Assembly (NCBI GenBank): GCA_036389795.1
Contig: DASVWD010000285.1
Coordinates: 1 to 64,000, forward strand
DNA from: Longimicrobium sp.
Lineage (GTDB): Bacteria; Gemmatimonadota; Gemmatimonadetes; Longimicrobiales; Longimicrobiaceae
Direction: 5' to 3'
DNA: 64,000 nucleotides
The position numbers were made by a program, and so were the translations under genes. Position 1 is the first letter of the stretch, and each line of letters begins with the position of its first letter. This document shows positions 1-64,000 of the stretch, piece after piece. The notes under the pieces are model-generated. The model had not been told where the DNA came from, made no database searches, and saw nothing but the letters and a program-made list of their open reading frames with translations.

Positions 1-283
1 CACCCATGTCGTGCTTTCGAGGGTTCGCGGACGGATGGTTGCTTCGACACCACCCATCTTACCGCGGCTCAAGAAGATGCGACATGGGTTCTTTCGTTCT
101 ATGCCCTCCAATGCTGATTTCAGGCGAATAACCAAGGATCACTTTAACTGATTGGGAGATATAGACTTGCGGATGGGAACAAACAGCGGGCCGGGTACTA
201 CATCAAGGGAGCGGTACGCGCCGCCGATGTCGAGGGAGACGGATCGTCCGTCGCGAGCTGGCGCCAACGAAGGGGAGGTCACG

Positions 284-736
284 ATGTACGCACGCACTCC
301 GGACAGCCGGCCGGCAGAGGTCCAGCCCCGCCCGGGTCCTCCCCTGGCCTCCGCTCCCGGCCCCCGGGTGCTGCTCGCCGCGGCGGACGCCGACGCGCAC
401 GCCGTGTACGGCCCCTTCCTGGAGCACGCCGGCTACGCGCTGGTCCACGCGAGCTCGGCGGGCGAGTGCGTGCTCCTGGCGCAGTCGCAGCGACTGGCGG
501 CGGCGGTCGTGAGCGTCGGCCGGCACGGGCTGCTGCCGTGGAGCCGCTACAGCGAGCTGGCCCGGGCGGCGGACGAAGAGCTCGCCATCATCTGCCTCAC
601 CACCGACCCCCGCGTGGCCGACGCCGACCGGCTCCCCCCGCGCGCCCTCGCGGTGCTGATGCTCCCGTGCGAGCCGCCCGAACTGGTGGCCGAGCTGGGA
701 CGCGTGCTCCAGGCCCGCGGCCGCCGGCCGAACTAG
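284..736 (+). CDS. Receiver-like protein lacking the phospho-acceptor Asp
   Basis: A 150-residue protein whose residues ~25-140 look like a single CheY-type receiver fold, beginning VLLAAADADAHAVYGPFL. The third strand, where the phosphorylated Asp normally sits, reads AAVVSVGRHG, so that residue is absent. It is therefore probably a pseudo-receiver used for protein contact rather than phosphotransfer (inference). No output domain follows. The ATG at 284 was chosen because AGGGGAGG (271-278) lies just upstream; an in-frame ATG at 152 has no such site. A hairpin terminator follows. No histidine kinase is present in the window, so its partner is unknown. Confidence 0.75.
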   Translation: MYARTPDSRPAEVQPRPGPPLASAPGPRVLLAAADADAHAVYGPFLEHAGYALVHASSAGECVLLAQSQRLAAAVVSVGRHGLLPWSRYSELARAADEELAIICLTTDPRVADADRLPPRALAVLMLPCEPPELVAELGRVLQARGRRPN

Positions 737-758
737 CCGCGGCGGGATCTCTCACGCT

Positions 759-793
759 CGAAGGGCGCCGAGGATGGTCTTCGGCGCCCTTCG
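759..793 (+). terminator. Hairpin terminator after the receiver-like gene
   Basis: A perfect 13-bp stem, CGAAGGGCGCCGA (759-771) against TCGGCGCCCTTCG (781-793), with a 9-base loop. It starts 23 bases after the stop codon. No clear T-run follows, so the terminator role is inferred from position and stem strength. Confidence 0.55.
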
Positions 794-820
794 TGGTGCG
801 AGTGCCTGAAGACACTCGCT

Positions 821-866
821 GGAACCACGGAAAGCCTCGCAAACAGCCGCGAGGCTTCAACCGCAT
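821..866. repeat. Dispersed AAGCCT...AGGCTT hairpin repeat, copy 1
   Basis: The stem is AAGCCTCGC (832-840) with GCGAGGCTT (849-857), preceded by a GGAACCACGGA-type segment and followed by CAACCGC. The same layout recurs at 21783-21835 and 32786-32870 with different but still complementary stem bases, so the pairing is conserved rather than the sequence. Confidence 0.6.
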
Positions 867-1041
867 CTGCCACGCAGTTCCGTCGCGCGAAGCGCCGAAG
901 TCCCTCCCCTGAAGTCGGGGGAGGGACAGGCGCGCCAGGCGCCAGGGCGGGGGCTGCCCGCGGCCGCGCTGGAGCCGGCGGAGCGCGAGATCTCCGCGGG
1001 TGAGGTTTTTACAGGTCCGGGAAAACACAGCAGGTCTCACC

Positions 1042-1084
1042 CAGAGTCAGCAGAGTCAACAGAGGTGTTTCTCTGCTGACTCTG
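1042..1084. repeat. Intergenic hairpin of CAGAG/CTCTG units
   Basis: The arms CAGAGTCAGCAGAG (1042-1055) and CTCTGCTGACTCTG (1071-1084) are perfectly complementary over 14 bp. The same words appear in arrays near 12840-12866, 58541-58570 and 62404-62546, so this is one member of a dispersed intergenic family. Confidence 0.6.
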
Positions 1085-1183
1085 CGGCAGAAAAACCGCG
1101 TTGCTTCCCGGCTGCCTAGCACCTTCCTAAGTGGCGCCCCGACAGAGACTTGCGCTGCCGGGGCGTTCGCTTGCCGATACCGG

Positions 1184-1207
1184 GTGGGATAGCTGATGGG
1201 ATAGGTT
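1184..1207. repeat. Left direct repeat, candidate attL
   Basis: The sequence is GTGGGATAG, four variable bases, then TGGGATAGGTT. It ends at the stop codon of the integrase gene. The right copy (12729-12752) is identical in 20 of 24 positions, with all four differences in the central spacer. Together the two repeats flank the integrase, relaxase and accessory genes, as attachment sites would. The att role is inferred; no target gene such as a tRNA is seen beside either copy. Confidence 0.45.
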
Positions 1208-2520
1208 CACGCCGCGAGTGATTCCGGGCGCTCCGTCCCGCGAAGGAAGTTGCGCATGCTGCGGCGCGCCTCGGCGGCGCGGGCGCGCACCCGCTCGTTC
1301 TGCGGGTCCTGATACACGCGCTCGCGCGTGGCGCTGTCGGCGTGGCCGGTCAGGCGGTTGAGGACGCGCGCGTCCTGCGCGAACTCGGGCGCGAGGTCCG
1401 TCGCCTGCCTGCGCAGGCCGTAGAAGGAGCGGCCCTCCTGGTGCTCGACGCCCGCAATCGCCTCCACAGCCACGAACATCATGCGGAGCGACACGTACGA
1501 TAGCGCCTGCCTCGTCGCGCGTTCTACGGGCACTGAGCCGCGCCGGAGCTTGCCCACCGGGAACAGGTAGTAATCCGAAATCTCCCCGCGCTGGTAAGCG
1601 GCCTCCGCCTCGGCCAGGTAGCCGGACGAGAGGGTTTCGTCCACCAGCGCCCGAAGCTCCGGGTGCAGGTCAACAACCTCGCCGTGCTTCTTCCCGGCTC
1701 CGTGGACGACGAAGCGGCCCAACCCGAAGCCGCCGCCCGTGCCAAGGTGCAGGTCCGAGCGCCGCGCCCGCACCGCCTGTCCCGCGCGAAGCTCGGCGGC
1801 AAGCTCCACCAGCAGCCGCAGGCGGGGATCACCCTGGGGAAGCGCGGCGAAGATCGCCGCCACCTCGTCCACGGTGTGCCGGGGCCGCTTCGTCTCGGCC
1901 CGGTGCCCCGTGGCGACCCGCCATTCCTCCTTCACCTTGATCTTCCAGCGCGGCCGGGGCAGGGCGGCCGTGTCGGGGATCAACCCTTCCTGCCGCAGCC
2001 ACGAAGCGACCGCGTACAGCACAACGCACGTGTATTCGGCCGCGACCCTGCCCCGCCCGTCCTTGCTGCGCCTCGCCAGCAAGCGCACCAGATACAGCAC
2101 CATGCCGGGCGTCAGCTCGGCCCACGTGAGGCGCCGGTCGAGCAGGGCGACGGCGCGCTCCGCGTACATCTTGGCCTGCCGCGCGTGCTTCGTCGCGCCG
2201 GGGTACGCGCCGCGCAACGGATCGAACGCGCGCGCAATCCCCTCGGCCAGCGTGAGCGGGGCGGCGGACTTCTCCGGCGCCGCGCCCGCGCCGGGCTCGG
2301 CCATCGCGTTCGCAAGCTCCAACGCCTGCTTGCGCCCCTGCTTGCGGTCGCGGTGCCCCAAGCTCCGCTTCTGCTGTTTACCCCGATTGTCAAGCCAGAG
2401 CAGGTACAGGACTCCCCCCGGTTCCCGCTCGGCAATGCGGATCGTCGCCCCGTAGACTCCGAAGGACTCGGACCAGCACTTCTTGCCGGACTTGGCCGGC
2501 TGCTTCGCCTTGGGCATCAT
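1207..2520 (-). CDS. Tyrosine recombinase (integrase)
   Basis: A 437-residue site-specific recombinase expected to cut and rejoin DNA through a tyrosine-phosphate intermediate. Residues ~85-180 fit a SAM-like core-binding domain and ~215-425 the catalytic domain. Visible catalytic residues are Arg245 (ELRAGQ), Lys278 (AGKKHG), Arg370 in SFYGLRR (the usual His of H-x-x-R is Tyr367 here), His393 (LTGHADS) and the nucleophile Tyr403 (ERVYQD). The N-terminal ~60 residues resemble an arm-binding region. Its start overlaps the end of the upstream helix-turn-helix gene by 4 bp, so the two are co-transcribed. It lies at the inner edge of a candidate attachment repeat, consistent with driving integration of the 1.2-12.7 kb element. 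Confidence 0.88.
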   Translation of the reverse strand: MMPKAKQPAKSGKKCWSESFGVYGATIRIAEREPGGVLYLLWLDNRGKQQKRSLGHRDRKQGRKQALELANAMAEPGAGAAPEKSAAPLTLAEGIARAFDPLRGAYPGATKHARQAKMYAERAVALLDRRLTWAELTPGMVLYLVRLLARRSKDGRGRVAAEYTCVVLYAVASWLRQEGLIPDTAALPRPRWKIKVKEEWRVATGHRAETKRPRHTVDEVAAIFAALPQGDPRLRLLVELAAELRAGQAVRARRSDLHLGTGGGFGLGRFVVHGAGKKHGEVVDLHPELRALVDETLSSGYLAEAEAAYQRGEISDYYLFPVGKLRRGSVPVERATRQALSYVSLRMMFVAVEAIAGVEHQEGRSFYGLRRQATDLAPEFAQDARVLNRLTGHADSATRERVYQDPQNERVRARAAEARRSMRNFLRGTERPESLAA

Positions 2521-2906
2521 CGCTCCCCGAATTTGGAGTGGATGATGTCCCGGAAGAGCCTGTCCGGAACATACCCACTCAGGTCAGAAAAACAAGGATC
2601 GTCCTTGTCTTTTCTTGCCTTCTGGGGTAAGTCCCGGCGGCGGATGAGGGGCTTGGCCTTGCGCCCGGAGTTCGGAATCTTCCCTTCGCGCAGCAGGCGG
2701 CCCAGATGGTCCGTGCTGTATCCGGACTCATGGGCGGCGCGGCGAAGGCTCAGAAGCTCGTCACCTGCGCGCACCTGCGCGGCGGCGAGCTCGTCCGCGC
2801 AGAAGTCGAGGATGCGGGCCTGCGCGTCGGCGCCCAGGCGGCGCTGTTGGGCCGCCAGCGCGCGCCACTCGTCGGGCAGGTCGGTGGGAGTGGGCTGGTG
2901 TGGCAT
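2517..2906 (-). CDS. Small helix-turn-helix protein beside the integrase
   Basis: A 129-residue protein. Residues ~55-95 (LRRAAHESGYSTDHLGRLL, then a basic stretch ending IRRRDLP) look like a MerR/excisionase-type winged helix that reads 'A-x-x-x-G-x-S...L-R-x-G-x-I-P'. The N-terminal half is alpha-helical and Ala/Arg rich. It overlaps the integrase start by 4 bp, so it could be the directionality factor (excisionase) or a regulator of integration; the sequence does not decide between these. The ATG at 2906 is preceded by GAGGCC. Confidence 0.65.
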   Translation of the reverse strand: MPHQPTPTDLPDEWRALAAQQRRLGADAQARILDFCADELAAAQVRAGDELLSLRRAAHESGYSTDHLGRLLREGKIPNSGRKAKPLIRRRDLPQKARKDKDDPCFSDLSGYVPDRLFRDIIHSKFGER

Positions 2907-3472
2907 GGCGGGGCCTCAGCGCAGAGCCGAGGGGCGCCGCAGCGCGCCGAGGAGCCGCCGCGTGCCGTAGGCGGCCCCGCCACCACACCCCGCCTGATCG
3001 CGAGCCGTAGAAGCCGGGGATGCGCGCAAGCCGCGGCCGAGGGCGCCACGGCCTGACGCGGGAAACCGCTCCCGGCCGCAGGCCGGAAACCGTTGAGACG
3101 GGCGCAGCCCGTCAGCAGTGAGGGAGTCCGCGCCGCACGGGCGCCGGGGAGAACGAACGGGGCCGGTTGTTGTGGGGGCGCCGTCCGAAGGGACTTTCAA
3201 TCTTTCCCGAAGGCGGCGCCCCCACACGCCCGCGAAGCGGGCGACATGGGGGCGTGGGATGAGGCCGGGCATAAGCGAAGAGGGGGCGGGGGGTTAGACG
3301 GCACACCTGCCCCCGCTTGTTACCCCGTTCTTGCGCACGACGCCGACGGACGGACCGCGTGATATGAGGGATACGCGCCCGGAGGGCCGGGACGCCGCCG
3401 CGAGCATGGACGGCCCCCGCATCTCCTGGAACTCTTTTCGGAACTGCCGTACTGACCGAATAAGGAGATGGA
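2907..3472. other. Non-coding stretch inside the element with an inverted repeat
   Basis: There is no convincing gene. The notable structure is a 13-bp inverted repeat, TGTGGGGGCGCCG (3171-3183) and CGGCGCCCCCACA (3214-3226), enclosing a 30-base loop. Similar words (GGGGGCG, CGAAGCGGGCGAC) recur at 3230-3290 and in the structured region before mobC at 7031-7102. It could hold the promoter of the helix-turn-helix gene. Confidence 0.4.
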
Positions 3473-4687
3473 TTATTTCCAAAAAGCAGGGTAGAACACG
3501 CTTATGGGATTGCCAGCGTTTTCCGGATCTTCGAGCGCGGCGCGAGCCTGAGTGGCAATTTCCGCCTGATACGTCGCAATCTTGGGTACCAAGGTATAGA
3601 TGTCCGTGGTATCGATAACGACGGTCCGTACTTGGTTCGTATCGAAAGGAATTCTGTCGACTTTCCTAATGATTTGCACAATTGGTAGACGGCATGCGTG
3701 GCGCAGCGCCGTTTCGTAGAATACGTTGGGATTTAGCGTCGAGAGATCGGCTACCACGAGCCGACTACGTTTTATATGCTCGATGATTTGTGATGTAATC
3801 ATCCCTGGCGAACCGATCTGGTCAGCGCGAACTACTCTCAATCCGAGTTCCTCGATTGCTGGCTGCACGATCGAACCCATAAACAAATCTGCGTGTTTCC
3901 GTTGCTCGCTTCCCTCCTCGCCGATGGGCGTCACGTAGAAGCACACCTGTGCCCAATCCCCCTTTGCGGTGCCAATTTCATTCGTAGCACTCAACGGGGG
4001 AGTCGCGAACGCGCGAGGAGATTGGGGCGTGGATGCCAGTTCTTCCAAGACGTGTTCGACGGAAACTAGTGTTTCGGCGCCGCCAATCGTTTGCAGGAGG
4101 CCGAGATCTTTCGCATTAACCACGAACACATCGAGACACGCGCGAGGGTCGTCAATGTAGAAAGAGGACGACTCAAGGAAATCCTTCATGACCTCCGGCG
4201 CTGGCACGCGTTTGTTGACGTACTCTTCATAAATAGCCTTAAACGGTGGAATGTTCTGAATTGCTAGCCTAAACTTCGCCAAGGTGCGGTCACGATGGGT
4301 TTGCGTGTCATCGCACGCGATGCGGCCGTCCGGTGTCAGTTCGATCCATTCAGCCTTATACGAACCGATTGTTACGCCGTACTTGCTGGAGTTGGTAATC
4401 AAAACCCGCACAGCACTGCTGTTAGGGGAACGCCCAAGCTTCTGCATTAGGGTCAGTCGCCGGATCTTATCTCCACCCGCATAATTCACTATTCCAGCCC
4501 CCAGAACCAGCACCTGCTCCAGAGGCTCGCTGGGATAACCTTTTTCTCGTTTAGAGCCGATCTTGGCAGCTCCTACGCCCGACTTCGCGGGCTTTGCTGG
4601 TTGCTTCTTCGTCTTGGGTTTCTTTGTCGCCGCGCTCTTTGCCGGAGACGCTGCGGCTGCCTGGGCGATTTCCGTGTTATCAGCCAT
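3473..4687 (-). CDS. Putative defence effector with deoxyribosyltransferase-like domain
   Basis: A 404-residue protein in three parts: a Lys/Ala/Pro-rich disordered N-terminus (1-45), a middle region (~50-215) that looks like a winged-helix-type recognition unit, and a C-terminal domain (~248-345) of the nucleoside 2-deoxyribosyltransferase/TIR-like fold. The diagnostic C-terminal motif is ADLSTLNPNVFYETALRHA, with Glu325 at the expected catalytic position, plus an opening CFYVTPIG strand. Such domains are known as NAD- or nucleotide-hydrolysing effectors in bacterial conflict systems; the activity here is inferred. The gene is far more A/T-rich than its neighbours, which suggests recent transfer, and it sits between the integrase and relaxase genes of a mobile element. 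No sensor or cyclase partner lies beside it. Confidence 0.65.
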   Translation of the reverse strand: MADNTEIAQAAAASPAKSAATKKPKTKKQPAKPAKSGVGAAKIGSKREKGYPSEPLEQVLVLGAGIVNYAGGDKIRRLTLMQKLGRSPNSSAVRVLITNSSKYGVTIGSYKAEWIELTPDGRIACDDTQTHRDRTLAKFRLAIQNIPPFKAIYEEYVNKRVPAPEVMKDFLESSSFYIDDPRACLDVFVVNAKDLGLLQTIGGAETLVSVEHVLEELASTPQSPRAFATPPLSATNEIGTAKGDWAQVCFYVTPIGEEGSEQRKHADLFMGSIVQPAIEELGLRVVRADQIGSPGMITSQIIEHIKRSRLVVADLSTLNPNVFYETALRHACRLPIVQIIRKVDRIPFDTNQVRTVVIDTTDIYTLVPKIATYQAEIATQARAALEDPENAGNPISVFYPAFWK

Positions 4688-4875
4688 GAGCTTCAGAAGG
4701 AATCCGGTTGCGGAGTTTGCCGTGCCAAAGCTGAAGTCCTATCCAGATAATACTCCCGCCCCCTGAACGTCAAGCGACAGTAAAAATCGCACGCATTCAA
4801 TCCGATGCCTTGCGTGCCGCGGGCGCGTTGACCGTACCCCTTGGGCGGAGTCCCATGTTCGGACCGGTGCCGCAA

Positions 4876-6543
4876 TCAGAGCCCTAGCCCGCGCTCCCTC
4901 CGGATCGAACGCGGGGCGTCGAGCGCGCGCTGGAGTGCCCGCGCCGCCCGCTGCGCGGCCTCGGGGTGGTCGGCCAGGAGCCGGTCAAGCTCCCGCGCGG
5001 CCCACGTGGGGCGCGTCTCGGCCAGCACCGACCGGAGCACGGCAATCCCCGTCTCCTCCGCCGTACTGGAGTGCGGCAGGGCGCGCCGCATTTCTTTCGC
5101 CTTCACCTCCGCCTCGAGCGTCTTGCGGGCGTGCTCCTGCGCGGCGGAGAGAGCTTCCCGCGTCGGCTTCTCCCGCACGCGCCGCGCGGCCGTCTCCAGC
5201 AGGTCGGCGAGGTCGCGCGCACGGCGGCGGGCCTCGTCGGTGTTCCTCACCAAACCGAGCCCCCACAACGGGCGCACACCCCGCAGCTTCCCGAACGCTT
5301 CCGGCTTCTCGCGGAGGATGCGCACCGTATCCTCCAGCCCCTTTGCGCGGTAGTGCGCGGCCACCTTCGACTTGCTCGGCTCGGCGTACACCTCGCGTAG
5401 GGCGGGCTGGAGCACGTCGGTTGCTTCCGTCGCCCGGCGGGTCAACGCCTCCAGCCGCTCCACCTCGCGCGCGGCGGCGTCCGCCGCGCGCACGATTTCA
5501 GAGACGGCCTTTTCCGTCTTCCGGATCGCCTCCGCCTCGCGGAACCACTCGGCCGCGTGCTGAAGCTTCAGGCGCAACCCCGCCTCCTTCAGGCGGTCGG
5601 CCTCCTCGTCCACTAGCGCGGCGAAGGCTTCCTCCATCTGCCGCCGCACCGCCGCCGGCGGGACCGGCAGCGGGACCGGCTCAGGCTGCGGCGCCGGAAC
5701 GGGCTCGGGCTCCGGCTCAGGCTCGCGGACCGGCTCCGGCACGGCCGAAGCGGATGCGGGCGCGAGCGACGGCCCCGCAACGGTGCGTGACTGCGCGAAG
5801 TGGTGCGCAGAGTGCTTCCCAAACCGGGCCTCCAGCGTCTTGCGCGAGAAGCCGACCTCGGACGCCTTCACTTCGTGGCTGTCGTCGTGGATCACCAGCC
5901 CGCCGCCCTTCACGCGCACCGACAGCCCCACGGCCGCCAGCCCGTCGTGCACCTCGGCCCAGGAGCGCGCGCGCTCCAGCACCGGGCCAGCCCGCTCGGC
6001 CACGCGGTGCAGGAACGCCGGATCGCCGCGCAGCAGCACGCGCGCGGGCTGCTGCCCCGGAACGCGCCCGTGCCGGCCGGGCACGATGCGGAAACCAAGC
6101 TCTACCTCCCCTGCCCGCAACGCCTGCTCGATCTTCGGCCAGTCCCACGAGTTTTCCCACGCGCGGCGCGTCTCCGGGTGCACGCGGTTGACCACAAGGT
6201 GCATGTTCGGGTGCGCCGTGTCCTTGTGGGCCACGATCAAGGCCTCGTGACCGGAGAGCCCTAGCTTGCGCAGCACGGCGTCCGCCACGTAGCGCATGCT
6301 CTCGCGGTCTACCGGGTCGCCGGGATCGAAGCTGATGGACAGGTGATAGACCGGGCGCTGCGTCCGCAGCGACAGGGACGCCGTGGCGGCCATGAGCCGC
6401 GCCGCGGTCTGCGGGTCGGTGGTGGGAAGGTTGCGGGATTCGATCCACGCAACGCGGTCGCGCTCCTCGCCGGACGATCCCGCCTCCAGGTAGCGCGCCA
6501 GCCCCAGGAAGCCTTTCCCGAACGGGTACGTCTGCCCGATCAC
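4876..6543 (-). CDS. MobA/VirD2-type relaxase
   Basis: A 555-residue conjugative relaxase expected to nick the transfer origin and lead the strand into a recipient. Residues ~1-220 are the relaxase domain. A candidate nicking Tyr18 lies in LGLARYLE, and the metal-binding three-His motif is clear in HKDTAHPNMHLVVNRVHPE (His106, 111 and 115). A Pro/Glu linker (EPEPEPEPVPAPQPEP) follows, then a long charged coiled-coil tail rich in Ala, Arg and Glu. The start is the GTG at 6543, whose GTGA overlaps the stop of mobC; a longer frame upstream is only antisense-type GC noise. It has no type IV secretion genes nearby, so the element is mobilizable rather than self-transmissible. Confidence 0.85.
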   Translation of the reverse strand: MIGQTYPFGKGFLGLARYLEAGSSGEERDRVAWIESRNLPTTDPQTAARLMAATASLSLRTQRPVYHLSISFDPGDPVDRESMRYVADAVLRKLGLSGHEALIVAHKDTAHPNMHLVVNRVHPETRRAWENSWDWPKIEQALRAGEVELGFRIVPGRHGRVPGQQPARVLLRGDPAFLHRVAERAGPVLERARSWAEVHDGLAAVGLSVRVKGGGLVIHDDSHEVKASEVGFSRKTLEARFGKHSAHHFAQSRTVAGPSLAPASASAVPEPVREPEPEPEPVPAPQPEPVPLPVPPAAVRRQMEEAFAALVDEEADRLKEAGLRLKLQHAAEWFREAEAIRKTEKAVSEIVRAADAAAREVERLEALTRRATEATDVLQPALREVYAEPSKSKVAAHYRAKGLEDTVRILREKPEAFGKLRGVRPLWGLGLVRNTDEARRRARDLADLLETAARRVREKPTREALSAAQEHARKTLEAEVKAKEMRRALPHSSTAEETGIAVLRSVLAETRPTWAARELDRLLADHPEAAQRAARALQRALDAPRSIRRERGLGL

Positions 6544-6902
6544 CGGAGCACCCAAGCAAACGAATCCTCCACCGCCGCCAGAGCCGGAAGCAGCTCGGCG
6601 TCCGCCGGTAGCTCCTCGTCGGTGTTGGCGCGGCGGGCCAGCTCGTTGAGCGCACGGCCCGCCGCGACGATCACGTGCGCCGCCGCGGCCGGGGTGGTGT
6701 CGGGCGCGGGCGCCGCGCGGATCGCCGCCTCGGTGCGCTTGGCCGTGACCTCGATGCGGGCGGCGGCGGCCTCGGCGCCGTCGATCTCGGCCACGGCCTG
6801 CAGCTGACGCAGGTTGTTGAGCACGCGCCCAAGCTCGCGCACGAGCTCGTGCCGGGCGCGGCGCGGGGGCGGGGGCGGCGCGGCAAGCGCCGCCTCCCGC
6901 AC
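6540..6902 (-). CDS. MobC-type mobilization protein
   Basis: A relaxase accessory protein that helps open the transfer origin; a helical protein of 120 residues from the GTG at 6902. In-frame homology clearly continues upstream: RWTPEEWARVEAIARARG, then VPPLRYVREAA, matches the usual MobC/ribbon-helix-helix start. The reading frame is open back to a TAA at about 7044, yet it has no ATG, GTG or TTG there. A CTG at 7025 would give 161 residues. The stop overlaps the relaxase GTG start by 4 bp, so the two proteins are translationally coupled. Confidence 0.75.
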   Translation of the reverse strand: MREAALAAPPPPPRRARHELVRELGRVLNNLRQLQAVAEIDGAEAAAARIEVTAKRTEAAIRAAPAPDTTPAAAAHVIVAAGRALNELARRANTDEELPADAELLPALAAVEDSFAWVLR

Positions 6903-7030
6903 GTAGCGCAGCGGCGGAACGCCGCGCGCACGGGCGATGGCCTCGACGCGCGCCCACTCCTCGGGCGTCCAGCGTGTCGGCTTGCGCAGGGTGCGGGGTG
7001 GCAGTTGGGGTTCCTTTGAGCGCAGCGAAA

Positions 7031-7211
7031 AGCGAGCAGGGGATTAGGCGCCCCCACGAGCGAAGCGATGTGGGATCAGGCGCCTAACCCCCATTGCTCG
7101 CTCCCGGATTTCTGCACCCTGGTACCCCGGCCGGGGACGGGGCGACGACGGGCGCGAAGAGGGCCCTCTAGGGACTGTTACGCGCGCGCACGCGCGCGAC
7201 AGTCCCTAGAG
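7031..7211. other. Candidate transfer origin (oriT): two strong inverted repeats
   Basis: Two structures lie directly upstream of mobC. One is an extended imperfect inverted repeat, 7031-7052 with 7079-7102, whose ends AGCGAGCA/TGCTCGCT and core TTAGGCGCC/GGCGCCTAA pair. The other is a perfect 13-bp stem, CTCTAGGGACTGT (7166-7178) with ACAGTCCCTAGAG (7199-7211), enclosing an alternating CG run. Inverted repeats beside mob genes are typical of nick regions. The assignment is positional inference; the second stem could also be a terminator. Confidence 0.4.
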
Positions 7212-7224
7212 AGCCCTGCACTCT

Positions 7225-7300
7225 GCCGGGGAGAGGGGGGAGCCGGGGAGCCGGGGGAGCCGGGGAGCCGGGGGAGCCGGTAGGCAAGGAGCCGGGGAGA
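7225..7300. repeat. GC-rich short repeat of GCCGGGGAGCCGGGG units
   Basis: A run built from GAGCCGGGG-type units (about 9-10 bp, several imperfect copies) lies between the candidate oriT and the GFGSGH lipoprotein gene. It contains no gene. Confidence 0.5.
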
Positions 7301-7474
7301 CAGGAAGGCGGGGTGAGGCGGGGGAGGCACCCCAGTCCCGTTTTCCGTGTCGGACGGCGGGCTTGTGCGTGATTTGGGTCTTGCAGGCTGGCGGGAATCG
7401 TGAGGTAGTTACAACGTTACGGGCCGCCCTCTTGGCGTGCACGAAATGCAAGCCCGTAACACGGAGTTTCACTG

Positions 7475-7729
7475 ATGCGCACCCTCCGAACCGCCGCCGC
7501 TTCGTTCGTCGCGCTCGTCCTCGCTGCTGCGTGCGATCAGGCGCCGACGACGCCCGCACTCCTCCAGCCCGACCGCCCGGCCTTCGACGGTTTGGGGTTC
7601 GGTTCCGGGCACGCGGTCGCCCCGGTGCCAACATCAACGGTCGCCGCCTCATCAAGTGGCGAGACGACGACCGTGACGACGGATAGCACGAGCACCGGGC
7701 GCGGACTCGGCTTTGGCTCAGGCCACTAG
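7475..7729 (+). CDS. Small lipoprotein with two GLGFGSGH motifs
   Basis: An 84-residue exported protein. Residues 1-19 are a signal peptide ending in a lipobox, LAAAC, with Cys20 as the lipidation site. The mature part is Pro/Thr/Ser-rich and unstructured, and the octamer GLGFGSGH occurs twice, at 39-46 and at the extreme C-terminus 77-84. GGAG lies 9 bases before the ATG. I associate small exported peptides ending in GxGFGSGH with Longimicrobium-type genomes, but I know of no assigned function. It ends 3 bp from a convergent TPR gene. A signal or processed peptide is possible but unproven. Confidence 0.65.
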   Translation: MRTLRTAAASFVALVLAAACDQAPTTPALLQPDRPAFDGLGFGSGHAVAPVPTSTVAASSSGETTTVTTDSTSTGRGLGFGSGH

Positions 7730-7732
7730 GGA

Positions 7733-9067
7733 CTAGGCGACCCACTGATTACGGAACGGGATCCGGGCCACTCGTCCCCGATGGTTCTGCGGGTTCCAGC
7801 GTTTCAGGCGCACCCGCAGCTCGCCCGTCAGTTGTTCCGGACCTGTCGTCCGTAATGGCGGCGTCACCCTGTGTTCCTGAATGAGACTCTGGACGCGCTC
7901 AGCGTGCCGAGCGATCTCGCGGTCGCCCCGCGATTTCGCGAGCTCCAAGGCTCGTCGGGCGTGCTGTTCGGCGTCTTTCCACGAGCGGCACGCCCGCGCG
8001 GCTTCGGCCAGGTGGTAGTACGCGGCGGCCGAGTGCTCCGGGTGCTTCTGCGCAAGCGTTAGGGCCAACTGCCGGAGCCGTTCGTACTCGTCCTTAGCAC
8101 CACCAAGAGCCGCGTAGGAGCGGGCCAACATACTCGCGACCACAGCCCGCGCGGACGGCTGTTCGATCACGTCCATGCAGAGTTGCAGTAGCGGGACAGC
8201 GGCACTGTATCGGTGCTGCATCACTTGGACTAACGCAAAATCGGAGACGAAGAACGGGAATCGCCGATCATGCAGCGGGTACAGTTCGACTGCACGCTCC
8301 GCTTCTTCTTCCGCTGTGCTAAAGTCCGCTCTCTCCAACAGGAGCAACATCCGATCGTGCCGGACGTGGGCTGCAAGCCACCAAAGATGTCCGTCGCGTG
8401 CGACACGCGCCGCTGAATTTAGGTGCTTCACCGCCCGTAATAGGTTCACCCCCTGTGAATACAGGAGGGCGGCCATTCCGATATGTCCACAGATGTATTC
8501 GATTCTAGCTCTCTGGCGAATAGCAAGCTCGGGGTGTCGTTTCTGCCGCCGGGCAAGAACGATGGCGCGTGCATAAAATTGCTCCGCGCGTTTCCAATCA
8601 CCAGCGCGGCGAAGCATGAGCGCGGCGAGGTTTGCTGCCTCGGGATCGTCGGGAGAAACTGCTGCCGCCGCCCTGGCAAACTCTATCGCCGTAATCATCA
8701 GTGAGCGCTCTGCGGCCCAATCTGCGATTTGCGCGCACGCACGGGATAGGGCAGCTGCATCGACATTACGCGCCCGGGCGGCTGCAAACGTGCGAAAAGC
8801 CTCCCCTATCTCGGGCGCGCCGTTTTGAGCCGCGCGGAGCCGTTCCGCCGCCTCCACTGAGGGCTTGCTGTGGAACAGGCGCGAAAGAGGCTGCGGTGGT
8901 GGGGTGCCTTTCGGGTGCGGAGGCGTGCTGGCGAACAGGCGCGCGAGCCGGTAGTCGTGCCAAAGCTCCAGGGAGACGGGGCCGTAGTCCCCCTCTGCGA
9001 GAATCGCGTCGACTTCCGGGTAAGGCCAGTCGGGTGGCGGCGGGATTATGTGGGGAGCCGGGGGCAT
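7733..9067 (-). CDS. TPR-repeat protein
   Basis: A 444-residue, mostly helical protein with about seven tetratricopeptide-like repeats. Examples are AIEFARAAAAVSPDDPEAAN, then AEQFYARAIVLARR, and near the end AEQHARRALELAKSRGD. The first ~70 residues are Pro-rich. There is no DNA-binding domain, signal peptide or membrane segment, so it is a cytoplasmic scaffold or receptor type. AGGAGA stands 7 bases before the chosen ATG at 9067; a longer frame reaching 9244 has no such site. It converges on the GFGSGH lipoprotein gene with almost no gap. Whether they interact is unknown. Base composition is less GC-rich than that of the host genes. Confidence 0.7.
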   Translation of the reverse strand: MPPAPHIIPPPPDWPYPEVDAILAEGDYGPVSLELWHDYRLARLFASTPPHPKGTPPPQPLSRLFHSKPSVEAAERLRAAQNGAPEIGEAFRTFAAARARNVDAAALSRACAQIADWAAERSLMITAIEFARAAAAVSPDDPEAANLAALMLRRAGDWKRAEQFYARAIVLARRQKRHPELAIRQRARIEYICGHIGMAALLYSQGVNLLRAVKHLNSAARVARDGHLWWLAAHVRHDRMLLLLERADFSTAEEEAERAVELYPLHDRRFPFFVSDFALVQVMQHRYSAAVPLLQLCMDVIEQPSARAVVASMLARSYAALGGAKDEYERLRQLALTLAQKHPEHSAAAYYHLAEAARACRSWKDAEQHARRALELAKSRGDREIARHAERVQSLIQEHRVTPPLRTTGPEQLTGELRVRLKRWNPQNHRGRVARIPFRNQWVA

Positions 9068-9689
9068 GATTCTCCTGCGCGGGAGCACTTTGTTCACTAA
9101 TCCCGACACTGTACCGCACCTGAGCGTAAAAGTTGGCGCGCCGTGGCGGCTTCTACAAGGTCGCCGCTCTTGGCCGATTCTGTGTGCAAGACCTGCTGAA
9201 CTCCTGTGAAGCGCCGCGGTCACACCTTTTTCGCCACATGACACTACAGATACTTACCGCCACGTGACACGGCGCAGCTAATGGGCCGTGCATCTTGACC
9301 CCGCGAGCAACGCCCGCAACATGGGATGATCCCCGTATAGTCATTTTCGGCTACCTGCAATGGACTTTTGTGAGGCGCCTCTAAACCCGACACTTCCTAG
9401 AAGAACTCGGACAGGCGCCGCGCGGAGCGCCCTTGGAAATGTTCTGGCGCGCACGTGACCGGCGTTTCGGGGTGGTGCTTTTTCGTTCTCACGGCGCGTT
9501 TAAGGCGCCCGGAACGAACGGGAAGCGGGGGGCTGTCGCTGGAGCCGGATCACCCTGGCGCGAGCTGGGGGACGCCGGAACACGGGGAGGCAAGGAGCCG
9601 AACCGGAATCGTCTGCGGGGCCTACACTACCCGACAGGCGTCACACCTCGGGCGGCAGCCCGCTCCCCCCCGCCGGGCCAATCCAACGG
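9068..9689. other. Long non-coding region with a 13-bp direct repeat
   Basis: This presumably holds the promoter of the TPR gene. The words CGCCACATGACAC (9232-9244) and CGCCACGTGACAC (9258-9270) are direct repeats with one mismatch, spaced 26 bp (about 2.5 helical turns), which fits a regulator binding site. A weak open frame (TTG 9433 or ATG 9439 to 9693, overlapping the next gene by 4 bp) has little protein character. Confidence 0.35.
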
Positions 9690-10157
9690 ATGATGACCTG
9701 CGCACTTGATCAAGCCTGCCTCACTCCCGGCCAGCCTGTGGCCTACTCGATCTCGCCCGATGTGGCGCTTGGGGTGGCGCCTCTGCTTCCGGGATTGGGA
9801 GTCCTGCACACGTGGCGGGTGCTGCGGTCGCTGGTGCTCTGGATCGCGGCAGACCGCACGGCCCCGTTCACCGTGTGCGGGATGCAGGCGTTAGAGGAGC
9901 AAATCCTAACCGCAGACTATGACCACGAAATCCGTCTGCCGCTGGCGGTAATCGCGCGTTCGCTCACACCGGGGGCGGAAGACGCCAACATGGGACGAAT
10001 GGCTTACGCTTGCTTGTGCGTAGCCGAATGGGCGCTCGGTCGGGGGTTGAATGGCGTCGCTGTCGCCTTCGCGGATGCTGGCGCGCTGGCGAGTGGCCTA
10101 GAGCCCTACGCGGAAGTCGCCGCGCGCTTCCGGCGGGCGGTCGAGCGGCGCAACTGA
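9690..10157 (+). CDS. Unrecognised helical protein
   Basis: A 155-residue protein with a hydrophobic centre (LGVLHTWRVLRSLVLWIAAD) and a C-terminal helical pair (ACLCVAEWALGRGLNGVAVA, then FADAGALASG). That pair looks like one TPR-like hairpin. There is no signal peptide and no family I can name. It starts at one of two adjacent ATG codons (9690 or 9693) without a clear Shine-Dalgarno site. It is followed after 6 bp by a helix-turn-helix gene on the same strand. Probably an element-borne regulatory or accessory gene. Confidence 0.5.
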   Translation: MMTCALDQACLTPGQPVAYSISPDVALGVAPLLPGLGVLHTWRVLRSLVLWIAADRTAPFTVCGMQALEEQILTADYDHEIRLPLAVIARSLTPGAEDANMGRMAYACLCVAEWALGRGLNGVAVAFADAGALASGLEPYAEVAARFRRAVERRN

Positions 10158-10163
10158 GGTGTT

Positions 10164-10574
10164 GTGGGCACGGCGGACGTGCTCGTCCCGGTGCCGATGC
10201 TCCGGGATGCCGCAAGGCAGGCGGTGGCACGGGCGAGTCTCCGCCAGGTCGCGCGCGCAATCGGCATTAGTCCGCCCGGCCTCCGGCTGTTCTTGGACGG
10301 AAGCGCTCCGCGTCGAGCGACGCAGCAAAAGCTTGTGGAGTGGTACGTTAGGGGAATTCAAGCGCAGGACATCGCCGCTGACGTGGCTACAATCGCAATG
10401 GCCTTGCTCCTTGCTCGTTTACCTGACGGTGCGGTCAAGCTCGCGACTGAGCGCGAAGTCTTAGTTGCAATCCGAAGCGGGCATGAGAAAGCAGGTATCT
10501 CACCGCCAGAGTGGGTCCGGACTCTGCCAAAGGAGAGTGATCACCTTGCACAGAACGATGCGCCCGGACGGTAG
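10164..10574 (+). CDS. Small helix-turn-helix protein
   Basis: A 136-residue protein beginning at a GTG preceded by TGAGGT. Residues ~20-60 (RASLRQVARAIGISPPGLRL, then FLDGSAPRRATQQKL) resemble a lambda-repressor-like helix-turn-helix. The remainder is helical. It lies 6 bp after the previous gene, so the two are probably co-transcribed. Its function is likely DNA binding inside the mobile element; the target is unknown. Confidence 0.55.
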   Translation: MGTADVLVPVPMLRDAARQAVARASLRQVARAIGISPPGLRLFLDGSAPRRATQQKLVEWYVRGIQAQDIAADVATIAMALLLARLPDGAVKLATEREVLVAIRSGHEKAGISPPEWVRTLPKESDHLAQNDAPGR

Positions 10575-10734
10575 CGCAGCTGGTCGCCCAGCCGAGCCCC
10601 CGCTGCGCCAGCCTGCCGGGGTTACGTCTTCGGAACGGTTCACCGTACCCCAGGGAATGTTCAGCGTGCGCAGGGAGCCCGCCGACAGGCAGGGTACCGG
10701 GGCGCGCTGGACGATCACCGTGAGCGGCGGGTGA
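10546..10734 (+). CDS. Possible small overlapping gene
   Basis: This 62-codon frame starts at a TTG after AAAGGAG and overlaps the end of the helix-turn-helix gene. Its C-terminal part (FTVPQGMFSVRREPAD, then GARWTITVSGG) has strand-like character. The stop overlaps the next GTG by 4 bp (GTGA). No homologue is recognised. The overlap pattern is the main reason for listing it. Confidence 0.3.
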   Translation: MHRTMRPDGSAAGRPAEPPLRQPAGVTSSERFTVPQGMFSVRREPADRQGTGARWTITVSGG

Positions 10735-10928
10735 GTAGCGCGAAAAAGCTCGCTCTTCCGATTGCGGGGGATGAGGAGCACGCAGACAAAGCGGATGATT
10801 CGGCGGCGGGCGGCGAAGTTCCCCGGAAGCCGGTAGCGCCAGCCAAGCTACCGCCGTTCCCGCCGACCCGCCGCGAATTTTCGCTAGGCGAACGCGGTCC
10901 GGACGGTTTCTATGGGTCCGGATGGTGA
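10731..10928 (+). CDS. Possible small Lys/Pro-rich gene
   Basis: A 65-codon frame that overlaps the preceding small frame by 4 bp at GTGA. The product is charged and probably disordered, ending FSLGERGPDGFYGSGW. An ATG at 10922 overlaps its stop and could begin one more short frame to 11194 of poor protein character. It has no recognisable family and is low confidence. Confidence 0.28.
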   Translation: MSSAKKLALPIAGDEEHADKADDSAAGGEVPRKPVAPAKLPPFPPTRREFSLGERGPDGFYGSGW

Positions 10929-11201
10929 GCGGCACATACAACCCCCCGCGCGGGACGTTCACGCGCCCGATTCCCTCCTCAGAAGCCGGCGCCTACGTAC
11001 GCGCCCCGCGCCGGCCCGGTGGAATCGGACGGCGGCGGGGCCGCGGAGTAGCGCGGCGCGCGCACCTCCGCCGGTCTTACGGTGGTCGGATGCAACGGAC
11101 CACCGGGAGCTGCGCCACTTTCTGGACGACGGCTCGTCGGACGAAAGTCCGAGGACCGGGCCGGGTGAGGGGAGGAATTCAGGGGTTCGCCTGAATCCCG
11201 C

Positions 11202-11453
11202 TCAGCAGCGGTAGGCAAAACAGGTGGGGTCGGCGGTAAGCCAGCCGCAGCCACACGGCGCGTTGAAGTCGCACGACGAGCCGCAGCTTCCCGCCTCGGG
11301 CGTACACGGATGCGTGACGGGACAGATGTCACAGCTCTCCCCCTCCGTGGACGCCGACTGTGCCCGCACGGTGCCGCGCGCCCCACCCTCGCGGGGCGAG
11401 GCATCGAAGGTTTCCACCGAGAGGGTATCAGGGTCCAGCCGCATCTTCTTCAT
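11202..11453 (-). CDS. RiPP-like Cys-rich precursor peptide (pinensin-type leader)
   Basis: An 83-residue peptide. The leader MKKMRLDPDTLSVETF is of the 'LxLDxLxVESF' kind known from pinensin-family lanthipeptide precursors. The C-terminal core (from ~40) holds 9 Cys among Ser and Thr, including SCDICPVTHPC and CGSSCDFNAPCGCG. AGGAGG lies upstream of the ATG. No LanB/C, LanM, protease or exporter is nearby, so either modification occurs elsewhere or the product is not modified. Two further precursors with similar leaders lie at 35696 and 63839, with unrelated cores. Confidence 0.65.
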   Translation of the reverse strand: MKKMRLDPDTLSVETFDASPREGGARGTVRAQSASTEGESCDICPVTHPCTPEAGSCGSSCDFNAPCGCGWLTADPTCFAYRC

Positions 11454-11679
11454 TGTCCTTCGCCTCCTGAGGGAAGGGGTCGCGGGCCACCGCGGCGCGG
11501 ATCACCGCAGGCACCACCGCATCCGCAGTGTAAAGGCACAAACAGACCGCGTCAACACTCCGCTCTGGCGATCCGCGAAGTACGTGGCGGAACACCAAGA
11601 GGCCTGGTGGCTGTAAAGCACCCCCGCCGGATGGTGGGGCCTCGACACAAATTAGTCCGCACTGCATAGAACCGCGAAA

Positions 11680-11877
11680 ATGGCACTGGATGCACCCGGC
11701 GCTGACGGCAAGCAACTTGGGCGCCTTCGAGAGGAACTAAGCGGTGTGGCGCGCCAAATCGCTGCGTTGCTGACGCAGCCGCGGTATGACGAAGCGGCCC
11801 TAGCAGAACTCGACGTGCGCGCTGCGGCGCTGCGGTCCCAAATCCGTGCGATGGAGCCGCCTGTCGGTAAGGGATAG
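11680..11877 (+). CDS. Short coiled-coil protein
   Basis: A 65-residue, strongly helical protein (LGRLREELSGVARQIAALL, then a second helix around AALRSQIRAME), probably a helical hairpin. There is no signal peptide, recognised family or clear Shine-Dalgarno site. It lies within the mobile element. Confidence 0.4.
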   Translation: MALDAPGADGKQLGRLREELSGVARQIAALLTQPRYDEAALAELDVRAAALRSQIRAMEPPVGKG

Positions 11878-11967
11878 GACTCACACACACGGCAGGTGAG
11901 CGGGGGGCTTGTCCCCCCGAGCCGGTAGTGGGCTAAGTTGAAATGGCGTTTTCGTGCGCGGGGCGGG

Positions 11968-12195
11968 TCAGCCGTATGCTGAGCTGTCGCCGCGCGCGTC
12001 GGGGTACTCGCGCTGGTAGGCGCGGGCGATGTCCGCTAGAACGTCGTCCGGGAGAGGGCGGCGCTCCTCCCCTACGCGGCTTGCCACCAGCACCACGGCA
12101 AAGTCGAGCACCCGCCGGGAGTCATTCTCCGAGAGCGGAGGGTAGATGGTGACACCCATGACCTTGAAGGGTTTGATTTCGGTTATCGCGGACAT
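11968..12195 (-). CDS. Small unrecognised protein
   Basis: A 75-residue protein beginning MSAITEIKPFKVMGVTIYPP, with a helical second half (NDSRRVLDFAVVLVASR, then ADIARAYQREYPDARG). A GGAG motif precedes the ATG at 12195; a longer frame to 12243 adds an unlikely tail. It lies 140 bp downstream of a small membrane protein gene on the same strand. Function unknown. Confidence 0.5.
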   Translation of the reverse strand: MSAITEIKPFKVMGVTIYPPLSENDSRRVLDFAVVLVASRVGEERRPLPDDVLADIARAYQREYPDARGDSSAYG

Positions 12196-12335
12196 CGGAG
12201 TCTCCGTCTGAACGGTCAATAGGAAAGCGCAGGGGCGCTCCAATCTAGGGAGCGCCCCTCTAGTGTTCTAGAACCTGTGGTGCCTACGCCGCCAGCGCTC
12301 CGGGCGTACGGCCCGCCCCTTGATATGGGGGAGAG

Positions 12336-12587
12336 TTAGCGGTCTTGCGGTCTGCTTCTCGCTCTGGAGCGCATGCGGATGCGATACGCGATTAGCGCGA
12401 CCGACCATGCGCAAGTCACACCGATAAAGAGGCGCATATCTTGGCTCGGGCCGTACCGGACCAGCAGACCGGCGGGGAGGAAAAGGGCGACTAGCCATAC
12501 GTGCGCGGCTAGTAGGAATCTGCCGATGCGGATGATCAGCGGCAGCAGCACGATTAGCATGACGACCACAAAGAGAACGGGGGCCAC
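12336..12587 (-). CDS. Small two-helix membrane protein
   Basis: An 83-residue protein with hydrophobic segments at ~3-20 (VLFVVVMLIVLLPLIIRIG), 24-45 and 54-68, and a basic C-terminal tail (YRIRMRSRARSRPQD). It starts at GTG 12587 after a GGAGATAA site. No family is recognised. It is an inner-membrane protein at the right end of the putative mobile element. Confidence 0.55.
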   Translation of the reverse strand: MAPVLFVVVMLIVLLPLIIRIGRFLLAAHVWLVALFLPAGLLVRYGPSQDMRLFIGVTCAWSVALIAYRIRMRSRARSRPQDR

Positions 12588-12634
12588 GGTGGGTTATCTC
12601 CGTTTCTGAAGGGGAGATCTCCTCCGATGATGAT

Positions 12635-12665
12635 GCAGCCCGCCGGGGATTCCCTGGCGGGCTGC
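12635..12665. terminator. Hairpin terminator at the right end of the element
   Basis: A perfect 10-bp stem, GCAGCCCGCC (12635-12644) with GGCGGGCTGC (12656-12665), with an 11-base loop. It lies upstream of the small membrane gene in that gene's direction, so it may close a transcript entering from the right or insulate the element. Confidence 0.5.
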
Positions 12666-12728
12666 ACGGGCAGGCAGGCTGTAGATACGCCGTCGAGGTG
12701 TGATTATCACACTCCGGCGGCGTTGCAA

Positions 12729-12752
12729 GTGGGATAGGATTTGGGATAGGTT
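12729..12752. repeat. Right direct repeat, candidate attR
   Basis: The sequence is GTGGGATAG, GATT, TGGGATAGGTT. It matches 1184-1207 except for the 4-base centre. Between the repeats lie the integrase, mobilization and accessory genes. To the right, host-type genes start at once. Confidence 0.45.
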
Positions 12753-12897
12753 GGGCGGCAGAGTCGGGTATTTTCGCCCGTGGAGTCCGGTTGGCCCTTC
12801 CGGAACATCAAGGATTCACAACAACTTACCGCACTCTCACGAATTCGACTGCTGACTCTGCGTGAGAATAGTCTTTTGTCTTTTACCGGATTCGATA

Positions 12898-15537
12898 TCA
12901 CCGCACCGGTAGCCAGTACGTCAGCTTCACCGCCAGGTAGTGGTCGCCCGGCGCGTCGAGGGTGCCGAGCAGCGAGCCCGGGTTGACGCGGCGGGCGGGG
13001 ACCAGGTCGTCGGCGCGGTCCTGCTGCCACACCACGAACAGCGTGCTCCCGGGGCGCCACTCCCAGCGCAGCACCGCGTTGCTGCGGAAGCTGCGCAGGT
13101 CGAAGTCGTCCACCGTGCGCGACTGGCTCCCCAGCTTCACCGTCTGCGAGGCGCCGCGGTCCACGAAGCGGGTGGTGTCGTCCTCGATGGAGCGCAGCCG
13201 GTACGCCCCCGCCGCCGGGAGCTCGCCGAAGTCGTAGAAGCGCCCGCTGGAGGCGAACGGCTCCGCGTACAGCTCCAGCGACAGGTCCGGGGTGAACAGG
13301 TAGGTGAGGCGGATCGGCGCCGCGAACTCGCGCCGCTCCACCGCCGAGAACACGTACGTGCGCCCGAACGTCTCCGCCGGGCCGCCCTCGAAGCTGGTGA
13401 TGAACTGCCGCACCGGCGTCGACCACAGGAAGTTGGGGTCCACCGAGAGCTGCCAGCGCGGCCCCGGGCGCACCGACACGCCGCCCGAGAGCCGCACCGT
13501 CGGCGGGCTGAACTCGTTGCGGCCGTAGTAGACGCGCCCGTTCCAGCGCAGCCTCGACGACGGGCTGCTGGTGGTCTGGAAGATCACCGCCCACGACGAG
13601 GGCGAGCCCATCAGCGGCCCCCCGCGCGTGAGCTGGTCGCTCTGCGAGCGGGGCACGTAGAAGGTAGTGAAGTAGCTGCGCCAGAAGTTCTTCCAGGTGG
13701 CCTCGGCGTCGAAGTAGAGGATGCCGTCGGTGCGCGTGCCGCCGTAGTTCCACTCCGCGTACGGGGTCACGTACAGGTCCAGGCGGCGGAACGGTCCCAT
13801 CGGCCGCGTCTCGCGCCAGCGCAGCTCGCCGTCCACGCTCACCGCGTCGGCCGTGGAGAGCCGCCCCGCGTCGTTCAGCTCGAAGCCGGGTGAGCGGGCG
13901 GTGGCGTAGGTTCTCCAGAGCCAGTGCTTCCCGCTGATCTTCGCCGCGCCCAGGCTGGCCACGTAGCCCGAGAGCGAGGTGCGCGAGGGGTCGAGCGTCA
14001 CGTAGTCCGCGTCGGGCCGCTGGAAGTAGCGCGCCGAGGAGAGCTGCGCCCGCAGGAGCGCCAGCGAGTCGCCGGCCACGTGGCTGTAGCCCAGCGCGCC
14101 GCCCACCTCGTAGGTGCCGCCCTGCAGGCGGAGGTTCCAGTCCACCCCGCCCGCCACCGCGCCGCGGTTCAGCCGCGCCGCCAGCGGCGAGCCCTCCTCC
14201 AGGTCGCGCCCCACCAGCGTGAGCGTCGTCCCCACCGTCGAGCGCGCCTTCCCGAACTCCTGCTGCAGGCGCACCACCCCGTACCCCGCGGGCGGCTCCA
14301 CCACCACGCTGCCGAACGAGTCGGCCTCCGCGTCGAAGGTGCGCGCCCGCTCGCGCCCCGTCACCGCCGCCAGCACGCCCACGGAGAGGCCCGTGGGAAG
14401 GCGCCCGGTGAGCTTGGCCGCGCCCAGGATGGTGCTGTCGTCGGGGCGGTCCACGAAGTCGCCGCCCGCCGGCCCGCGCGGCGCCGCGCCGATCCGCCGC
14501 GAGTAGAAGTAGTTGGCCCCGCCGCCGGCCAGCAGCTGGCTCCCCTCGGTGAAGAACGGCCGCCGCTCGGCGAAGAAGGTCTCGAACGCCGAGAGGTTCA
14601 CCTCGGCCGGGTCCGCCTCCACCTGCCCGAAGTCGGGGTTCACGGTGGCGTCGAGCGTCAGGTTCGGCCCCAGCCCCATCTTGAAGTCGGCGCCCACGCG
14701 CGCCGTGGCCTCGCGCGGGTCGTGGAACGGGTCCGCCGGGTCCACCCCCGAGCGCAGCGACGCGCCGGCCGCCACGTACGGCATCAGCTCCATCCGCCGT
14801 CCGGGGCGCACCCCCTCGATCCCCGTGAGCTCGCCGAAGCGCGACGCCCACGCCGACACGCTCTTGGGGACGACGATCCAGTAGTCGTCCTCCTCCTTGC
14901 TGGGGATCCAGCGGCGCACGTTCACCCCCCAGGTCTGCGCGCTCCCGGGGTTGAAGCGCAGCTGGGTGAAGGGGATGCGCAGCTCCGCCGTCCACCCCGC
15001 CGAATCGCGGGCCACCTCGGCCTCCCACACCGGCGCGTACGAGTCGTCGACCGACTCGCTGTCGCGCGGGTGGTAGGCGTCCAGGCGCTGCCCCGCCGCG
15101 GTGACGCCGAACGAGTAGGCCGTGCGGCGGTCGTGATAGGTGTCGAGCGAGACGCGGATCATCTCGGCCTGCGCGAACTGGTCGCGCCGGCTCACGGGCG
15201 CCTGGATCGCCTTCGGGTCGGCGGAATACATCCGCGCGCCCACGTAGAGCGCGTGGTCGTCGTAGACGAAGCGCACCTCGGTGCGCTCCGTGGCCGGGGC
15301 GCCCTCGGCCGGCTCCTTCTGCGCGAAGCCGGAGAGCACGGGCGCCGCCGCCCACACCTCGTCGTCCAGCCGCCCGTCGAGCGCGGGGGCGCGCCCCTGC
15401 ACCCGCACCGCCGCCGCCCGCTTCGCCGCCGCCGAATCGGCCGCCTGTGCCGCCGCCGGCTGCTGCGCCGCGGCGCCGGCCGCCGACAGGGCGGCCAGGA
15501 GGAGGGCGGCCGCCGGGCCCGTCACGCGCGCGCTCAC
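12898..15537 (-). CDS. CBM9-like plus DUF5916 outer-membrane-type protein
   Basis: An 879-residue exported protein. A signal peptide (1-~25, ending GAAAQQ) precedes a CBM9-like domain at ~45-240 (VQGRAPALDGRLDDEVWAAA, YVGARMYS, YAPVWEAEV, GWTAELRIPFTQLRF). A long C-terminal DUF5916 region of beta-strands follows, ending in an aromatic-containing strand (DHYLAVKLTYWLPVR), as expected of an outer-membrane barrel. Substrate is unknown; related proteins are usually linked to carbohydrate binding or uptake. The start is GTG 15537, overlapping the stop of the upstream SDGE-repeat lipoprotein by 4 bp, so the two are one operon and probably share its palindromic operator. Confidence 0.8.
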   Translation of the reverse strand: MSARVTGPAAALLLAALSAAGAAAQQPAAAQAADSAAAKRAAAVRVQGRAPALDGRLDDEVWAAAPVLSGFAQKEPAEGAPATERTEVRFVYDDHALYVGARMYSADPKAIQAPVSRRDQFAQAEMIRVSLDTYHDRRTAYSFGVTAAGQRLDAYHPRDSESVDDSYAPVWEAEVARDSAGWTAELRIPFTQLRFNPGSAQTWGVNVRRWIPSKEEDDYWIVVPKSVSAWASRFGELTGIEGVRPGRRMELMPYVAAGASLRSGVDPADPFHDPREATARVGADFKMGLGPNLTLDATVNPDFGQVEADPAEVNLSAFETFFAERRPFFTEGSQLLAGGGANYFYSRRIGAAPRGPAGGDFVDRPDDSTILGAAKLTGRLPTGLSVGVLAAVTGRERARTFDAEADSFGSVVVEPPAGYGVVRLQQEFGKARSTVGTTLTLVGRDLEEGSPLAARLNRGAVAGGVDWNLRLQGGTYEVGGALGYSHVAGDSLALLRAQLSSARYFQRPDADYVTLDPSRTSLSGYVASLGAAKISGKHWLWRTYATARSPGFELNDAGRLSTADAVSVDGELRWRETRPMGPFRRLDLYVTPYAEWNYGGTRTDGILYFDAEATWKNFWRSYFTTFYVPRSQSDQLTRGGPLMGSPSSWAVIFQTTSSPSSRLRWNGRVYYGRNEFSPPTVRLSGGVSVRPGPRWQLSVDPNFLWSTPVRQFITSFEGGPAETFGRTYVFSAVERREFAAPIRLTYLFTPDLSLELYAEPFASSGRFYDFGELPAAGAYRLRSIEDDTTRFVDRGASQTVKLGSQSRTVDDFDLRSFRSNAVLRWEWRPGSTLFVVWQQDRADDLVPARRVNPGSLLGTLDAPGDHYLAVKLTYWLPVR

Positions 15538-16673
15538 GTGGCCACCGTCGCGAGCCAGCGCGCCACCCGCGCCCGCTCGCCGTCGGAGCCGATCCCGTCC
15601 ATGGCGCGCTCGAACGCCGCGCGGACGCCCTCGCTGCGCAGGCTGCGCTGGGGGACCGAGACCAGCACGCGCGCCCGCTCGCCGTCGGAGGAGATCTCCT
15701 CGCTCGCGCGGATCGCCGCCGCCACCACGTCGTCGCGCGCGCCCTCGCGCCGGAGCACCGTCACCAGCACCCGCGCCAGCTCGCCGTCGGAGCTGATCCC
15801 GCCCGCCGCGCGGAAGAACGCCTGCCGCACCCGCGCGTCGGCCAGCGGGTTGTCGCGCGCCACGCGCGCCAGGACGTACGCCCGCTCGCCGTCGGAGCGG
15901 ATGGTGGCCGCCACGCCGAGCAGCGCCGCCAGCTCCGCGGGGCCCGGCGAGGCGCGCTCCAGCACCTGCGCCAGCACGTAGCGCTTCTCGCCGTCGGAGC
16001 CGATGGTCCCCGCCGCGTCCAGCAGCGCCGCCACCTCCGCGGGGCCGAGCCGGGTGCGCTCCAGCGCCTGCGCCAGCGTGTAGCGCTTCTCGCCGTCGGA
16101 GTCGATCTCGCGGGCCAGGTGGCGGAACACCCGCACCGTCTCGTCGTCGCGCAGCGCCGGCGAGGAGCGCAGCAGCGTCACGTAGTAGTGCCGCTTCCCG
16201 CCGTCGCCCTCGATCTGTTCGATCTCGCGCAGCACCCCGTCCACCCCCTGCCGGGCGCGGATGCGGGCCACGCGCCGCTCGGCGCCCACCCCGCTGCTGC
16301 GCACGGCCTGCAGGATCATCCGCTCGATCCAGGCGCGGTCGTCGGCGTCGGGCGCGCGCTGCACGCCGTCCTCGAAGTAGAGCCGTCGCACGCCGCCGCG
16401 CTCGTCCGGGCGGAACTCCACGCGGCGCTCGGGGCGGCCGCGGACCGCCTCCTCGATCGTGAGCCGCCCGTCCGACGAGATCCGCGCCACGTCACGGTCG
16501 TCGTCGGTGAAGTCCACCTCGCCGCGGGCCAGGATCTCCAGCCGCGTCCCGTGGTCGGTGTCCACGCTGCGCCAGGTGCTGGTCGTCTGCGCCGGCGCCG
16601 CGCGGCACCCCGCCAGCAGCGCCACCCCCGCCGCCGCGACGGCCCCCGCGACCCTTCTCCACCGCTCGGACAT
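15534..16673 (-). CDS. SDGE-repeat lipoprotein A
   Basis: A 379-residue lipoprotein (signal peptide with lipobox ALLAGC, Cys23). Residues ~32-110 form a beta-rich domain with the signature DVARISSDGRLTIEE, then RRVEFRPDERGGVRRLYFED. From ~145 to the end run about seven helical repeats of 34-36 residues, each opening (I)xSDGE(K/R) and continuing xxVLxxxL, for example IGSDGEKRYVLAQVL. They look HEAT-like. GGGAGGAG precedes the ATG at 16673. An 18-bp palindrome lies 33-50 bp upstream. It is a tandem paralogue of 16848-17978, and both modules recur in the M56 protease at 18505-21231. Confidence 0.8.
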   Translation of the reverse strand: MSERWRRVAGAVAAAGVALLAGCRAAPAQTTSTWRSVDTDHGTRLEILARGEVDFTDDDRDVARISSDGRLTIEEAVRGRPERRVEFRPDERGGVRRLYFEDGVQRAPDADDRAWIERMILQAVRSSGVGAERRVARIRARQGVDGVLREIEQIEGDGGKRHYYVTLLRSSPALRDDETVRVFRHLAREIDSDGEKRYTLAQALERTRLGPAEVAALLDAAGTIGSDGEKRYVLAQVLERASPGPAELAALLGVAATIRSDGERAYVLARVARDNPLADARVRQAFFRAAGGISSDGELARVLVTVLRREGARDDVVAAAIRASEEISSDGERARVLVSVPQRSLRSEGVRAAFERAMDGIGSDGERARVARWLATVAT

Positions 16674-16705
16674 CTGGCTCCTCCCTGGCTCGAATGGTTT
16701 CTCAA

Positions 16706-16723
16706 GTGCTGATATTTCAGCAC
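16706..16723. promoter_or_regulatory. Palindromic operator upstream of lipoprotein A
   Basis: GTGCTGATATTTCAGCAC is symmetric in the outer seven bases of each side. It matches the perfect palindrome before blaI (TGCTGAATATTCAGCA, 21690-21705) and a variant before lipoprotein B (18011-18027). It sits 33 bp from the start codon. A BlaI-type repressor site is inferred. Confidence 0.65.
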
Positions 16724-16759
16724 ATCCGCGTACGCGAACGGGCGATTCCAATCCCACGC

Positions 16760-16798
16760 CCCTAACGCACTAACGCACTAACACACTAACGCACTGGC
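16760..16798. repeat. CTAACGCA short tandem repeat
   Basis: About four to five copies of an ACTAACRCACTA-type unit lie in the gap between the two lipoprotein genes. It is one of several short-unit intergenic arrays in the window. Confidence 0.5.
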
Positions 16799-16847
16799 GG
16801 TTCGGGCGTGTCCTCCGCTGCACTCCGCGCCGGGGCTGCGCGCGCGC

Positions 16848-17978
16848 TCACGTCGCCGCCCGCGCGAACCAGCGGGCCACCCGCGCCCGCTCGCCACCGG
16901 AGCCGATGCCGTCCATCGCGCGCTCGAACGCGTCTCGGACGGCCTCGCTGCGCAGGCTGCGCTCGGGGACCGAGACCAGCACGCGCGCCCGCTCGCCGTC
17001 GGAGGAGATGTGCTCGCTCGCGCGCACCGCCGCCGCCACCGCGTCGTCGCGGGCGCCGTCGCGCCGCAGCACCGTCAACAGCAGGCGCGCCAGCTCGCTG
17101 TCGGACGAGATGCCCTCCGCCTGGTGGAAGAACGCCCGCCGCACGCGCGCGTCGGCCAGCGGGTCGGCGCGCGCCACGCGCACCAGGACGTACGTCCGCT
17201 CGCCGTCGGAGCTGATGCCCGCCGCCACGTCGAGCAGCGCCGCCAGCTCCGCGGGGCCCGGGCCGAGCTCCAGGGCCCGCGCCAGCACGTAGCGCTTCTC
17301 GCTGTCGGAGCGGATGGTGGCCGCCGCCTCGAGCAGCGCCGCCATCTCCGCGGGGCCGAGCGAGGCGCGCTCCAGCGCCCGCGCCAGCACGTAGCGCTTC
17401 TCGCTGTCGGAGTCGATCACGCGGCCGGCGTGGCGGAGGATGCGCGCGGTCTCGTCGGCGCGCAGGCCGGGAGAGCGGAGCAGGGCGGCGTAGTACTGCC
17501 GCTTCCCGCCGTCGCCCTCGAGCTGGTCGATCTCGCGCAGCACCCCGTCCACCCCGTTGCGGGCGCGCAGGCGGGCCACGCGGTGCTCGGAGCCGAGCCC
17601 GCTTCTGCGCACCACCCCGAGGACCATCTGCTCGATCCAGGCGCGGTCGTCGGCGTCGGGCGTGCGCTGCACGCCGTCCTCGTAGTAGAGGCGCTGCACG
17701 CCGCCGCGCGCGTCGGGGCGGAACTCCACGCGGCGGTCGGGGCGTCCCGCGACCGCCTCCTCGATCGAGATCCGCCCGTCGGACGAGAGCCGCGCCACGT
17801 CGCGGTCGTCTTCGGTGAAGTCCACCTCGCCGCGCACCTCGATGTCCACCCGCCTGCCGTGGTCGGTGTGGCTGCTGCGCCAGGTGCCGGACTGCGCGGC
17901 CGCCCCGCCGCAGCCGACCAGCAGCGCGGCCCCCGCGAACGCGACGGCTCCCGCGATCGTTCTCCACCGCTCGGACAT
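16848..17978 (-). CDS. SDGE-repeat lipoprotein B
   Basis: A 376-residue lipoprotein, a tandem duplicate of its downstream neighbour. It has a signal peptide with lipobox ALLVGC, the same beta domain (DVARLSSDGRISIEE, then GGVQRLYYEDG) at ~30-110 and about seven SD(G/S)E-type repeats, for example IDSDSEKRYVLARALER and ISSDGERTYVLVRVA. An identical MSERWR start and GGGAGGAG site show the upstream region was copied too. An operator-like palindrome stands 33 bp upstream at the same distance as in its paralogue. It is probably an envelope protein acting with the M56 protease; its partner is unknown. Confidence 0.8.
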   Translation of the reverse strand: MSERWRTIAGAVAFAGAALLVGCGGAAAQSGTWRSSHTDHGRRVDIEVRGEVDFTEDDRDVARLSSDGRISIEEAVAGRPDRRVEFRPDARGGVQRLYYEDGVQRTPDADDRAWIEQMVLGVVRRSGLGSEHRVARLRARNGVDGVLREIDQLEGDGGKRQYYAALLRSPGLRADETARILRHAGRVIDSDSEKRYVLARALERASLGPAEMAALLEAAATIRSDSEKRYVLARALELGPGPAELAALLDVAAGISSDGERTYVLVRVARADPLADARVRRAFFHQAEGISSDSELARLLLTVLRRDGARDDAVAAAVRASEHISSDGERARVLVSVPERSLRSEAVRDAFERAMDGIGSGGERARVARWFARAAT

Positions 17979-18010
17979 CTGGCTCCTCCCTGGTTCGGAT
18001 GGTCTTCTCA

Positions 18011-18027
18011 GTGCCGGTATTCAGCAC
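18011..18027. promoter_or_regulatory. Palindromic operator upstream of lipoprotein B
   Basis: GTGCCGGTATTCAGCAC shares the GTGC...TATTCAGCAC frame of the sites at 16706-16723 and 21690-21705. It lies at the same 33-bp distance from its start codon as the site of lipoprotein A. Confidence 0.55.
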
Positions 18028-18088
18028 TTCCGGGCCGACCGGTCGATTCCGTCCTCTTCACGCACTTCGCACTTCGCACTGCGCACCG

Positions 18089-18240
18089 CGGTTTGGGCGT
18101 GTCCCTCCGCTGCGCTCCGGGCCGGGCTGCGCGCGCGGTAAGGCAGCAAACAACGCTGCCTAACCGCGCCGGGCCCCCTCCGCGCCAAACCCCCGGCGCT
18201 CCGGGGTCCCGGCCCTCCGGGCGCGCATCCCTCACGCAGG
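18089..18240. repeat. 150-bp structured dispersed repeat, copy A
   Basis: The unit begins GGCGTGTCCCTCCGCTGCGC, contains a long stem (18133-18147 with 18155-18169), a second GC hairpin (CCCCGGCGCTCCGGGG), and ends GGGCGCGCATCCCTCACGC. Copies B (29883-30035) and C (46243-46395) conserve the flanks and change stem bases in a complementary manner. All three lie between genes and follow a run of CACTTCGCACT words. Confidence 0.75.
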
Positions 18241-18368
18241 ATCTGGTCACGATCGTCCGCGATGCGCGCCGAACCCGTCCCCGCGCTGAGCGAGCCCGCG
18301 CAGGCGGGCTTTGCGCAGTTGTTGCCGCGGATTCATCCGCCACCCCCACGCCGGTCCCCGTCATGTCC

Positions 18369-18394
18369 ACCCTCTCCCGAAGTTGGGAGAGGGT
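18369..18394. repeat. ACCCTCTCCC-GAAGTT-GGGAGAGGGT hairpin, copy A
   Basis: A perfect 10-bp stem with a GAAGTT loop, followed by TTGCCGCTCCAGGGCGGCGGGTGAGGG. The same composite follows repeat copy B at 30112-30180, and a shorter relative lies at 900-925. This is a REP-like intergenic sequence. Confidence 0.65.
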
Positions 18395-18504
18395 TGCCGC
18401 TCCAGGGCGGCGGGTGAGGGCCCCCGCGCCGACTCCGTCCACCTGCGGAAAAATCAGCACTTCACCGCCGGGAAAGGGACGGGCGGACCCGTCCCCGTTC
18501 CGCA

Positions 18505-21231
18505 TCAGCCGTCGGTGAGCTCGCGGATGATGGCGATCATCCAGTTCTCGCCCTCGGTGTTGAACGGCCGCGCCTCGCCGTCGACGCGGTAGCTGTGGCG
18601 CAGCCCGCCGTCCGCATCGGGGGTGATCTCCAGCCGCCTGCTCCGGCCGCGGGCCCTCTCCTCCACCACCAGGCGGCCGCCGCGGCGGATCCGCGTGATG
18701 TCCCAGCGCTGGCGCCCGAACTCCACGTTCTTCGCGAAGATGCGCGCCACGCGGCCGTCGTGCTCGGTCACTTCCACCTCCGCGTTCCAGAGGTGCTCCT
18801 CGACCGTGCCGTCCACCTGCACCGAGCGCGCGCCGCTCCCGGGCGACGCCGCGGCCTGGCGATCGCCCAGCAGCTCGGCCAGGACGCTGGCGCGCTCGGA
18901 GTCGGACGAGATCGCGTTCGCGGCCCGCAGGTACGCCTCGCGCACGCGGGGGCTCAGCACCCGGCGGGCGGCGATGGTGCGCATCACGAGGCCCTGCTCG
19001 CTGGACGAGTTCATGTGCGGCACCCCCTCCAGCACCGCCGCCAGCACGTTGTCGCCCGCCACCGGCAGGACCAGGGCGCTCCGGTAGATCTCGCGCTGCT
19101 CCGACGCCGAGGGCACGTGCCGCGCCGCGTCCACCACGGCCAGCACCACCGCCTCCGTCAGCCCCGGCCGGCGCAGGACCGTGGTGAACATCTCGCGCTG
19201 CTCCCCGGCCGAGGGGATCTCGCGCGCGGCGGCGACCACCGCCTGGATGACGTCGGGCCCGGCCTGGGGGCGCAGCACCACCGCCTTGAGCACCTCGCGC
19301 CGCTCTCCCGGCGACGAGATCTCGCGCGCGGCGGCCACCACCGCCGCGAGCACCCCGGGGGTGGCGGTGGCGCACTCGGCCACCGCCTTGAGCACCAGGC
19401 GGCGCTCGCCGTCGGAGGGCATCGCGCGCGCGGCCTGCACCACGTCGGGGAGGAGCGCGCCGGGGCAGCCGCCCATCACCGCCATCAGCACGTCGCGCCG
19501 CTCGCCCGGCGACGCCATCCCCGACACGGCGGCGAAGAAGGCGCGGCGCACCTCGCCGTCGGAGAGCAGCCGCGAGCGCGCGGCGGCCTTCAGCACCTCG
19601 CGCCGCTCGCCGTCGGAGTTGATGCCGCCGGCCACGCGCAGCAGGCTCACCATGTCGTCGCGGCCGACGTCGCCCTGGCGGAGCACGGCCATCAGCACGC
19701 TCGCCCGCTCCGACGCCGAGCTGATCCCGCCCGCCGCGCGGATCACCAGCTTGTACGTCCCCGTGTCGTCCTGCACCGCCTGGATCAGCGCCCGCGCGTC
19801 GGCGGAGGCCACGCTCTGCTCGCGCGCGACCGTCTCCACCTTCCGCTCGTCGAGCAGCGCCGACCCTGCCGCCGGGACCGCCGCGGACGCCTCCGGCTCC
19901 GCCGCTTCCGCCGTCGGGGCGGGGGGCTGGGTCATCCCCTCCAGCACGTCGCCGATGCGGTCGCCCAGGCGGGCCAGCAGCCCGGGCTTTTCCGGCTTCT
20001 CCGTCTCCCCGGGCCGCTCCGCCGCCGCGGCCGTCCGCGCCGCCTGCGCCGGGGGCACCACGCGGGCGACCACCGCGCCGGGGTCCGTGACGTCCGGGAG
20101 CCGCGGCTCGGCGGCGCGCAGGGCGGCGAGCGGCACCACGGCCACGGCGGCGACCACCAGCGCGGCCAGCCCCAGCCCGCGGCTCACCCCGCCGCGCGGC
20201 GTGGCCTGGTCCAGGATCGCCAGCAGGCGCCCCTCGAACTGGCTGCGGCGCGCCATGGCCAGCGCGGCGGCCGGCCCCTCGGACGAGCCCAGCGAGCGGA
20301 CGATGTCGAGAAGGTGGTCGGCGTAGCTCACCGGGCGGGTGCCCAGCGCCAGCACGGCGTCGTCGCACGCCCGCTCGCGCTCCTCGCGCATCCGGCGGGC
20401 GGCCACCCACACCAGCGGGTGGAACCAGAAGAAGGCGAGCGCCAGGTGCGCGATCCACTGCGTGAGCGGGTCCCAGCGGCGGATGTGCGCCAGCTCGTGC
20501 GCCAGCACCACCGTGCGCCGCTCGCGGTCCCACGACTCGGCTTCCTGGGGGAGGAGCACCACGGGGTGGAGCACGCCCCACGTCATCGGCACCGACGCGT
20601 GCGCCTCGCGCAGGAGGGTGACCATGCGCCCCACGCGCAGCCGCCGCGCCAGCGAGTCGGTGATGTGCACCCACCCCTCGTCGGTGATCTCGGTGGCCCG
20701 CCGCTCGATCCAGCGCACGCGCAGCAGCCCGTACGCCAGGCGCACCACCAGCAGCGCCCCGCCCGCCGCCCACAGCGCCAGGAGCGCCATCCGCCAGTCG
20801 AACGGCAGCGGCGGCCGCGTGCGGGCCGGGGCCGGCGCGGTGCTCGCGGGCGCGGACACCAGCGGAGCCGCCGGCGACGGGGACGGCACTTCGCGCGCGG
20901 CGACGGGGGCGCCGGCCGGCGCGGGCCCGGAAGCGGGCTGCGAGACGGGCGCCGCGGGGTGCGCGGGCGGAGCGGCCGCCGGCGCGGCGGGGAGGGGGCG
21001 GAGGAAGGCGGGGAGGGGAAGCGCCTTCCACGCGGGGAGGAGGCGGCCCAGGGCGGGGAGCGCCAGCACGGCGGCGAGCGCCACCACCCACACCAGGTGC
21101 CGCGACGCGGCCGGGCGCCGCCGCATGAGCCGCGTGGCGGCCAGCGCGCCCAGCAGGACCACGGTGGCCTTGAGCCCGGCGTCCAGCAGCAGCGCCACGC
21201 CGGCCGCGAAGTCGAGATCGGTCCCGCTCAT
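18505..21231 (-). CDS. BlaR1-like M56 metalloprotease with SDGE repeats
   Basis: A 908-residue integral membrane protein. Hydrophobic helices lie at ~10-33, 45-65, 147-168 and ~255-280. The zinc protease site is HELAH (245-249), with Glu286 in ERERACDDAVL as the probable third ligand. In BlaR1/MecR1 this cytoplasmic protease inactivates BlaI after an outer sensor binds beta-lactam. Here the C-terminal part has no penicillin-binding domain: after a further membrane helix near residue 350 come about nine ~34-residue repeats (INSDGERREVLKAA, MPSDGERRLVLKAV, ISSPGERREVLKAV) and a beta domain (~815-908). Both modules are shared with the two downstream lipoproteins. The ATG overlaps the blaI stop by 4 bp. 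Confidence 0.85.
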   Translation of the reverse strand: MSGTDLDFAAGVALLLDAGLKATVVLLGALAATRLMRRRPAASRHLVWVVALAAVLALPALGRLLPAWKALPLPAFLRPLPAAPAAAPPAHPAAPVSQPASGPAPAGAPVAAREVPSPSPAAPLVSAPASTAPAPARTRPPLPFDWRMALLALWAAGGALLVVRLAYGLLRVRWIERRATEITDEGWVHITDSLARRLRVGRMVTLLREAHASVPMTWGVLHPVVLLPQEAESWDRERRTVVLAHELAHIRRWDPLTQWIAHLALAFFWFHPLVWVAARRMREERERACDDAVLALGTRPVSYADHLLDIVRSLGSSEGPAAALAMARRSQFEGRLLAILDQATPRGGVSRGLGLAALVVAAVAVVPLAALRAAEPRLPDVTDPGAVVARVVPPAQAARTAAAAERPGETEKPEKPGLLARLGDRIGDVLEGMTQPPAPTAEAAEPEASAAVPAAGSALLDERKVETVAREQSVASADARALIQAVQDDTGTYKLVIRAAGGISSASERASVLMAVLRQGDVGRDDMVSLLRVAGGINSDGERREVLKAAARSRLLSDGEVRRAFFAAVSGMASPGERRDVLMAVMGGCPGALLPDVVQAARAMPSDGERRLVLKAVAECATATPGVLAAVVAAAREISSPGERREVLKAVVLRPQAGPDVIQAVVAAAREIPSAGEQREMFTTVLRRPGLTEAVVLAVVDAARHVPSASEQREIYRSALVLPVAGDNVLAAVLEGVPHMNSSSEQGLVMRTIAARRVLSPRVREAYLRAANAISSDSERASVLAELLGDRQAAASPGSGARSVQVDGTVEEHLWNAEVEVTEHDGRVARIFAKNVEFGRQRWDITRIRRGGRLVVEERARGRSRRLEITPDADGGLRHSYRVDGEARPFNTEGENWMIAIIRELTDG

Positions 21232-21614
21232 CCTCCCGTCTCCTCGCGCCGCGCGGCGTCGATCAGCTTCGCCAGCCGCTCCAGCTCGGCGCCGGAGGGC
21301 TTCTGCTCTTCCAGCAGCGCGTTGATCACCTGCTCGGTGCTGCCGCCGAAGAAGGTGCGCACCAGGTCGCGCAGCGCCGTGCTGCGGGCGCGGACGCGCG
21401 GCGTGGTAGGCACGTAGACGTAGCGCTTGCCGTCCATCTCGTGGCGCAGGTGCCCCTTCTCCTCCAGCAGGCGCAGCGCCGCCCGCACCGCCGAGTAGGT
21501 GGGGGGATCCGGGAGGTCGTCGAGCACCTCGGCCGCAGTGGCCTTCCCGCGGCGGTAGACGATCTCCATGATCTGGCGCTCGCGGCGGCTCCCTGCGAGG
21601 ACGGCTTCGCTCAT
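21228..21614 (-). CDS. BlaI/MecI-family transcriptional repressor
   Basis: A 128-residue winged-helix repressor. The DNA-binding part (~8-75) is classic: RERQIMEIVYRRGKATAAEV, TYSAVRAALRLLEEKGHL, then the wing DGKRYVYVPT. The C-terminal ~45 residues are the dimerisation helices. It is known for this family that repression is relieved when a partner M56 protease causes its cleavage. That protease gene overlaps the blaI stop by 4 bp here. Two adjacent palindromes upstream (21671-21705) suggest autoregulation. The same palindrome precedes two lipoprotein genes, so its regulon probably extends to them. Confidence 0.88.
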   Translation of the reverse strand: MSEAVLAGSRRERQIMEIVYRRGKATAAEVLDDLPDPPTYSAVRAALRLLEEKGHLRHEMDGKRYVYVPTTPRVRARSTALRDLVRTFFGGSTEQVINALLEEQKPSGAELERLAKLIDAARREETGG

Positions 21615-21670
21615 GACGGTGCGACGGTGCGGAGTGAAGGTGCGAGAGCCGGTCTCCCGCGGCGGGGCAA

Positions 21671-21705
21671 GTGCGGAAAATTCCGCACATGCTGAATATT
21701 CAGCA
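21671..21705. promoter_or_regulatory. Double palindrome before blaI
   Basis: GTGCGGAA-AA-TTCCGCAC (21671-21688) is followed directly by the perfect 16-bp palindrome TGCTGAATATTCAGCA (21690-21705). The second matches sites before both SDGE-repeat lipoproteins. The two lie 76-111 bp from the blaI start codon and probably overlap its promoter. Confidence 0.65.
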
Positions 21706-21782
21706 GATGAGGGCGGACGTCAAGAGTTTCGGTTCGGAATGGGGATCGGTTCCCCAGGGCAGGGAGCCGAGACGGGCGGCTG

Positions 21783-21835
21783 AAGCCGCAGCAACAACCG
21801 CGGAAAGCCTCACAAACCCCGTGAGGCTTCAACTG
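21783..21835. repeat. Dispersed AAGCCT...AGGCTT hairpin repeat, copy 2
   Basis: The stem is AAGCCTCAC (21805-21813) with GTGAGGCTT (21821-21829), preceded by GAAGCCGCAGCAACAACCGCGGA. Relative to copy 1 the C-G pair became A-T, keeping the pairing. The repeat supplies the last codons of the hydrolase gene ending at 21810. Confidence 0.65.
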
Positions 21836-22730
21836 CGACGGCGCCGGAACGGACAGTTGTGTCGGGCTCACGCGCACTCACGCACTCACGCACTGCCGTT
21901 TCGGCGTCGAGGAAGCCGGCCACCGCCGCGGCGTACTCGTCGGGCATCGCCAGCGAGGTGGCGTGGCCGGCGCCGTGGAAGGTGCTCACCACGGCGGACG
22001 GGTACAGCGCCCGCAGCCTCGCCCGGTCGCGCGCGCGCAGGATGGGATCGTCGGCGGACTCGAGGATCAACACGCGGCCCTCGCGCCTCTCCAGGTCGCC
22101 CGGCGCGAGGCGGAACGCGGCCAGGCTCTCCAGCATCCAGTCGTTGTAGCGCGCCAGGGCGGCGCGCGAGACCTGCCGGCGGACGCCGTCGCGCAGCCAG
22201 GCGTCCCAGGACGCGGCCTCCGCGGGGCCGGCGCGGCGCACGGGCCGGAGCACCTGGCGCAGGCGCATGCGCAGCAGCGCGTAGAAGACGCGGTCGGGGA
22301 TCAGCGCCCACAGCCGCGAGCCCAGCCGGATGCGCCGCGCGTCGCCGGGCCGCAGCGCGAAGGTGTGCGAGAGCGCCAGGTGCCGCACGCGCTCCGGGTG
22401 CCGCCGCGCCAGGCACTGCGCCACCCAGCCGCCCAGCGATCCGCCCAGCACGTCCACGCGCTCCAGCCCCAGCCGGTCCAGCAGCGCGGCGATCCCGTCG
22501 CACAGCGCCGTCATCGCCGGAACGGCGGGGTACGCGAGCGCGATCACCCGCCGCCCCTCGGCCAGCCGGCGGAGCGCGGCGCCCGCCGCGTCCACCATCC
22601 CGAGCGCGCCCGGCAGCACAAGCAGCGGCGGACCCGGCCCGTCCCCGCTGTCGGAGAACGTCCACTCGACGCCGTCGATCGTCAGGCGGGAGAGCGAGGA
22701 GCGCGGATCGGCTCCAGCGGTGGTCTGCAT
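21810..22730 (-). CDS. Alpha/beta hydrolase
   Basis: A 306-residue protein of the alpha/beta-hydrolase fold. The nucleophile elbow is GGSLGG (Ser in DVLGGSLGGWVAQ), the acid Asp lies in LILESADDPIL and the catalytic His in GAGHATSLAMPDEY. No signal peptide. Substrate unknown; esterase or C-C hydrolase-like. ATG 22730 is chosen; a GTG at 22763 would place the start inside the upstream palindrome. The last ~25 residues (from CVSAREP) come from an intergenic microsatellite and a dispersed repeat, so the original stop was probably further upstream. The gene is divergent from a secreted-protein gene across a palindromic site. Confidence 0.8.
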   Translation of the reverse strand: MQTTAGADPRSSLSRLTIDGVEWTFSDSGDGPGPPLLVLPGALGMVDAAGAALRRLAEGRRVIALAYPAVPAMTALCDGIAALLDRLGLERVDVLGGSLGGWVAQCLARRHPERVRHLALSHTFALRPGDARRIRLGSRLWALIPDRVFYALLRMRLRQVLRPVRRAGPAEAASWDAWLRDGVRRQVSRAALARYNDWMLESLAAFRLAPGDLERREGRVLILESADDPILRARDRARLRALYPSAVVSTFHGAGHATSLAMPDEYAAAVAGFLDAETAVRECVSAREPDTTVRSGAVAVEASRGL

Positions 22731-22766
22731 GGTCGTTTCTTGTATGAAGTGGAACGTAAGCACTAT

Positions 22767-22782
22767 TTTAAACTAGTTTAAA
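22767..22782. promoter_or_regulatory. Perfect 16-bp palindrome TTTAAACTAGTTTAAA
   Basis: An AT-rich perfect palindrome between two divergent genes (hydrolase start 22730, secreted protein start 22918), striking in this GC-rich DNA. It is a likely operator of a TetR- or MarR-type regulator, none of which is encoded next to it. Confidence 0.5.
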
Positions 22783-22917
22783 CTTGAATTGAGCGCAATC
22801 AAAATCTCTCCCTCTCCTCTGCGGACACGCTCCACTCTTGCGTGTCGTTCGAACCGTGATCTATGTAGACAGCCCTTCGAGCATTATCCCTCCTCATCAT
22901 CTGCAAGGAGAATGGTC

Positions 22918-23403
22918 ATGAAGCCGAGCATGCGCAGACCGACGACCATCGTGGGAGCCGTCGTCCTGGCGCTCGTGGGATCCGCCCTGCTCCTTCCCAG
23001 GTCGGGCCTGGGCTCTGCCCCGCCGGAGGGCTCGTCCTCCCAGTTCCAGTTCAAGCGGACGAGCGGACTCTTCTCGCTGCCGCAGAACGCCGTCTCGGTG
23101 GACTGGGTGGTCCTCAACGACGGCCCGGTCGCCCAGCAGGTGCGCGTCACCGTGTTCAAGGTCGGCGCCGGCGTGAAGACTTCCCAGGGAGCAGTGGTCG
23201 CGACGGTCAATCCCAACAGCTCCTTCCACAACGCCAACGGGGTGGGCGTGGGCAAGCCGTTCACGGTGGGCTTCTACTACGAGGTGGTCGTGGAGAGCAC
23301 CAACGCCGCCGTCCACCCGAGCGTGCAGGTCTGGTCGAACCAGGCCAACGCCGTGATCCCCGGCACGCTGATCCCGCCGGGCGACTTCGTCCCCCTCATG
23401 TAG
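22918..23403 (+). CDS. Secreted protein of unknown function
   Basis: A 161-residue protein. An N-terminal signal or anchor (~10-30, TIVGAVVLALVGSALLLP) precedes a beta-rich domain without Cys (for example VSVDWVVLNDGPVAQQVRVT, then FYYEVVVESTNAAVHPSVQV). The alternating strands suggest an Ig-like sandwich. AAGGAG (22905-22910) is 7 bases before the ATG at 22918; the ATG at 22912 is too close. It is single, with its own upstream region holding an AT-rich palindrome. No family name can be given. Confidence 0.65.
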   Translation: MKPSMRRPTTIVGAVVLALVGSALLLPRSGLGSAPPEGSSSQFQFKRTSGLFSLPQNAVSVDWVVLNDGPVAQQVRVTVFKVGAGVKTSQGAVVATVNPNSSFHNANGVGVGKPFTVGFYYEVVVESTNAAVHPSVQVWSNQANAVIPGTLIPPGDFVPLM

Positions 23404-23490
23404 CACCTGGTCCGCACGGCGCGGAGAACCAACGCAGACTCTGTCGATGCTGCGTGGCTCACCATCCGGCGTTCGATGACCGTTTCGCGC

Positions 23491-24024
23491 TTACCCGCGG
23501 AAGGGCCCGACGTAGGCGCGAAACAGGTATGCCTGGAACATGCACCCGGGGGAGACCGGCACGTAGTAGATGCGGGTGACGTCGTGCATACGGTCCGGCG
23601 GTTCGTGCTTTTTCGCGCGCTCTTCCTGGTCCATGACCTCGAAGATGTCGACGCCCTGGAACGCGCCGACCTTCCGGAGCCCGGGCTCGCGCAGGTCGGC
23701 CGGGGAGAGCGAGCGCGGCAGGCCGTACCGATGGGCCGGGCGGCCGTTGAGGATGGTGATCACCTCGCGCCGCTCGAACCAGGGCTGCCCCTGGGCGTAG
23801 CGCGCCTCCGGCACCACCTGGTGCAACGGCCGCCCCGCGACCAGCGTGTCGCCCGTGCGCGGGTCGATCCATCCGGCGAATTCGCGCAGCTCGTCGCCCA
23901 CCCCGGCGCAGACGCGCACCTCCTGCGCCCTGGCCGGCGGTCCGACGGGGGCCAGCGGCCGGTCCGGGGCGCAGCCGAGAAGGAGGGACGCGAGGGTGGA
24001 GAACGCGAGATGAAGTCGCCTCAT
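23491..24024 (-). CDS. Paralogous exported lipoprotein, copy 1
   Basis: A 177-residue lipoprotein (lipobox SLLLGC) of a family present in three tandem copies. Shared blocks are the leader proximal PLAPVGPPARAQEVRVCAGV, RTGDTLVAGRPLHQVVPEAR, PWFERRE, GLPRSLSPADLREPGLRKVG, FQGVDIFE and the C-terminal YYVPVSPGCMFQ. Two conserved Cys (in VRVCA and SPGCMF) could form a disulfide. There is no known domain name. It is probably a surface or periplasmic protein; the neighbours do not reveal a pathway. Confidence 0.7.
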   Translation of the reverse strand: MRRLHLAFSTLASLLLGCAPDRPLAPVGPPARAQEVRVCAGVGDELREFAGWIDPRTGDTLVAGRPLHQVVPEARYAQGQPWFERREVITILNGRPAHRYGLPRSLSPADLREPGLRKVGAFQGVDIFEVMDQEERAKKHEPPDRMHDVTRIYYVPVSPGCMFQAYLFRAYVGPFRG

Positions 24025-24037
24025 AGTCGAACTCCGG

Positions 24038-24535
24038 TCAAGGCCTGCCAGGATGCCGATCGCCTATGGTTGCTTGTATACCGTACGGCTGGAAGATGCA
24101 TCCGGGGGAGACCGGCACGTAATAGACGTCGCCTGGGACGCGGTCCCTGAACTCGAAGACGTCGACGCCCTGGTACGTGACCGAGAGGCGCAGCCCCGGG
24201 TCCCGCAGGTCGGCCGAAGACAGCGAGCGCAGCATGCCGTACTTGGTGACGCGGCGGTTGCCCACCGTGATCGGCTCGTCGCGCTCGAACCAGCGCTGGC
24301 CGGCCGCGTACACGTAATTCGGGATCACCTCGCGCAGCGGCCTGCCCGCGACCAGCGTGTCGCCCGTGCCCGGCTCGATCCACCCCGAGAACTCGCGCAG
24401 CTCACCGTCCACCGCAGCGCAGACGCGCACCTCCCGCGCCCTGGCCGGCGGGCCGACGGGTGCCAGCGACCGGTCGGGGGCGCAGGCGGGGAGGAGCAGC
24501 GCCAGGGCGAAGAATGTGAGGTGAAGCCGCCGCAT
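24038..24535 (-). CDS. Paralogous exported lipoprotein, copy 2
   Basis: A 165-residue lipoprotein (lipobox ALLLPAC) with the same blocks as its neighbours: VRVCAAVDGELREFSGWIEP, GTGDTLVAGRPLREVIP, RWFERDEPITV, LRSLSSADLRDPGLRL, YQGVDVFEF and YYVPVSPGCIFQ. It lacks the ~15-residue insertion (DQEERAKKHEPPD) seen in copy 1 before the C-terminal block. It lies 13 bp from copy 1, so the three genes are probably one transcript. Confidence 0.7.
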   Translation of the reverse strand: MRRLHLTFFALALLLPACAPDRSLAPVGPPARAREVRVCAAVDGELREFSGWIEPGTGDTLVAGRPLREVIPNYVYAAGQRWFERDEPITVGNRRVTKYGMLRSLSSADLRDPGLRLSVTYQGVDVFEFRDRVPGDVYYVPVSPGCIFQPYGIQATIGDRHPGRP

Positions 24536-24583
24536 CGTCGCCTGCCGGTGAGGAGTGGCCGGATTCCGATCTGCTCCCGCGCT

Positions 24584-25126
24584 TCACCCGCGGACGGGTC
24601 CGACATCGACCTCATTGTAGTACTGCTGGAACAAGCACCCGGCGGAAACCGGCACGTAGTAGCTGCGGGTGATGCCGTGCAGCTCGGCCGGCTGTGGCTC
24701 GTTCCTGATGCGGCTCTCCTGGTCCTTCGGCTCGAAGATGTCGACGCCCTGGAAGGTGCCGACGCGCCGGAACCCGGGCTCACGCAGGTCGGACGGGGAG
24801 AGCGACCGCGGCAGGCCCCACTGGACGGCCCGACGGGTGTAGGAGGCGCCGGAGACAGGGACGGGCACCGCCTCGCGCCGCTCGAACCAGGGCTGCCCTT
24901 GGGCGTAGCGCGCCTCCGGCACCACCTCGCGCAGCGGCTTGCCCGAAACGAGGGTGTCGCCCGTGGCCGGGTCGATCGAGGCTGGCAGCTCGCGCAACTC
25001 GTCGCCCACCGTGGCGCAGACGCGCACCTCCTGCGCCCTGGATGGCGGCCCGAAGGGCGCCGGCGGCCGGGCGAGGGCGAGGGCGGGGAGCAGGATTGCG
25101 AGCGCCGCGAGCAAAGTCCACCGCAT
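24584..25126 (-). CDS. Paralogous exported protein, copy 3 (no lipobox)
   Basis: A 180-residue member of the same family. The signal peptide (LLAALAILLPALALA) lacks a lipobox Cys, so this copy is probably soluble in the periplasm or secreted, unlike copies 1 and 2. Blocks kept are EVRVCATVGDELRELPASID, TLVSGKPLREVVPEARYAQG, GLPRSLSPSDLREPGFRRVG, FQGVDIFE and YYVPVSAGCLFQ. It has a short insertion PVSGASYTRRAVQ. The ATG at 25126 follows GAGGTGG. It is the first gene of the tandem set. Confidence 0.7.
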   Translation of the reverse strand: MRWTLLAALAILLPALALARPPAPFGPPSRAQEVRVCATVGDELRELPASIDPATGDTLVSGKPLREVVPEARYAQGQPWFERREAVPVPVSGASYTRRAVQWGLPRSLSPSDLREPGFRRVGTFQGVDIFEPKDQESRIRNEPQPAELHGITRSYYVPVSAGCLFQQYYNEVDVGPVRG

Positions 25127-25179
25127 CTGGTTTCCACCTCCGGATGCACGTTCCCGCCGACGGAATGGCCCCACCTACT

Positions 25180-26553
25180 CTAGCGCCGCCGCAGGTTCGC
25201 GTCCAGAAACTCCAGCACCCGCCGCCACGAGTCCTCGCTCGCCAGGGCGGTCCCCTCCGGGGTGCCGCCGGGGGTGATCATGCGGCCGGTGATGGGGTGC
25301 GGGCGGCTCCGCCCGACCTCGGAAGTCGCCAGATAGGGGCGGCCGATGGAGTGACCCGCGCCCGGGTAGGACAGGTGCTCCACCGGGTGTCGGAAGCCAC
25401 GGCGGCGCAGGCGCGCCACCACCCGCTCCGCCATCAGCGCCGACGGCCACAGCAGGTCGTCGCGGCCGGAGACCAGGAGCACCGGGCCGTCGATCCGCTC
25501 CACCGGGATCTCCGCGCGCGCCGCGGCGTCCGCGTCGTCGAGCAGGGCCAGGAACTGGTGCACCGCGAGCGGCGCGCAGTCGCGTGCGTCGCGGCATCCG
25601 GCGTGGCGCGCGACCGCCGCCGGGCTCGCGCGCCGGTGCATGCCCGGCAGCGCCCGGCCGCCGAGCGTCCAGGCGGGGCTGGTCCAGGCGTCGGTGATCG
25701 TGCCGGGCCAGACCACGTGGCTGGGGGCGTACGCGACGACGGCGCGCACCTCCGGGTACGTCGCGCCCAGCAGCAGCGCCAGCTCTCCGCCCCGCGAGGC
25801 GCCGAGCACCCCGATGCGCTCCGGGTCGACGGACGGCTGCCCGGCCAGCCAGCGGAGCGCGGTCCCGAAGTACTCCAGGGGGATCTCGGCCAGCCGCTCC
25901 GGCAGCCCCTCGGCGGCGAAGTAGCCGAGCGCCAGCACCACGTACCCGCGCGAGGCGAGGCCCCCCGGCGCCGCGCCCGGCGGCGCGATCCCGCCCTGCG
26001 AGCCGTTCAGCACGACCACGGCGGGGCGGCGACCCTCGCCCGGAGGGTAGTACGCCGTCCCCACCAGACCTCGCTCGCGCACCGGCTCGACGCGCACGTC
26101 CGGCGCGACCGCCCGGCGCCACACGGTGTCGGCCGCCACCACGCGCCCGTCCATCTCGGCGGCGAGCGCCCACGGCTGCGCCGGCGGATGGCGCGCGTCC
26201 GGCGTCCTGAGCGCCCCCAGCAGCGGGGCCGCCGCCGAATCGCGCCGCGCCGACCAGAAGAGGCCCATCGCGTGCACGCCCGCGTAGTCGCCCGACACCG
26301 GCGCCGCGCGGGCGAGGTCCACGCGCCCCTCGTCGGCGCGGAAGGCGGCGCTCGCCCGCCACCCCCGCGCCGGTCCCTCCCCGGAGAGCCGCACCGTCAC
26401 CTCGCGCCCGGGCGGGAGGCCGGTGAGCGCGATGCCGACGCTCTCGTCCACCAGCACCGTGTCGGCGGAGAGCTGGAAGCGCGGCTGCGCCCGGCACGGC
26501 GCGGCCGCGAGCGCGGCGCAGACGAAGATGAGGAATGGCAGGCGGCGGTCCAT
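25180..26553 (-). CDS. BAAT/acyl-CoA thioesterase-like protein
   Basis: A 457-residue exported protein. A signal peptide (FLIFVCAALAAAPCRA) leads into an N-terminal beta domain (~25-160, the acyl-CoA thioesterase/bile acid-CoA amino acid N-acyltransferase type) and a C-terminal alpha/beta-hydrolase domain (~175-455). The nucleophile Ser lies in GVLGASRGGELALLL, the Asp in LLVSGRDDLLWPS and the His in YPGAGHSIGRPY. The family hydrolyses acyl-CoA or transfers acyl groups, but an exported member cannot rely on CoA, so an ester or peptide substrate is likelier (inference). It lies upstream of the three-copy exported family with no terminator visible. Confidence 0.75.
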   Translation of the reverse strand: MDRRLPFLIFVCAALAAAPCRAQPRFQLSADTVLVDESVGIALTGLPPGREVTVRLSGEGPARGWRASAAFRADEGRVDLARAAPVSGDYAGVHAMGLFWSARRDSAAAPLLGALRTPDARHPPAQPWALAAEMDGRVVAADTVWRRAVAPDVRVEPVRERGLVGTAYYPPGEGRRPAVVVLNGSQGGIAPPGAAPGGLASRGYVVLALGYFAAEGLPERLAEIPLEYFGTALRWLAGQPSVDPERIGVLGASRGGELALLLGATYPEVRAVVAYAPSHVVWPGTITDAWTSPAWTLGGRALPGMHRRASPAAVARHAGCRDARDCAPLAVHQFLALLDDADAAARAEIPVERIDGPVLLVSGRDDLLWPSALMAERVVARLRRRGFRHPVEHLSYPGAGHSIGRPYLATSEVGRSRPHPITGRMITPGGTPEGTALASEDSWRRVLEFLDANLRRR

Positions 26554-26629
26554 GCGGCGACTCCGGGGTGAGCGGCGTCCGCGCCGGGTCCTACCTGATA
26601 GGGGATTTACGAACGCGCTACAGAAACGC

Positions 26630-26812
26630 TGTCATCCTGAGGGCGCACACACCGAAGTCGCGGCTGCGCAAGAGCTTGTGCGCCCGAAGGATCTGCGGGT
26701 GGGGACTCGCGCGTCTGCCTGGCTCACGCTCGGACCCGGCCCGCAGATCCTTCGTCGCCGCCGGAGATTCGCCCATTCCGCGAGTCCGGCGCGGCGGCTC
26801 CTCAGGATGACA
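26630..26812. mobile_element. MITE-like element with 13-bp terminal inverted repeats
   Basis: A 183-bp non-coding unit bounded by TGTCATCCTGAGG (26630-26642) and CCTCAGGATGACA (26800-26812), perfectly inverted. An internal pair, GGATCTGCGGG/CCCGCAGATCC (near 26693 and 26740), adds a long stem. It carries no transposase. The TGTCATCCTGAGG terminus resembles REP/MITE units common in soil bacterial genomes. Confidence 0.65.
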
Positions 26813-26845
26813 ATCCGGGGGATTCGGGTTTGTAACGGGCTTCGC

Positions 26846-27412
26846 TCAGCGCACCGCCTGCCGCACCTTCTCGGCGAGGGCCAGGTTCATCCCCGGCACG
26901 GCGGCGATCTGGTCCACATCGGCCCGGGCCAGGCTCCAGTAGGTGTCGAAGCGCTCCACCACCGCCTGCACGCGCCTGGGTCCCATCCCCTGCACCCGCT
27001 CCAGGACAACCGCCAGCCGCTCGCGCTCCAGCTGCAGGCCGATGGCGTCGGCGTCGGAGGTGTCGTGGCCGCGGCCGCGCAGGTGCTCCAGGAAGCCCAC
27101 CCAGTCGTCGTGGCCCCACCCCTCGGGGCGCGCCGACGCGAAGTCGCGCAGGTCCGCCCGCAGGTCCGCCGTGCGCGCGGCCACGCTGTGCGGCACCTTC
27201 CGCTTCGGGGCGCGCTTCGCCGGCGCCAGGGCGCTCCCCACCTTCCCGGCGGCGCCCTTCTCCGCCGCGGCCTTCCGCGCGCGCGGCGAGGTGGCCGCCG
27301 CCTTCACCTCCGGCGGGTCGGCCGGGGCGGGGGCGCCCTTCGACTCCGTCGCCTTCGCGCCCGCCCGTGCCCGCGGAGCCTGCGTCTCGTCCGCCGCCTT
27401 CGTCTTCGCCAT
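26846..27412 (-). CDS. Helix-hairpin-helix protein with basic tail
   Basis: A 188-residue protein. The N-terminal ~80 residues are Ala/Lys-rich and disordered, resembling histone H1-like tails (RARAGAKATESKGAPAPA, TSPRARKAAAEKG). The C-terminal ~60 residues carry two helix-hairpin-helix motifs (VQGMGPRRVQAVVERF and AAVPGMNLALAEKVRQAV). A central helical region holds WGHDDWVGFLEHLRGRGHDT. Non-specific DNA binding is likely; the precise role is unknown. Single gene, flanked by intergenic repeats on both sides. Confidence 0.65.
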   Translation of the reverse strand: MAKTKAADETQAPRARAGAKATESKGAPAPADPPEVKAAATSPRARKAAAEKGAAGKVGSALAPAKRAPKRKVPHSVAARTADLRADLRDFASARPEGWGHDDWVGFLEHLRGRGHDTSDADAIGLQLERERLAVVLERVQGMGPRRVQAVVERFDTYWSLARADVDQIAAVPGMNLALAEKVRQAVR

Positions 27413-27479
27413 CGCTTCCGTGATCTTCAGGAAAGTGGGTGGTCAGCCGGCATCTCAACGACAGAATATCACACAGAGG

Positions 27480-27549
27480 ACACGGAGGACACAGAGAGAT
27501 TCGAACGCGTCACGCTGTTTTTCCTCCGTGTTCTCTGTGTCCTCCGTGT
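27480..27549. terminator. Long hairpin of ACACAGAG-type units
   Basis: ACACGGAGGACACAGAGA (27480-27497) pairs perfectly with TCTCTGTGTCCTCCGTGT (27532-27549) over 18 bp. It lies 6 bp downstream of the glgB stop codon (27555) in that gene's direction and probably ends its transcript. It belongs to the same style of hairpin as 58601-58663. Confidence 0.55.
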
Positions 27550-27554
27550 GAGAT

Positions 27555-29771
27555 TCAAGCCGTTCCTTCCTCGCGCTTGAGCACCAGGATCCCCAGCGGG
27601 GGCAGCGTCAGGCGCACCGAGTCGGCGCGCCGGTGCTCGGGGACGGGCTCGGAGTGCACCAGGCCGAAGTTCCCCAGGTTGCTCCCGCCGTAGACCTCGG
27701 CGTCGCTGTTCAGCAGCTCGCGGTACGCCCCCGGCCGCGGCACCCCGATCCGGTAGCCGAAGCGCGGGACCGGCGTGAAGTTGCAGACGAACACCAGCTC
27801 CTCGCCCGACTGCGCGCCGCGGCGCACGAAGCTGAGCACGCTCTGCTCCACGTCGCCGAAGTCGATCCAGTCGAAGCCCTCGTAGCTGAAGTCCGTCTCC
27901 CAGAACGCCCGCTCGCGCCGGTACACCGCGTTCAGGTCGCGCACCCAGCGCAGCATGCCGGCGTGCAGCGGCTCCTCCAGCAGGTGCCAGTCCAGCGAGC
28001 GGCTCTCGCTCCACTCCCGCCGCTGGCCCAGCTCGCCGCCCATGAAGAGCAGCTTCTTCCCCGGGTGGGCCCACATGAAGCCCAGCGCCAGGCGCAGGTT
28101 GGCGAACTTGCGCCAGTCGTCGCCCGGCATCTTCTCCAGCAGCGAGCCCTTCAGGTGCACCACCTCGTCGTGCGAGAACGGCAGCACGAAGTGCTCGCTG
28201 AAGGCGTACATCAGCGAGAAGGTGATCAGGTTGAAGTGGTACTTGCGGTAGACCGGGTCTTCCTCGATGAAGCGCAGGAAGTCGTTCATCCACCCCATGT
28301 TCCACTTGAGGTGGAAGCCCAGCCCGCCCAGGTGCGGCGCCTGGGTGACGCCCGGCCAGGCGGTCGACTCCTCGGCGATCATGAGCGCCCCCGGGTGGCG
28401 GTCGCGCACCGTGGCGTTCAGCTGCTGCAGGAAGTGGATCGCCTCCAGGTTCTCGCGCCCGCCGAAGGCGTTGGGCACCCACTGCCCGGCCGGGCGCGAG
28501 TAGTCCAGGTAGAGCATCGACGCGACGGCGTCCACCCGCAGGCCGTCGACGTGGAACTCCTCCAGCCAGTACAGCGCGTTGGCCAGCAGGAAGTTGCGCA
28601 CCTCGTTGCGCCCGAAGTTGAAGATCAGCGTCCCCCAGTCGGGGTGCTCGCCCTGGCGCGGGTCCTCGTGCTCGTAGAGCGCCGTCCCGTCGAAGCGGCG
28701 GAGCCCGTGCGCGTCCTTGGGGAAGTGCGCCGGCACCCAGTCCAGGATCACCCCGATCCCCAGCGAGTGCAGGTGGTCGACGAAGAAGCGGAAGTCGTCG
28801 GGCGAGCCGTGGCGGCGGGTGGGCGCGTAGTAGCCGGTGACCTGGTACCCCCACGACGGGTCGTACGGGTGCTCCGCCACGGGGAGCAGCTCCACGTGCG
28901 TGAACCCCATCTCGGCGACGTACTCGCCGAGCTCGCGCGCCAGCTCGCGGTAGGTGAGCGGCCGGTCCTCCTCCCCGGGAACGCGGCGCCACGACCCCAG
29001 GTGCACCTCGTAGACGGCCATCGGCCGCGTGTAGCAGTCCTCCGCGCGCCGCCGGTCCATCCACTCCTGGTCCGTCCACTCGAACTCCCTCAGGTCGTGG
29101 ACGACCGACGCCGTGGCGGGGCGGTGCTCGGCGGCGAAGCCCACGGGGTCGGCCTTGAGGAAGGTGGCCCCCTGCGGCGTCTGGACCTCGTACTTGTAGA
29201 CCGCGCCCGCCTGCAGCCCGGGGACGAAGATCTCCCACACCCCCGCGCCCGGGTGCAGCCGCATCGCGTGGCGCCGCCCGTCCCAGCCGTTGAAGTCGCC
29301 CACCACGCTCACCCGCCGCGCCGCGGGCGCCCACACCGCGAAGCGCACCCCCGCCACCCCGTCGATCTCGTCGGGGTGCGCGCCCAGCACGTCCCACAGC
29401 CTCAGGTGCGTCCCCTCGCCGACCAGGTAGAGGTCGAAGTCCGCCACCGTGGGCGGGAACGCGTAGGGGTCGGCCAGCTCGGTGGCGCTCCCGTCGGCCC
29501 AGCGCGCGCGCAGGCGGTAGGGGAAGGCGTGCGCGCCCGGCGGGAGCACCGCCTCGAAGAAGCCGTCGGGGTGCGCCGGCTCCATCGGCGCCTCCTCGCC
29601 CGTCTCGGCGTCGACCACCGCCGCGGACGTGGCGCCGGGGAGGAAGGCGCGCACGACCAGCCGTAGCTCGCCGGCCAGGGAGACGCGGTGCATCCCCAGC
29701 ACGCGGAACACGTCGGGGTGCTCGCCGCGGACGATCTGCCGCACGTCGAACTCGAGGGTCGCTGAAGCCAT
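27555..29771 (-). CDS. glgB: 1,4-alpha-glucan branching enzyme
   Basis: A 738-residue enzyme that forms alpha-1,6 branches in glycogen by cutting and transferring alpha-1,4 chains. It has N-terminal beta-sandwich domains (~1-230, including FAVWAPAARRVSVVGDFNGW), a GH13 barrel (~240-620) and a C-terminal beta domain. GH13 motifs are clear: GVILDWVPAHFPKD, DGLRVDAVASMLYLDYS (nucleophile Asp), MIAEESTAWP (acid Glu) and LPFSHDEVVH. Length is normal for the family. ATG 29771 (MASATLEFDVRQIV) begins the homologous part; the frame upstream is intergenic repeat. There are no other glg genes nearby; the neighbours are pentose phosphate genes. Confidence 0.92.
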   Translation of the reverse strand: MASATLEFDVRQIVRGEHPDVFRVLGMHRVSLAGELRLVVRAFLPGATSAAVVDAETGEEAPMEPAHPDGFFEAVLPPGAHAFPYRLRARWADGSATELADPYAFPPTVADFDLYLVGEGTHLRLWDVLGAHPDEIDGVAGVRFAVWAPAARRVSVVGDFNGWDGRRHAMRLHPGAGVWEIFVPGLQAGAVYKYEVQTPQGATFLKADPVGFAAEHRPATASVVHDLREFEWTDQEWMDRRRAEDCYTRPMAVYEVHLGSWRRVPGEEDRPLTYRELARELGEYVAEMGFTHVELLPVAEHPYDPSWGYQVTGYYAPTRRHGSPDDFRFFVDHLHSLGIGVILDWVPAHFPKDAHGLRRFDGTALYEHEDPRQGEHPDWGTLIFNFGRNEVRNFLLANALYWLEEFHVDGLRVDAVASMLYLDYSRPAGQWVPNAFGGRENLEAIHFLQQLNATVRDRHPGALMIAEESTAWPGVTQAPHLGGLGFHLKWNMGWMNDFLRFIEEDPVYRKYHFNLITFSLMYAFSEHFVLPFSHDEVVHLKGSLLEKMPGDDWRKFANLRLALGFMWAHPGKKLLFMGGELGQRREWSESRSLDWHLLEEPLHAGMLRWVRDLNAVYRRERAFWETDFSYEGFDWIDFGDVEQSVLSFVRRGAQSGEELVFVCNFTPVPRFGYRIGVPRPGAYRELLNSDAEVYGGSNLGNFGLVHSEPVPEHRRADSVRLTLPPLGILVLKREEGTA

Positions 29772-29882
29772 CACGCTGCCGTCCCGTCCCTGCCCTGGTC
29801 TCACCTGATCCGATATCGAGGAAACGCGCGCTCCCGCCTGCGAAGGGCGTGCCGCGCACTTCGCACTCAGCACTTCGCACTG

Positions 29883-30035
29883 CGGTTTAGGGCGTGTCCC
29901 TCCGCTGCGCTCCGGGCCGGGCTGCGCGCGCGGTAGGGCACGATACGACCGTGCCCAACCGCGCCGGGCCACCGCCGCGACGAAACCCCGTGTCGCGGCG
30001 GCGTCCCGGCCCTCCGGGCGCGCATCCCTCACGCA
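29883..30035. repeat. 150-bp structured dispersed repeat, copy B
   Basis: The stem is GCGCGGTAGGGCACG (29928-29942) with CGTGCCCAACCGCGC (29950-29964). Compared with copy A, three pairs changed together (AGGCAGC/GCTGCCT to GGGCACG/CGTGCCC) while an internal A-A mismatch stayed. A second hairpin, GCCGCGAC/GTCGCGGC, replaces that of copies A and C. Confidence 0.75.
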
Positions 30036-30111
30036 ACGGCAGGTGACAGGGAACAGGTGACAGGGGACAGCCGGTAACGACCCCCGTGTCCGCACCGAAT
30101 CCGTGAAGTCC

Positions 30112-30137
30112 ACCCTCTCCCGAAGTTGGGAGAGGGT
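30112..30137. repeat. ACCCTCTCCC-GAAGTT-GGGAGAGGGT hairpin, copy B
   Basis: Identical to 18369-18394 in stem and loop, and placed at a similar distance after the 150-bp repeat. A composite of roughly 300 bp has therefore been copied as a unit. Confidence 0.65.
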
Positions 30138-30208
30138 TGCCGCTCTAAGGCGGCGGGTGAGGGCCTCCCGCCGCCGCGCCGGAGTCCGCCGGAGCGCGCG
30201 CGAGCTGC

Positions 30209-31033
30209 CTACTCCACCCCCGCCGCCGCCCCCTCGTCCACCACCCACACCACCTCGCCCGCCGCCGCGCGGGAGGCCGCCGGAACGCGCGCGAGCTGCC
30301 TACTCCACCCCCCCGCCGCCCCCTCGTCCACCACCCACACCACCTCGCCCGCGGCCGGGCGGACGAGCTGCGCCGGGAGCCGGAAGGGATCCAGCGGCCC
30401 GCGCAGCACCTGGCGGACGACCTCCGCCTTGTCGCGCCCCAGCACGACCATCTCCACGCGCGCGGCGGCGTTCAGCACCGGCGGGGTGAGCGTGATGCGC
30501 GGCTCGCCGAGCGGGCGGTGGACCGCCACGCCGACCGACCGCTCCCGCTCGCGCAGCAGCTCGTCGAAGGGGAAGAGCGAGCAGACGTGCGCGTCCGGCC
30601 CCACGCCCAGGTGCACCAGGTCGAAGCGCGGCGCGCTCGCGCCGAAGAAGCGCTCCAGCTCCTCCGCGTACGCGCGCGCCCCGTCCTCCGGCCGCAGCTC
30701 GCCGCGCATTCGGTGCACATTCCCCCGGGGGATCGGCACGCGGGAGACGAACGCCGCCCACGCCATCCCGAAGTTGCTGCGCGGGTGGCCGGGCGGGACG
30801 CAGCGCTCGTCGCCCCAGAACAGGTGCACGCCCTCCCACGGCACCCGCGAGGCGAGCGGCTCCTCGCCCAGCAGCCGGTACGCCGCGCGCGGCGAGCCCC
30901 CGCCCGTGAGCGCCACCGCGAAGCGCCCGCGCGCCTCCACCGCCTCCCGCGCCCGGGTGGCGAAGCCCTCCGCCACCGCGCGCGAGGCGGCGCCCGCGTC
31001 GGGGTGGATCTGGACGCGCGGCTCAGGAGTCAT
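30209..31033 (-). CDS. pgl: 6-phosphogluconolactonase with duplicated C-terminus
   Basis: A 274-residue enzyme hydrolysing 6-phosphogluconolactone, the second step of the oxidative pentose phosphate pathway. Signature blocks are FAVALTGGGSPRAAYRLL (sugar-phosphate loop), HLFWGDERCVPPGHPRSNFG and FDLVHLGVGPDAHVCSLFP. The last ~50 residues contain a tandem copy: AAGEVVWVVDEGAA appears twice. At DNA level ~85 bp (30187-30272 and 30278-30360) are duplicated, and a 1-base difference in a C-run shifts the frame past an ancestral TAG at 30300-30302. The ATG overlaps the stop of the upstream gene. The related zwf and gnd lie 1.9 kb away. Confidence 0.88.
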   Translation of the reverse strand: MTPEPRVQIHPDAGAASRAVAEGFATRAREAVEARGRFAVALTGGGSPRAAYRLLGEEPLASRVPWEGVHLFWGDERCVPPGHPRSNFGMAWAAFVSRVPIPRGNVHRMRGELRPEDGARAYAEELERFFGASAPRFDLVHLGVGPDAHVCSLFPFDELLRERERSVGVAVHRPLGEPRITLTPPVLNAAARVEMVVLGRDKAEVVRQVLRGPLDPFRLPAQLVRPAAGEVVWVVDEGAAGGWSRQLARVPAASRAAAGEVVWVVDEGAAAGVE

Positions 31034-31629
31034 CAGGAGTCATCCGCGTTCACCAGCGCGAAGAGCGGCAGGCCGAGCCCCGCCGCGGCGCCCGCGTAGC
31101 CGCCGAGACGAAAACCCGCCTGGAGCCGCACCCCCGACGCCGCCTCGACCTGCGTGGAGAGCGCCGCCCAGTCGCGCAGGCCCACGCTCCCCTGCAGCGC
31201 CGCGCCCAGCCGGGTGCGCACCTCCAGGTCCTCGTCGGCCTGGAAAAGGATGAGCGCGGGCGCCACGTCCACCGGCACGTCGTCCGTCACCCAGCGGCGG
31301 TAGCGCGCCCGCACGCCAGAGCGGAGCGCGTGGTCGTTCAGCGCCAGGAACACGCTCCCGCCCACCGCGTGGTCCGCGGACCGGTTGCGCATCCACCCCA
31401 CGTCCCACGTCGCCAGCCAGCGCCGCACGTTGTGCACCCCCGGCGGCGTGGAGACGAACCACTGCACCCCGAACTCGGTGATCCAGAAGCCGCGGCACGC
31501 CGGGAGCGGGCGCGGCTGGAAGCAGGCGCGGCCCCCGTCATCCTGCGCCCGCGCCGGGCTCACCGCCGCGAGCGCCAGCACGGCCAGCAGCAGGGCGCCG
31601 CGGGCCGCCTGCCACGGTGTCGCGCGCAT
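31033..31629 (-). CDS. Exported protein of unknown function
   Basis: A 198-residue protein with a signal peptide (ALLLAVLALAAVSPARA, cleaved before QDD). The mature part has two Cys (ACFQPRPLPACRGFW) that may pair, and repeated amphipathic strands (FGVQWFVSTPPGVHNVRRWL, VGWMRNRSADHAVGGSVF, VRLQAGFRLGGYAG). This suggests a small outer-membrane-type barrel, but no family is recognised. GGGAGGAGAT precedes ATG 31629. Its TGA overlaps the pgl ATG (TGATG), so translation is coupled. Confidence 0.6.
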   Translation of the reverse strand: MRATPWQAARGALLLAVLALAAVSPARAQDDGGRACFQPRPLPACRGFWITEFGVQWFVSTPPGVHNVRRWLATWDVGWMRNRSADHAVGGSVFLALNDHALRSGVRARYRRWVTDDVPVDVAPALILFQADEDLEVRTRLGAALQGSVGLRDWAALSTQVEAASGVRLQAGFRLGGYAGAAAGLGLPLFALVNADDS

Positions 31630-31733
31630 GATCTCCTCCCGTTCACGACCGGGGAAAGGCGCAGGCGAGCGGCGAGCTCCGCACCCCGTATGCCCCGGCG
31701 TCAGGCTTTGCACTCCGGTATGTATCAATCCTG

Positions 31734-31779
31734 TTGACACAATCGCGCGGCACGACTATGTATCATGTAGACTGATACA
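31734..31779 (+). promoter_or_regulatory. Sigma70-type promoter with GntR operator
   Basis: TTGACA (31734-31739), 17 bases, TATGTA (31757-31762). An inverted repeat TGTATCA (31759-31765), N7, TGATACA (31773-31779) covers the -10 element; a further TGTATCA half-site stands at 31721-31727. The gene that follows encodes a GntR-type regulator, so autorepression is likely. Confidence 0.7.
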
Positions 31780-31807
31780 AGTCACCCCTCCACGAGCGGA
31801 GGCTGCG

Positions 31808-32773
31808 ATGAGCTTCGACTTCGCCGACGGCGTCCGCCGCGCCCTGGCCCGGATGCGCGACCGGAGCCCCATCGAGTGGGGGGTCGTGTGGACCGAGCCA
31901 ACCTTCAGAGTCGCGGAGGCTGCGATGAACTACCACTTCACCGACGGCGTCCGCGGCGCTCTCGCCCGGGCGCGCGACGAGACGATCCGGCTGCGGCACG
32001 ACTGCGTCGCGCCCGGGCACATCCTGCTGGGCCTGCTGGGCGACAGGGACGTGTCCGCCCTCCTGGACCGGCTCGGGGTCGCGCCGCAGGACGTCCGCGC
32101 GGACATGGAGCGTCTGCCCGTGGTGCGGCGGCCGGTTCGCCTCGGTTCGGAGCTCCCTTACACGAGCGGCGCCAAGCGCGTGCTGGAGCGCGCCATGGCC
32201 GAGGCGCGCGAGCAGGGGGACTCCGAGGTCCGGACGGAGCACCTCCTGCTGGGCGTGCTCCACGACCACAAGAGCGAAGCCGTGCGGACGCTGCGGGGCT
32301 ACGGCGTCACCCTGGAGCAGGTGCGCGACGCGATGCGGGGCCGGGGCCCTGGCGCGGCGTTCGTCCCGCGCGTCGACGACGCGTCGGAGCGCTCCATCTA
32401 CGAGCAGCTCGTGGCGCAGGTGCAGGAGGCCGTCGCCACGGGCCGGCTGCGCCCCGGCGAGCGGCTCCCCTCCGTGCGCAGCCTGGCCGACCAGCTCGAC
32501 ATCGCCCCCGGGACCGTCGCGCGCGCCTGGACCGAGCTGGAGCGCCTGGGCGTGGTGGTCACCGAGGGCGCCCGCGGCACGCGCGTGGCCGAGCGCGCCG
32601 GCCCCCGCCCCGACGACGCGCGCGCGGAGAACCTGGTCGGCCTGCTGCGTCCGGTCGTGGTGGCCGCCTTCCACCTGGGCGCCACCGCCGCCGGGCTGCG
32701 CGAGGCCCTGGAGCGCGCCATGTCCGGCATCTTCAACGGCGACAGGCAGGGAGAGGAGCCCGCTGGCGGCTGA
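31808..32773 (+). CDS. Clp-N domain fused to GntR-type regulator
   Basis: A 321-residue regulator with an unusual fusion. Residues ~40-185 are a Clp-N (ClpA/ClpC N-terminal) repeat pair: ARDETIRLRHDCVAPGHILL, then VRTEHLLLGVLHDHKSEAVR. Residues ~195-270 are a GntR winged helix of the YtrA type: YEQLVAQVQEAVATGRLRPG, then LPSVRSLADQLDIAPGTVAR. The tail is a short helical dimerisation part. Clp-N usually binds adaptors or unfolded clients, so the domain may sense them (inference). GGAGG precedes ATG 31808. The start region, including GGAGGCTGCGATG, is duplicated at 31916-31928, giving a second in-frame start (MNYHFTDGV). A GntR operator overlaps the promoter. Confidence 0.8.
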   Translation: MSFDFADGVRRALARMRDRSPIEWGVVWTEPTFRVAEAAMNYHFTDGVRGALARARDETIRLRHDCVAPGHILLGLLGDRDVSALLDRLGVAPQDVRADMERLPVVRRPVRLGSELPYTSGAKRVLERAMAEAREQGDSEVRTEHLLLGVLHDHKSEAVRTLRGYGVTLEQVRDAMRGRGPGAAFVPRVDDASERSIYEQLVAQVQEAVATGRLRPGERLPSVRSLADQLDIAPGTVARAWTELERLGVVVTEGARGTRVAERAGPRPDDARAENLVGLLRPVVVAAFHLGATAAGLREALERAMSGIFNGDRQGEEPAGG

Positions 32774-32785
32774 AGCCGTGAAGGG

Positions 32786-32870
32786 CGGCTGAAGCCGCGG
32801 CTACAACTGCAGAAAGCCTTGCCCGGCCGGCTTCGGCGCTGCGTCGGATCCCGGCGCGGGCAAGGCTTCG
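32786..32870. repeat. Dispersed AAGCCT...AGGCTT hairpin repeat, copy 3
   Basis: The stem is AAGCCTTGCCCG (32814-32825) with CGGGCAAGGCTT (32857-32868), a larger loop than copies 1 and 2, and the same leading GGCTGAAGCCGCGGCTACAAC. Just before it, the stop of the Clp-N/GntR gene lies inside a partial copy of the leading segment. Confidence 0.6.
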
Positions 32871-32883
32871 ACAGCACTCCCGT

Positions 32884-32921
32884 ACCTCGTACCTCGTACC
32901 TCCGTACTTTCGTACTTCCCT
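32884..32921. repeat. CGTACCT/CGTACTT short repeat
   Basis: About five copies of a 7-8 bp CGTACCTC/CGTACTTC unit, immediately downstream of zwf. The complementary 7-bp unit forms the large array at 49284-49400. Confidence 0.55.
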
Positions 32922-34482
32922 ACGGCGCCCTCCACTCCCGCCCGTCCTCGCGGATCAGGCGGTCGGCGCCCTCGGGGCCCCAGGTGCCCGCCGGGTAGGG
33001 CTCGGGCTCGCCGCCTTTCTCCCACTCCTCCAGGATCGGGGTGACGAGCGTCCAGGCGGCCACCACCTCGTCCTCGCGGGCGAAGAGGGTGGCGTCGCCC
33101 AGCATGGCGTCCAGCAGGAGGCGCTGGTACGCCTCGGGGCTCTCCAGCCCGAAGGCGCGGCAGTAGTCGAAGTCCATGCTCACCGGCTTCAGGTGCCCCA
33201 GCAGCCCCGGCACCTTCGCCTCGAAGAAGAGCGAGATCCCCTCCTCGGGCTGGATGCGCAGCACCAGCGCGTTCGGCTGCGGGCGGTCGCCCTCCACCAG
33301 GTCCAGGATCGGGTGCGGGGCCGGGCGGAAGCGCACCACCACCTCGCTCGCCTTCCTGGGCAGCCGCTTCCCCGTGCGCAGGTAGAAGGGCACGTCGGCC
33401 CAGCGCCAGTTGTCGATCCACAGGCGCAGCGCCGCGAACGTCTCCGTGCGCGAGTCCGGCGCCACGCCCGGCTCCTCCCGGTAGCCCGGCTTCGACCCGT
33501 CGGCGGAGGCCGCGTACCGGCCCCGGACGACTTCGTGCGCCACGTCCTCGCCGCGCACCGGGCGCACCGCGCGCAGCACCTTCACCTTCTCGCCCCGGAT
33601 CGAGTCGGCGTCGTAGCTGGCGGGCGGCTCCATGGCCACCAGGGTGAGGATCTGCAGCAGGTGGCTCTGCACCATGTCGCGCAGCGCCCCCGCCTTCTCG
33701 TAGTAGCCGGCGCGCCGCTCCACCCCGACTTCTTCCGCCACGGTGATCTGCACGTGGTCCACGTGGCTGCGGCTCCACACCGCCTCCCACAGCAGGTTGC
33801 CGAAGCGGAACACCAGCAGGTTCTGCAGCGTCTCCTTCCCCAGGTAGTGGTCGATGCGGAAGATCTGCCGCTCGTCGAACACGCGGTGCAGGTCGCGGTT
33901 GAGCTCCTCGGCGCTCGCCAGGTCGCGCCCGAACGGCTTCTCCACCACGATGCGCGTCCACGCCGCATCTTCGGGATCGCGCGCCAGCCCGGCGCGCCCC
34001 AGCGCCTCCACCACCGTCTCCATCACCCCCGGCGGCACGGCCAGGTAGTAGAGCCGGCTCCCCGCCGTCCCCCGCTCGCGGTCCAGCGCCTCCAGCCGCT
34101 CCTTGAGCCGCGCGAAGCCCGCCTCGTCCTCGAAGACCGAGCTCACGTACGAGAGCCGCTCCGCGAACTCGTCCCAGCGCCCGGGCTCGGGCTCGCCGCC
34201 GAACTCGGCCAGGGCGGCGCGCATGCGACCGCGGAAGTCGTCGTCCGTCATCGGCTCGCGCGCGAAGCCGACCACGGCGAAGGAGTCGGGGAGGAGGCCG
34301 TCGCGGAAGAGGCGGTAGACGGCCGGCAGCAGCTTGCGGCGCGTCAGGTCGCCCGTGGCGCCGAAGATGACGAAGACGTGCGGCTGGGGGACGCGCGGGC
34401 TGCGCATGGTGCGGCGCAGCGGCGTGTCGGCGGGGGCGCCCGCGCTGGTCCGGACGCGGGTGGCGGGGGGCGCGTCGCTCAT
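32920..34482 (-). CDS. zwf: Glucose-6-phosphate dehydrogenase
   Basis: A 520-residue enzyme oxidising glucose 6-phosphate with NADP. The Rossmann nucleotide loop is VFVIFGATGDLTRRKLLPA and the catalytic/substrate motif RIDHYLGKETLQN (with the conserved His and Lys). The C-terminal domain carries FYLRTGKRLPRKASEV. The first ~30 residues (MSDAPPATRVRTSAG...) are an unconserved extension. The ATG at 34482 overlaps the stop of gnd by 4 bp, so gnd and zwf are one operon. Downstream lies a short-unit repeat, not a classic terminator. Confidence 0.93.
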   Translation of the reverse strand: MSDAPPATRVRTSAGAPADTPLRRTMRSPRVPQPHVFVIFGATGDLTRRKLLPAVYRLFRDGLLPDSFAVVGFAREPMTDDDFRGRMRAALAEFGGEPEPGRWDEFAERLSYVSSVFEDEAGFARLKERLEALDRERGTAGSRLYYLAVPPGVMETVVEALGRAGLARDPEDAAWTRIVVEKPFGRDLASAEELNRDLHRVFDERQIFRIDHYLGKETLQNLLVFRFGNLLWEAVWSRSHVDHVQITVAEEVGVERRAGYYEKAGALRDMVQSHLLQILTLVAMEPPASYDADSIRGEKVKVLRAVRPVRGEDVAHEVVRGRYAASADGSKPGYREEPGVAPDSRTETFAALRLWIDNWRWADVPFYLRTGKRLPRKASEVVVRFRPAPHPILDLVEGDRPQPNALVLRIQPEEGISLFFEAKVPGLLGHLKPVSMDFDYCRAFGLESPEAYQRLLLDAMLGDATLFAREDEVVAAWTLVTPILEEWEKGGEPEPYPAGTWGPEGADRLIREDGREWRAP

Positions 34483-35405
34483 CCGGGGACGGGCTCCCCG
34501 GGCGTGGCCTCCTTCACCGCGTGCCCGCCGAACTGGTTGCGCAGCGCCGCGATCACCTGCGCGGCGTAGCTCTGTTCCTGCCGCGAGCGGAAGCGGGCCA
34601 GGAGGGAGAGGGTGATGACCGGCGCGGGGACGTCCAGGTCGATCGCCGTCTCCACCGTCCAGCGTCCCTCGCCCGAGTCGGCCACCCAGCCGCGGATGCG
34701 CTCCAGGTCCTGCCCCTCGGCCGCGTAGGCGCGCTCCAGCAGCTCCAGCAGCCAGCTGCGCACCACGCTGCCGTGGTTCCAGAGCGCGGCGATGGCGCGC
34801 AGGTCCAGCCCCATCCCGGAGGCGTGCAGGATCTCGAACCCCTCGGCGTACGCCTGCAGGAGCCCGTACTCGATCCCGTTGTGGACCATCTTGGTGAAGT
34901 GCCCGGCGCCGCTCGCGCCGACGTGCAGGTAGCCGTCCGGCGGCGCCAGGGTGCGGAAGACCGGCTCGCAGCGCCCGACCGCCTCGGGCGCGCCGCCCAC
35001 CATCAGGCAGTAGCCCACCTCCAGCCCCCACACGCCGCCGCTGGTGCCGGCGTCCACCAGGTGGACGCCCTTCTCTCCCAGCTCGGCCGCGCGGCGCTGG
35101 GTGTCGTGGAAGTTGGTGTTGCCGCCGTCGACCAGCACGTCGCCCGGCTGGAGGAAGCCGGCGAGCCTGCGGAGGGTGTCCTCGGTGGGCGCCCCGGCGG
35201 GGACCATCACCCACACCACGCGCGGGGGCTCGAGCGCGGCGGCCATCTCCTCCAGCGACCCCGCCGCCGCCGCGCCGGGGGCGGAGCCGACGCGCTTCGT
35301 CAGCTCGGGGTCCAGGTCGTAGACCACCACCTCATGGCCGCCGCGCAGCAGGCGCGTGACCATGTTCCCGCCCATCTTCCCGAGCCCCACCATCCCCAGC
35401 CGCAT
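34479..35405 (-). CDS. gnd: 6-phosphogluconate dehydrogenase (short, GndA/YqeC type)
   Basis: A 308-residue NAD(P)-dependent decarboxylating dehydrogenase making ribulose 5-phosphate. The N-terminal Rossmann motif is MRLGMVGLGKMGGNMVTRL; the substrate signature is LVDAGTSGGVWGLEVGYCLM; the catalytic Lys lies in GHFTKMVHNGIEYG. At ~300 residues it belongs to the short form rather than the 470-residue E. coli-type enzyme. GGGAGG precedes ATG 35405. First gene of the gnd-zwf operon. Confidence 0.92.
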   Translation of the reverse strand: MRLGMVGLGKMGGNMVTRLLRGGHEVVVYDLDPELTKRVGSAPGAAAAGSLEEMAAALEPPRVVWVMVPAGAPTEDTLRRLAGFLQPGDVLVDGGNTNFHDTQRRAAELGEKGVHLVDAGTSGGVWGLEVGYCLMVGGAPEAVGRCEPVFRTLAPPDGYLHVGASGAGHFTKMVHNGIEYGLLQAYAEGFEILHASGMGLDLRAIAALWNHGSVVRSWLLELLERAYAAEGQDLERIRGWVADSGEGRWTVETAIDLDVPAPVITLSLLARFRSRQEQSYAAQVIAALRNQFGGHAVKEATPGEPVPG

Positions 35406-35695
35406 CGCCGCCTCCCCGTTCGTGTCCGCCGGTACGTTGCCGGCGCGAAGCTGCAATTACGCGGCCCGGGACGGCTCCGCAAGGGGCGGTTCGCGATGGC
35501 GGAGGAGGGCCGGGCATGGAGCGATGCCGGCGCACGACCTCAACGCGCCGATACAGGCTCTTGCACCGAAAATGCGTCCGCTTACGTGAGCGCCGATGGG
35601 GCGCGAGACGGGATCGTCCCGAGCCCTTCACGCGCGCATAGTGGCGGAACCGGAAGCCCCACCGAGGGCCCCTCACCCTGCACGCGGAGACCACG

Positions 35696-36031
35696 ATGCG
35701 GAAGCTGAAGCTGGAGCTGGACGACCTGCGGGTGGAGTCTTTCCTCACCGTCGCCGAGCAGCCGTCCCTGAAGGGTACGGTGCGCGCCAACTCATGCCGC
35801 TACGAAGGCGACCCGTACTATACGCAGTACTGGTCCACCTGCGAGCCGACGCTGCAGGACGACCCCAGCTGCAGGCAATGCGTCAGCCTCAACGACTGCC
35901 TGAGCGACGGGGGCGGCGGGTGCCAGGGCTACTACACCTGGGAGGAGAGCTACTGCCAGTGCACCGCCGAGTACAGCTGCGAGTGCGCGTTCAGCGAAGC
36001 GTCCAACTGCCACCGCTGCACCGGGCCGTGA
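35696..36031 (+). CDS. RiPP-like Cys-rich precursor peptide (pinensin-type leader)
   Basis: A 111-residue peptide with leader MRKLKLELDDLRVESF, of the same kind as those at 11453 and 63839. The core after ~33 contains 11 Cys (SCRYEGD, STCEP, SCRQC, DCLSDGGGGC, SYCQCTAEYSCECAF, NCHRC) with several Ser and Thr. GGAG lies upstream of the ATG and a strong hairpin terminator follows. No modifying enzyme or exporter gene is adjacent. It could be a thioether- or disulfide-crosslinked product, or a metal-binding peptide. Confidence 0.65.
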   Translation: MRKLKLELDDLRVESFLTVAEQPSLKGTVRANSCRYEGDPYYTQYWSTCEPTLQDDPSCRQCVSLNDCLSDGGGGCQGYYTWEESYCQCTAEYSCECAFSEASNCHRCTGP

Positions 36032-36084
36032 CGGTGCGCGCGATGACGCCGGGCGAGCGACGGCAGGCGCGGCTGGGACGACGC

Positions 36085-36113
36085 GGCGGCCCGGGTGTTT
36101 CGCCCGGGCCGCC
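36085..36113 (+). terminator. Terminator after the Cys-rich precursor gene
   Basis: GGCGGCCCGGG (36085-36095) pairs with CCCGGGCCGCC (36103-36113), an 11-bp stem with a 7-base loop, followed by TTCTCC. Confidence 0.65.
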
Positions 36114-36191
36114 TTCTCCGGGCATTGTCACCAAAGGGTGCAGCCCGGATGGATCGTACGTTGGCCTCCCGCCGCGGCCAGGAGCCGGCGC

Positions 36192-36662
36192 TCACGGTCC
36201 TCCCGCCGAGTCCGTGGGGGAAGAATCCGCCGGCGAGGCGCCCGGCTGCAGCACGCCCTCCAGGCCGCCCGCCGGCTGGCCGGCCGAGTCGGGCGCGTTG
36301 CGCAGGGAGGGGCTGACGGGGGAGCAGTCCGGCGTGGCGGGCTGCCCCGGGCCGACCATGATCCAGCAGATCCACGACTTGCGGCGGGCCTGGGCCTGGT
36401 AGCCGTCCGCGGTGGAGCCGACCAGGCGCACGGCCACGTCCCGCCGCGGTGCATAGGGCAGGTTGGTGGCGCTGGCCGGGCGGCCGGCGTCAAGGGTGTC
36501 GGGGTAGCGGTGATACTGGGCCGCGTGGCGCTGCATGGCCTCGTGCAGCCGCTCGAGCTCCGTGGCCGCGTCGTTTCGTGGGTTCCCGCACGCGCCCAGG
36601 AGCAAACCGACGATGACGAGGCGTGTGAGCGAGAGGCGGTTTCTGAGCAAACTGGTGATCAA
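36192..36662 (-). CDS. Lipoprotein with pilin-like C-terminal domain
   Basis: A 156-residue lipoprotein. The signal region TRLVIVGLLLGAC ends in a lipobox. The mature part, ELERLHEAMQRHAAQYHRYP, then LVGSTADGYQAQARR and SWICWIMVGPGQ, resembles the globular part of type IV prepilins (helix, then 'YP' and a beta meander), but the prepilin cleavage motif is replaced by lipidation. The Pro/Ser-rich C-terminus is disordered. The start is TTG 36662, 8 bases after GGAGGG; an ATG frame from 36803 lacks such a site and disrupts the signal peptide. Divergent from the GNAT-like gene. Confidence 0.6.
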   Translation of the reverse strand: MITSLLRNRLSLTRLVIVGLLLGACGNPRNDAATELERLHEAMQRHAAQYHRYPDTLDAGRPASATNLPYAPRRDVAVRLVGSTADGYQAQARRKSWICWIMVGPGQPATPDCSPVSPSLRNAPDSAGQPAGGLEGVLQPGASPADSSPTDSAGGP

Positions 36663-36891
36663 AGCGTGATCCCTCCGAACATGCTTCGGTCTGACGGTGT
36701 CCGTGACGGTTGCAATTACACCTGGAAGAAAGGCTTCGCAAGGATCCGGATGTACGAGGGGCGATGCATGGCCCTGGTTCCATCTATCATTACCCGCGTC
36801 CATCTATCCAATCATCATTAAAACGAATACTATGGACGGTCGAAAGAATTCAAAGTGATCAGAGCTTGTGGAGGCAAGGAGACAGCGCAGT

Positions 36892-37692
36892 TTGTCCGAT
36901 CAATATCGAAACGCGCTGGCCCGGCACGCCGCGTTGAGGTGGGAAGCATATGCCGCAGCGAGAGATGATGCGATCTTGAGCGGAAGCATCGGGCCACGGC
37001 TCCGCCTGGCCGACATCGATCGACGGGCTCTTGCCCGCTGGAGTGACACGTGGACCGGTTCGCATCCCTCGGGTGCTGGCGGTTGGAACTGGCCCGATCT
37101 GGTTGCGCTTCAGCCCCGGAGGGCGGCGCTGCTGCCGCTGGCGATCTGGTATGGTCCGGACCTGTGCGGCCTGGCCCTGGGCCACGCGTCGCGTCCTGGC
37201 TCGGGCGGCGTGCGCCACACGGTGACCCTCACGTACGTGGAGCGGCGCCCTGAGCCACCTTCCGTGCCGTTGCGGGGAAAGGTGGTTCCGCTGGCCGTCG
37301 CAGTCGCGCGGAGCTACGGCCTCGCGCTCGGCGCCAAACGCCTCCGCCTGCGTTACCCGGACCCTAACCTGTTGCAATACTATCAACTGCTCGGCTTCGA
37401 CGTTGCCTGGAAGGGCGAAAAAACCGGTATATTGCGAACGGGAGATATGACGATGAAGAAGTCCATCCACACGGTTCAGCCGCCGAAGCGCAAAAAGGCG
37501 AGCGGGTTCATCGACCGCTTCGCCCGTTTCGCGCGCAGGGAGGCGCCGCTCCCCACGCAGGAGGAAGCGCGGCGCCGCATCCGCAGCAGGCCCGGCTTCT
37601 TCGCCTCGCTCAGCCCGGAGGCTCGCGCGGCCGTGCTCGAATACGACGGCCCCGAAGCGATGGGCCCGCCTCCCGACGAGCGACGGCCCTGA
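36892..37692 (+). CDS. GNAT-like protein with appended small domain
   Basis: A 266-residue product. Residues ~1-185 resemble a GNAT-type fold (ALLPLAIWYGPDLCGLALGH, PLAVAVARSYGLALGAKRLR, then DPNLLQYYQLLGF, the usual terminal 'YY-x-x-LGF'). A ~79-residue basic tail (MKKSIHTVQPPKRKKASGF, then RFARFARREAPLPTQEEARR) follows in frame. A GGAG 8 bases before the internal ATG at 37453 would allow the tail to be made separately. The start was taken at TTG 36892 after AAGGAG (36876-36881); a GTG at 36868 lacks a site. Related GNAT proteins occur as toxins or phage-type acetyltransferases; the function here is not established. Confidence 0.55.
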   Translation: MSDQYRNALARHAALRWEAYAAARDDAILSGSIGPRLRLADIDRRALARWSDTWTGSHPSGAGGWNWPDLVALQPRRAALLPLAIWYGPDLCGLALGHASRPGSGGVRHTVTLTYVERRPEPPSVPLRGKVVPLAVAVARSYGLALGAKRLRLRYPDPNLLQYYQLLGFDVAWKGEKTGILRTGDMTMKKSIHTVQPPKRKKASGFIDRFARFARREAPLPTQEEARRRIRSRPGFFASLSPEARAAVLEYDGPEAMGPPPDERRP

Positions 37693-37713
37693 CGCAGCAG
37701 CCAAGGAAATAGA

Positions 37714-37746
37714 AACCGCCCGCGCAGTTCTTCTGCGCGGGCGGTT
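37714..37746. terminator. Bidirectional terminator
   Basis: AACCGCCCGCGCAG (37714-37727), loop TTCTT, CTGCGCGGGCGGTT (37733-37746); a 14-bp perfect stem with CGTTTC after it and A residues before it. It separates the convergent GNAT-like and oxidoreductase genes. Confidence 0.8.
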
Positions 37747-37775
37747 CGTTTCAGGTGGAGGATCGCGTCGCTTCG

Positions 37776-38963
37776 TCACTTTTGCAGGAACGACCCCGCC
37801 AGCTCCGACTCGCCGCGGACGGCGAGCTGCGCGGCCGCCCGCCCGCACACGGCGCCGATCACGTTCCCCGTGCCGCTGTACGCGCCCACGGCCCAGAGCC
37901 CCGGCGCCATCTCCTCGAACACCGGCAGCCCGTCCGCCGTGTACCCCACCGACGCCGCCCAGCGGTGGGTGACCGGCGCGTCGACGCCTAGCCGGTCGCG
38001 CAGGAAGGTCTCGATCATCTCCTGCACGAAGCCGTCCGGCTCCGCCTCATCCGTCCACTCCCCCTCGCCGCCCCGGTCGCGGAACCCGCCTAGGGCGATA
38101 CGGCCGTCCGGGAGCTGCTGCCACCACTCGTAGCCGTAGCGCAGGTAGACGGGGCGCGGGAAGCGGATCTCCCCGAGCGGCGCCGTCGCCAGCATCTGCA
38201 GACGCGCCGTGCGCACCCGCCCCGCCAGCGACGGGAAGAGCCGCGCCAGCCCGCCGTCCACCGCCACGATCACGCGCGGGGCCCGCACCCGCCCCGCGGG
38301 TGTGCGCACCCCCGACCCGGAGAGCTCCACGGCGGGCGAGTGCTCGAAGAGCCGCGCGCCGCCCTCCGCCGCGCGCCGGGCCAGCGACCGGCAGCGGCGC
38401 AGCGGGTCGAACGCCGCGTCGGTGGGGATCAGCAGCCCGCGCCCCTCCGGCCCGTCGTACCACTCGGCCGGCAGGGCGTCCGCGCGCATCGCCCGGAGCT
38501 GCTCGGCGCAGTCGCGCTCCTCCTCGCCCGACGCGGCGATCCGGAGCGAGCCCACGCGCCGCACCGCGTCCGGCGTCTCCGCGGCGATGCGGTCCATCTC
38601 CGCCAGCGTCAGGCGGTAGACGGCCAGCGCCCGCCCGCGGCCGTACGCCCGCACCGCGTCGTGGTAGAAGTGGTAGCTCCCCGCCAGCAGGAACCCGCCG
38701 TTGCGCCCCGCCGCGCCGCCCGCCACCGGCCCCGCGTCGAGCCCGACGACGCGCTGCCCCAGCCGCAGCAGCTCGCCCACGCACGCCAGCCCCGAGCCGC
38801 CGAGCCCGACGACGCACGCGTCCGCCTCCACCTCGCCCTCCAGCCGCGGAAGACCGAGCGCGGCACCGTCCTCCCACACGGGGACGTTGTCCGTCGGTCG
38901 CCCCTCCCCTACCTCCAGCCACCGCTCCCGCGTGCTTGCCACCCTCGTGTCCATCTGGCTCAT
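37776..38963 (-). CDS. FAD-dependent amine/amino-acid oxidoreductase
   Basis: A 395-residue flavoenzyme of the DAO family. The FAD loop is ACVVGLGGSGLACVGELLRL followed by the acidic LDAG; the second signature is GAAGRNGGFLLAG. C-terminal FAD contacts appear in LWAVGAYSGTGNVIGAVCGR. The N-terminal WLEVGEGRP and overall layout resemble gamma-glutamylputrescine oxidase or sarcosine/glycine oxidase-type enzymes; the substrate cannot be read. Its start overlaps the stop of the upstream unknown gene (38960-39955) by 4 bp, but the two differ in base composition and the link may be accidental. Confidence 0.8.
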   Translation of the reverse strand: MSQMDTRVASTRERWLEVGEGRPTDNVPVWEDGAALGLPRLEGEVEADACVVGLGGSGLACVGELLRLGQRVVGLDAGPVAGGAAGRNGGFLLAGSYHFYHDAVRAYGRGRALAVYRLTLAEMDRIAAETPDAVRRVGSLRIAASGEEERDCAEQLRAMRADALPAEWYDGPEGRGLLIPTDAAFDPLRRCRSLARRAAEGGARLFEHSPAVELSGSGVRTPAGRVRAPRVIVAVDGGLARLFPSLAGRVRTARLQMLATAPLGEIRFPRPVYLRYGYEWWQQLPDGRIALGGFRDRGGEGEWTDEAEPDGFVQEMIETFLRDRLGVDAPVTHRWAASVGYTADGLPVFEEMAPGLWAVGAYSGTGNVIGAVCGRAAAQLAVRGESELAGSFLQK

Positions 38964-39955
38964 GCGTACAGGGGATAGCTCTCCAGCGGTGGCAGGTCGC
39001 GCTCGGCGGAGCGCGCCGTCATCGTTCTGCCCAGCACCGCCTCCGCCTGCTCCTGCACGAGTTGTCCGATCCGCATCGCATCAGCGGTGATCAGGTCGTC
39101 GCTGGTGAGCGCCGTCCGCTTGAAGGTGGCAATCAGTTCTTTCACGGCCTCGTAGTCGCCCTTGCGGGCCGCCTCCCGGAGTTCCTGGTACGGCCGCGTC
39201 AGGTCCGGCAGCTTGAACCAATCGTCGCGTCTGCCGGATTGGGAGATCGAGAACACCACGTAGGGGTAGTCGCGCACCGGCTGCCCGTCGGCGTCCACCA
39301 GTCGGAAGTCCGTCGGCGTGACTCGCAGCTTCGAGACGTCCACCGTGCCCTTGCGCGCTCGCATCACCACCCACCACCCGGTGCGGGGAGGATTGTAGGT
39401 GTCGGATATGCCGATCTCCAAAATGGAGTCTCCCGAAGCGCCGGTGATGGCATCGATTCCCTTGCGCAGCGGCTCGATGAAGGGCAGCGCGGTGCTGACG
39501 ACCGACACGCCGGCCGCCGACGACGCGCTCTCCAGCAGGTCGATGAAGGGAGCCGCCAGGTCGGCCTCCTTGATGGAGAACAGGCCCAGCTCCAGCCCGA
39601 CGCCTTCCCCCCGATAGGGGATTGGGCCCAGCAGCGTCTTTTTGACGGTGATCACCCGGTCCAGGTTCGCGGGGTCGATGTTCCGCAGCTCCGCGGGGCT
39701 GGTGACCGTGTGGAAGGAGGCGTCCTTCCCCGACAGGTGATTGAGCGTGGCGAAGCTGTGCACCACTCCGTAGAACTTCGTTGCCAGCCTGCGAACGTTC
39801 ACCACGCGCAGCGAGCGCAGGGTAATGGTCAGATACGCGCCGTCTACCGGCACCTCCTCCTTCTCCTTCGGCTCGTCCGGCACCTGGGGCCCGTCGAGCT
39901 GGGCGTATACCCAGTCCTGCGCCCGCTTCCGGAACAGATCGTTCCACCATCCCAT
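38960..39955 (-). CDS. Unrecognised partner of the trypsin-like protease
   Basis: A 331-residue protein with a beta-rich first half (AYLTITLRSLRVVNVRRLAT, AELRNIDPANLDRVITVKKT, VGLELGLFSIKEADLA), a central helical segment (FIDLLESASSAAGVSVVSTA), a strand block (DSILEIGISDTYNPPRTGWW) and a C-terminal helical tail (ELREAARKGDYEAVKELIAT). There is no signal peptide and no known domain. GAGGAGACCACA precedes the ATG; it begins 10 bp after the protease gene, so the two form an operon. It may be a peptidase substrate, activator or effector. Its base composition is less GC-rich than the oxidoreductase beside it. Confidence 0.6.
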   Translation of the reverse strand: MGWWNDLFRKRAQDWVYAQLDGPQVPDEPKEKEEVPVDGAYLTITLRSLRVVNVRRLATKFYGVVHSFATLNHLSGKDASFHTVTSPAELRNIDPANLDRVITVKKTLLGPIPYRGEGVGLELGLFSIKEADLAAPFIDLLESASSAAGVSVVSTALPFIEPLRKGIDAITGASGDSILEIGISDTYNPPRTGWWVVMRARKGTVDVSKLRVTPTDFRLVDADGQPVRDYPYVVFSISQSGRRDDWFKLPDLTRPYQELREAARKGDYEAVKELIATFKRTALTSDDLITADAMRIGQLVQEQAEAVLGRTMTARSAERDLPPLESYPLYA

Positions 39956-39965
39956 TGTGGTCTCC

Positions 39966-41237
39966 TCAATACACAGGCAGCTTGAGAGCGCGGAACACCG
40001 ATGCGGCCCAGATCCACTCCGCGAACTCGATCGGCTCGTTCAGCGCCGTCCGGCAGAAGCTGAACCCGAGCACGCGGGAGCCCTCGTCGACCAGCGCGCA
40101 CCCGGAGTCGCCCGGACGGGTGACGGGCTGCGTGTACACCCTGCCCTGCTCATTCCGCAGAGGGAAGGGGAGGTTGAGGTCCATCCCTGTGACAAACGTC
40201 GACTTCCGCTGCGAGGTGATCCCTTCGAAGTGCACGCGCTGCTTGGGAGTCGGGCACTCGTCCAGGAGCGGCCGGACCGCTTGGGGAGTCGCCGGTGCCC
40301 GCTCCTCTCCTAGCTCAATAAAGCAACTATCGGTGATCAGGTCGGCGGATCGGACCACTCCCAGCACACTATCCACGTATACCGCCTGTCCCACCACGCA
40401 CGCGGCCCCCCGCTCGGCGAACAGGTCGGGGAGCGCTTCCGGGTCGGCAACCAGGCCGTGGAGGCACCCGGTGACGCCGTGACGGCCCCCCGGACCCTTC
40501 GTAACCACCCCTGCCGTAAACGCGGGCTGCCGCTCCCGCTCCACCGCCACCCCCCACGCCGGAGACGCGACCGCGCTCGTCAGGCTGGTCTTCGGCATGG
40601 GGGCGAACAACAGGCTGAACGGCTGCCGGGCGATCATCTCACGGAAGGTGCCGCGGGAGATGAGCCGGTCCATCGCGTTCAACAGGGCGAGCCGATAGAC
40701 CGTCTGGTCCCGACCTGGCGCCCCGGCCGAACCCTTGGCGCCGGCGGGGTCGCCTGTGGCCACGCCGGCGTCATCCTCTCCGCCACCGGTAGGGAGTATT
40801 TCGAAATCGTGCACGACTTCATCGATCCACTGCTCTGCGCCGTTCTCGAGGTCGCCAGGGCGTATGCCGGCTTGGTTGAGGAACTCGGGGAGCGAGACCG
40901 ACCTGCGGTTTGCGAGGCTCGGGTCCGTGGACAGGAGCAGCAGGTCGTACCGAGGCACGCCGCCCAGCTCGTGGAAAACGAGGAGCCGGCGTAACCGTTC
41001 CGCGTGCGCATAGTGCGAGAGAGCGGAGGCGAAGCGCTCGGAATGGGAGAGCGCATTCCATAGGAACACGCTCGCCATCACCGCCCGTCCGGACACGTCT
41101 TCCACCAGCTTGGAAAGTCCTTCGAACACCTCGGTCTGCTCGATTCCTCCCGCACCCACCACAGCCTCGGGCCAGCGGAAGTGGGCCCGGAGCTCGGCCT
41201 CCTGGACCAGTGATGTCGCAAGGTCGGAGAGGTTCAT
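39966..41237 (-). CDS. Trypsin-like serine protease with N-terminal helical domain
   Basis: A 423-residue cytoplasmic protein. The first ~190 residues are helical and unrecognised (LATSLVQEAELRAHFRWPEA, VFLWNALSHSERFASALSHY). Residues ~235-423 look like a chymotrypsin-fold protease: His in HGVTGCLHGLV, Asp in SADLITDSCFIEL and nucleophile Ser in TRPGDSGCALVDEGSRVLGF. The absence of a signal peptide with such a protease is typical of proteases in conflict or signalling systems, where the N-terminal part is the recruitment domain (inference). The gene downstream is its probable partner. ATG 41237 was chosen; upstream, frame content is antisense noise. Confidence 0.68.
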   Translation of the reverse strand: MNLSDLATSLVQEAELRAHFRWPEAVVGAGGIEQTEVFEGLSKLVEDVSGRAVMASVFLWNALSHSERFASALSHYAHAERLRRLLVFHELGGVPRYDLLLLSTDPSLANRRSVSLPEFLNQAGIRPGDLENGAEQWIDEVVHDFEILPTGGGEDDAGVATGDPAGAKGSAGAPGRDQTVYRLALLNAMDRLISRGTFREMIARQPFSLLFAPMPKTSLTSAVASPAWGVAVERERQPAFTAGVVTKGPGGRHGVTGCLHGLVADPEALPDLFAERGAACVVGQAVYVDSVLGVVRSADLITDSCFIELGEERAPATPQAVRPLLDECPTPKQRVHFEGITSQRKSTFVTGMDLNLPFPLRNEQGRVYTQPVTRPGDSGCALVDEGSRVLGFSFCRTALNEPIEFAEWIWAASVFRALKLPVY

Positions 41238-41392
41238 AAGCGGGAGTTCGGTGGAAGGCGTGAGGTCGGCAGGCAGGCGATGCAGGGGCAGGGGGGGAAG
41301 GCCGGAACGCCCCCGCACGTCGGGAAGAGTACCCCCGCCGTACCCGGCCGGCAACCTCCTCGCGGCCCCGTTCAGCGCCAGCCCGCCGCCGT

Positions 41393-42034
41393 CTACTTGC
41401 GCAGCAGCTTGAAGGCGTGGCTCCACGAGCCGGAGCGGACGCCGTGGGTGATCCAGAGCATCGCCAGCGGCTCCAGCAGGCGCGAGCCGTCGATCCCGCC
41501 CACGTCCACCACCTCCCAGCCGAAGGCCTCGCAGATCCCGGCGACGGTCCGCTTCGCCCCCTCGTCGCCGCCGCAGACGAACATCGTGGGCGGGCCGCCG
41601 GGGAAGTCGGGGTCCACCATCTCGCCCGCGGTGATGATGTTGAACGCCTTCACCACCCGCGCGCCCGGGAGCCAGCGCTGCACCTGCTCGCCGCCCGAGT
41701 CGGAGTGCCCCACCGCCAGCCGGGGCGCCCCGCCGGAGAAGTCGAGCGGGTTGGTGACGTCGACCACCACCTTCCCCGCCAGGTGGTCGGGGCCGGCCAG
41801 GCGCAGCGCGTTCTCGGTGCCCGCCCAGAGCGTCGCCAGCACGGCCAGCTCGCCGAACTCCGCGGCCTCGGCGAAGGTCCCCGCGCGCGCGGCCGGCCCG
41901 GCCTGCGCCAGCCACTCGCGCACCGCGTCGCTCTCCGGCGTGCGCGAGCCGATCATGACCTCGTCGCCGCGCCGCGCGAAGCCGAGCCCGAGCGAGCGCC
42001 CCACCACGCCGGTGCCGAGGATGCCGATCTTCAT
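41393..42034 (-). CDS. NADPH-dependent F420 reductase-like oxidoreductase
   Basis: A 213-residue Rossmann protein: MKIGILGTGVVGRSLGLGFA then VMIGSRTPES (NADP-type arginine after strand 2), LAGKVVVDVTNPLDF, VVKAFNIITAGEM and PTMFVCGGDEGAK. It belongs to the F420-dependent NADP reductase/'NADPH-dependent reductase' family; use of F420 itself is not shown. ATG 42034 is the start of homology, with GGAAC upstream. It is a single gene with ~690 bp of non-coding DNA before it. Confidence 0.8.
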   Translation of the reverse strand: MKIGILGTGVVGRSLGLGFARRGDEVMIGSRTPESDAVREWLAQAGPAARAGTFAEAAEFGELAVLATLWAGTENALRLAGPDHLAGKVVVDVTNPLDFSGGAPRLAVGHSDSGGEQVQRWLPGARVVKAFNIITAGEMVDPDFPGGPPTMFVCGGDEGAKRTVAGICEAFGWEVVDVGGIDGSRLLEPLAMLWITHGVRSGSWSHAFKLLRK

Positions 42035-42720
42035 GGGCTGAGTTCCGTCAGGAGTGGACATCGGATCGAGAGGGAGGGGGGAAGGTGCGGCCCGCGGGCG
42101 AGGCGGCGCAAGGCCTGCCGGAAAGCGTCAGGGCCGGCCCCCTCGCGGGAGTCGGCCCTGTCGCGCGGCCAGCCGGTCGGGGCCACGGTTCGGCGGGGAA
42201 CGGTTGCCATCTGTGACGGGCGTCGTTGTGCCTCCACATTAAGCTGCCGACCGTGGAGCCCGACCCGGCTGAACGGCGTGTGTGGGTCCCGCGATGACCG
42301 ACTGCTGCTGATCGGGAGGCTGCTCGCCTCCGGTGCATTGAGGGTGCCCCGCTGCGGACGAGATTGTGGTTGGATCCTATTGAGCCGAAGCTGCGACGTG
42401 CTTCCGTACCAGGGGCGCGGGGGGACGTTGCAACCGGCGTGCCGTTTGTCAGCAAAACGTCGCGATCAGTGCGATCTATACCTCCTCGTTACACTTAGCT
42501 GCTCCGGGGCCGGGTATCAGATGCGGCATCCGTGGGGCGTGAACGTCCGGTTGTGGCACCGGCGCCGCACCATCCATGTCCCAGCCTCGGCCCAAAGTGT
42601 ACGGACATAACGCCTCAACGCAAGTGACGGAAATTACAACGACCGGTGTTCACGCCAAGGACCGCGTGGCGGAGGGTGCCTCCGCTGCGCCTGTCTCCGT
42701 GCCTCCACGTGAAAGCAGAA
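42035..42720. other. Long non-coding region
   Basis: About 690 bp between the F420 reductase-like gene and the tal terminator, presumably holding the reductase promoter. No frame has convincing protein character, and I see no repeat family or RNA gene. Composition is mixed, with several GATTGTGG/ATTGAG words less GC-rich than the surroundings, which may mean an eroded insertion. Confidence 0.35.
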
Positions 42721-42740
42721 GGGCCCGCCGGAGCGGGCCC
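42721..42740 (-). terminator. Terminator of tal
   Basis: GGGCCCGC (42721-42728), loop CGGA, GCGGGCCC (42733-42740). On the minus strand it is followed by TTCTGCTTTC. It lies 32 bp after the tal stop codon. Confidence 0.7.
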
Positions 42741-42771
42741 CTTCGAGGTCAGGCGTCGTGCGCGTGCGGCG

Positions 42772-43905
42772 TCAGGCCTGGGCCACGCGGGTGAGCTTCT
42801 CGTCGACCACCTTGAGCATCTGGCGGAAGCTCTTGGCGAACTTCTCCACCCCTTCCACCTGCAGGCGCTCCGTCACCTGGTCCAGGTCGATCCCCAGCTC
42901 CCTGAGCGCGGCCAGGTCGGCGCGGGCGCGGTCCAGGTCGCGGTCCACCGTGCGGGCCACCTCGCCGTGGTCGGCGAACGCCTCGATGGTGGCCAGCGGC
43001 ATGGTGTTCACGGTGTCGGGGCCGATCAGCTCCTCCACGTAGATCACGTCGCGGTACTCGGGGTTCTTGGTGGAGGTGCTGGCCCAGAGCGGCCGCTGCA
43101 CCTTCGCGCCCTTCGCCCGCAGCCGCTCCCAGCGCTCGCCCGCGAACACCTGCCCGAAGCGCTCGTACGCCAGCTTGGCGTTCGCCACCGCCGCGCGCCC
43201 TTTCAGCCCGCGCGCCCGCTCCGCGTTCTCGCCGCCCTTTTCGATGATCTTGTCCAGCTCCGCGTCCACCGCCGTGTCCACGCGCGAGACGAAGAACGAG
43301 GCCACCGACGCCACGCGGTCCAGCGGCTCGCCGGCTTCGGCGCGGCGCTCCATGGCGCGCAGGTACGCCTCCATCACCTGATCGTAGCCGGAGAGCGAGA
43401 AGAGGAGGGTGATGTTGACGTTGATCCCCTCCGCGAGGAGCTGCTCGATGGCGGGGATCCCCTCGTCGTTGCCGGGCACCTTCACGAACACGTTGGGGCG
43501 CCCCACCGCCGCCCACAGCCGCCGCGCCTCGCTGATGGTCTGGTCGGTGTGCTCCGCCAGCAGGGGGGAGACCTCGATCGACACGAAGCCGTCGCCGCCG
43601 TCGGTGGCGTCGTAGACCGGGCGGAAGATGTCGCAGGCGCGCTGGATGTCCTCGATGGCGACCGCCTCGAACGCCTCGTTGGCGTCGGCGCCGTCGCCGG
43701 CCAGGAACTCCATGGCGTCGTCGTAGTCGTCGCTCTCGCCGATGGCCTGCTCGAAGATCGACGGGTTGCTGGTGACGCCTCTCAGGTCGTAGTCGCGGAT
43801 CATCTCCTGCAGCTCGCCGCTGTCGATGATCCCGCGGCGGATGTAGTCGAGCCACACGCTCTGCCCCTGTGCGTGGAGCTCGTGCAGGCGGCTGCTGTCG
43901 GTCAT
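42772..43905 (-). CDS. tal: Transaldolase
   Basis: A 377-residue enzyme transferring a dihydroxyacetone unit in the non-oxidative pentose phosphate pathway. Diagnostic blocks are RDYDLRGVTSNPSIFEQAI, FVSIEVSPLLAEHT, NVFVKVPGNDEGIPAIEQLL and RPLWASTSTKNPEY; the Schiff-base Lys is expected in VFVKVPG. The length fits the long TalB/Tal-type II form. It is next in line before tkt on the same strand; a 180-bp gap with repeats lies between. Confidence 0.92.
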   Translation of the reverse strand: MTDSSRLHELHAQGQSVWLDYIRRGIIDSGELQEMIRDYDLRGVTSNPSIFEQAIGESDDYDDAMEFLAGDGADANEAFEAVAIEDIQRACDIFRPVYDATDGGDGFVSIEVSPLLAEHTDQTISEARRLWAAVGRPNVFVKVPGNDEGIPAIEQLLAEGINVNITLLFSLSGYDQVMEAYLRAMERRAEAGEPLDRVASVASFFVSRVDTAVDAELDKIIEKGGENAERARGLKGRAAVANAKLAYERFGQVFAGERWERLRAKGAKVQRPLWASTSTKNPEYRDVIYVEELIGPDTVNTMPLATIEAFADHGEVARTVDRDLDRARADLAALRELGIDLDQVTERLQVEGVEKFAKSFRQMLKVVDEKLTRVAQA

Positions 43906-43950
43906 CGTGGCATCCCTCGGGTTGAACGGCGCGGAAGTGATTTAGTCCTT

Positions 43951-44069
43951 AGTCCTTAGTGCTAAGTCCTAGGTGCTGAGTCCTGCGTGCTGAGTCCCAA
44001 AGGTAACCCTTTGCGCGGCTCGGCGCCCGGGGTTCACACTAACACACCAAGGACTAAGCACTAAGGACT
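43951..44069. repeat. Inverted AGTCCTTAGTGCTAAGTCCT repeat
   Basis: AGTCCTTAGTGCTAAGTCCT (43951-43970) and AGGACTAAGCACTAAGGACT (44050-44069) pair in 19 of 20 positions. The gap between tkt and tal is filled by these near-repetitive words and CACTTCGCACTTCGCACT. Confidence 0.6.
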
Positions 44070-44088
44070 CCGCACTTCGCACTTCGCA

Positions 44089-46179
44089 CTATCTTTCATC
44101 CGCCCCGTGCCGCGTCGGCCCCGCGGCCGCCAGCCCGGCCTCCAGCTCCAGCCCCTCCTCGCCCCGGCCCAGCACGTGGAGCGCCTTGGCCGCCACGTTC
44201 TCGGGGGTGAAGCCCAGCTCCTGGAAGATGCGCTTGGCCGGCGCCGAGGCGCCGAAGTGCGTGATCCCCACCACCGCCCCGTCGGCCCCCACCCACTCGC
44301 GCCACCCCATCGTCGACGCCGCCTCCACCGCCACCCGGGCGCGCACCTCGGGCGGGAGCACCTCGTCGCGGTACTCCCTCGGCTGGCGGCAGAAGAGCGT
44401 CCAGCTCGGCATGCTCACCACCCGCGCCGCCACGTTCTCCTCCTTCAGCCGCTCGCGCGCCTCCAGCGCCAGCGACACCTCCGAGCCGCTCGCGATCAGG
44501 ATCACCTCCGGCTCGCCCCCCTCCGCGTCCGCCAGCACGTACGCGCCCCGGCGCAGGCCCGACGCGGCGCCCAGCGCCTCGCGGTCCAGGTGCGGCAGCG
44601 CCTGCCGGGTGAGGGCGAAGAAGACCGGCCCCTCCGTGTATTCCATCGCGAAGCGCCACGCCTCCACCGTCTCGTTCGCGTCCGCCGGTCGCAGGTCGAC
44701 CAGCCCGGGGATCGCTCGGAGCGCCGGGAGCTGCTCGATCGGCTGGTGCGTGGGGCCGTCTTCCCCCAGCCCCACCGAGTCGTGGGTGAAGACGTAGATC
44801 GCCGGCTGCTCCATCAACGCCGCCAGCCGGATCGGCGGGCGCATGTAGTCCGAGAAGATCAGGAAGGTGCCCCCGTACGGCCGCACGCCGCCGTGCAGCG
44901 CCATCCCGTTCATCAGGCTCCCCATCGCGTGCTCGCGCACCCCGAAGTGCAGGTTGCGCCCCGCGTAGCTCGCCGCCTCGAAGTCGCCGCCGCCCTCGAT
45001 CAGCGTGTTGTTCGACCCCGCCAGGTCCGCCGAGCCGCCGATCAGCCAGGGCACCCGCTTGGCGATCGCGTTCAGCGCCTTCCCCGACGCCGCGCGCGTG
45101 GCCAGCGGCTTGTCGTCCTTGGTCCACGAGGGGAGCTCCGCGTCCCACCCCTCCGGCAGCCGGTGCTCCAGCGCCGCGTACAGGCCGCGCGCCAGCTCCG
45201 CGTGCTCGCCCGCGTAGGCGTCGAAGCGCCGCTCCCACTCCTCCTGCAGCCCCCGTCCCCGGTCGACGGCCCCGCGCATGTGCGCCAGCACCTCGTCGGG
45301 GACGAAGAAGGCGTCGGTCGTCGGCCAGCCCAGGTTCTGCTTGGTGAGCTTCACCTCCTCCTCGCCCAGCGGCTCGCCGTGCGCCTTCTCGCTCCCCGCG
45401 CGGTTCGGCGAGCCGTAGCCGATGGTGGTGCGGACGACCACGAGCGAGGGGCGCTCGTCCGCCTGCGCCGCGCGGATCGCGTCGTCGATCCCCTCCAGGT
45501 CGTTGCCGTCCACCCGCAGCGTGTGCCAGCCGTACGCCTCGAAGCGCTTCGCCACGTCCTCGGTGAACGCCAGGTCCGTCGAGCCCTCGATGGTGATGCG
45601 GTTGTCGTCCCAGAAGTAGACGAGCTTCCCCAGCTTCAGGTGCCCGGCCAGCGACGCCGCCTCGCTCGCCACCCCCTCCATCAGGTCGCCGTCCGAGCAG
45701 ATCGCGTAGACGAAGTGGTCCACCACCGGGTGCCCGGGCCGGTTGAACACCGTGGCCAGGTGCCGCTCCGCGATCGCCATCCCCACCCCGTTGGCGAAGC
45801 CCTGCCCCAGCGGGCCCGTCGTGGTCTCCACCCCCGGCGTCAGGCCGTACTCCGGGTGCCCCGGCGTCTTGCTCTCCCACTGGCGGAAGTTCTTCAGGTC
45901 GTCCAGCGACAGGTCGTAGCCGGTGAGGTAGAGCAGCGAGTAGAGGAGCATCGACGCGTGCCCCGCCGACAGGACGAAGCGGTCGCGGCCGAACCAGTGC
46001 GGGTCGTGCGGGTTGTGGCGCAGGTGCCGCGTCCAGAGCACGTAGCCCAGCGGCGCCAGCGCCATGGGCGTTCCCGGGTGCCCCGCGTTGGCCTGCTGCA
46101 CCGCGTCCATCGACAGCGTGCGGATGGTGTTGATGCACAGCAGGTCGAGGTCTGTCTGCCCCGTCGCTCCGTCGGACAT
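44089..46179 (-). CDS. tkt: Transketolase
   Basis: A 696-residue thiamine-diphosphate enzyme moving two-carbon units between sugar phosphates. The TPP site runs from [20 protein letters not shown] to the DDNRITIEG block; the middle domain holds [15 protein letters not shown] (catalytic Glu) and [21 protein letters not shown]-terminal [16 protein letters not shown] is typical. ATG 46179 ([14 protein letters not shown]) is the family start; the longer frame is the 150-bp dispersed repeat. Together with tal, zwf, gnd and pgl it completes the pathway within 20 kb. Confidence 0.95.
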
Positions 46180-46242
46180 CAATCGATGCGGGTGGAGGGT
46201 GGTCGAGAGAACCTTCTCACTTCGCGCTCGGCACTTCGCACT

Positions 46243-46395
46243 GCAGTCTTGGCATGTCCCTCCGCTGCGCTCCGGGCCGGGCTGCGCGCGCCGTAGGGCA
46301 CGGTACGGCTGTGCCCAACGGCGCCGGGCCCCCTCCGCGCCCAACCCCCGGCGCTCCGGGGTCCCGGCCCTCCGGGCGCGCATCCCTCATGCAAC
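46243..46395. repeat. 150-bp structured dispersed repeat, copy C
   Basis: The stem is GCGCCGTAGGGCAC (46288-46301) with GTGCCCAACGGCGC (46311-46324): relative to copies A and B, a G-C pair became C-G on both arms. The flanks TCCCTCCGCTGCGCTCCGGG and GGGCGCGCATCCCTCATGC are conserved. It lies upstream of tkt. Confidence 0.75.
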
Positions 46396-46549
46396 CCCAG
46401 GGGACAGGGGACAGGGGAACAGCCTGCCGATCCCCGTAGGGGCGAGGCCTGCCTCGCCCGAAGGATGCCCGTCCCCGCGCTCCGCAGGCTATCCCGCGCC
46501 GTCGGCAGTAGTCCGCGCAGGCGGACTTCGTGTGGTCGTTGCAGCGAAT

Positions 46550-47989
46550 TTATTCGCCCGCCCGGCCCGACCCACCAGAGCCCGACTCACCCGATCCACC
46601 CGGCCCACCGGCGAATACCACCGCGTCGTCGATCGCCCCGATCCGCTCCAGCGCCACCAGCGCCGCGCCGCGCGCCGTCTCCTCCCCCTCGGGCCTGAGC
46701 CGCAGCGGCCGCCCCACGGCTTCGCCCACGATCCGCGCGAACGCCGGCGAGGCGTGCAGCGCGCCCCCGCTCGCCACCACCTCCGCCGCGGGCCCGAAGG
46801 CGCGCTCCACCGCCCGCACCGCCTCCGCGATCCGCGCCGCCACCGCCTCCATCCACGCCCGCGCGATCTCCGCCGGCGCGGTGTCGAGCGTCATCCCCGC
46901 CATCGACGCCGTCTCGGCGAGATCCGACAGCGGCGGCCGCTCGCCCACCAGCGCGGGGACCACCTCCAGGCCGTGCGCGCCCGGCACCGTCGCCGCCAGC
47001 GCCGCCTCCAGCTCCCCCGGCGGCGGCAGGCGGAAGGTGCGGCGCAGCCAGTCCAGCACGTTTCCCGCGTTCGAGAGCGCCCGCCCCGCCACCGTGCGCC
47101 GCGCGTCCAGCCGGTAGCACCAGAGGTCGTCCGGCACCACTGGCTCGCCCTCGCGCAGCACCCGCACCGCGGCGGACGTCCCCACCGTCAGCGCGATCCG
47201 CCCCGGGCCCACCGCGCCGCTCCCCAGCGTGGCGCAGGCGCCGTCGCCCAGCGCCGGGAGCCAGGGCACGTCCGCCAGCTCCGGCCAGCGCCGCGCGAAC
47301 TCCGGAAGGAGACCCCGGAACGGCTCCTCCGCCACCTCCGGCAGCCGGTCGGCGCCGACCCCGACCACGTCCAGCATCTCCGCGTCCCAGTGGAGCGCGC
47401 GCAGGTCGAAGAGGCCCGTCCCGGAGGCGATGGAGAGAGAGGAGCGCCGCACCCCGAACAGTCGCTCCCCCAGGAGCTCCCCGATGGAGAGCCAGGCGGC
47501 CACGCGCGGGAAGGTATCGCCGCGCGTGCGGCGGAGCCAGAGCAGCTTCGCGGCCGGGTAGCTCTCGTGCAAAAAGCACCCGGTGCGCCGGTGCGCCGCG
47601 TCCGCGTGGACCCGCTCCCGCAGCGCCTGGGCGTCCTCCCGCGCCCGCGTGTCCCCCCACCCGAAGAGCGGCGTGAGCGGCGCCCCGTCCGCGCCGACCC
47701 CCGTCACCCCGTGCCAGAACGTCGCCAGGGAGACGGCAGCGACCTCGATCTCCGCCGCGCGCGCCGCCTCCACCGCCCGGTCGATGACGCCGCAGCACGC
47801 CGCGAGCAGCGCCTCCGGGTCCGTCTCCATCGCCCCCGCCGCCGACGTGTGCCAGGCGACGGGGACGCGGGCGAGCGGCGCGGGCTCCAGCGGCCTCGCG
47901 GCACGGTCGTAGAGCCCGGCCCGCACGGACGACGAGCCCGCGTCGAGCGCCAGGACCCACGGCGCGCGGGAGGCTGCGGAAAGAGGCAT
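46550..47989 (-). CDS. FGGY-family gluconokinase
   Basis: A 479-residue sugar kinase phosphorylating gluconate to 6-phosphogluconate (assignment from sequence plus context). ATP-site blocks are WVLALDAGSSSVRAGLYDR, GRIALTVGTSAAVRVL and VVASGGALHASPAFA. The gluconate-type signature is SLATFWHGVTGVGADGAPLT, then WGDTRAREDAQ and HRRTGCFLHESYPAAKLLWL. The C-terminus ends in a Gly/Ser tail (GGPGGSGESGSGGSGRAGE) of low complexity. It lies upstream of tkt on the same strand, feeding the gnd step. Confidence 0.85.
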   Translation of the reverse strand: MPLSAASRAPWVLALDAGSSSVRAGLYDRAARPLEPAPLARVPVAWHTSAAGAMETDPEALLAACCGVIDRAVEAARAAEIEVAAVSLATFWHGVTGVGADGAPLTPLFGWGDTRAREDAQALRERVHADAAHRRTGCFLHESYPAAKLLWLRRTRGDTFPRVAAWLSIGELLGERLFGVRRSSLSIASGTGLFDLRALHWDAEMLDVVGVGADRLPEVAEEPFRGLLPEFARRWPELADVPWLPALGDGACATLGSGAVGPGRIALTVGTSAAVRVLREGEPVVPDDLWCYRLDARRTVAGRALSNAGNVLDWLRRTFRLPPPGELEAALAATVPGAHGLEVVPALVGERPPLSDLAETASMAGMTLDTAPAEIARAWMEAVAARIAEAVRAVERAFGPAAEVVASGGALHASPAFARIVGEAVGRPLRLRPEGEETARGAALVALERIGAIDDAVVFAGGPGGSGESGSGGSGRAGE

Positions 47990-48084
47990 CGGCGGGGCGA
48001 CAATCTATGGTCCGGCGCCCCCGCCTGCCACGAAGACGCGGGTGGGCGCCCCGCCGCGGCGAGGCGCCCACCCGCCGGCCTGCC

Positions 48085-49068
48085 TCAGAGGTTGCGCGGG
48101 TTCGGGTCCTGGTTCCCCAGCCCGCCCGGCTCGCCGGGGTCGCGGCGCAGGGTGGGGTCGGAGTTCCCCAGCCCGCCGGCGCCCTGGTCCAGGTCCGCCG
48201 CGTGCAGGTCGTCGCGCACCGTGGCCCCGCCCTCGCGCACCACGTCGGCGCGCTCGCGGGCCAGGTCGGCCTCCACCGTCTGGTGCTCCACCACCTGCTG
48301 CTTGCGCACCACCAGCTCCTCCTTCGGCACCACCCGCTTCTCCACCACCACCTCCTCCTCGCGCAGCGGGATGCGGATCTCGTCCTCGGTGATCTGCGTG
48401 TCGGCGCGCAGCGGGTCGGTCACCGGGCGGCGCTCCACCGTCACCTCCTCGCGCATGGTGGGCACCGACTCGCGCACGTGCTCGGTCTCCACCCGCTTGT
48501 GCACCCCCACCTCGCCGGCCTGCACGCGCCGCTTCTGCAGCTCCAGCTCCTCCTCCGAGAGCGTCAGGCGCTGCTCGCCCTCCGCGCCCCGCCGCGCGCC
48601 GTAGAACCCGCTGTCGTCGAACGACTGGTGGCCGTAGAAGTCGTCCGCGGCGCCGCCCGCGGCCCCCGCCGCCCCCGCGGCCGTGGTCCCGCGGCCGAAG
48701 CTGTCGCGCACCGAGGTCTCGAAGTCGCGCGTGAGGGGCCGGTGGTCGTACGCCGGGAGGCTGGCCAGGTCCGACGCGTTCAGGTTGTCGACCACCACGC
48801 AGTCGCGCTCGCGCTCCAGCCGCGCGTAGCCGATCGGCACCAGCACGTGCCGGTCGGGGTCGCCGGCGATCAGCGAGTTGTCGAGGTCCACGTCCAGGTA
48901 GCGCACCTTCATGGCGCCCGTGTCGACCAGCAGCTCCTCCACCTCGCCGATCTTCCGCCCGTCGGCCGACACCACGTCCCAGCCGCGCACGTCGGGCTCG
49001 CCCTCGGCCACCTTGAAGTCGTCGAGCTGCTTGAGGGGCACCACCTGGTCCAGGTTCTCGTTGGGCAT
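48085..49068 (-). CDS. PRC-barrel and DUF2382 stress-type protein
   Basis: A 327-residue protein with an N-terminal PRC barrel (~8-80, VRGWDVVSADGRKIGEVEEL) and a C-terminal DUF2382 domain (~180-290). The latter is made of alternating 'E-E-x-L-x-V-x-K' strands: LTLSEEELELQKRRVQAGEV, IPLREEEVVVEKRVVPKEEL, VVRKQQVVEHQTV. An Ala/Gly linker lies between. Such proteins are linked to stress response, but the mechanism is not known. AAGGAGGA precedes ATG 49068. Single gene. Confidence 0.82.
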   Translation of the reverse strand: MPNENLDQVVPLKQLDDFKVAEGEPDVRGWDVVSADGRKIGEVEELLVDTGAMKVRYLDVDLDNSLIAGDPDRHVLVPIGYARLERERDCVVVDNLNASDLASLPAYDHRPLTRDFETSVRDSFGRGTTAAGAAGAAGGAADDFYGHQSFDDSGFYGARRGAEGEQRLTLSEEELELQKRRVQAGEVGVHKRVETEHVRESVPTMREEVTVERRPVTDPLRADTQITEDEIRIPLREEEVVVEKRVVPKEELVVRKQQVVEHQTVEADLARERADVVREGGATVRDDLHAADLDQGAGGLGNSDPTLRRDPGEPGGLGNQDPNPRNL

Positions 49069-49283
49069 GGGTCCTCCTTGCTCAAGGGCGGCCGATCTCC
49101 CGGTGCCGCAACGACATCGGCCGCGTCTTCCAGGGGGTCGGGAGGGCGCCTCCGCGCGCCCGCCCCGGCTCACCGGGGGCCGTCACCCGTCGCACAACCC
49201 GTTCCATTCGCCGGGGGCGGCCCGTCCCGTTTCTGCTCTGGACAGGTGTTTGACAAACCTTGTGCAAGGCGGTTATGCTTGAG

Positions 49284-49400
49284 GTACGAGGTACGAGGTA
49301 CGAGGTACGAGGTACGAGGTACGAGGTACGAGGTACGAGGTACGAGGTACGAGGTACGAGGTACGAGGTACGAGGTACGAGGTACGAGGTACGAGGTACG
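49284..49400. repeat. 7-bp tandem array GTACGAG, ~17 copies
   Basis: About 16.7 uninterrupted copies of GTACGAG (49284-49400), followed at 49421-49443 by the complementary words CGTACCTCGTACTCCGTACC, which can fold back on the array. It ends 64 bp upstream of uvsE. The array is open in all frames and produces artefactual VRGTRYE repeats when translated. Confidence 0.9.
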
Positions 49401-49464
49401 GCCGGGATCTTTCGCCGTTCCGTACCTCGTACTCCGTACCTCGACGAACATCGAAGGGAGATCG

Positions 49465-50421
49465 ATGCCGGCACGCACGTGGCCGCGGCGGCTGGGGTTC
49501 GCGGTGAAGGTGGTGGGACGGGAGGGACTCAAGAGCAACGACGCGCGGCGCTGGCAGTCGGGCCCGCACCTGCGCGTGTCGATGGAGTACCTGCGCGCCA
49601 TCCTCGACTACCTGGACGAGGTCGACGTGCGGATGTACCGCCTCTCCTCCGACTTCGTCCCGTACTGCACCCACCCCGACCTGCCGCAGTTCCACCGCCA
49701 GGTGGCCGAGTGCCGCGACGGCCTGGCCGGGCTGGGCCGCACCGCCCGCGAGCGCGGCATCCGCCTGTCGCTGCACCCCTCGCAGTACGTGCTGCTGAGC
49801 GCGCTCGACCCCGCCATCAACGCGAAGGGCATCGCCGACGTGAACGCGCAGGCCGAGCTGCTCGACGCGCTGGAGCAGGGGCCCGAGGCGGTGGTGGTCC
49901 TCCACCTGGGCGGCGCCTACGGCGACAAGGAGGCGGCGTGCGCGCGCTTCCGCGACAACTTCCCCCGCCTTTCCGAGGCCGGCCGCCGCCGCCTGGTGAT
50001 CGAGAACGACGAGACGCTCTACACGGTCCAGGACTGCCTGCGCGTGCACGAGGCCGTGGGCGTCCCCGTCGTCTTCGACCACCAGCACCACCTGCTCAAC
50101 CCCGGCACCCTCGCGATCGGCGAGGCCGTCCGGGCGGCGCTCGCCACCTGGCCCGCGGGGGTGACGCCCAAGGTGCACTTCTCGTCGCCGAGGCTCGACT
50201 CGCGCACCGTGGTCCGCGCGAAGAAGGAGGTCGCCGTCCCGCCGCTCCTCTCGCAGCACGCCGACTACGTGCACCCGTGGGAGTTCGCCGCCTTCCTGCG
50301 CGAGGCGGGCCCCGCCCCCTTCGACGTGATGCTGGAGGCCAAGCGGAAGGACCAGGCCCTGCTCAAGCTCCGCGCCGACCTCGACCGCCACCGCCTCTGG
50401 GGTTCTTCTCCCGCCGCATAA
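49465..50421 (+). CDS. uvsE: UV damage endonuclease UvsE/UVDE
   Basis: A 318-residue TIM-barrel endonuclease that nicks 5' to UV photoproducts and some abasic sites. Metal-site blocks are visible: GIRLSLHPSQYV (His), VVVLHLGGAYGDKEAA (His), LVIENDETLYTV (Glu), VVFDHQHHLLNPG (Asp, His) and KVHFSSPR (His), plus MLEAKRKDQALLKL near the C-terminus. The start is ATG 49465 after AAGGGAG (49454-49460). The length matches the bacterial family. A 7-bp tandem array sits just upstream and may affect expression by copy-number change (inference). Confidence 0.9.
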   Translation: MPARTWPRRLGFAVKVVGREGLKSNDARRWQSGPHLRVSMEYLRAILDYLDEVDVRMYRLSSDFVPYCTHPDLPQFHRQVAECRDGLAGLGRTARERGIRLSLHPSQYVLLSALDPAINAKGIADVNAQAELLDALEQGPEAVVVLHLGGAYGDKEAACARFRDNFPRLSEAGRRRLVIENDETLYTVQDCLRVHEAVGVPVVFDHQHHLLNPGTLAIGEAVRAALATWPAGVTPKVHFSSPRLDSRTVVRAKKEVAVPPLLSQHADYVHPWEFAAFLREAGPAPFDVMLEAKRKDQALLKLRADLDRHRLWGSSPAA

Positions 50422-50497
50422 GCCTCTCTGCCAGCACCTGACGGGCCCGCCTCCGCGCGGCTCAGCGCCTCCATGCAGCCGGAACGTTTCGCAAAAC

Positions 50498-50517
50498 GAA
50501 CAAAGTGGATATTGTTC
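50498..50517. promoter_or_regulatory. Inverted repeat GAACAA-N8-TTGTTC before a toxin-antitoxin pair
   Basis: GAACAA (50498-50503) and TTGTTC (50512-50517) lie 50-70 bp before the toxin start. TTGCGC-N17/18-TATAGT lies further on but abuts the ATG at 50567. It is a candidate operator for the XRE antitoxin. Confidence 0.4.
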
Positions 50518-50566
50518 ACTCCGTTCACGAGGGTCTTGCGCAACTATATCACCGTGTGTTATAGTC

Positions 50567-50917
50567 ATGCCGGCGACGCTGACGAGGTACCTGGAGTTCG
50601 TACGGCTTCCCTCGTTCGAGCGCGGCGCGGAAGGTCTCCTCACTGAGGAGGACGTCCGTGCGCTCGAGCAGACGCTGATCCAGAATCCGCGCGCTGGCGC
50701 GGTGCTCCGTGATGGCGGAGGCGTGCGCAAGGTGCGCGCGGCCCTCGAGGGGCGCGGCACGAGCGGGAGCGTCCGGGTCGTCTACCTGTACGTGGAGGTC
50801 CGCGAGAAGGTCTACCTGCTGCTGGTGTTCGCCAAGAACCAGCAGGCGAACCTCTCGCCCGAGCAGTTGAAGCGCGTGCGGCAGCTGGTCGAAACACTCA
50901 AGGCGGAGGGGCGATGA
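50567..50917 (+). CDS. RelE/HigB-type toxin
   Basis: A 116-residue protein: FERGAEGLLTEEDVRALEQT, then GVRKVRAALEGRGTSGSVRV, VYLYVEVREKVYLLLVFAKN and QQANLSPEQLKRVRQLVETL. The order 'KxR...G-x-RVxY...vyLl-xfAKn-qxnLs' is that of HigB2/RelE mRNA interferases, which cut ribosome-bound mRNA. The antitoxin gene overlaps its stop (ATGATGG at 50914). An inverted repeat upstream is a likely operator. Confidence 0.82.
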   Translation: MPATLTRYLEFVRLPSFERGAEGLLTEEDVRALEQTLIQNPRAGAVLRDGGGVRKVRAALEGRGTSGSVRVVYLYVEVREKVYLLLVFAKNQQANLSPEQLKRVRQLVETLKAEGR

Positions 50918-51357
50918 TGGCCACCGGGAAGGGAAAGCCGCGCGAGGGGAGCGCGTTCGGCGACGCGCTGATCGGGGCGCTGGAGGAGGCGGTCGCCTTC
51001 GAGCGGGGCGAACTGCCGGGGGTGCGCGTCGACCGCGTGGAGATCACCGCGCGCGACGTGCGGGTGGAGCCGCCGCCGGCGTATCCGCCGGCGCGGATCC
51101 GCGCGCTGCGCAGGAACCTCTCGCTCTCGCAGCAGGTGTTCGCCGAGGTGCTGAACGCCAGCCCCAGCGCGGTGCGCGCCTGGGAGCAGGGCCAGCGCGA
51201 GCCCGACGGCCCCTCGCGCCGGCTGCTGGAGATGGCGGAGCGGCACCCGGAGGCGCTGACGGACAACCTCTACGGCCGGCGCATCGAGGAGCTCCGCAGG
51301 CAGGGATGGCCGCGCATCGCCGCCGAGCGGCCGCTGAAGCCCTACGGCACGGAATGA
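50914..51357 (+). CDS. XRE-family antitoxin (HigA2-like)
   Basis: A 147-residue protein with a C-terminal-leaning helix-turn-helix (~72-125: ARIRALRRNLSLSQQVFAEV, then LNASPSAVRAWEQGQREPDG) and an N-terminal ~65-residue region (FGDALIGALEEAVAFERGEL) likely to bind the toxin. Such antitoxins repress their own operon. It starts at one of two ATGs (50914 or 50917) inside the end of the toxin gene. A strong terminator follows 1 base after the stop. Confidence 0.82.
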   Translation: MMATGKGKPREGSAFGDALIGALEEAVAFERGELPGVRVDRVEITARDVRVEPPPAYPPARIRALRRNLSLSQQVFAEVLNASPSAVRAWEQGQREPDGPSRRLLEMAERHPEALTDNLYGRRIEELRRQGWPRIAAERPLKPYGTE

Positions 51358-51384
51358 CGAAGCCCCGCGAAGAGCGGGGCTTCG
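51358..51384. terminator. Bidirectional terminator
   Basis: CGAAGCCCCGC (51358-51368), loop GAAGA, GCGGGGCTTCG (51374-51384), followed by TGTTTC. It serves the converging antitoxin gene and the leuB-type gene. Confidence 0.8.
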
Positions 51385-51410
51385 TGTTTCGGCGTCCCGG
51401 CCGGCTTCGG

Positions 51411-52475
51411 TCAGGAGCCTGCGCCCGAGCGGAGGTGCCGCACCACCGCGTCGCCGGCCGCCCGGGTGCCGAGCGAGCCGCCCAGGTCGGCGGTGGTCTC
51501 GCCCGCAAGGATGGCGGCGCGCACGGCCGTCTCCACCCGACCGGCCTCGGCGGCGTGGCCGAGGTGGCGCAGCATCAGCCCGGCGGTGAGGATGGCGGCC
51601 AGGGGGTTGGCCCGGTCCTTCCCCGCGATGTCGGGGGCCGAGCCGTGCACGGGCTCGAACATGGAGACGCGCCCCGGGTGGATGTTCCCCGAGGCCGTGA
51701 GCCCCAGCCCTCCCACCAGCGCCGCCCCCAGGTCCGAGAGGATGTCGCCGAACAGGTTGCCGGTGACGATCACCCGGTAGCGCTTCGGGCGGCGCACCAG
51801 GTCCATCGCCAGCATGTCCACGTAGAGCGCCTCGGCCTCGATCTCCGGGTGCTCGGCGGCCACCTCCTTGAAGACGCGCCGCCAGAGCCCGCCGGCGTGC
51901 TCCATGGCGTTCGCCTTGTCGGACATGGTCACCCGCTCCAGGCCGTGCTCGCGCGCGTGGCCGAACGCCGCGCGGACGATGCGCTCCACCCCCTTGCGGG
52001 TGTTCACGTCTTCCTGCACGGCCACCTCGTCGGGGGTGCCCTGCTTGAAGACGCCGCCCATCCCCACGTACACGCCCTCGGTGTTCTCGCGGAAGATCAC
52101 GAAGTCCACGTCGCGCTCCGTCTTCCCCTTGAGCGGGGTCAGGCGCTCGTGGAAGAGGCGCACCGGGCGGAAGTTGATGAACAGGTCCAGCCGGAAGCGC
52201 ATCCCCAGCAGGATCTGGCGCGCGTGCTCGTTGCCGGGGACGCGCGGGTCGCCCAGCGCGCCCAGCAGCACGGCCCCGTAGTTGGCCTCCAGGTCGGCGA
52301 ACTCGGCGTCGGTGATGGTCTGGCCGGTCTCCAGGTAGCGGTCGGCGCCGTGCGGCCACTCCACCAGCTCCAGGCGCGGGCCCCCCAGCTCCTCCAGCGC
52401 ACCGAGCACCTTCACCGCCTCGCGCGTCACCTCCTTGCCCACTCCGTCGCCGGGAATCACCGCGATCCGCGCCAT
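51411..52475 (-). CDS. leuB: 3-isopropylmalate dehydrogenase-type enzyme
   Basis: A 354-residue NAD-dependent beta-decarboxylating dehydrogenase. Opening IAVIPGDGVGKEVTREAVKV, substrate loop FVIFRENTEGVYVGMGG, catalytic SDKANAMEHAGGLW and metal/NAD block GNLFGDILSDLGAALVGGLG, then SMFEPVHGSAPDIAGKDRAN place it in the isocitrate/isopropylmalate family. The LeuB role in leucine synthesis is the likeliest; homoisocitrate or tartrate dehydrogenase cannot be excluded from the substrate loop. It has no leu genes beside it and lies between two toxin-antitoxin pairs. Confidence 0.8.
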   Translation of the reverse strand: MARIAVIPGDGVGKEVTREAVKVLGALEELGGPRLELVEWPHGADRYLETGQTITDAEFADLEANYGAVLLGALGDPRVPGNEHARQILLGMRFRLDLFINFRPVRLFHERLTPLKGKTERDVDFVIFRENTEGVYVGMGGVFKQGTPDEVAVQEDVNTRKGVERIVRAAFGHAREHGLERVTMSDKANAMEHAGGLWRRVFKEVAAEHPEIEAEALYVDMLAMDLVRRPKRYRVIVTGNLFGDILSDLGAALVGGLGLTASGNIHPGRVSMFEPVHGSAPDIAGKDRANPLAAILTAGLMLRHLGHAAEAGRVETAVRAAILAGETTADLGGSLGTRAAGDAVVRHLRSGAGS

Positions 52476-52613
52476 CTTCGCTCCGCTCGCTCGGGAGAGG
52501 GTGGAAAAGGAAGCGGCGAAGATACCCGGCCCCGCGCGAGGCGGTCAAGCACGGAATCCACCCTGGTCCTGTACGACCAGAATCCCTGTCGCCTATATTG
52601 AAACTGATATAAC

Positions 52614-52994
52614 ATGGAGAAGCGCCAGCTGAAGCCACTGGTGTGGGTCGGATCGTCAAAGCGAGACTTCGCAGCATTCCCCGACCCGGTTCAGGACGAG
52701 TTCGGGTATGCGCTGTTTCTCGCACAGGTGGGGCGGAAGTACGAAGGGGCGAAGCCGCTGAAGGGATTCAGTGGAGCTGGCGTGCTCGAGATAATGGGTG
52801 ATTTCGACGGTGACACGTACCGGACCGTCTACACGGTGCGCTTCGACAGCGCTGTCTACGTGTTGCATGCTTTTCAGAAGAAGTCGAAACGCGGGATCGA
52901 GACGCCCAGGCACGAGATGGAATTGGTTACGGAGCGCCTTCAGTGGGCGCGCCGGATGCACCAGGAGATCACACGGAATCAGGAGCAGAGATGA
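52614..52994 (+). CDS. RelE/Gp49-like toxin
   Basis: A 126-residue protein: VWVGSSKRDFAAFPDPVQDE, FGYALFLAQVGRKYEGAKPL, KGFSGAGVLEIMGDFDGDTY, RTVYTVRFDSAVYVLHAFQK and KSKRGIETPRHEMEL. This order is typical of the phage-derived Gp49-like (DUF891) RelE-superfamily toxins ('R-x-xYtv-f-x-vyvLhaFqKKs-k-giet'). The antitoxin gene overlaps its stop (ATGA at 52991). A TATAT-N8-ATATA dyad at 52594-52611 just before the ATG may be its promoter-operator. Confidence 0.85.
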   Translation: MEKRQLKPLVWVGSSKRDFAAFPDPVQDEFGYALFLAQVGRKYEGAKPLKGFSGAGVLEIMGDFDGDTYRTVYTVRFDSAVYVLHAFQKKSKRGIETPRHEMELVTERLQWARRMHQEITRNQEQR

Positions 52995-53329
52995 AGAAGA
53001 AAGAGTCTGTGCCCGAATACGAGGTCAGCAGCGGCAACGTCTTTGCCGACGTTGGACGGGAGAACGCCGAAGAACTGCTCGCAAAGGCCGAACTGGTGCA
53101 TCAGATCACCCTTCTGATCGAGCAGCGGGGGATTTCACAATCCCAGGCGGCGGAACTCTTGGGTACCACGCAACCTACGGTGTCTGACCTGATCCGCGGC
53201 CGGCTGTCGAAATTCTCGATGGAACGGCTGATCTACTTCCTGAACCGGCTGGACCGCGATGTGGAAATCGTCGTCCGCGAGAAGCCGGTGACGGAGGATC
53301 GCGCCCGGATCAGGGTCGCCGCGGCGTAG
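52991..53329 (+). CDS. XRE-family antitoxin
   Basis: A 112-residue protein with a clear helix-turn-helix (~45-80: LIEQRGISQSQAAELLGTTQ, then PTVSDLIRGRLSKFSMERLI) of the HTH_37/HigA2 type, and a short N-terminal region. It neutralises the adjacent toxin and represses the operon, as known for the family. ATG 52991 overlaps the toxin stop by 4 bp. Less GC-rich than the host genes, suggesting horizontal gain of the module. Confidence 0.85.
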   Translation: MKKKESVPEYEVSSGNVFADVGRENAEELLAKAELVHQITLLIEQRGISQSQAAELLGTTQPTVSDLIRGRLSKFSMERLIYFLNRLDRDVEIVVREKPVTEDRARIRVAAA

Positions 53330-53353
53330 GATCGCCTGGCGAGCGGCGGCCCG

Positions 53354-53767
53354 TCATTCCGGCGCGAACGGGAAGCTCTCTTCCAGCGCGACCAGCTCGT
53401 CGCACGCCACCCGAAGCGCTTCCGCCAGCTGGTCGAGGCTGCCGGCCTCGCGATTGCCGAGGTCGACGTTCGTCTCCTGGCCGAGCGCGGTCTGCTCCAG
53501 GATCCGGCCCTCCACCACCCATCGTTCTTCCTCGTGACGGGTCTCCAGCCAGAAGCAGATCGCCCGCTCGTCAACCAGTTCCGCGTCCACCCAGCCTGCC
53601 AGATTCAGCCCGGCGCCTAGGAACTCGCGGACGTCGAGCCCGTCCCGCACGCCGGTGACGTCGGCGCGGCGGCGCAGGCGCACGGCCAGATCGATCATCC
53701 GCTCGCGCACGTACGCGAGCGCGCCGAGCAGCCGCGCCGCCGGATCGTCCGGGGTCTCAGCGCTCAT
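53354..53767 (-). CDS. Unrecognised small protein
   Basis: A 137-residue protein without a signal peptide. The helical start (RLLGALAYVRERMIDLAVRL) and end (DQLAEALRVACDELVALEES) enclose a beta part (ELVDERAICFWLETRHEEER, WVVEGRILEQTALGQE). It looks like a small alpha-beta domain that could bind a partner; no family is recognised. ATG 53767 chosen; the frame upstream is antisense to cytochrome c. It is 24 bp from the convergent antitoxin gene. Confidence 0.6.
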   Translation of the reverse strand: MSAETPDDPAARLLGALAYVRERMIDLAVRLRRRADVTGVRDGLDVREFLGAGLNLAGWVDAELVDERAICFWLETRHEEERWVVEGRILEQTALGQETNVDLGNREAGSLDQLAEALRVACDELVALEESFPFAPE

Positions 53768-53805
53768 GATTCTCGGGATGAGGGAAGCAGGCGCCGGGAG
53801 CCCGC

Positions 53806-54219
53806 TCAACGGGAGAGGGACTGCACGTAGCTGCTGACGGCGGCGACCTCCTCGTTGTCGAAGGTGCCGTCGCCGCGGGCGGGCATCGGGACGGGGAATT
53901 CGCCGGGGTCGGGGACGCCGCCGCGCACCACGGCGGCGATCTGGTCGGGGGCGCCGCCCTGGGCCCGGCGCCACTCGGCGTCCGCCAGCGAGGGGCCGAG
54001 CTGCGTTCCCCGGCCGCCCTCGCCGTGGCACATGATGCAGGCCTGGCGGTAGAGCTTCGCGCCGTCGGACCCGTCGTCGGCGGACGAGCGCGAGGCGGAG
54101 CTCGTTTCCTGGCCCGACGCCGGGGTGGCGGCGCGGGCGCCGCCCTCGCCGCCGAGCCTGTCGCACGCCGCCAGCAGCGCGAGCGCCAGGGTCCAGCCGA
54201 TCGACCTACCTCTCCACAT
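53806..54219 (-). CDS. c-type cytochrome lipoprotein
   Basis: A 137-residue periplasmic electron carrier. The signal peptide ends in lipobox LALLAAC, so it is probably membrane-anchored. A Ser/Ala linker leads to a single-haem domain: haem-binding LYRQACIMCHGEGGRGTQLG (Cys-x-x-Cys-His), axial Met in FPVPMPARGDGTFDNEEVAA and the closing helix VSSYVQSLS. It belongs to the small cytochrome c class I family. ATG 54219 chosen after GGCGGTG. Its redox partner is not in the window. Confidence 0.85.
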   Translation of the reverse strand: MWRGRSIGWTLALALLAACDRLGGEGGARAATPASGQETSSASRSSADDGSDGAKLYRQACIMCHGEGGRGTQLGPSLADAEWRRAQGGAPDQIAAVVRGGVPDPGEFPVPMPARGDGTFDNEEVAAVSSYVQSLSR

Positions 54220-54282
54220 CACCGCCGTCCGTCCGGGATCCACGCGCGGCCCGCCCCCGGGGCCCCGCTTCGGAGGGCGCGG

Positions 54283-54936
54283 CTACCGCAAGCGGTGTTC
54301 CGGGGAGGGGGGCGGCGCCGGGGCGCCGGTCTCGCGCGGCCACCCGCACGAGGCGCAGAAGCGCCAGTCGGGCTCCACCATGGCGCTGCACTCGGGGCAG
54401 GGGATCGGCGCGAGCGCCCGCCCGCAGAAGGGGCAGAAGCGCGCCTCGCGGTCCTGCGGCAGCGCCGAGCGGCAGGTGGGGCAGGAGCGCAGGCGTGGCT
54501 TCGCCTTCGGCTGCGGCGCGGGCTCGGCCACCGTCGCGTCGCCGTCGGCCGAGGGGGCGGCGGGCGCCGGCTCCGCGGCCGCGGGGGCGGGCGGCGCGGC
54601 GTGGTCGGGCGCGGGGACCTCGGGGGCGTAGGGGTTCAGGTAGACGCCCACCTCCGCGTAGTCGCGGTAGATCCCCAGGATCGGGTTGGAGGTGCGCAGC
54701 TCGCGCTGGAACTCCTCCTGCACGTCGGCGCGCTCCACCACCAGGTAGTCGCGCTCGCCGGAGAGGAGCCTGAGCAGCGCGTGCTCGTACTCGGCCAGCT
54801 CCGCGAAGGCCAGCTCGGCGCGCACCGCGCGGTACGGCACCAGGTGCTGGTAGAGGTCGCCCACCGTGACCGGATGCCCCGGCTCGCGGAGGAGCACGTC
54901 GGCGATCCGCCGGTACAGGCGGTCGAGTGCGTCCAT
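54283..54936 (-). CDS. Zinc-ribbon protein
   Basis: A 217-residue protein. Residues 1-115 are an unrecognised helical domain (ALDRLYRRIADVLLREPGHP, YRAVRAELAFAELAEYEHAL, DYLVVERADVQEEFQREL). After a Pro/Ala linker come two to three zinc ribbons: RSCPTCRSALPQ, ARFCPFCGRALAPIPCPEC and WRFCASCGWPRE (paired C-x-x-C). It ends in a Pro/Ser tail. Probably a cytoplasmic zinc-binding scaffold. It lies downstream of TPR genes, suggesting one functional group. Confidence 0.68.
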   Translation of the reverse strand: MDALDRLYRRIADVLLREPGHPVTVGDLYQHLVPYRAVRAELAFAELAEYEHALLRLLSGERDYLVVERADVQEEFQRELRTSNPILGIYRDYAEVGVYLNPYAPEVPAPDHAAPPAPAAAEPAPAAPSADGDATVAEPAPQPKAKPRLRSCPTCRSALPQDREARFCPFCGRALAPIPCPECSAMVEPDWRFCASCGWPRETGAPAPPPSPEHRLR

Positions 54937-54982
54937 GGAAGCGAAGTGCGTGAGTGCGGAAGTGCGTGAGTGCGTTGAAAGA

Positions 54983-55012
54983 GCGGGAGCGCGCCGGGGG
55001 GCGCGCTCCCGC
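54983..55012 (-). terminator. Terminator after TPR protein gene
   Basis: GCGGGAGCGCGC (54983-54994), loop of 6, GCGCGCTCCCGC (55001-55012); a 12-bp stem. On the minus strand it is followed by TCTTTCAACG. Confidence 0.7.
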
Positions 55013-55040
55013 GCAATGTATCCCCGCGGACCGCCGCGCG

Positions 55041-56069
55041 TCAGGGGAGCGTGGCGCCCGGCGCGGCGCCGGGGGCGGTGAGCAGCGCGCGCACCTCGGC
55101 GGGGGCGCGCGCCAGCACGCGCTCGGCCTGCGCCGGGTAGCCCGACTCGCGCAGCGCGCGCACCAGCCCGGCCCAGGCGCGGGCCGAGGTGGAGTCGAGC
55201 AGCACCGCCTGCTGCAGGCGCTCGACGGCCTCGCGCTGGCGGCCGGTCTCCAGCAGCAGGTAGCCGAGCTCGGTGTTGAGCCCCGGGTGCTCGGGCGCGG
55301 CGGCCAGCCCCTCGCGCAGCTCGCGGGCGGCCTCGCCCCGCCGGCCGGACTGGCGGTAGATCTGCGCCAGGTAGTAGTGCGGCAGCGGCGCCCCGGGGTC
55401 TTCGCGCGCGGCCTGGCGGAAGAGCGTCTCCGCCCGCGGCGTCTGACCGGCCCGGTACGCCGCCTCGCCGTCGCGCAGGGCATCGGAGCCGCCGCCGCCG
55501 AGCAGCAGGACGGCCAGGAGCGCGAGCGCCGCCAGCGCCGCGGCGCCCGCCACCCACGGCCACGCGGGGCGGGTGCGGGAGACGTGCGGGACGGGGTGCA
55601 CCAGCTCCCGGTCTTCCGGCGGCTGGGGGATCAGCGTCTCGTCGGCCCCGAGCACGGGGTCTTCGAGCGGCGCGTCGGCGGGGTGGGCGCGCACGTGGCG
55701 CTGCAGCCCGTCGGCCACGGCCAGGGCGGTCTCGGCGTCGCGGGGGGCGGCGTCGCCGCCCTCCGAGGCCAGGCGCGCGGCGGTGGCGGAGAGGTCGTGG
55801 AAGGCGGCGGCCAGCTCCATCGGCAGGCGGTCGCGCCGGCGCAGCTCGGCCAGCAGGGCGTCGGTGGGGAGGTCGTCGGGCGAGAGCGCCTTCAGCCGGA
55901 GCTCCACCGGCGCGGTGGGGTCGTCGCGCAGCATGCGCCGGAGCGCCGCCTCGGCCGCGCGGGCGACGCGCACCACCGCGCCGGCGCGGACCTCGCCGGC
56001 GCGCAGGCTCTCCAGGTCCAGCGCCACGCTCCGCAGCGGGCGCAGGGTGGACTCGGGGTCGTGGCTCAC
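55041..56069 (-). CDS. Membrane-anchored TPR protein
   Basis: A 342-residue protein: a cytoplasmic helical region (1-~165), a single membrane helix (~172-192, WVAGAAALAALALLAVLLLG) and then about four TPR units (GEAAYRAGQTPRAETLFRQA, LAQIYRQSGRRGEAARELRE, LGYLLLETGRQREAVERLQQ, LVRALRESGYPAQAERVLAR) in the periplasm. A scaffolding role is likely. It follows another TPR gene on the same strand with a 115-bp gap. No other domain. Confidence 0.7.
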   Translation of the reverse strand: MSHDPESTLRPLRSVALDLESLRAGEVRAGAVVRVARAAEAALRRMLRDDPTAPVELRLKALSPDDLPTDALLAELRRRDRLPMELAAAFHDLSATAARLASEGGDAAPRDAETALAVADGLQRHVRAHPADAPLEDPVLGADETLIPQPPEDRELVHPVPHVSRTRPAWPWVAGAAALAALALLAVLLLGGGGSDALRDGEAAYRAGQTPRAETLFRQAAREDPGAPLPHYYLAQIYRQSGRRGEAARELREGLAAAPEHPGLNTELGYLLLETGRQREAVERLQQAVLLDSTSARAWAGLVRALRESGYPAQAERVLARAPAEVRALLTAPGAAPGATLP

Positions 56070-56184
56070 GGCTCGCTCCTCCCGGGGAGAGACGAAGCGG
56101 GCCGCCCGGCCGCCGCGCGGGTCGCGCGGGGCCGGACGGCCAGCGGGGGGCTCGGCGCCGGGGCCGGCATCCGATCGGGGCGCC

Positions 56185-57309
56185 TCAGGACTCGATGCGC
56201 AGCAGGCCCAGGCGGGCGCCCGCCCTCAGGAACGCCTCGGCGCTGTCGCAGGGGATGGTGCGCCCGGTGCGCTCGCGGATCTGGCGCGCGGCGCGGCGCA
56301 TGTACACCGACAGCGGCAGCCCCGGCTCGGAGCGGTCGCGCATCCCGCGCAGGATGTCGTCCCAGGTGCCCTCGTACAGCGTGCCCTCCATGGTGCGCAC
56401 GCGGTGCACCTTCACCTCGGTCTCGCGCCCCTCGCCGGGGGCGTTCAGCATCCGCATGATGAAGTCGATCTGCGCCGAGAGCTCCAGCGGCTTCTCGGCC
56501 TCCTCCTCGGCCCCCTCGAACGACGACTCGACCTCGGCCAGCAGGTGGTCGACCTCGTCGGGCTCGGCCTCGAGCTCGGCGATGCGCTCGCGCCAGGGCC
56601 CGAGCGCGGGGTCGTCGTCGGCCGCGCGGTCCACCGAGGCCTTGAGCTCCAGGAAGCGCCAGAGCGAGAGGGTGTCCCAGTGCTCCGCCGGCGGGACGCG
56701 CTCCAGCTCGCGCAGCGCGCCGGCCAGGTCGCCGCGGTCGTGCAGCAGGTGCGCCAGATAGATGCGGGCCTCGTGCAGGTCGCCGTCCAGCCGGAGCGCC
56801 CGGCGCAGCTCGCGGCGCGCGCCCACGTCGTCGCCCAGGGCGTGCAGGGTGTAGCCGCGGGCGGCGGCCACCTCGGCGCTCTCGGGGTGCGCGGCCGAGA
56901 GCGAGGCGAAGCGGTGCTTGGCGTCGGCGAAGAGCCCCTCGCGGTAGAGCGCCCGCCCCATGGTGAGCCCCAGCTCCAGGTCTTCGGCCAGCCCCATGGC
57001 GTCGACCGTGGCGAAGCACTTGAGCGCCTCGTCCACGCGGCCGAACTTGAGCAGGGTCTCGCCGAGCCCCACCCAGGCGTCCTCGTACTCGGGGTCGAGC
57101 TCCAGCGCCGTCTCGAAGGAGATGCGCGCCCAGGCGTACTCCTCGCGCGCGATCCGCACGTAGCCGAGACCCACGTGCAGGAGCACCGAGTCGGGGTGCC
57201 GGCGCAGCCCCTCGCGCAGCAGCTCCAGCGCCTCGTCGTAGTCGCCCGCCTCGTAGAGGCGGTGCGCCTGCTCGTCGAACTCTTCCGCGCTGAGGAAAGA
57301 GGTGCCCAT
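56185..57309 (-). CDS. TPR protein with C-terminal conserved domain
   Basis: A 374-residue protein. Residues ~10-240 hold about six TPRs (LYEAGDYDEALELLREGLRR, GYVRIAREEYAWARISFETA, LLKFGRVDEALKCFATVDAM, LLHDRGDLAGALRELERVPP). The C-terminal ~110 residues (IDFIMRMLNAPGEGRETEVK, TMEGTLYEGTWDDILRGMRD, SVYMRRAARQIRERTGRTIP) form a small domain I cannot name. ATG 57309 is preceded by AGGACAAGG; the ATG at 57339 is a longer option. Cytoplasmic scaffold or regulatory factor. Confidence 0.68.
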   Translation of the reverse strand: MGTSFLSAEEFDEQAHRLYEAGDYDEALELLREGLRRHPDSVLLHVGLGYVRIAREEYAWARISFETALELDPEYEDAWVGLGETLLKFGRVDEALKCFATVDAMGLAEDLELGLTMGRALYREGLFADAKHRFASLSAAHPESAEVAAARGYTLHALGDDVGARRELRRALRLDGDLHEARIYLAHLLHDRGDLAGALRELERVPPAEHWDTLSLWRFLELKASVDRAADDDPALGPWRERIAELEAEPDEVDHLLAEVESSFEGAEEEAEKPLELSAQIDFIMRMLNAPGEGRETEVKVHRVRTMEGTLYEGTWDDILRGMRDRSEPGLPLSVYMRRAARQIRERTGRTIPCDSAEAFLRAGARLGLLRIES

Positions 57310-57548
57310 GCAGCCTTGTCCTGAAGGGAGAGGTCTCACGCGGGCGCGGGCGGGGGATCCGACCGCGTGCGGAACTCCTGGGGGGGCGGGGCCGGCCGGG
57401 GTGCGGCGGCTGCCCGGTCAAATATAAGCGGCGCCGCAAGCTGCAACCAGTCCCGCGTACAGTTTCGCCGGGCTTGCGACGGGGCGGCGGGGGCGGCACA
57501 TTTCTATCCCCTGTCCGGTTTCCCGCGTTTCGAGTCCAGAGGAGGAAG

Positions 57549-57893
57549 ATGCTCGACCGGCTGTTCGGCCGCCGCCGCCTGAGCCCCGAGGCCAAGCGCA
57601 AGCTGCTGGTGATCGCCGCGCGCTCCGAGGAGAACATCGTGGAGACGCACGTGGCGAACATCCTCGACATGATCGACATGCTGGGCGACGAGGTGGACAT
57701 CGACCGCGCCATCGAGCTGTACGGCGAGATGCTGCCGATGGACGAGCACGTGGCGGCCACGGTGGCCAACCGGGTGATCGCACGCCACGAGGACGCCCCC
57801 CGGGGCGGCCGCGGCGGGGGGCAGCAGCAGGGCGGCCGCTTCTCCCAGGTCTTCCGCGACCCGGGCCGCGACTCCGGCCCGGGCCGCCGCTAG
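57549..57893 (+). CDS. Small unrecognised protein
   Basis: A 114-residue protein: a basic start (MLDRLFGRRRLSPEAKRKLL), an acidic helical core (NIVETHVANILDMIDMLGDE, VDIDRAIELYGEMLPMDEHV) and a Gly/Arg/Gln-rich disordered tail. GAGGAGGAAG precedes the ATG. No family recognised. Divergent from the TPR gene. Confidence 0.6.
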   Translation: MLDRLFGRRRLSPEAKRKLLVIAARSEENIVETHVANILDMIDMLGDEVDIDRAIELYGEMLPMDEHVAATVANRVIARHEDAPRGGRGGGQQQGGRFSQVFRDPGRDSGPGRR

Positions 57894-58190
57894 CCCCGCC
57901 TTCCGCCGCACGCTTCCGCGACGCGTTCAGTTTCCGGACGGCGGCCGGCCCCGGGCGCGCCGGTCCTCGCGATTTCCGCGGCGCGCCAGCACCTGCGGCG
58001 AGCGGAGTGTCGAATCTTCCGACACTCCGCTCTTCCCTTCCTGCTCGGTCGCGGATCGTGCAAGTCTGTTATTTACAATCGCTTGGGTCGATTGAAGACG
58101 CGCGGTCCGCCCCTTGCCTTCCGCGACGCCGCCCGGTTCAGGACACCGGGAGCACCGATCGTCTTCCCTCTCCCACTTGCGCAGGCCCAA
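57894..58190. other. Intergenic stretch before the next small gene
   Basis: About 300 bp with a less GC-rich centre (58000-58090, including GTCTGTTATTTACAATCG) that may hold the promoter of the following gene. CGGAGTGTCGAATCTTCCGACACTCCG (58003-58029) is a good 12-bp hairpin, probably the terminator of the preceding gene. Confidence 0.45.
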
Positions 58191-58529
58191 GTGATCGCAC
58201 GAGCCGCCGTTCCCGTCGCGCGCCCCGCCGCGCCCTCCTCGCCGTCCCTGGTGGGCAACAAGCGCCCGCAGCCGCACCGCTTCCACCTGACCTCCGGCCG
58301 CGTGCTGGAGGGCAACATGCACCGCGCCCCCAACACCCGCCTGGCCGACCACCTGTCGACCATCAAGGGCTTCGTCTCGCTGACCGACGTGTGCTGCGCC
58401 GCCACGGGCGAGCGCTTCCCCTACATCGTCGTGAACCAGGACCACATCCTCTTCATCGAGGAGGTGCAGCCGGTCGAGCCCGCCGGGGCCACCCTGCGCG
58501 CCGGCGGCCTGGCCGCGGTGGGGAGCTGA
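58191..58529 (+). CDS. Small unrecognised protein
   Basis: A 112-residue protein taken from GTG 58191. The conserved-looking core is RPQPHRFHLTSGRVLEGNMH, then LADHLSTIKGFVSLTDVCCA and PYIVVNQDHILFIEEVQPVE, a compact beta-rich domain where the first strand resembles those of RNA- or nucleotide-binding small barrels. The first ~20 residues are Ala/Pro-rich. The product cannot be named. No clear Shine-Dalgarno site. Confidence 0.5.
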   Translation: MIARAAVPVARPAAPSSPSLVGNKRPQPHRFHLTSGRVLEGNMHRAPNTRLADHLSTIKGFVSLTDVCCAATGERFPYIVVNQDHILFIEEVQPVEPAGATLRAGGLAAVGS

Positions 58530-58600
58530 GAACATCCGGGCCTCACGCAGAGTCAGCAGAGTCAGCAGAGGACTACGAACTGCATTTGAATCACACAGAG

Positions 58601-58663
58601 ACACAGAGACACAGAGGAACGGAGAACCGCGATGAAGTTCTCCGTTCCTCTGTGTCTCTGTGT
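58601..58663. terminator. 27-bp perfect hairpin of ACACAGAG units
   Basis: ACACAGAGACACAGAGGAAC plus GGAGAAC (58601-58627) pairs perfectly with 58637-58663 over 27 bp, with a 9-base loop. It is followed by GAGGCCTTTCTGTTCTTT. It lies between a forward gene and a reverse gene, in a terminator position for both. A CACGCAGAGTCAGCAGAG repeat precedes it. Confidence 0.7.
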
Positions 58664-58726
58664 GAGGCCTTTCTGTTCTTTGGAGCCGGCGCGGTGGGAG
58701 GCCGTTCCGGAAGCAGAGAGGCGCCG

Positions 58727-60076
58727 TCAGCCCGCCGCCCGGTCGCTGGCGGGGACGGCGTCGGCGGTGGGCGAGGGGCGGTGGCAGAGGCGCACCACCG
58801 TGACGCGGCGCTCCTCGGTCTCCTCCACCTTCAGCTCCACCTCGCCGTCCACGCCGGGGGCCGCCACCCGGTCGCCGGCGACGGGGACGCGGCCCAGGGT
58901 GCCGAAGACGTAGCCGCCCAGGGTGTCGAACTCCTCCTCGGGCAGCCGCAGGCCGAAGCGCTCGTTGACTTCCCACAGGCTGGTGGCGCCGTCGATCAGC
59001 ACGTCGCCCTCGGGGGTGGGCTCGAACTCGGGCTCGGGCTCGTCGTACTCGTCGGCGATCTCGCCCACGATCTCCTCCAGCAGGTCCTCCATGGTCACCA
59101 GGCCGTGCGTGCCGCCGTACTCGTCGAGCACGATGGCCAGGTGCACCTTGTTCTGCCGGAGCTCCGAGAGCAGCTCGCTCACCCGCTTGGTGCCGGGGAC
59201 GAAGTACGCCGGGCGCAGGACGCTGCGCAGGTCGAAGCCGGTCTGCTCCAGCTCCTCCCGGTTCTCCAGCAGCGGCAGGAGGTCCTTGGTGAGCAGCACG
59301 CCCACGATCGAGTCGACCGAGCCCTCGTAGACGGGGTAGCGCGAGTGCCCCTCCTCGATGGCGATCCGCACCAGCTCGTCGAAGCCGGTGTCGACGGAGA
59401 CGGCCACCATGGCGGTGCGCGGCGTCATCACCTCGCGCGCCACCGTCTCGGCGAACTCGAAGACGCCGCGGATCATGTCGCGCTCGTCGGGCTCGATCTC
59501 GCCGGGGTCGGCGCCGTGCGTCACCAGCATGCGCAGCTCCTCGGGGGTCTGCATCAGCGGGTGGAAGCCGCTGGTGCGGACTCCACAGAGCCGCACGACG
59601 GCGCGCACCAGGAAGCCGAGCGGGGTGGTGACCGGCCACAGCACCCACGCCGCCATCTCCAGGAAGGGGATGGAGACGTGCGCGGTGATCCACTCGGCGC
59701 GGTGGATGGCCACCAGCTTGGGCACCTGCTGGCCGATGGTCGCGTGCAGGACCACCACCGCGCCCAGCGCCAGCAGGAGGGCGGGGACGGGGAGCACGCC
59801 CAGCGGCTCCAGCCAGTCGCGCGCGGCGCGCACGGCGTAGTAGCCCAGCAGCACCGAGGCCAGGCTGCGCCCCAGCTGCGCGGCGAACACCAGCTCCTCC
59901 AGGCGGTCGAGCGAGGGGAGCACGCGCGCCGAGCGGGGGTCGCCCAGGCGTACGTTCTGTTCGATGCGGTTGCGGCGGACGGCGATGAGGGCGAACTCGG
60001 CGGCCACCAGGAAGGCGTTCGCCGCGATCAGCGCCAGCGCTATGAAAAGGGGGAAACTACTCGGGTCGGGGTCCAT
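58727..60076 (-). CDS. CNNM/CorC (TlyC)-family membrane protein
   Basis: A 449-residue protein: a DUF21 transmembrane domain with helices at ~8-28, ~65-85, ~98-115 and ~135-155 (opening [20 protein letters not shown]), two CBS domains (~210-330: [20 protein letters not shown], then [20 protein letters not shown]) and a C-terminal CorC_HlyC transporter-associated domain (~345-430: [20 protein letters not shown]). The family is implicated in magnesium/cobalt efflux; 'hemolysin' is a historic label. Single gene. Confidence 0.88.
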
Positions 60077-60192
60077 GGAAGGTCAGGACGGGCCCGGGAC
60101 CCCGGACGTCGGGGACCCGCTCACGCGGACGGGCTGCAGCGGGAAAGGGCTGGTGGTGCGGCCCTTCCCCCGGCCCGGCCGCGCGTGGCGCC

Positions 60193-60468
60193 TCAGGCCG
60201 CCGCGGTGGCGGCGCCGGCGCCGGAGCTGCCGATCACCGGCCGGCAGAAGCGCAGGCCGATGGACTCCAGCTCCTTGAGCTCCTCGGGCTTGAGCGACGG
60301 ATAGCGCTCGCCCAGGAACTCGATGGTATCCTTCATCCACTCCACCTGCTGCTCCTCGCTGGAGCCGAGGACGCCGCAGCGGTGGATGTGGGAGAACAGC
60401 TCGTTGCGGGCGTCGTCCAGCTCGGACGAACGCTGCGGTTTGCGGTTCCGGTCACGATTACGGCTCAA
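60193..60468 (-). CDS. Small conserved-looking cytoplasmic protein
   Basis: A 91-residue protein starting at TTG 60468, 4-5 bases after AGGAGGAAGA, a strong site that decides the start. The helical centre ELDDARNELFSHIHRCGVLG, then VEWMKDTIEFLGERYPSLKP and EELKELESIGLRFCRPVI has a Cys each at 32 and 75. The Gly/Ala tail is disordered. No family named. It lies 117 bp upstream of the CNNM-type gene. Confidence 0.6.
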   Translation of the reverse strand: MSRNRDRNRKPQRSSELDDARNELFSHIHRCGVLGSSEEQQVEWMKDTIEFLGERYPSLKPEELKELESIGLRFCRPVIGSSGAGAATAAA

Positions 60469-60660
60469 ATCTTCCTCCTCTTCCTCTTACGAAAGGCATC
60501 CCTCGCGCGGAGGGGAAACGGGTGATCCGGGAGTACGGGGAAATATAGTGGTTTCCGCCGCTCCGCGAAACCGTCCGGAGCGGCTTTCCGGTCCGCCGCT
60601 TGCGATCGTCCCGGCGCGCTCCCCGGAAGCCTTCCGGTGCCCGACCCCCGTGCTTCCCCG

Positions 60661-61485
60661 ATGCCGCGCCCGCCGCTCTCCCGACTCGCGCGCCTGCCGC
60701 CGCGCCGCGCCTGGTGGCGCACGGCGGGGTACCGCGCGCGCGTCACGGACATCGACACCTACCGGGTGCATTCCGTCGAGGCGGGCGAGGGGCCGGAAGC
60801 CGTGGTGCTCCTGCACGGCCTCTCGGGCTCGTCGCGCTGGTGGCGGGGCAACGTCCCGGCCCTGGCGGAAACGAGGAAGGTGCTGGTGCCGGACGTGATC
60901 GGCTTCGGGCGGAGCCGCTGCCCGGGGCCGCTGCCGGACGTGCCGGCGCTGGCGGACGTGCTGGCGCGGTGGATCGAGGCGGTGGCGGACGCTCCGGTCC
61001 ACCTGGTGGGCCACTCGCTGGGCGGGCACCTGGCCATCCACCTGGCGGCGCGCCGGCCGGAGCGGGTGCGCCGCCTGGTGCTGGCCGACGCGGCGGGGAT
61101 CCCGCGGCGGGTCGACGCGCGGATGCTGATGCGCTTCGCCTGGGAGGTGGCGCCGCCCAGGCGCTGGGGCGACCCGCGCTTCCTCCCGGTGATCTGGCGC
61201 GACGCGCTGGCGGCGGGCCCGTTCAACGTGCTGGCGGGGCTGCGCCACACGCTGAAGGACGACGTGCGCCCGCTCCTGCCGCGGATCCGGGCGCCCACGC
61301 TCGTCCTCTGGGGCGAGCGCGACAGCATCGTCCCCCTGGAGCACGCGCGCATCCTCAGGGACGGGATCCCGGACGCGCGGCTGCTGGTGCTGGAGGGGGC
61401 CTACCACAACCCGATGGTGGACCGGGCCGAGGCGTTCAACGCGGCGGTGCTGGGGTTCCTGGCGGGGGAGGAGGTGGGGGAGTGA
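60661..61485 (+). CDS. Alpha/beta hydrolase
   Basis: A 274-residue protein from ATG 60661 (a GTG at 60637 is the alternative). Fold markers are VVLLHGLSGSSRWWRGN (oxyanion loop), VHLVGHSLGGHLAIH (Ser in GHSLGG), Asp in LVLWGERDSIVP and the terminal His in LEGAYHNPMVD. The family includes esterases and C-C bond hydrolases; no substrate can be read. It is followed by a second, distinct hydrolase gene, with an 8-bp tandem array between. Confidence 0.8.
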   Translation: MPRPPLSRLARLPPRRAWWRTAGYRARVTDIDTYRVHSVEAGEGPEAVVLLHGLSGSSRWWRGNVPALAETRKVLVPDVIGFGRSRCPGPLPDVPALADVLARWIEAVADAPVHLVGHSLGGHLAIHLAARRPERVRRLVLADAAGIPRRVDARMLMRFAWEVAPPRRWGDPRFLPVIWRDALAAGPFNVLAGLRHTLKDDVRPLLPRIRAPTLVLWGERDSIVPLEHARILRDGIPDARLLVLEGAYHNPMVDRAEAFNAAVLGFLAGEEVGE

Positions 61486-61489
61486 GGGA

Positions 61490-61566
61490 GTGCGAAAGTG
61501 CGAAAGTGCGAAAGTACGAAAGTGCGAAAGTGCGAAAGTGCGAAAGTGCGAAAGTGCGAAAGTGCG
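61490..61566. repeat. 8-bp tandem array GTGCGAAA, ~9 copies
   Basis: About nine copies of GTGCGAAA (one copy reads GTACGAAA), placed exactly between two hydrolase genes, 5 bp after the first stop codon. Confidence 0.9.
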
Positions 61567-61596
61567 TGAGTGCCACACGGCGATGACGTGAGCTCG

Positions 61597-62385
61597 ATGA
61601 CGCTGGGGGAGGCGGCGGAGGCGTGGAGCCGCACGCACCGGGTGGACGCGGAGGGGTGCGAGATCCGCTTCCGCGAGGCCGGGCGCGGGCCGAGCCTGGT
61701 GCTGGTGCACGGGCTGGGGCTCTCGGCGGACTTCTGGGCGCGCAACGGGCCCCCGCTGGCGGCGGCGGGGTTCCGCGTCCTGGCGCCGGACCTGCCGGGC
61801 TTCGGGCGGACGGAGGGGCCGCCGCTGCTGCCGGTGGAGGAGCAGGCGCGCTGGGTGGCCCGCTGGGCGGACGCCGTCGGGCTGGGGCCGGCGGCGTACG
61901 TGGGGCACTCGGTCAGCTGCCAGACGGCGCTGGAGCTGGCGGCCGGCGCGCCGGAGCGGGTGACGGCGCTGGTGCTGGCGGCGCCCACGGGCGACCCGGC
62001 GCCCGGGCGGCTGCTGCGGCAGGCGGCGGGCTTCGTGGTGGACCCGGTGTTCGAGCCGCTCGACCTCTTCGTCTCGGTGGGCGAGAACTACCTGCGCGCC
62101 GGCTTCGGGCGCTGGCTGCGCACCTGGGTGGCGGCGGGGCGCCACGACACCATGGCGGCGGCCCGGCGGGCGCGCGCGCCGGGGATCGTGCTGCTGGGCA
62201 AGCACGACCCCGTGGTGCGCCGCGGCTTCGCGCGGGAGCTGGCGGAGGCGCTCCCGGGCGGGCGGTGCGTGGTGCTCCCGGCGGGCGCGCACGCCATCGT
62301 CTTCGACGCGGCGGAGGAGTTCAACGCCGCGGTGGTGAAGTTCCTCCGCAAGGTGCTCCCGGAGGCGCGCTCCGCCGACCCGTGA
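61597..62385 (+). CDS. Alpha/beta hydrolase, second of the pair
   Basis: A 262-residue protein: LVLVHGLGLSADFWARNGPP (oxyanion loop), AYVGHSVSCQTALEL (Ser in GHSVSC, an unusual elbow without the second Gly), Asp in IVLLGKHDPVVRRG and His in LPAGAHAIVFDAAEE. ATG 61597 chosen; GTG 61588 is close by. A distant paralogue of the upstream gene rather than a recent copy. The two may share a transcript through the 8-bp array. Confidence 0.8.
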   Translation: MTLGEAAEAWSRTHRVDAEGCEIRFREAGRGPSLVLVHGLGLSADFWARNGPPLAAAGFRVLAPDLPGFGRTEGPPLLPVEEQARWVARWADAVGLGPAAYVGHSVSCQTALELAAGAPERVTALVLAAPTGDPAPGRLLRQAAGFVVDPVFEPLDLFVSVGENYLRAGFGRWLRTWVAAGRHDTMAAARRARAPGIVLLGKHDPVVRRGFARELAEALPGGRCVVLPAGAHAIVFDAAEEFNAAVVKFLRKVLPEARSADP

Positions 62386-62408
62386 TCTCCCGATCCGGAA
62401 AACACTAG

Positions 62409-62546
62409 GCCTCGCGCAGAGGAAGCAGAGGTAGCAGAGGAAATCACGACCCGTGATGAGCTCTCTGCTTCCTCTGCTTCCTCTGCTTCCTCTGCTTCCT
62501 CTGCTGACTCTGCTGACTCTGCTGACTCTGCTGACTCTGCGTGAGA
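62409..62546. repeat. 9-bp arrays CTCTGCTTC and CTCTGCTGA
   Basis: GAGGAAGCAGAGGTAGCAGAGG (62419-62440) on one side, then four copies of CTCTGCTTC and four of CTCTGCTGA (62463-62540), ending GCGTGAGAAACG. The two sides can pair as a long hairpin. It belongs with the CAGAGTCAGCAGAG family. Confidence 0.8.
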
Positions 62547-62674
62547 AACGTCTTTTCCGTCCGGCGGTTGCAGGGCGGGAGCGCGCGGCTAGAATACTGT
62601 CCGACACGAGCGCGGCGGGGGAGGGCGACGGGGCCCTTCCCCGCCGGTCTATCGGGAGATGCGGGGGAGCGGGG

Positions 62675-63619
62675 ATGGAGCGCGAGCAGGCGGACGCGAT
62701 GGTGGGGGCGGAGGCCACGGCGCCGGTGCCCGGGTGGGGGTGGACCGAGACGGCGCTGGCGGTGATGGTGCTGGTGTGGGGCGTCAACTTCGCCGTGGTC
62801 AAGCGCGCGCTGGCGGCGTTCGACCCGCTGGCCTTCAACGCGGTGCGCTTCGTGATCGCCTCCGCGGCGGTGGGGGCGGTGCTGCGCTCCCGGGGGCCGC
62901 TGGCGCTCCCCGCGCGGCGCGACCTGCCGCGCATCCTGGCGCTGGGGCTGCTCGGCAACGTGCTGTACCAGATGTGCTTCATCCTGGGCCTCGCCCGCGC
63001 CCGCGCCGGCACCGCCAGCCTGATGCTGGCGGTGACGCCGATCTTCACCGCGCTCCTCTCGGCGCTCACGGGGCACGAGCGGCCGGGGTGGCGCACCTGG
63101 GCGGGGGCGGCGCTCTCCATCGGCGGGGTGGCGCTGGTGACGGGGGCGGGGCTCTCGCTGGAGGGGCGCGAGGAGCTGACGGGCGACCTGATCCTGCTGG
63201 GCGCCGCGGCGGTGTGGGCGCTCTACACGGTGGGCGCCCGGCCGGTGGTGCGGCGCTACGGCTCGGTGGCCACCACGGCGTGGACGCTGTGGGTGGGCAC
63301 CGTGGGGCTGGTGCTGGCGGGGGTGCCGGCCACGGCGGCGCAGCGGTGGGACGTGGGGTGGGAGGCGTGGGGCGGGCTGGTGTTCTCGGCGCTCTTCGCC
63401 ATCGGGCTGGCGTACCTGATCTGGTACCGCGGGGTGGAGAAGATCGGCAACACGCGCACGGCCATCTTCTCCAACCTCACCCCCGTGGTGGCGATGACGG
63501 CCGCCGCCGTGCTGCTGAAGGAGACGCCGTCCACGTGGGCGCTGGTGGGCGCGGCGCTCACCCTCACGGGCGTGATGGTGGTGCGCTCGGACCAGGGAAC
63601 CGCAGGGGACGGGGAATAG
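62675..63619 (+). CDS. EamA-family (DMT) transporter
   Basis: A 314-residue inner-membrane permease with about ten helices in two EamA repeats. First repeat: AVMVLVWGVNFAVVKRALAA to IGGVALVTGAGLSLEG. Second repeat: GDLILLGAAAVWALYTVGAR to ALTLTGVMVVRS, with GLAYLIWYRGVEKIGNTRTA and NLTPVVAMTAAAVLL near the end. Drug/metabolite export is typical; the substrate is unknown. ATG 62675 after GGGGGAG. A hairpin terminator overlaps its last codons. Confidence 0.85.
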   Translation: MEREQADAMVGAEATAPVPGWGWTETALAVMVLVWGVNFAVVKRALAAFDPLAFNAVRFVIASAAVGAVLRSRGPLALPARRDLPRILALGLLGNVLYQMCFILGLARARAGTASLMLAVTPIFTALLSALTGHERPGWRTWAGAALSIGGVALVTGAGLSLEGREELTGDLILLGAAAVWALYTVGARPVVRRYGSVATTAWTLWVGTVGLVLAGVPATAAQRWDVGWEAWGGLVFSALFAIGLAYLIWYRGVEKIGNTRTAIFSNLTPVVAMTAAAVLLKETPSTWALVGAALTLTGVMVVRSDQGTAGDGE

Positions 63620-63650
63620 GGGACGGCCGGCGAACCGCCCGGCCGTCCCC
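63619..63650 (+). terminator. Terminator of the EamA gene
   Basis: GGGGACGGCCGG (63619-63630), 8-base loop, CCGGCCGTCCCC (63639-63650), followed by GTCTCTCTCC. The stem begins at the stop codon. Confidence 0.7.
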
Positions 63651-63662
63651 GTCTCTCTCCGC

Positions 63663-63839
63663 TCAGCAGCGCGGCGGCAGGCCGGTGCAGCCGCGCGCGG
63701 TGAGGCAGGCGTCCACCTCCGACCCGCAGAGGGGATCGAACGGGAGGTTCGACGGCGCCCGGAGCTCGGCCGCGCTCTCGGCGGCGGCGGGCTCGAACGA
63801 CTCCACGGTCAGGCTTGCCAGGTCGAGCTTGGTGCGCAT
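63663..63839 (-). CDS. RiPP-like precursor peptide, short Cys-poor core
   Basis: A 58-residue peptide with leader MRTKLDLASLTVESFEPAAA, the same 'LDLxxLxVESF' type as at 11453 and 35696. The short core holds four Cys (LCGSEVDACLTARGCTGLPP then a final RC). GGAGAT precedes ATG 63839. No modifying enzyme or exporter genes are present up to the window edge 160 bp away, so the other side is unseen. Third such gene in the window. Confidence 0.6.
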   Translation of the reverse strand: MRTKLDLASLTVESFEPAAAESAAELRAPSNLPFDPLCGSEVDACLTARGCTGLPPRC

Positions 63840-63964
63840 GGCTGGATCTCCGGTCTGGGGACGCGGCGCTGCGGGCGTCCTGCCCCGCCCCCCGTGCTCC
63901 GGCGCGGGGAGGCGCGCCCAGCGCAAAGGCTGCACCACGCCTGGGCCGGACCTCCGACAACGGA

Positions 63965-64000
63965 ACAGGGGACAGCCACGACCCGTCGGCTGTCCCCTGT
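63965..64000. terminator. Hairpin at the window edge
   Basis: ACAGGGGACAGCC (63965-63977), 10-base loop, GGCTGTCCCCTGT (63988-64000); a 13-bp perfect stem. ACAGGGGACAG words also occur near 30045-30070 and 46396-46420, so it may be another dispersed repeat rather than a dedicated terminator. Confidence 0.5.

Follow-up and report, generated by a model that had tools for sequence, protein, structure and literature searches.

The window, the whole stretch of 64,000 nucleotides of Longimicrobium sp. DNA that was analysed, carries a gene in which two Clp_N repeats and a YtrA-type GntR domain stand in one open frame (31925–32773, or 31808–32773, + strand), and we put at about even the chance that its product is a self-contained sensor and probable sponge that controls its own gene. 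The features of the locus are:

31721–31741, + strand: distal operator TGTATCAATCCTGTTGACACA, 13 of 14 positions; its motif is conserved, once per genome and always at the fusion promoter
31734–31739, + strand: −35 hexamer TTGACA, inside the right half of the distal operator
31757–31762, + strand: putative −10 TATGTA, spaced 17 nt from the −35 and overlapping the proximal operator
31759–31779, + strand: proximal operator TGTATCATGTAGACTGATACA, a perfect dyad over the putative −10, from a dyad search and comparison with relatives
31796–31861, + strand: copy 1 of a 66-nt duplicate, holding the ribosome site and first 18 codons
31808, + strand: start 1 (ATG), 28 nt downstream of the proximal operator (12–38 across the family)
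31862–31912, + strand: spacer between the copies, 51 nt
31913–31978, + strand: copy 2 of the 66-nt duplicate, nearer in Clp-N helix 1 to the consensus of the family
31925, + strand: start 2 (ATG), 145 nt after the proximal operator
31925–32338, + strand: double Clp_N domain (ClpC-type NTD), from Pfam, PDB matches, AlphaFold2 and Foldseek
32339–32395, + strand: linker, of lower confidence in the AlphaFold2 model
32396–32770, + strand: YtrA-type GntR winged helix and two C-terminal helices, from Pfam, PDB matches and AlphaFold2
32771–32773, + strand: stop codon of the fusion gene

The preliminary description had noticed Clp-N repeats ahead of a YtrA-type GntR domain, and this is confirmed by Pfam, NCBIfam and PDB matches. 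A Pfam search of the protein returned Clp_N in two repeats (E 5.6e-19) and GntR (PF00392; E 8e-14, 51.5 bits against a cut-off of 27) and no AAA+ module, which places the protein outside the Clp/Hsp100 unfoldases. The top NCBIfam match is Rv1152, a GntR-type regulator, and sequence matches in the PDB are ClpC NTDs for residues 4–136 and the YtrA-like Lmo2241 (4ham) for residues 150–273. The AlphaFold2 model (mean pLDDT 88) has a ClpC NTD fold that a loose linker joins to a winged helix, followed by two last helices (residues 229–250 and 255–271), after which the protein ends, and this fits the short two-helix C-terminus of ~50 residues that defines YtrA regulators (PMC4494728); Foldseek on the model retrieved ClpC1 and ClpC NTDs, including MecA complexes, for the Clp-N part and 4ham for the GntR part. 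The same genome also encodes several ordinary Clp_N proteins in long frames of 845–964 codons. The fusion protein has the fold of the ClpC NTD of the McsB–ClpC system and keeps roughly half of the residues invariant in ClpC, those of the groove included, but it lacks the AAA+ modules of ClpC, and it has diverged far further than the ClpC NTD of the phylum, which is nearly uniform. With the YtrA subfamily of GntR regulators it has in common the winged helix, the C-terminal helix pair, the structural match to 4ham and a long palindromic operator with GT and AC far from its centre. It differs from that subfamily in the double Clp-N in front, in having two sites, and in its predicted target, its own gene, whereas YtrA regulators usually control an ABC-transporter operon via a single site (PMC4494728). 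The protein may well be a self-contained regulator, its YtrA-type part presumably dimerising.

That this regulator has its own operator, as first proposed from one dyad, is well supported by comparative genomics, with two predicted sites rather than one, standing 38 bp apart. The proximal dyad, TGTATCA-N7-TGATACA, is perfect as originally described (0 expected in shuffles), and the distal dyad, TGTATCA-N7-TGACACA, had been missed in the preliminary description. The −10 over which the proximal dyad lies is a weak consensus and a generic promoter scan flagged no promoter at the fusion gene, so that the assignment of the −10 comes from comparison with relatives and not from the scan. The paired layout recurs before relatives down to ~40% protein identity, with a spacing of 29–40 bp. 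Dyad matches of at least 13/14 lie upstream of 17 of the 19 family genes (a chance of 0.0004 for each 160-nt shuffle), and pairs in which both sites reach 10/14 are likewise upstream of 17 of 19; the exceptions are genomes G010 and G236, with one site each, and in G092 both sites are weak. In 207 kb scanned, 15 pairs agreed with fixed criteria, and all 15 were at fusion promoters. Searched across whole genomes, TGTAYCA-N7-TGACACA has a single occurrence in each of 12 fusion genomes, invariably at the fusion, and none in six relatives that lack the fusion; controls likewise had none. Within the window's own genome, exact sites are absent beyond the fusion promoter, and hence absent at clpC, clpB and other chaperone genes, these genome-wide counts being of exact motifs, which degenerate operators elsewhere would escape. 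Because there is no other exact site in the genome, the predicted regulon is the fusion gene itself, and any benefit of such a regulon must come from the protein being made. The position of the two operators across the −35 and −10 suggests repression.

Besides the fusions, three stand-alone YtrA genes of the phylum carry the proximal palindrome, at their starts or shortly before them, which ties it to this type of DNA-binding domain. At these stand-alone YtrA-type genes it appears as TGTA-N13-TACA (L205:1633–1653, L206:1280–1300 and L207:1336–1356), suggesting that the wider YtrA subfamily here may be autoregulated.

A count across other genomes reveals a small family. A profile search at class level gave ~16 full-length fusions among 394 genomes, and a match at E 1e-60 is present in 18 of 395 phylum genomes, a count that includes the shortened copy of G236. 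One further fusion, in a Myxococcota MAG, came from a scan of 84,980 species that was seeded on GntR motifs and that fusions with diverged GntR parts could escape. The family is, as far as seen, almost confined to Gemmatimonadota. On the Myxococcota contig (L113, JASJCT010000163.1, 3916–4843) the fusion is accompanied by both dyads, reflecting either a transfer across phyla or a misbinned contig. In the GntR tree, the domains of the 19 fusions form one clade (support 100/99), in which the sole other rows are two same-genus fragments without Clp-N (L030 and L035), and a single fusion clade was not rejected by the AU test (p 0.20). The fusion tree departs from the host groups, with G010 separated from the other members of its genus, a pattern suggestive of gene transfer or loss. 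The preliminary description had allowed that the fusion might arise from a missing stop; this artefact is ruled out by the recurrence of the fused form in 18 genomes, with the junction sequence DDxSDRSIYEQIV conserved among fusions. The patchy spread over 18 of 395 genomes fits an accessory protective gene.

Several shorter or broken relatives were also seen. Clp-N-only genes lie within the pgl–zwf interval of two congeners (L039 in G011, ~4405–4960, − strand; L046 in G009, ~1950–2478, + strand), one of the two adjoins the fusion, and the interval looks like a Clp-N hot spot. We considered these stand-alone genes as unfused ancestors and rejected the idea: they are divergent, no such dyad is present at the G009 locus, and they look like separate paralogues. 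In a Longimicrobiaceae MAG, L043 (G008:C59, 3457–5424) holds several broken tandem Clp-N/GntR fragments, which are either decayed copies or assembly errors.

The closest known parallel is mycobacterial ClpC2, an autorepressing protein with two operators over its own −35 and −10; cyclomarin binds its ClpC-like domain and lifts the autorepression, so that ClpC2 comes off the operators, accumulates and sequesters the drug (PMC10030653; PDB 8AD9, 8B9O). ClpC2 and the fusion are alike in a ClpC-type NTD without an AAA+ motor, in two palindromic operators over the −35 and −10 of their own gene (for the fusion, a comparative prediction), and in self-repression (predicted for the fusion) with a sensor-plus-sponge logic. 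Their hosts belong to different phyla, and the operators are unrelated (CGTCAAC-n5-GTTGACG in ClpC2, TGTAYCA-N7-TGRTACA in the fusion). In ClpC2 a four-helix N-terminal domain makes the dimer and the Clp-N surface contacts DNA, whereas the fusion has a separate C-terminal GntR winged helix; no homology to the ClpC2 dimerisation domain was found in the fusion, where the fused part is GntR. Because the DNA-binding part differs, the fusion is not a ClpC2 orthologue and only a functional analogue.

Comparison shows a fusion family with paired predicted operators, a predicted regulon limited to the gene itself and retained groove residues, and we infer repression through binding of these sites by the GntR domain, its relief by a ligand, and a sponge role for the protein. 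In the mechanism we propose, the fusion protein, presumably a dimer via its YtrA-type part, would bind the two palindromes over its own −35 and −10 and thereby keep its level low. A ligand filling the ClpC-like N-domain groove would cause DNA binding to be lost and the protein to be made in quantity, and the surplus Clp-N domain would then vie with ClpC itself for the ligand. Our best guess for the ligand is a ClpC-targeting antibacterial peptide; the alternatives would be a phosphoarginine-marked or unfolded protein, or an adaptor. The narrower proposition, that Gemmatimonadota reached independently a ClpC2-like solution in which a ClpC-NTD decoy joined to a GntR repressor acts as an inducible antidote, encoded by one gene, against peptides that target ClpC, seems to us a serious possibility, with chances somewhat short of even.

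For the groove, residue numbers follow what we take to be the ClpC1 sequence of M. tuberculosis, used for numbering only. Lys85 and an aromatic at position 80 are kept in all 18 fusions, while the positions at which ClpC of the phylum is invariant are retained at ~50% on average. Every cyclic peptide bound to ClpC1 of M. tuberculosis makes contact with K85 (PMC12583610). Phe2, a main cyclomarin contact of ClpC1, is absent from the fusions, and the host ClpC is without Phe2 too. Lys85 and the aromatic may be retained for folding. The idea, already in the preliminary description, that the fusion senses a Clp-N ligand is plausible given the retained groove residues; among ligands we prefer one of the groove, with phosphoarginine as the main rival.

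That rival has the Clp-N domain reading phosphoarginine-tagged or misfolded proteins from the McsB–ClpC system, with derepression signalling protein-damage stress, and we judge it rather unlikely. Of 21 genomes tested, 20 encode the arginine kinase McsB, and in the window's genome, as in many more, its gene and that of ClpC share a contig and a strand and stand no more than a few hundred bases apart; of the two phosphoarginine glutamates, the counterpart of E32 survives in 16 of 18 fusions and E106 in 11 of 18. However, these glutamates vary more than the groove residues, and the window's protein has lost one of the two and keeps only E106. A damage signal also sits poorly with exact operator sites confined to the gene's own promoter and absent from clpC, clpB and other chaperone genes, and with a fusion found in ~5% of genomes when the kinase is in nearly all those tested. 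A general heat-shock regulator was ruled out by the lack of exact sites elsewhere in the genome. In its own right, the gene order, with McsB just upstream of clpC (G000:C122:5345–6833 and in many relatives), is one from which the phosphoarginine–ClpC system appears to extend to Gemmatimonadota.

Two other roles receive still less weight. As an anti-adaptor, the protein would titrate ClpC adaptors with surplus Clp-N and damp ClpC proteolysis, the DNA-binding part only holding its dose constant; its fold does match the adaptor-binding ClpC NTD, including MecA complexes, and negative autoregulation steadies levels, but a search for ClpS gave hits in the window's family alone and in none of the other 12 fusion genomes covered, and the presence of the fusion is patchy, which makes this role improbable. 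The gene stands between pgl and zwf in the window, with the same setting in two congeners, and a conventional YtrA-like regulator of these neighbours, or of a divergent gene (31043–31629, − strand), might be expected from such a neighbourhood. We think this highly improbable: the window has no further operators, hence none at pgl or zwf, the neighbours differ beyond the genus, and the divergent gene was not found at the congeners' loci; for pgl and zwf, we rejected regulation on the lack of sites and on neighbours that are not conserved outside the genus. No shared neighbours across families are obvious, in-depth annotation covering the window, so that no other target of the fusion regulator is evident. 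The divergent gene has a signal-peptide-like start and no Pfam match.

The start region of the gene is duplicated, as had been reported for its first ~60 bp. The copies are 66 nt long, 86% identical and 117 nt apart, a match far beyond chance in a BLAST against the own genome (E 1e-15); both share an identical GGAGGCTGCGATG, with GGAGG-CTGCG-ATG in each, and the starts at 31808 and 31925 are in the same frame. The genome search gave no match for a source of the 51-nt spacer. The further claim of two protein lengths is not established, and the duplicate occurs in this genome only. A regulator with long and short isoforms of differing activity, an idea compatible with the other explanations, is possible though doubtful. 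It would draw on the in-frame ATGs with identical ribosome sites and on start 1 standing at the family distance from the operator. Against it, the 39-residue N-terminal extension is predicted to be disordered (pLDDT 43–64), the consensus residues of Clp-N helix 1 (Thr6, Ala16, Glu19) are kept in copy 2 and have drifted in copy 1, and the second ribosome site lies inside a stable predicted hairpin, stronger than that at start 1 (−29.6 vs −23.2 kcal/mol). The duplication is absent from all relatives and so is not part of the family's mechanism; we see it as a species-specific elaboration. On the simplest reading, it would have shifted the true domain start downstream and left a working start at the old place, and either start or both may be used.

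DNA binding by YtrA domains and autoregulated Clp-N sponges are each already known separately, and we found no Clp_N–GntR protein in the open-access literature searched. If the autorepressed sensor and sponge is the right reading, an inducible ClpC decoy logic arose at least two times, with unrelated DNA-binding parts and operators, and this repeated origin would point to compounds directed at ClpC as a strong force of natural selection. The family would then also offer a ready-made one-gene biosensor, whose promoter, coupled to a reporter, could reveal new ClpC-NTD ligands in a screen. The narrower ClpC2-like antidote reading, if true, would imply that peptides aimed at ClpC are at work in soils and sediments well outside the Actinobacteria.
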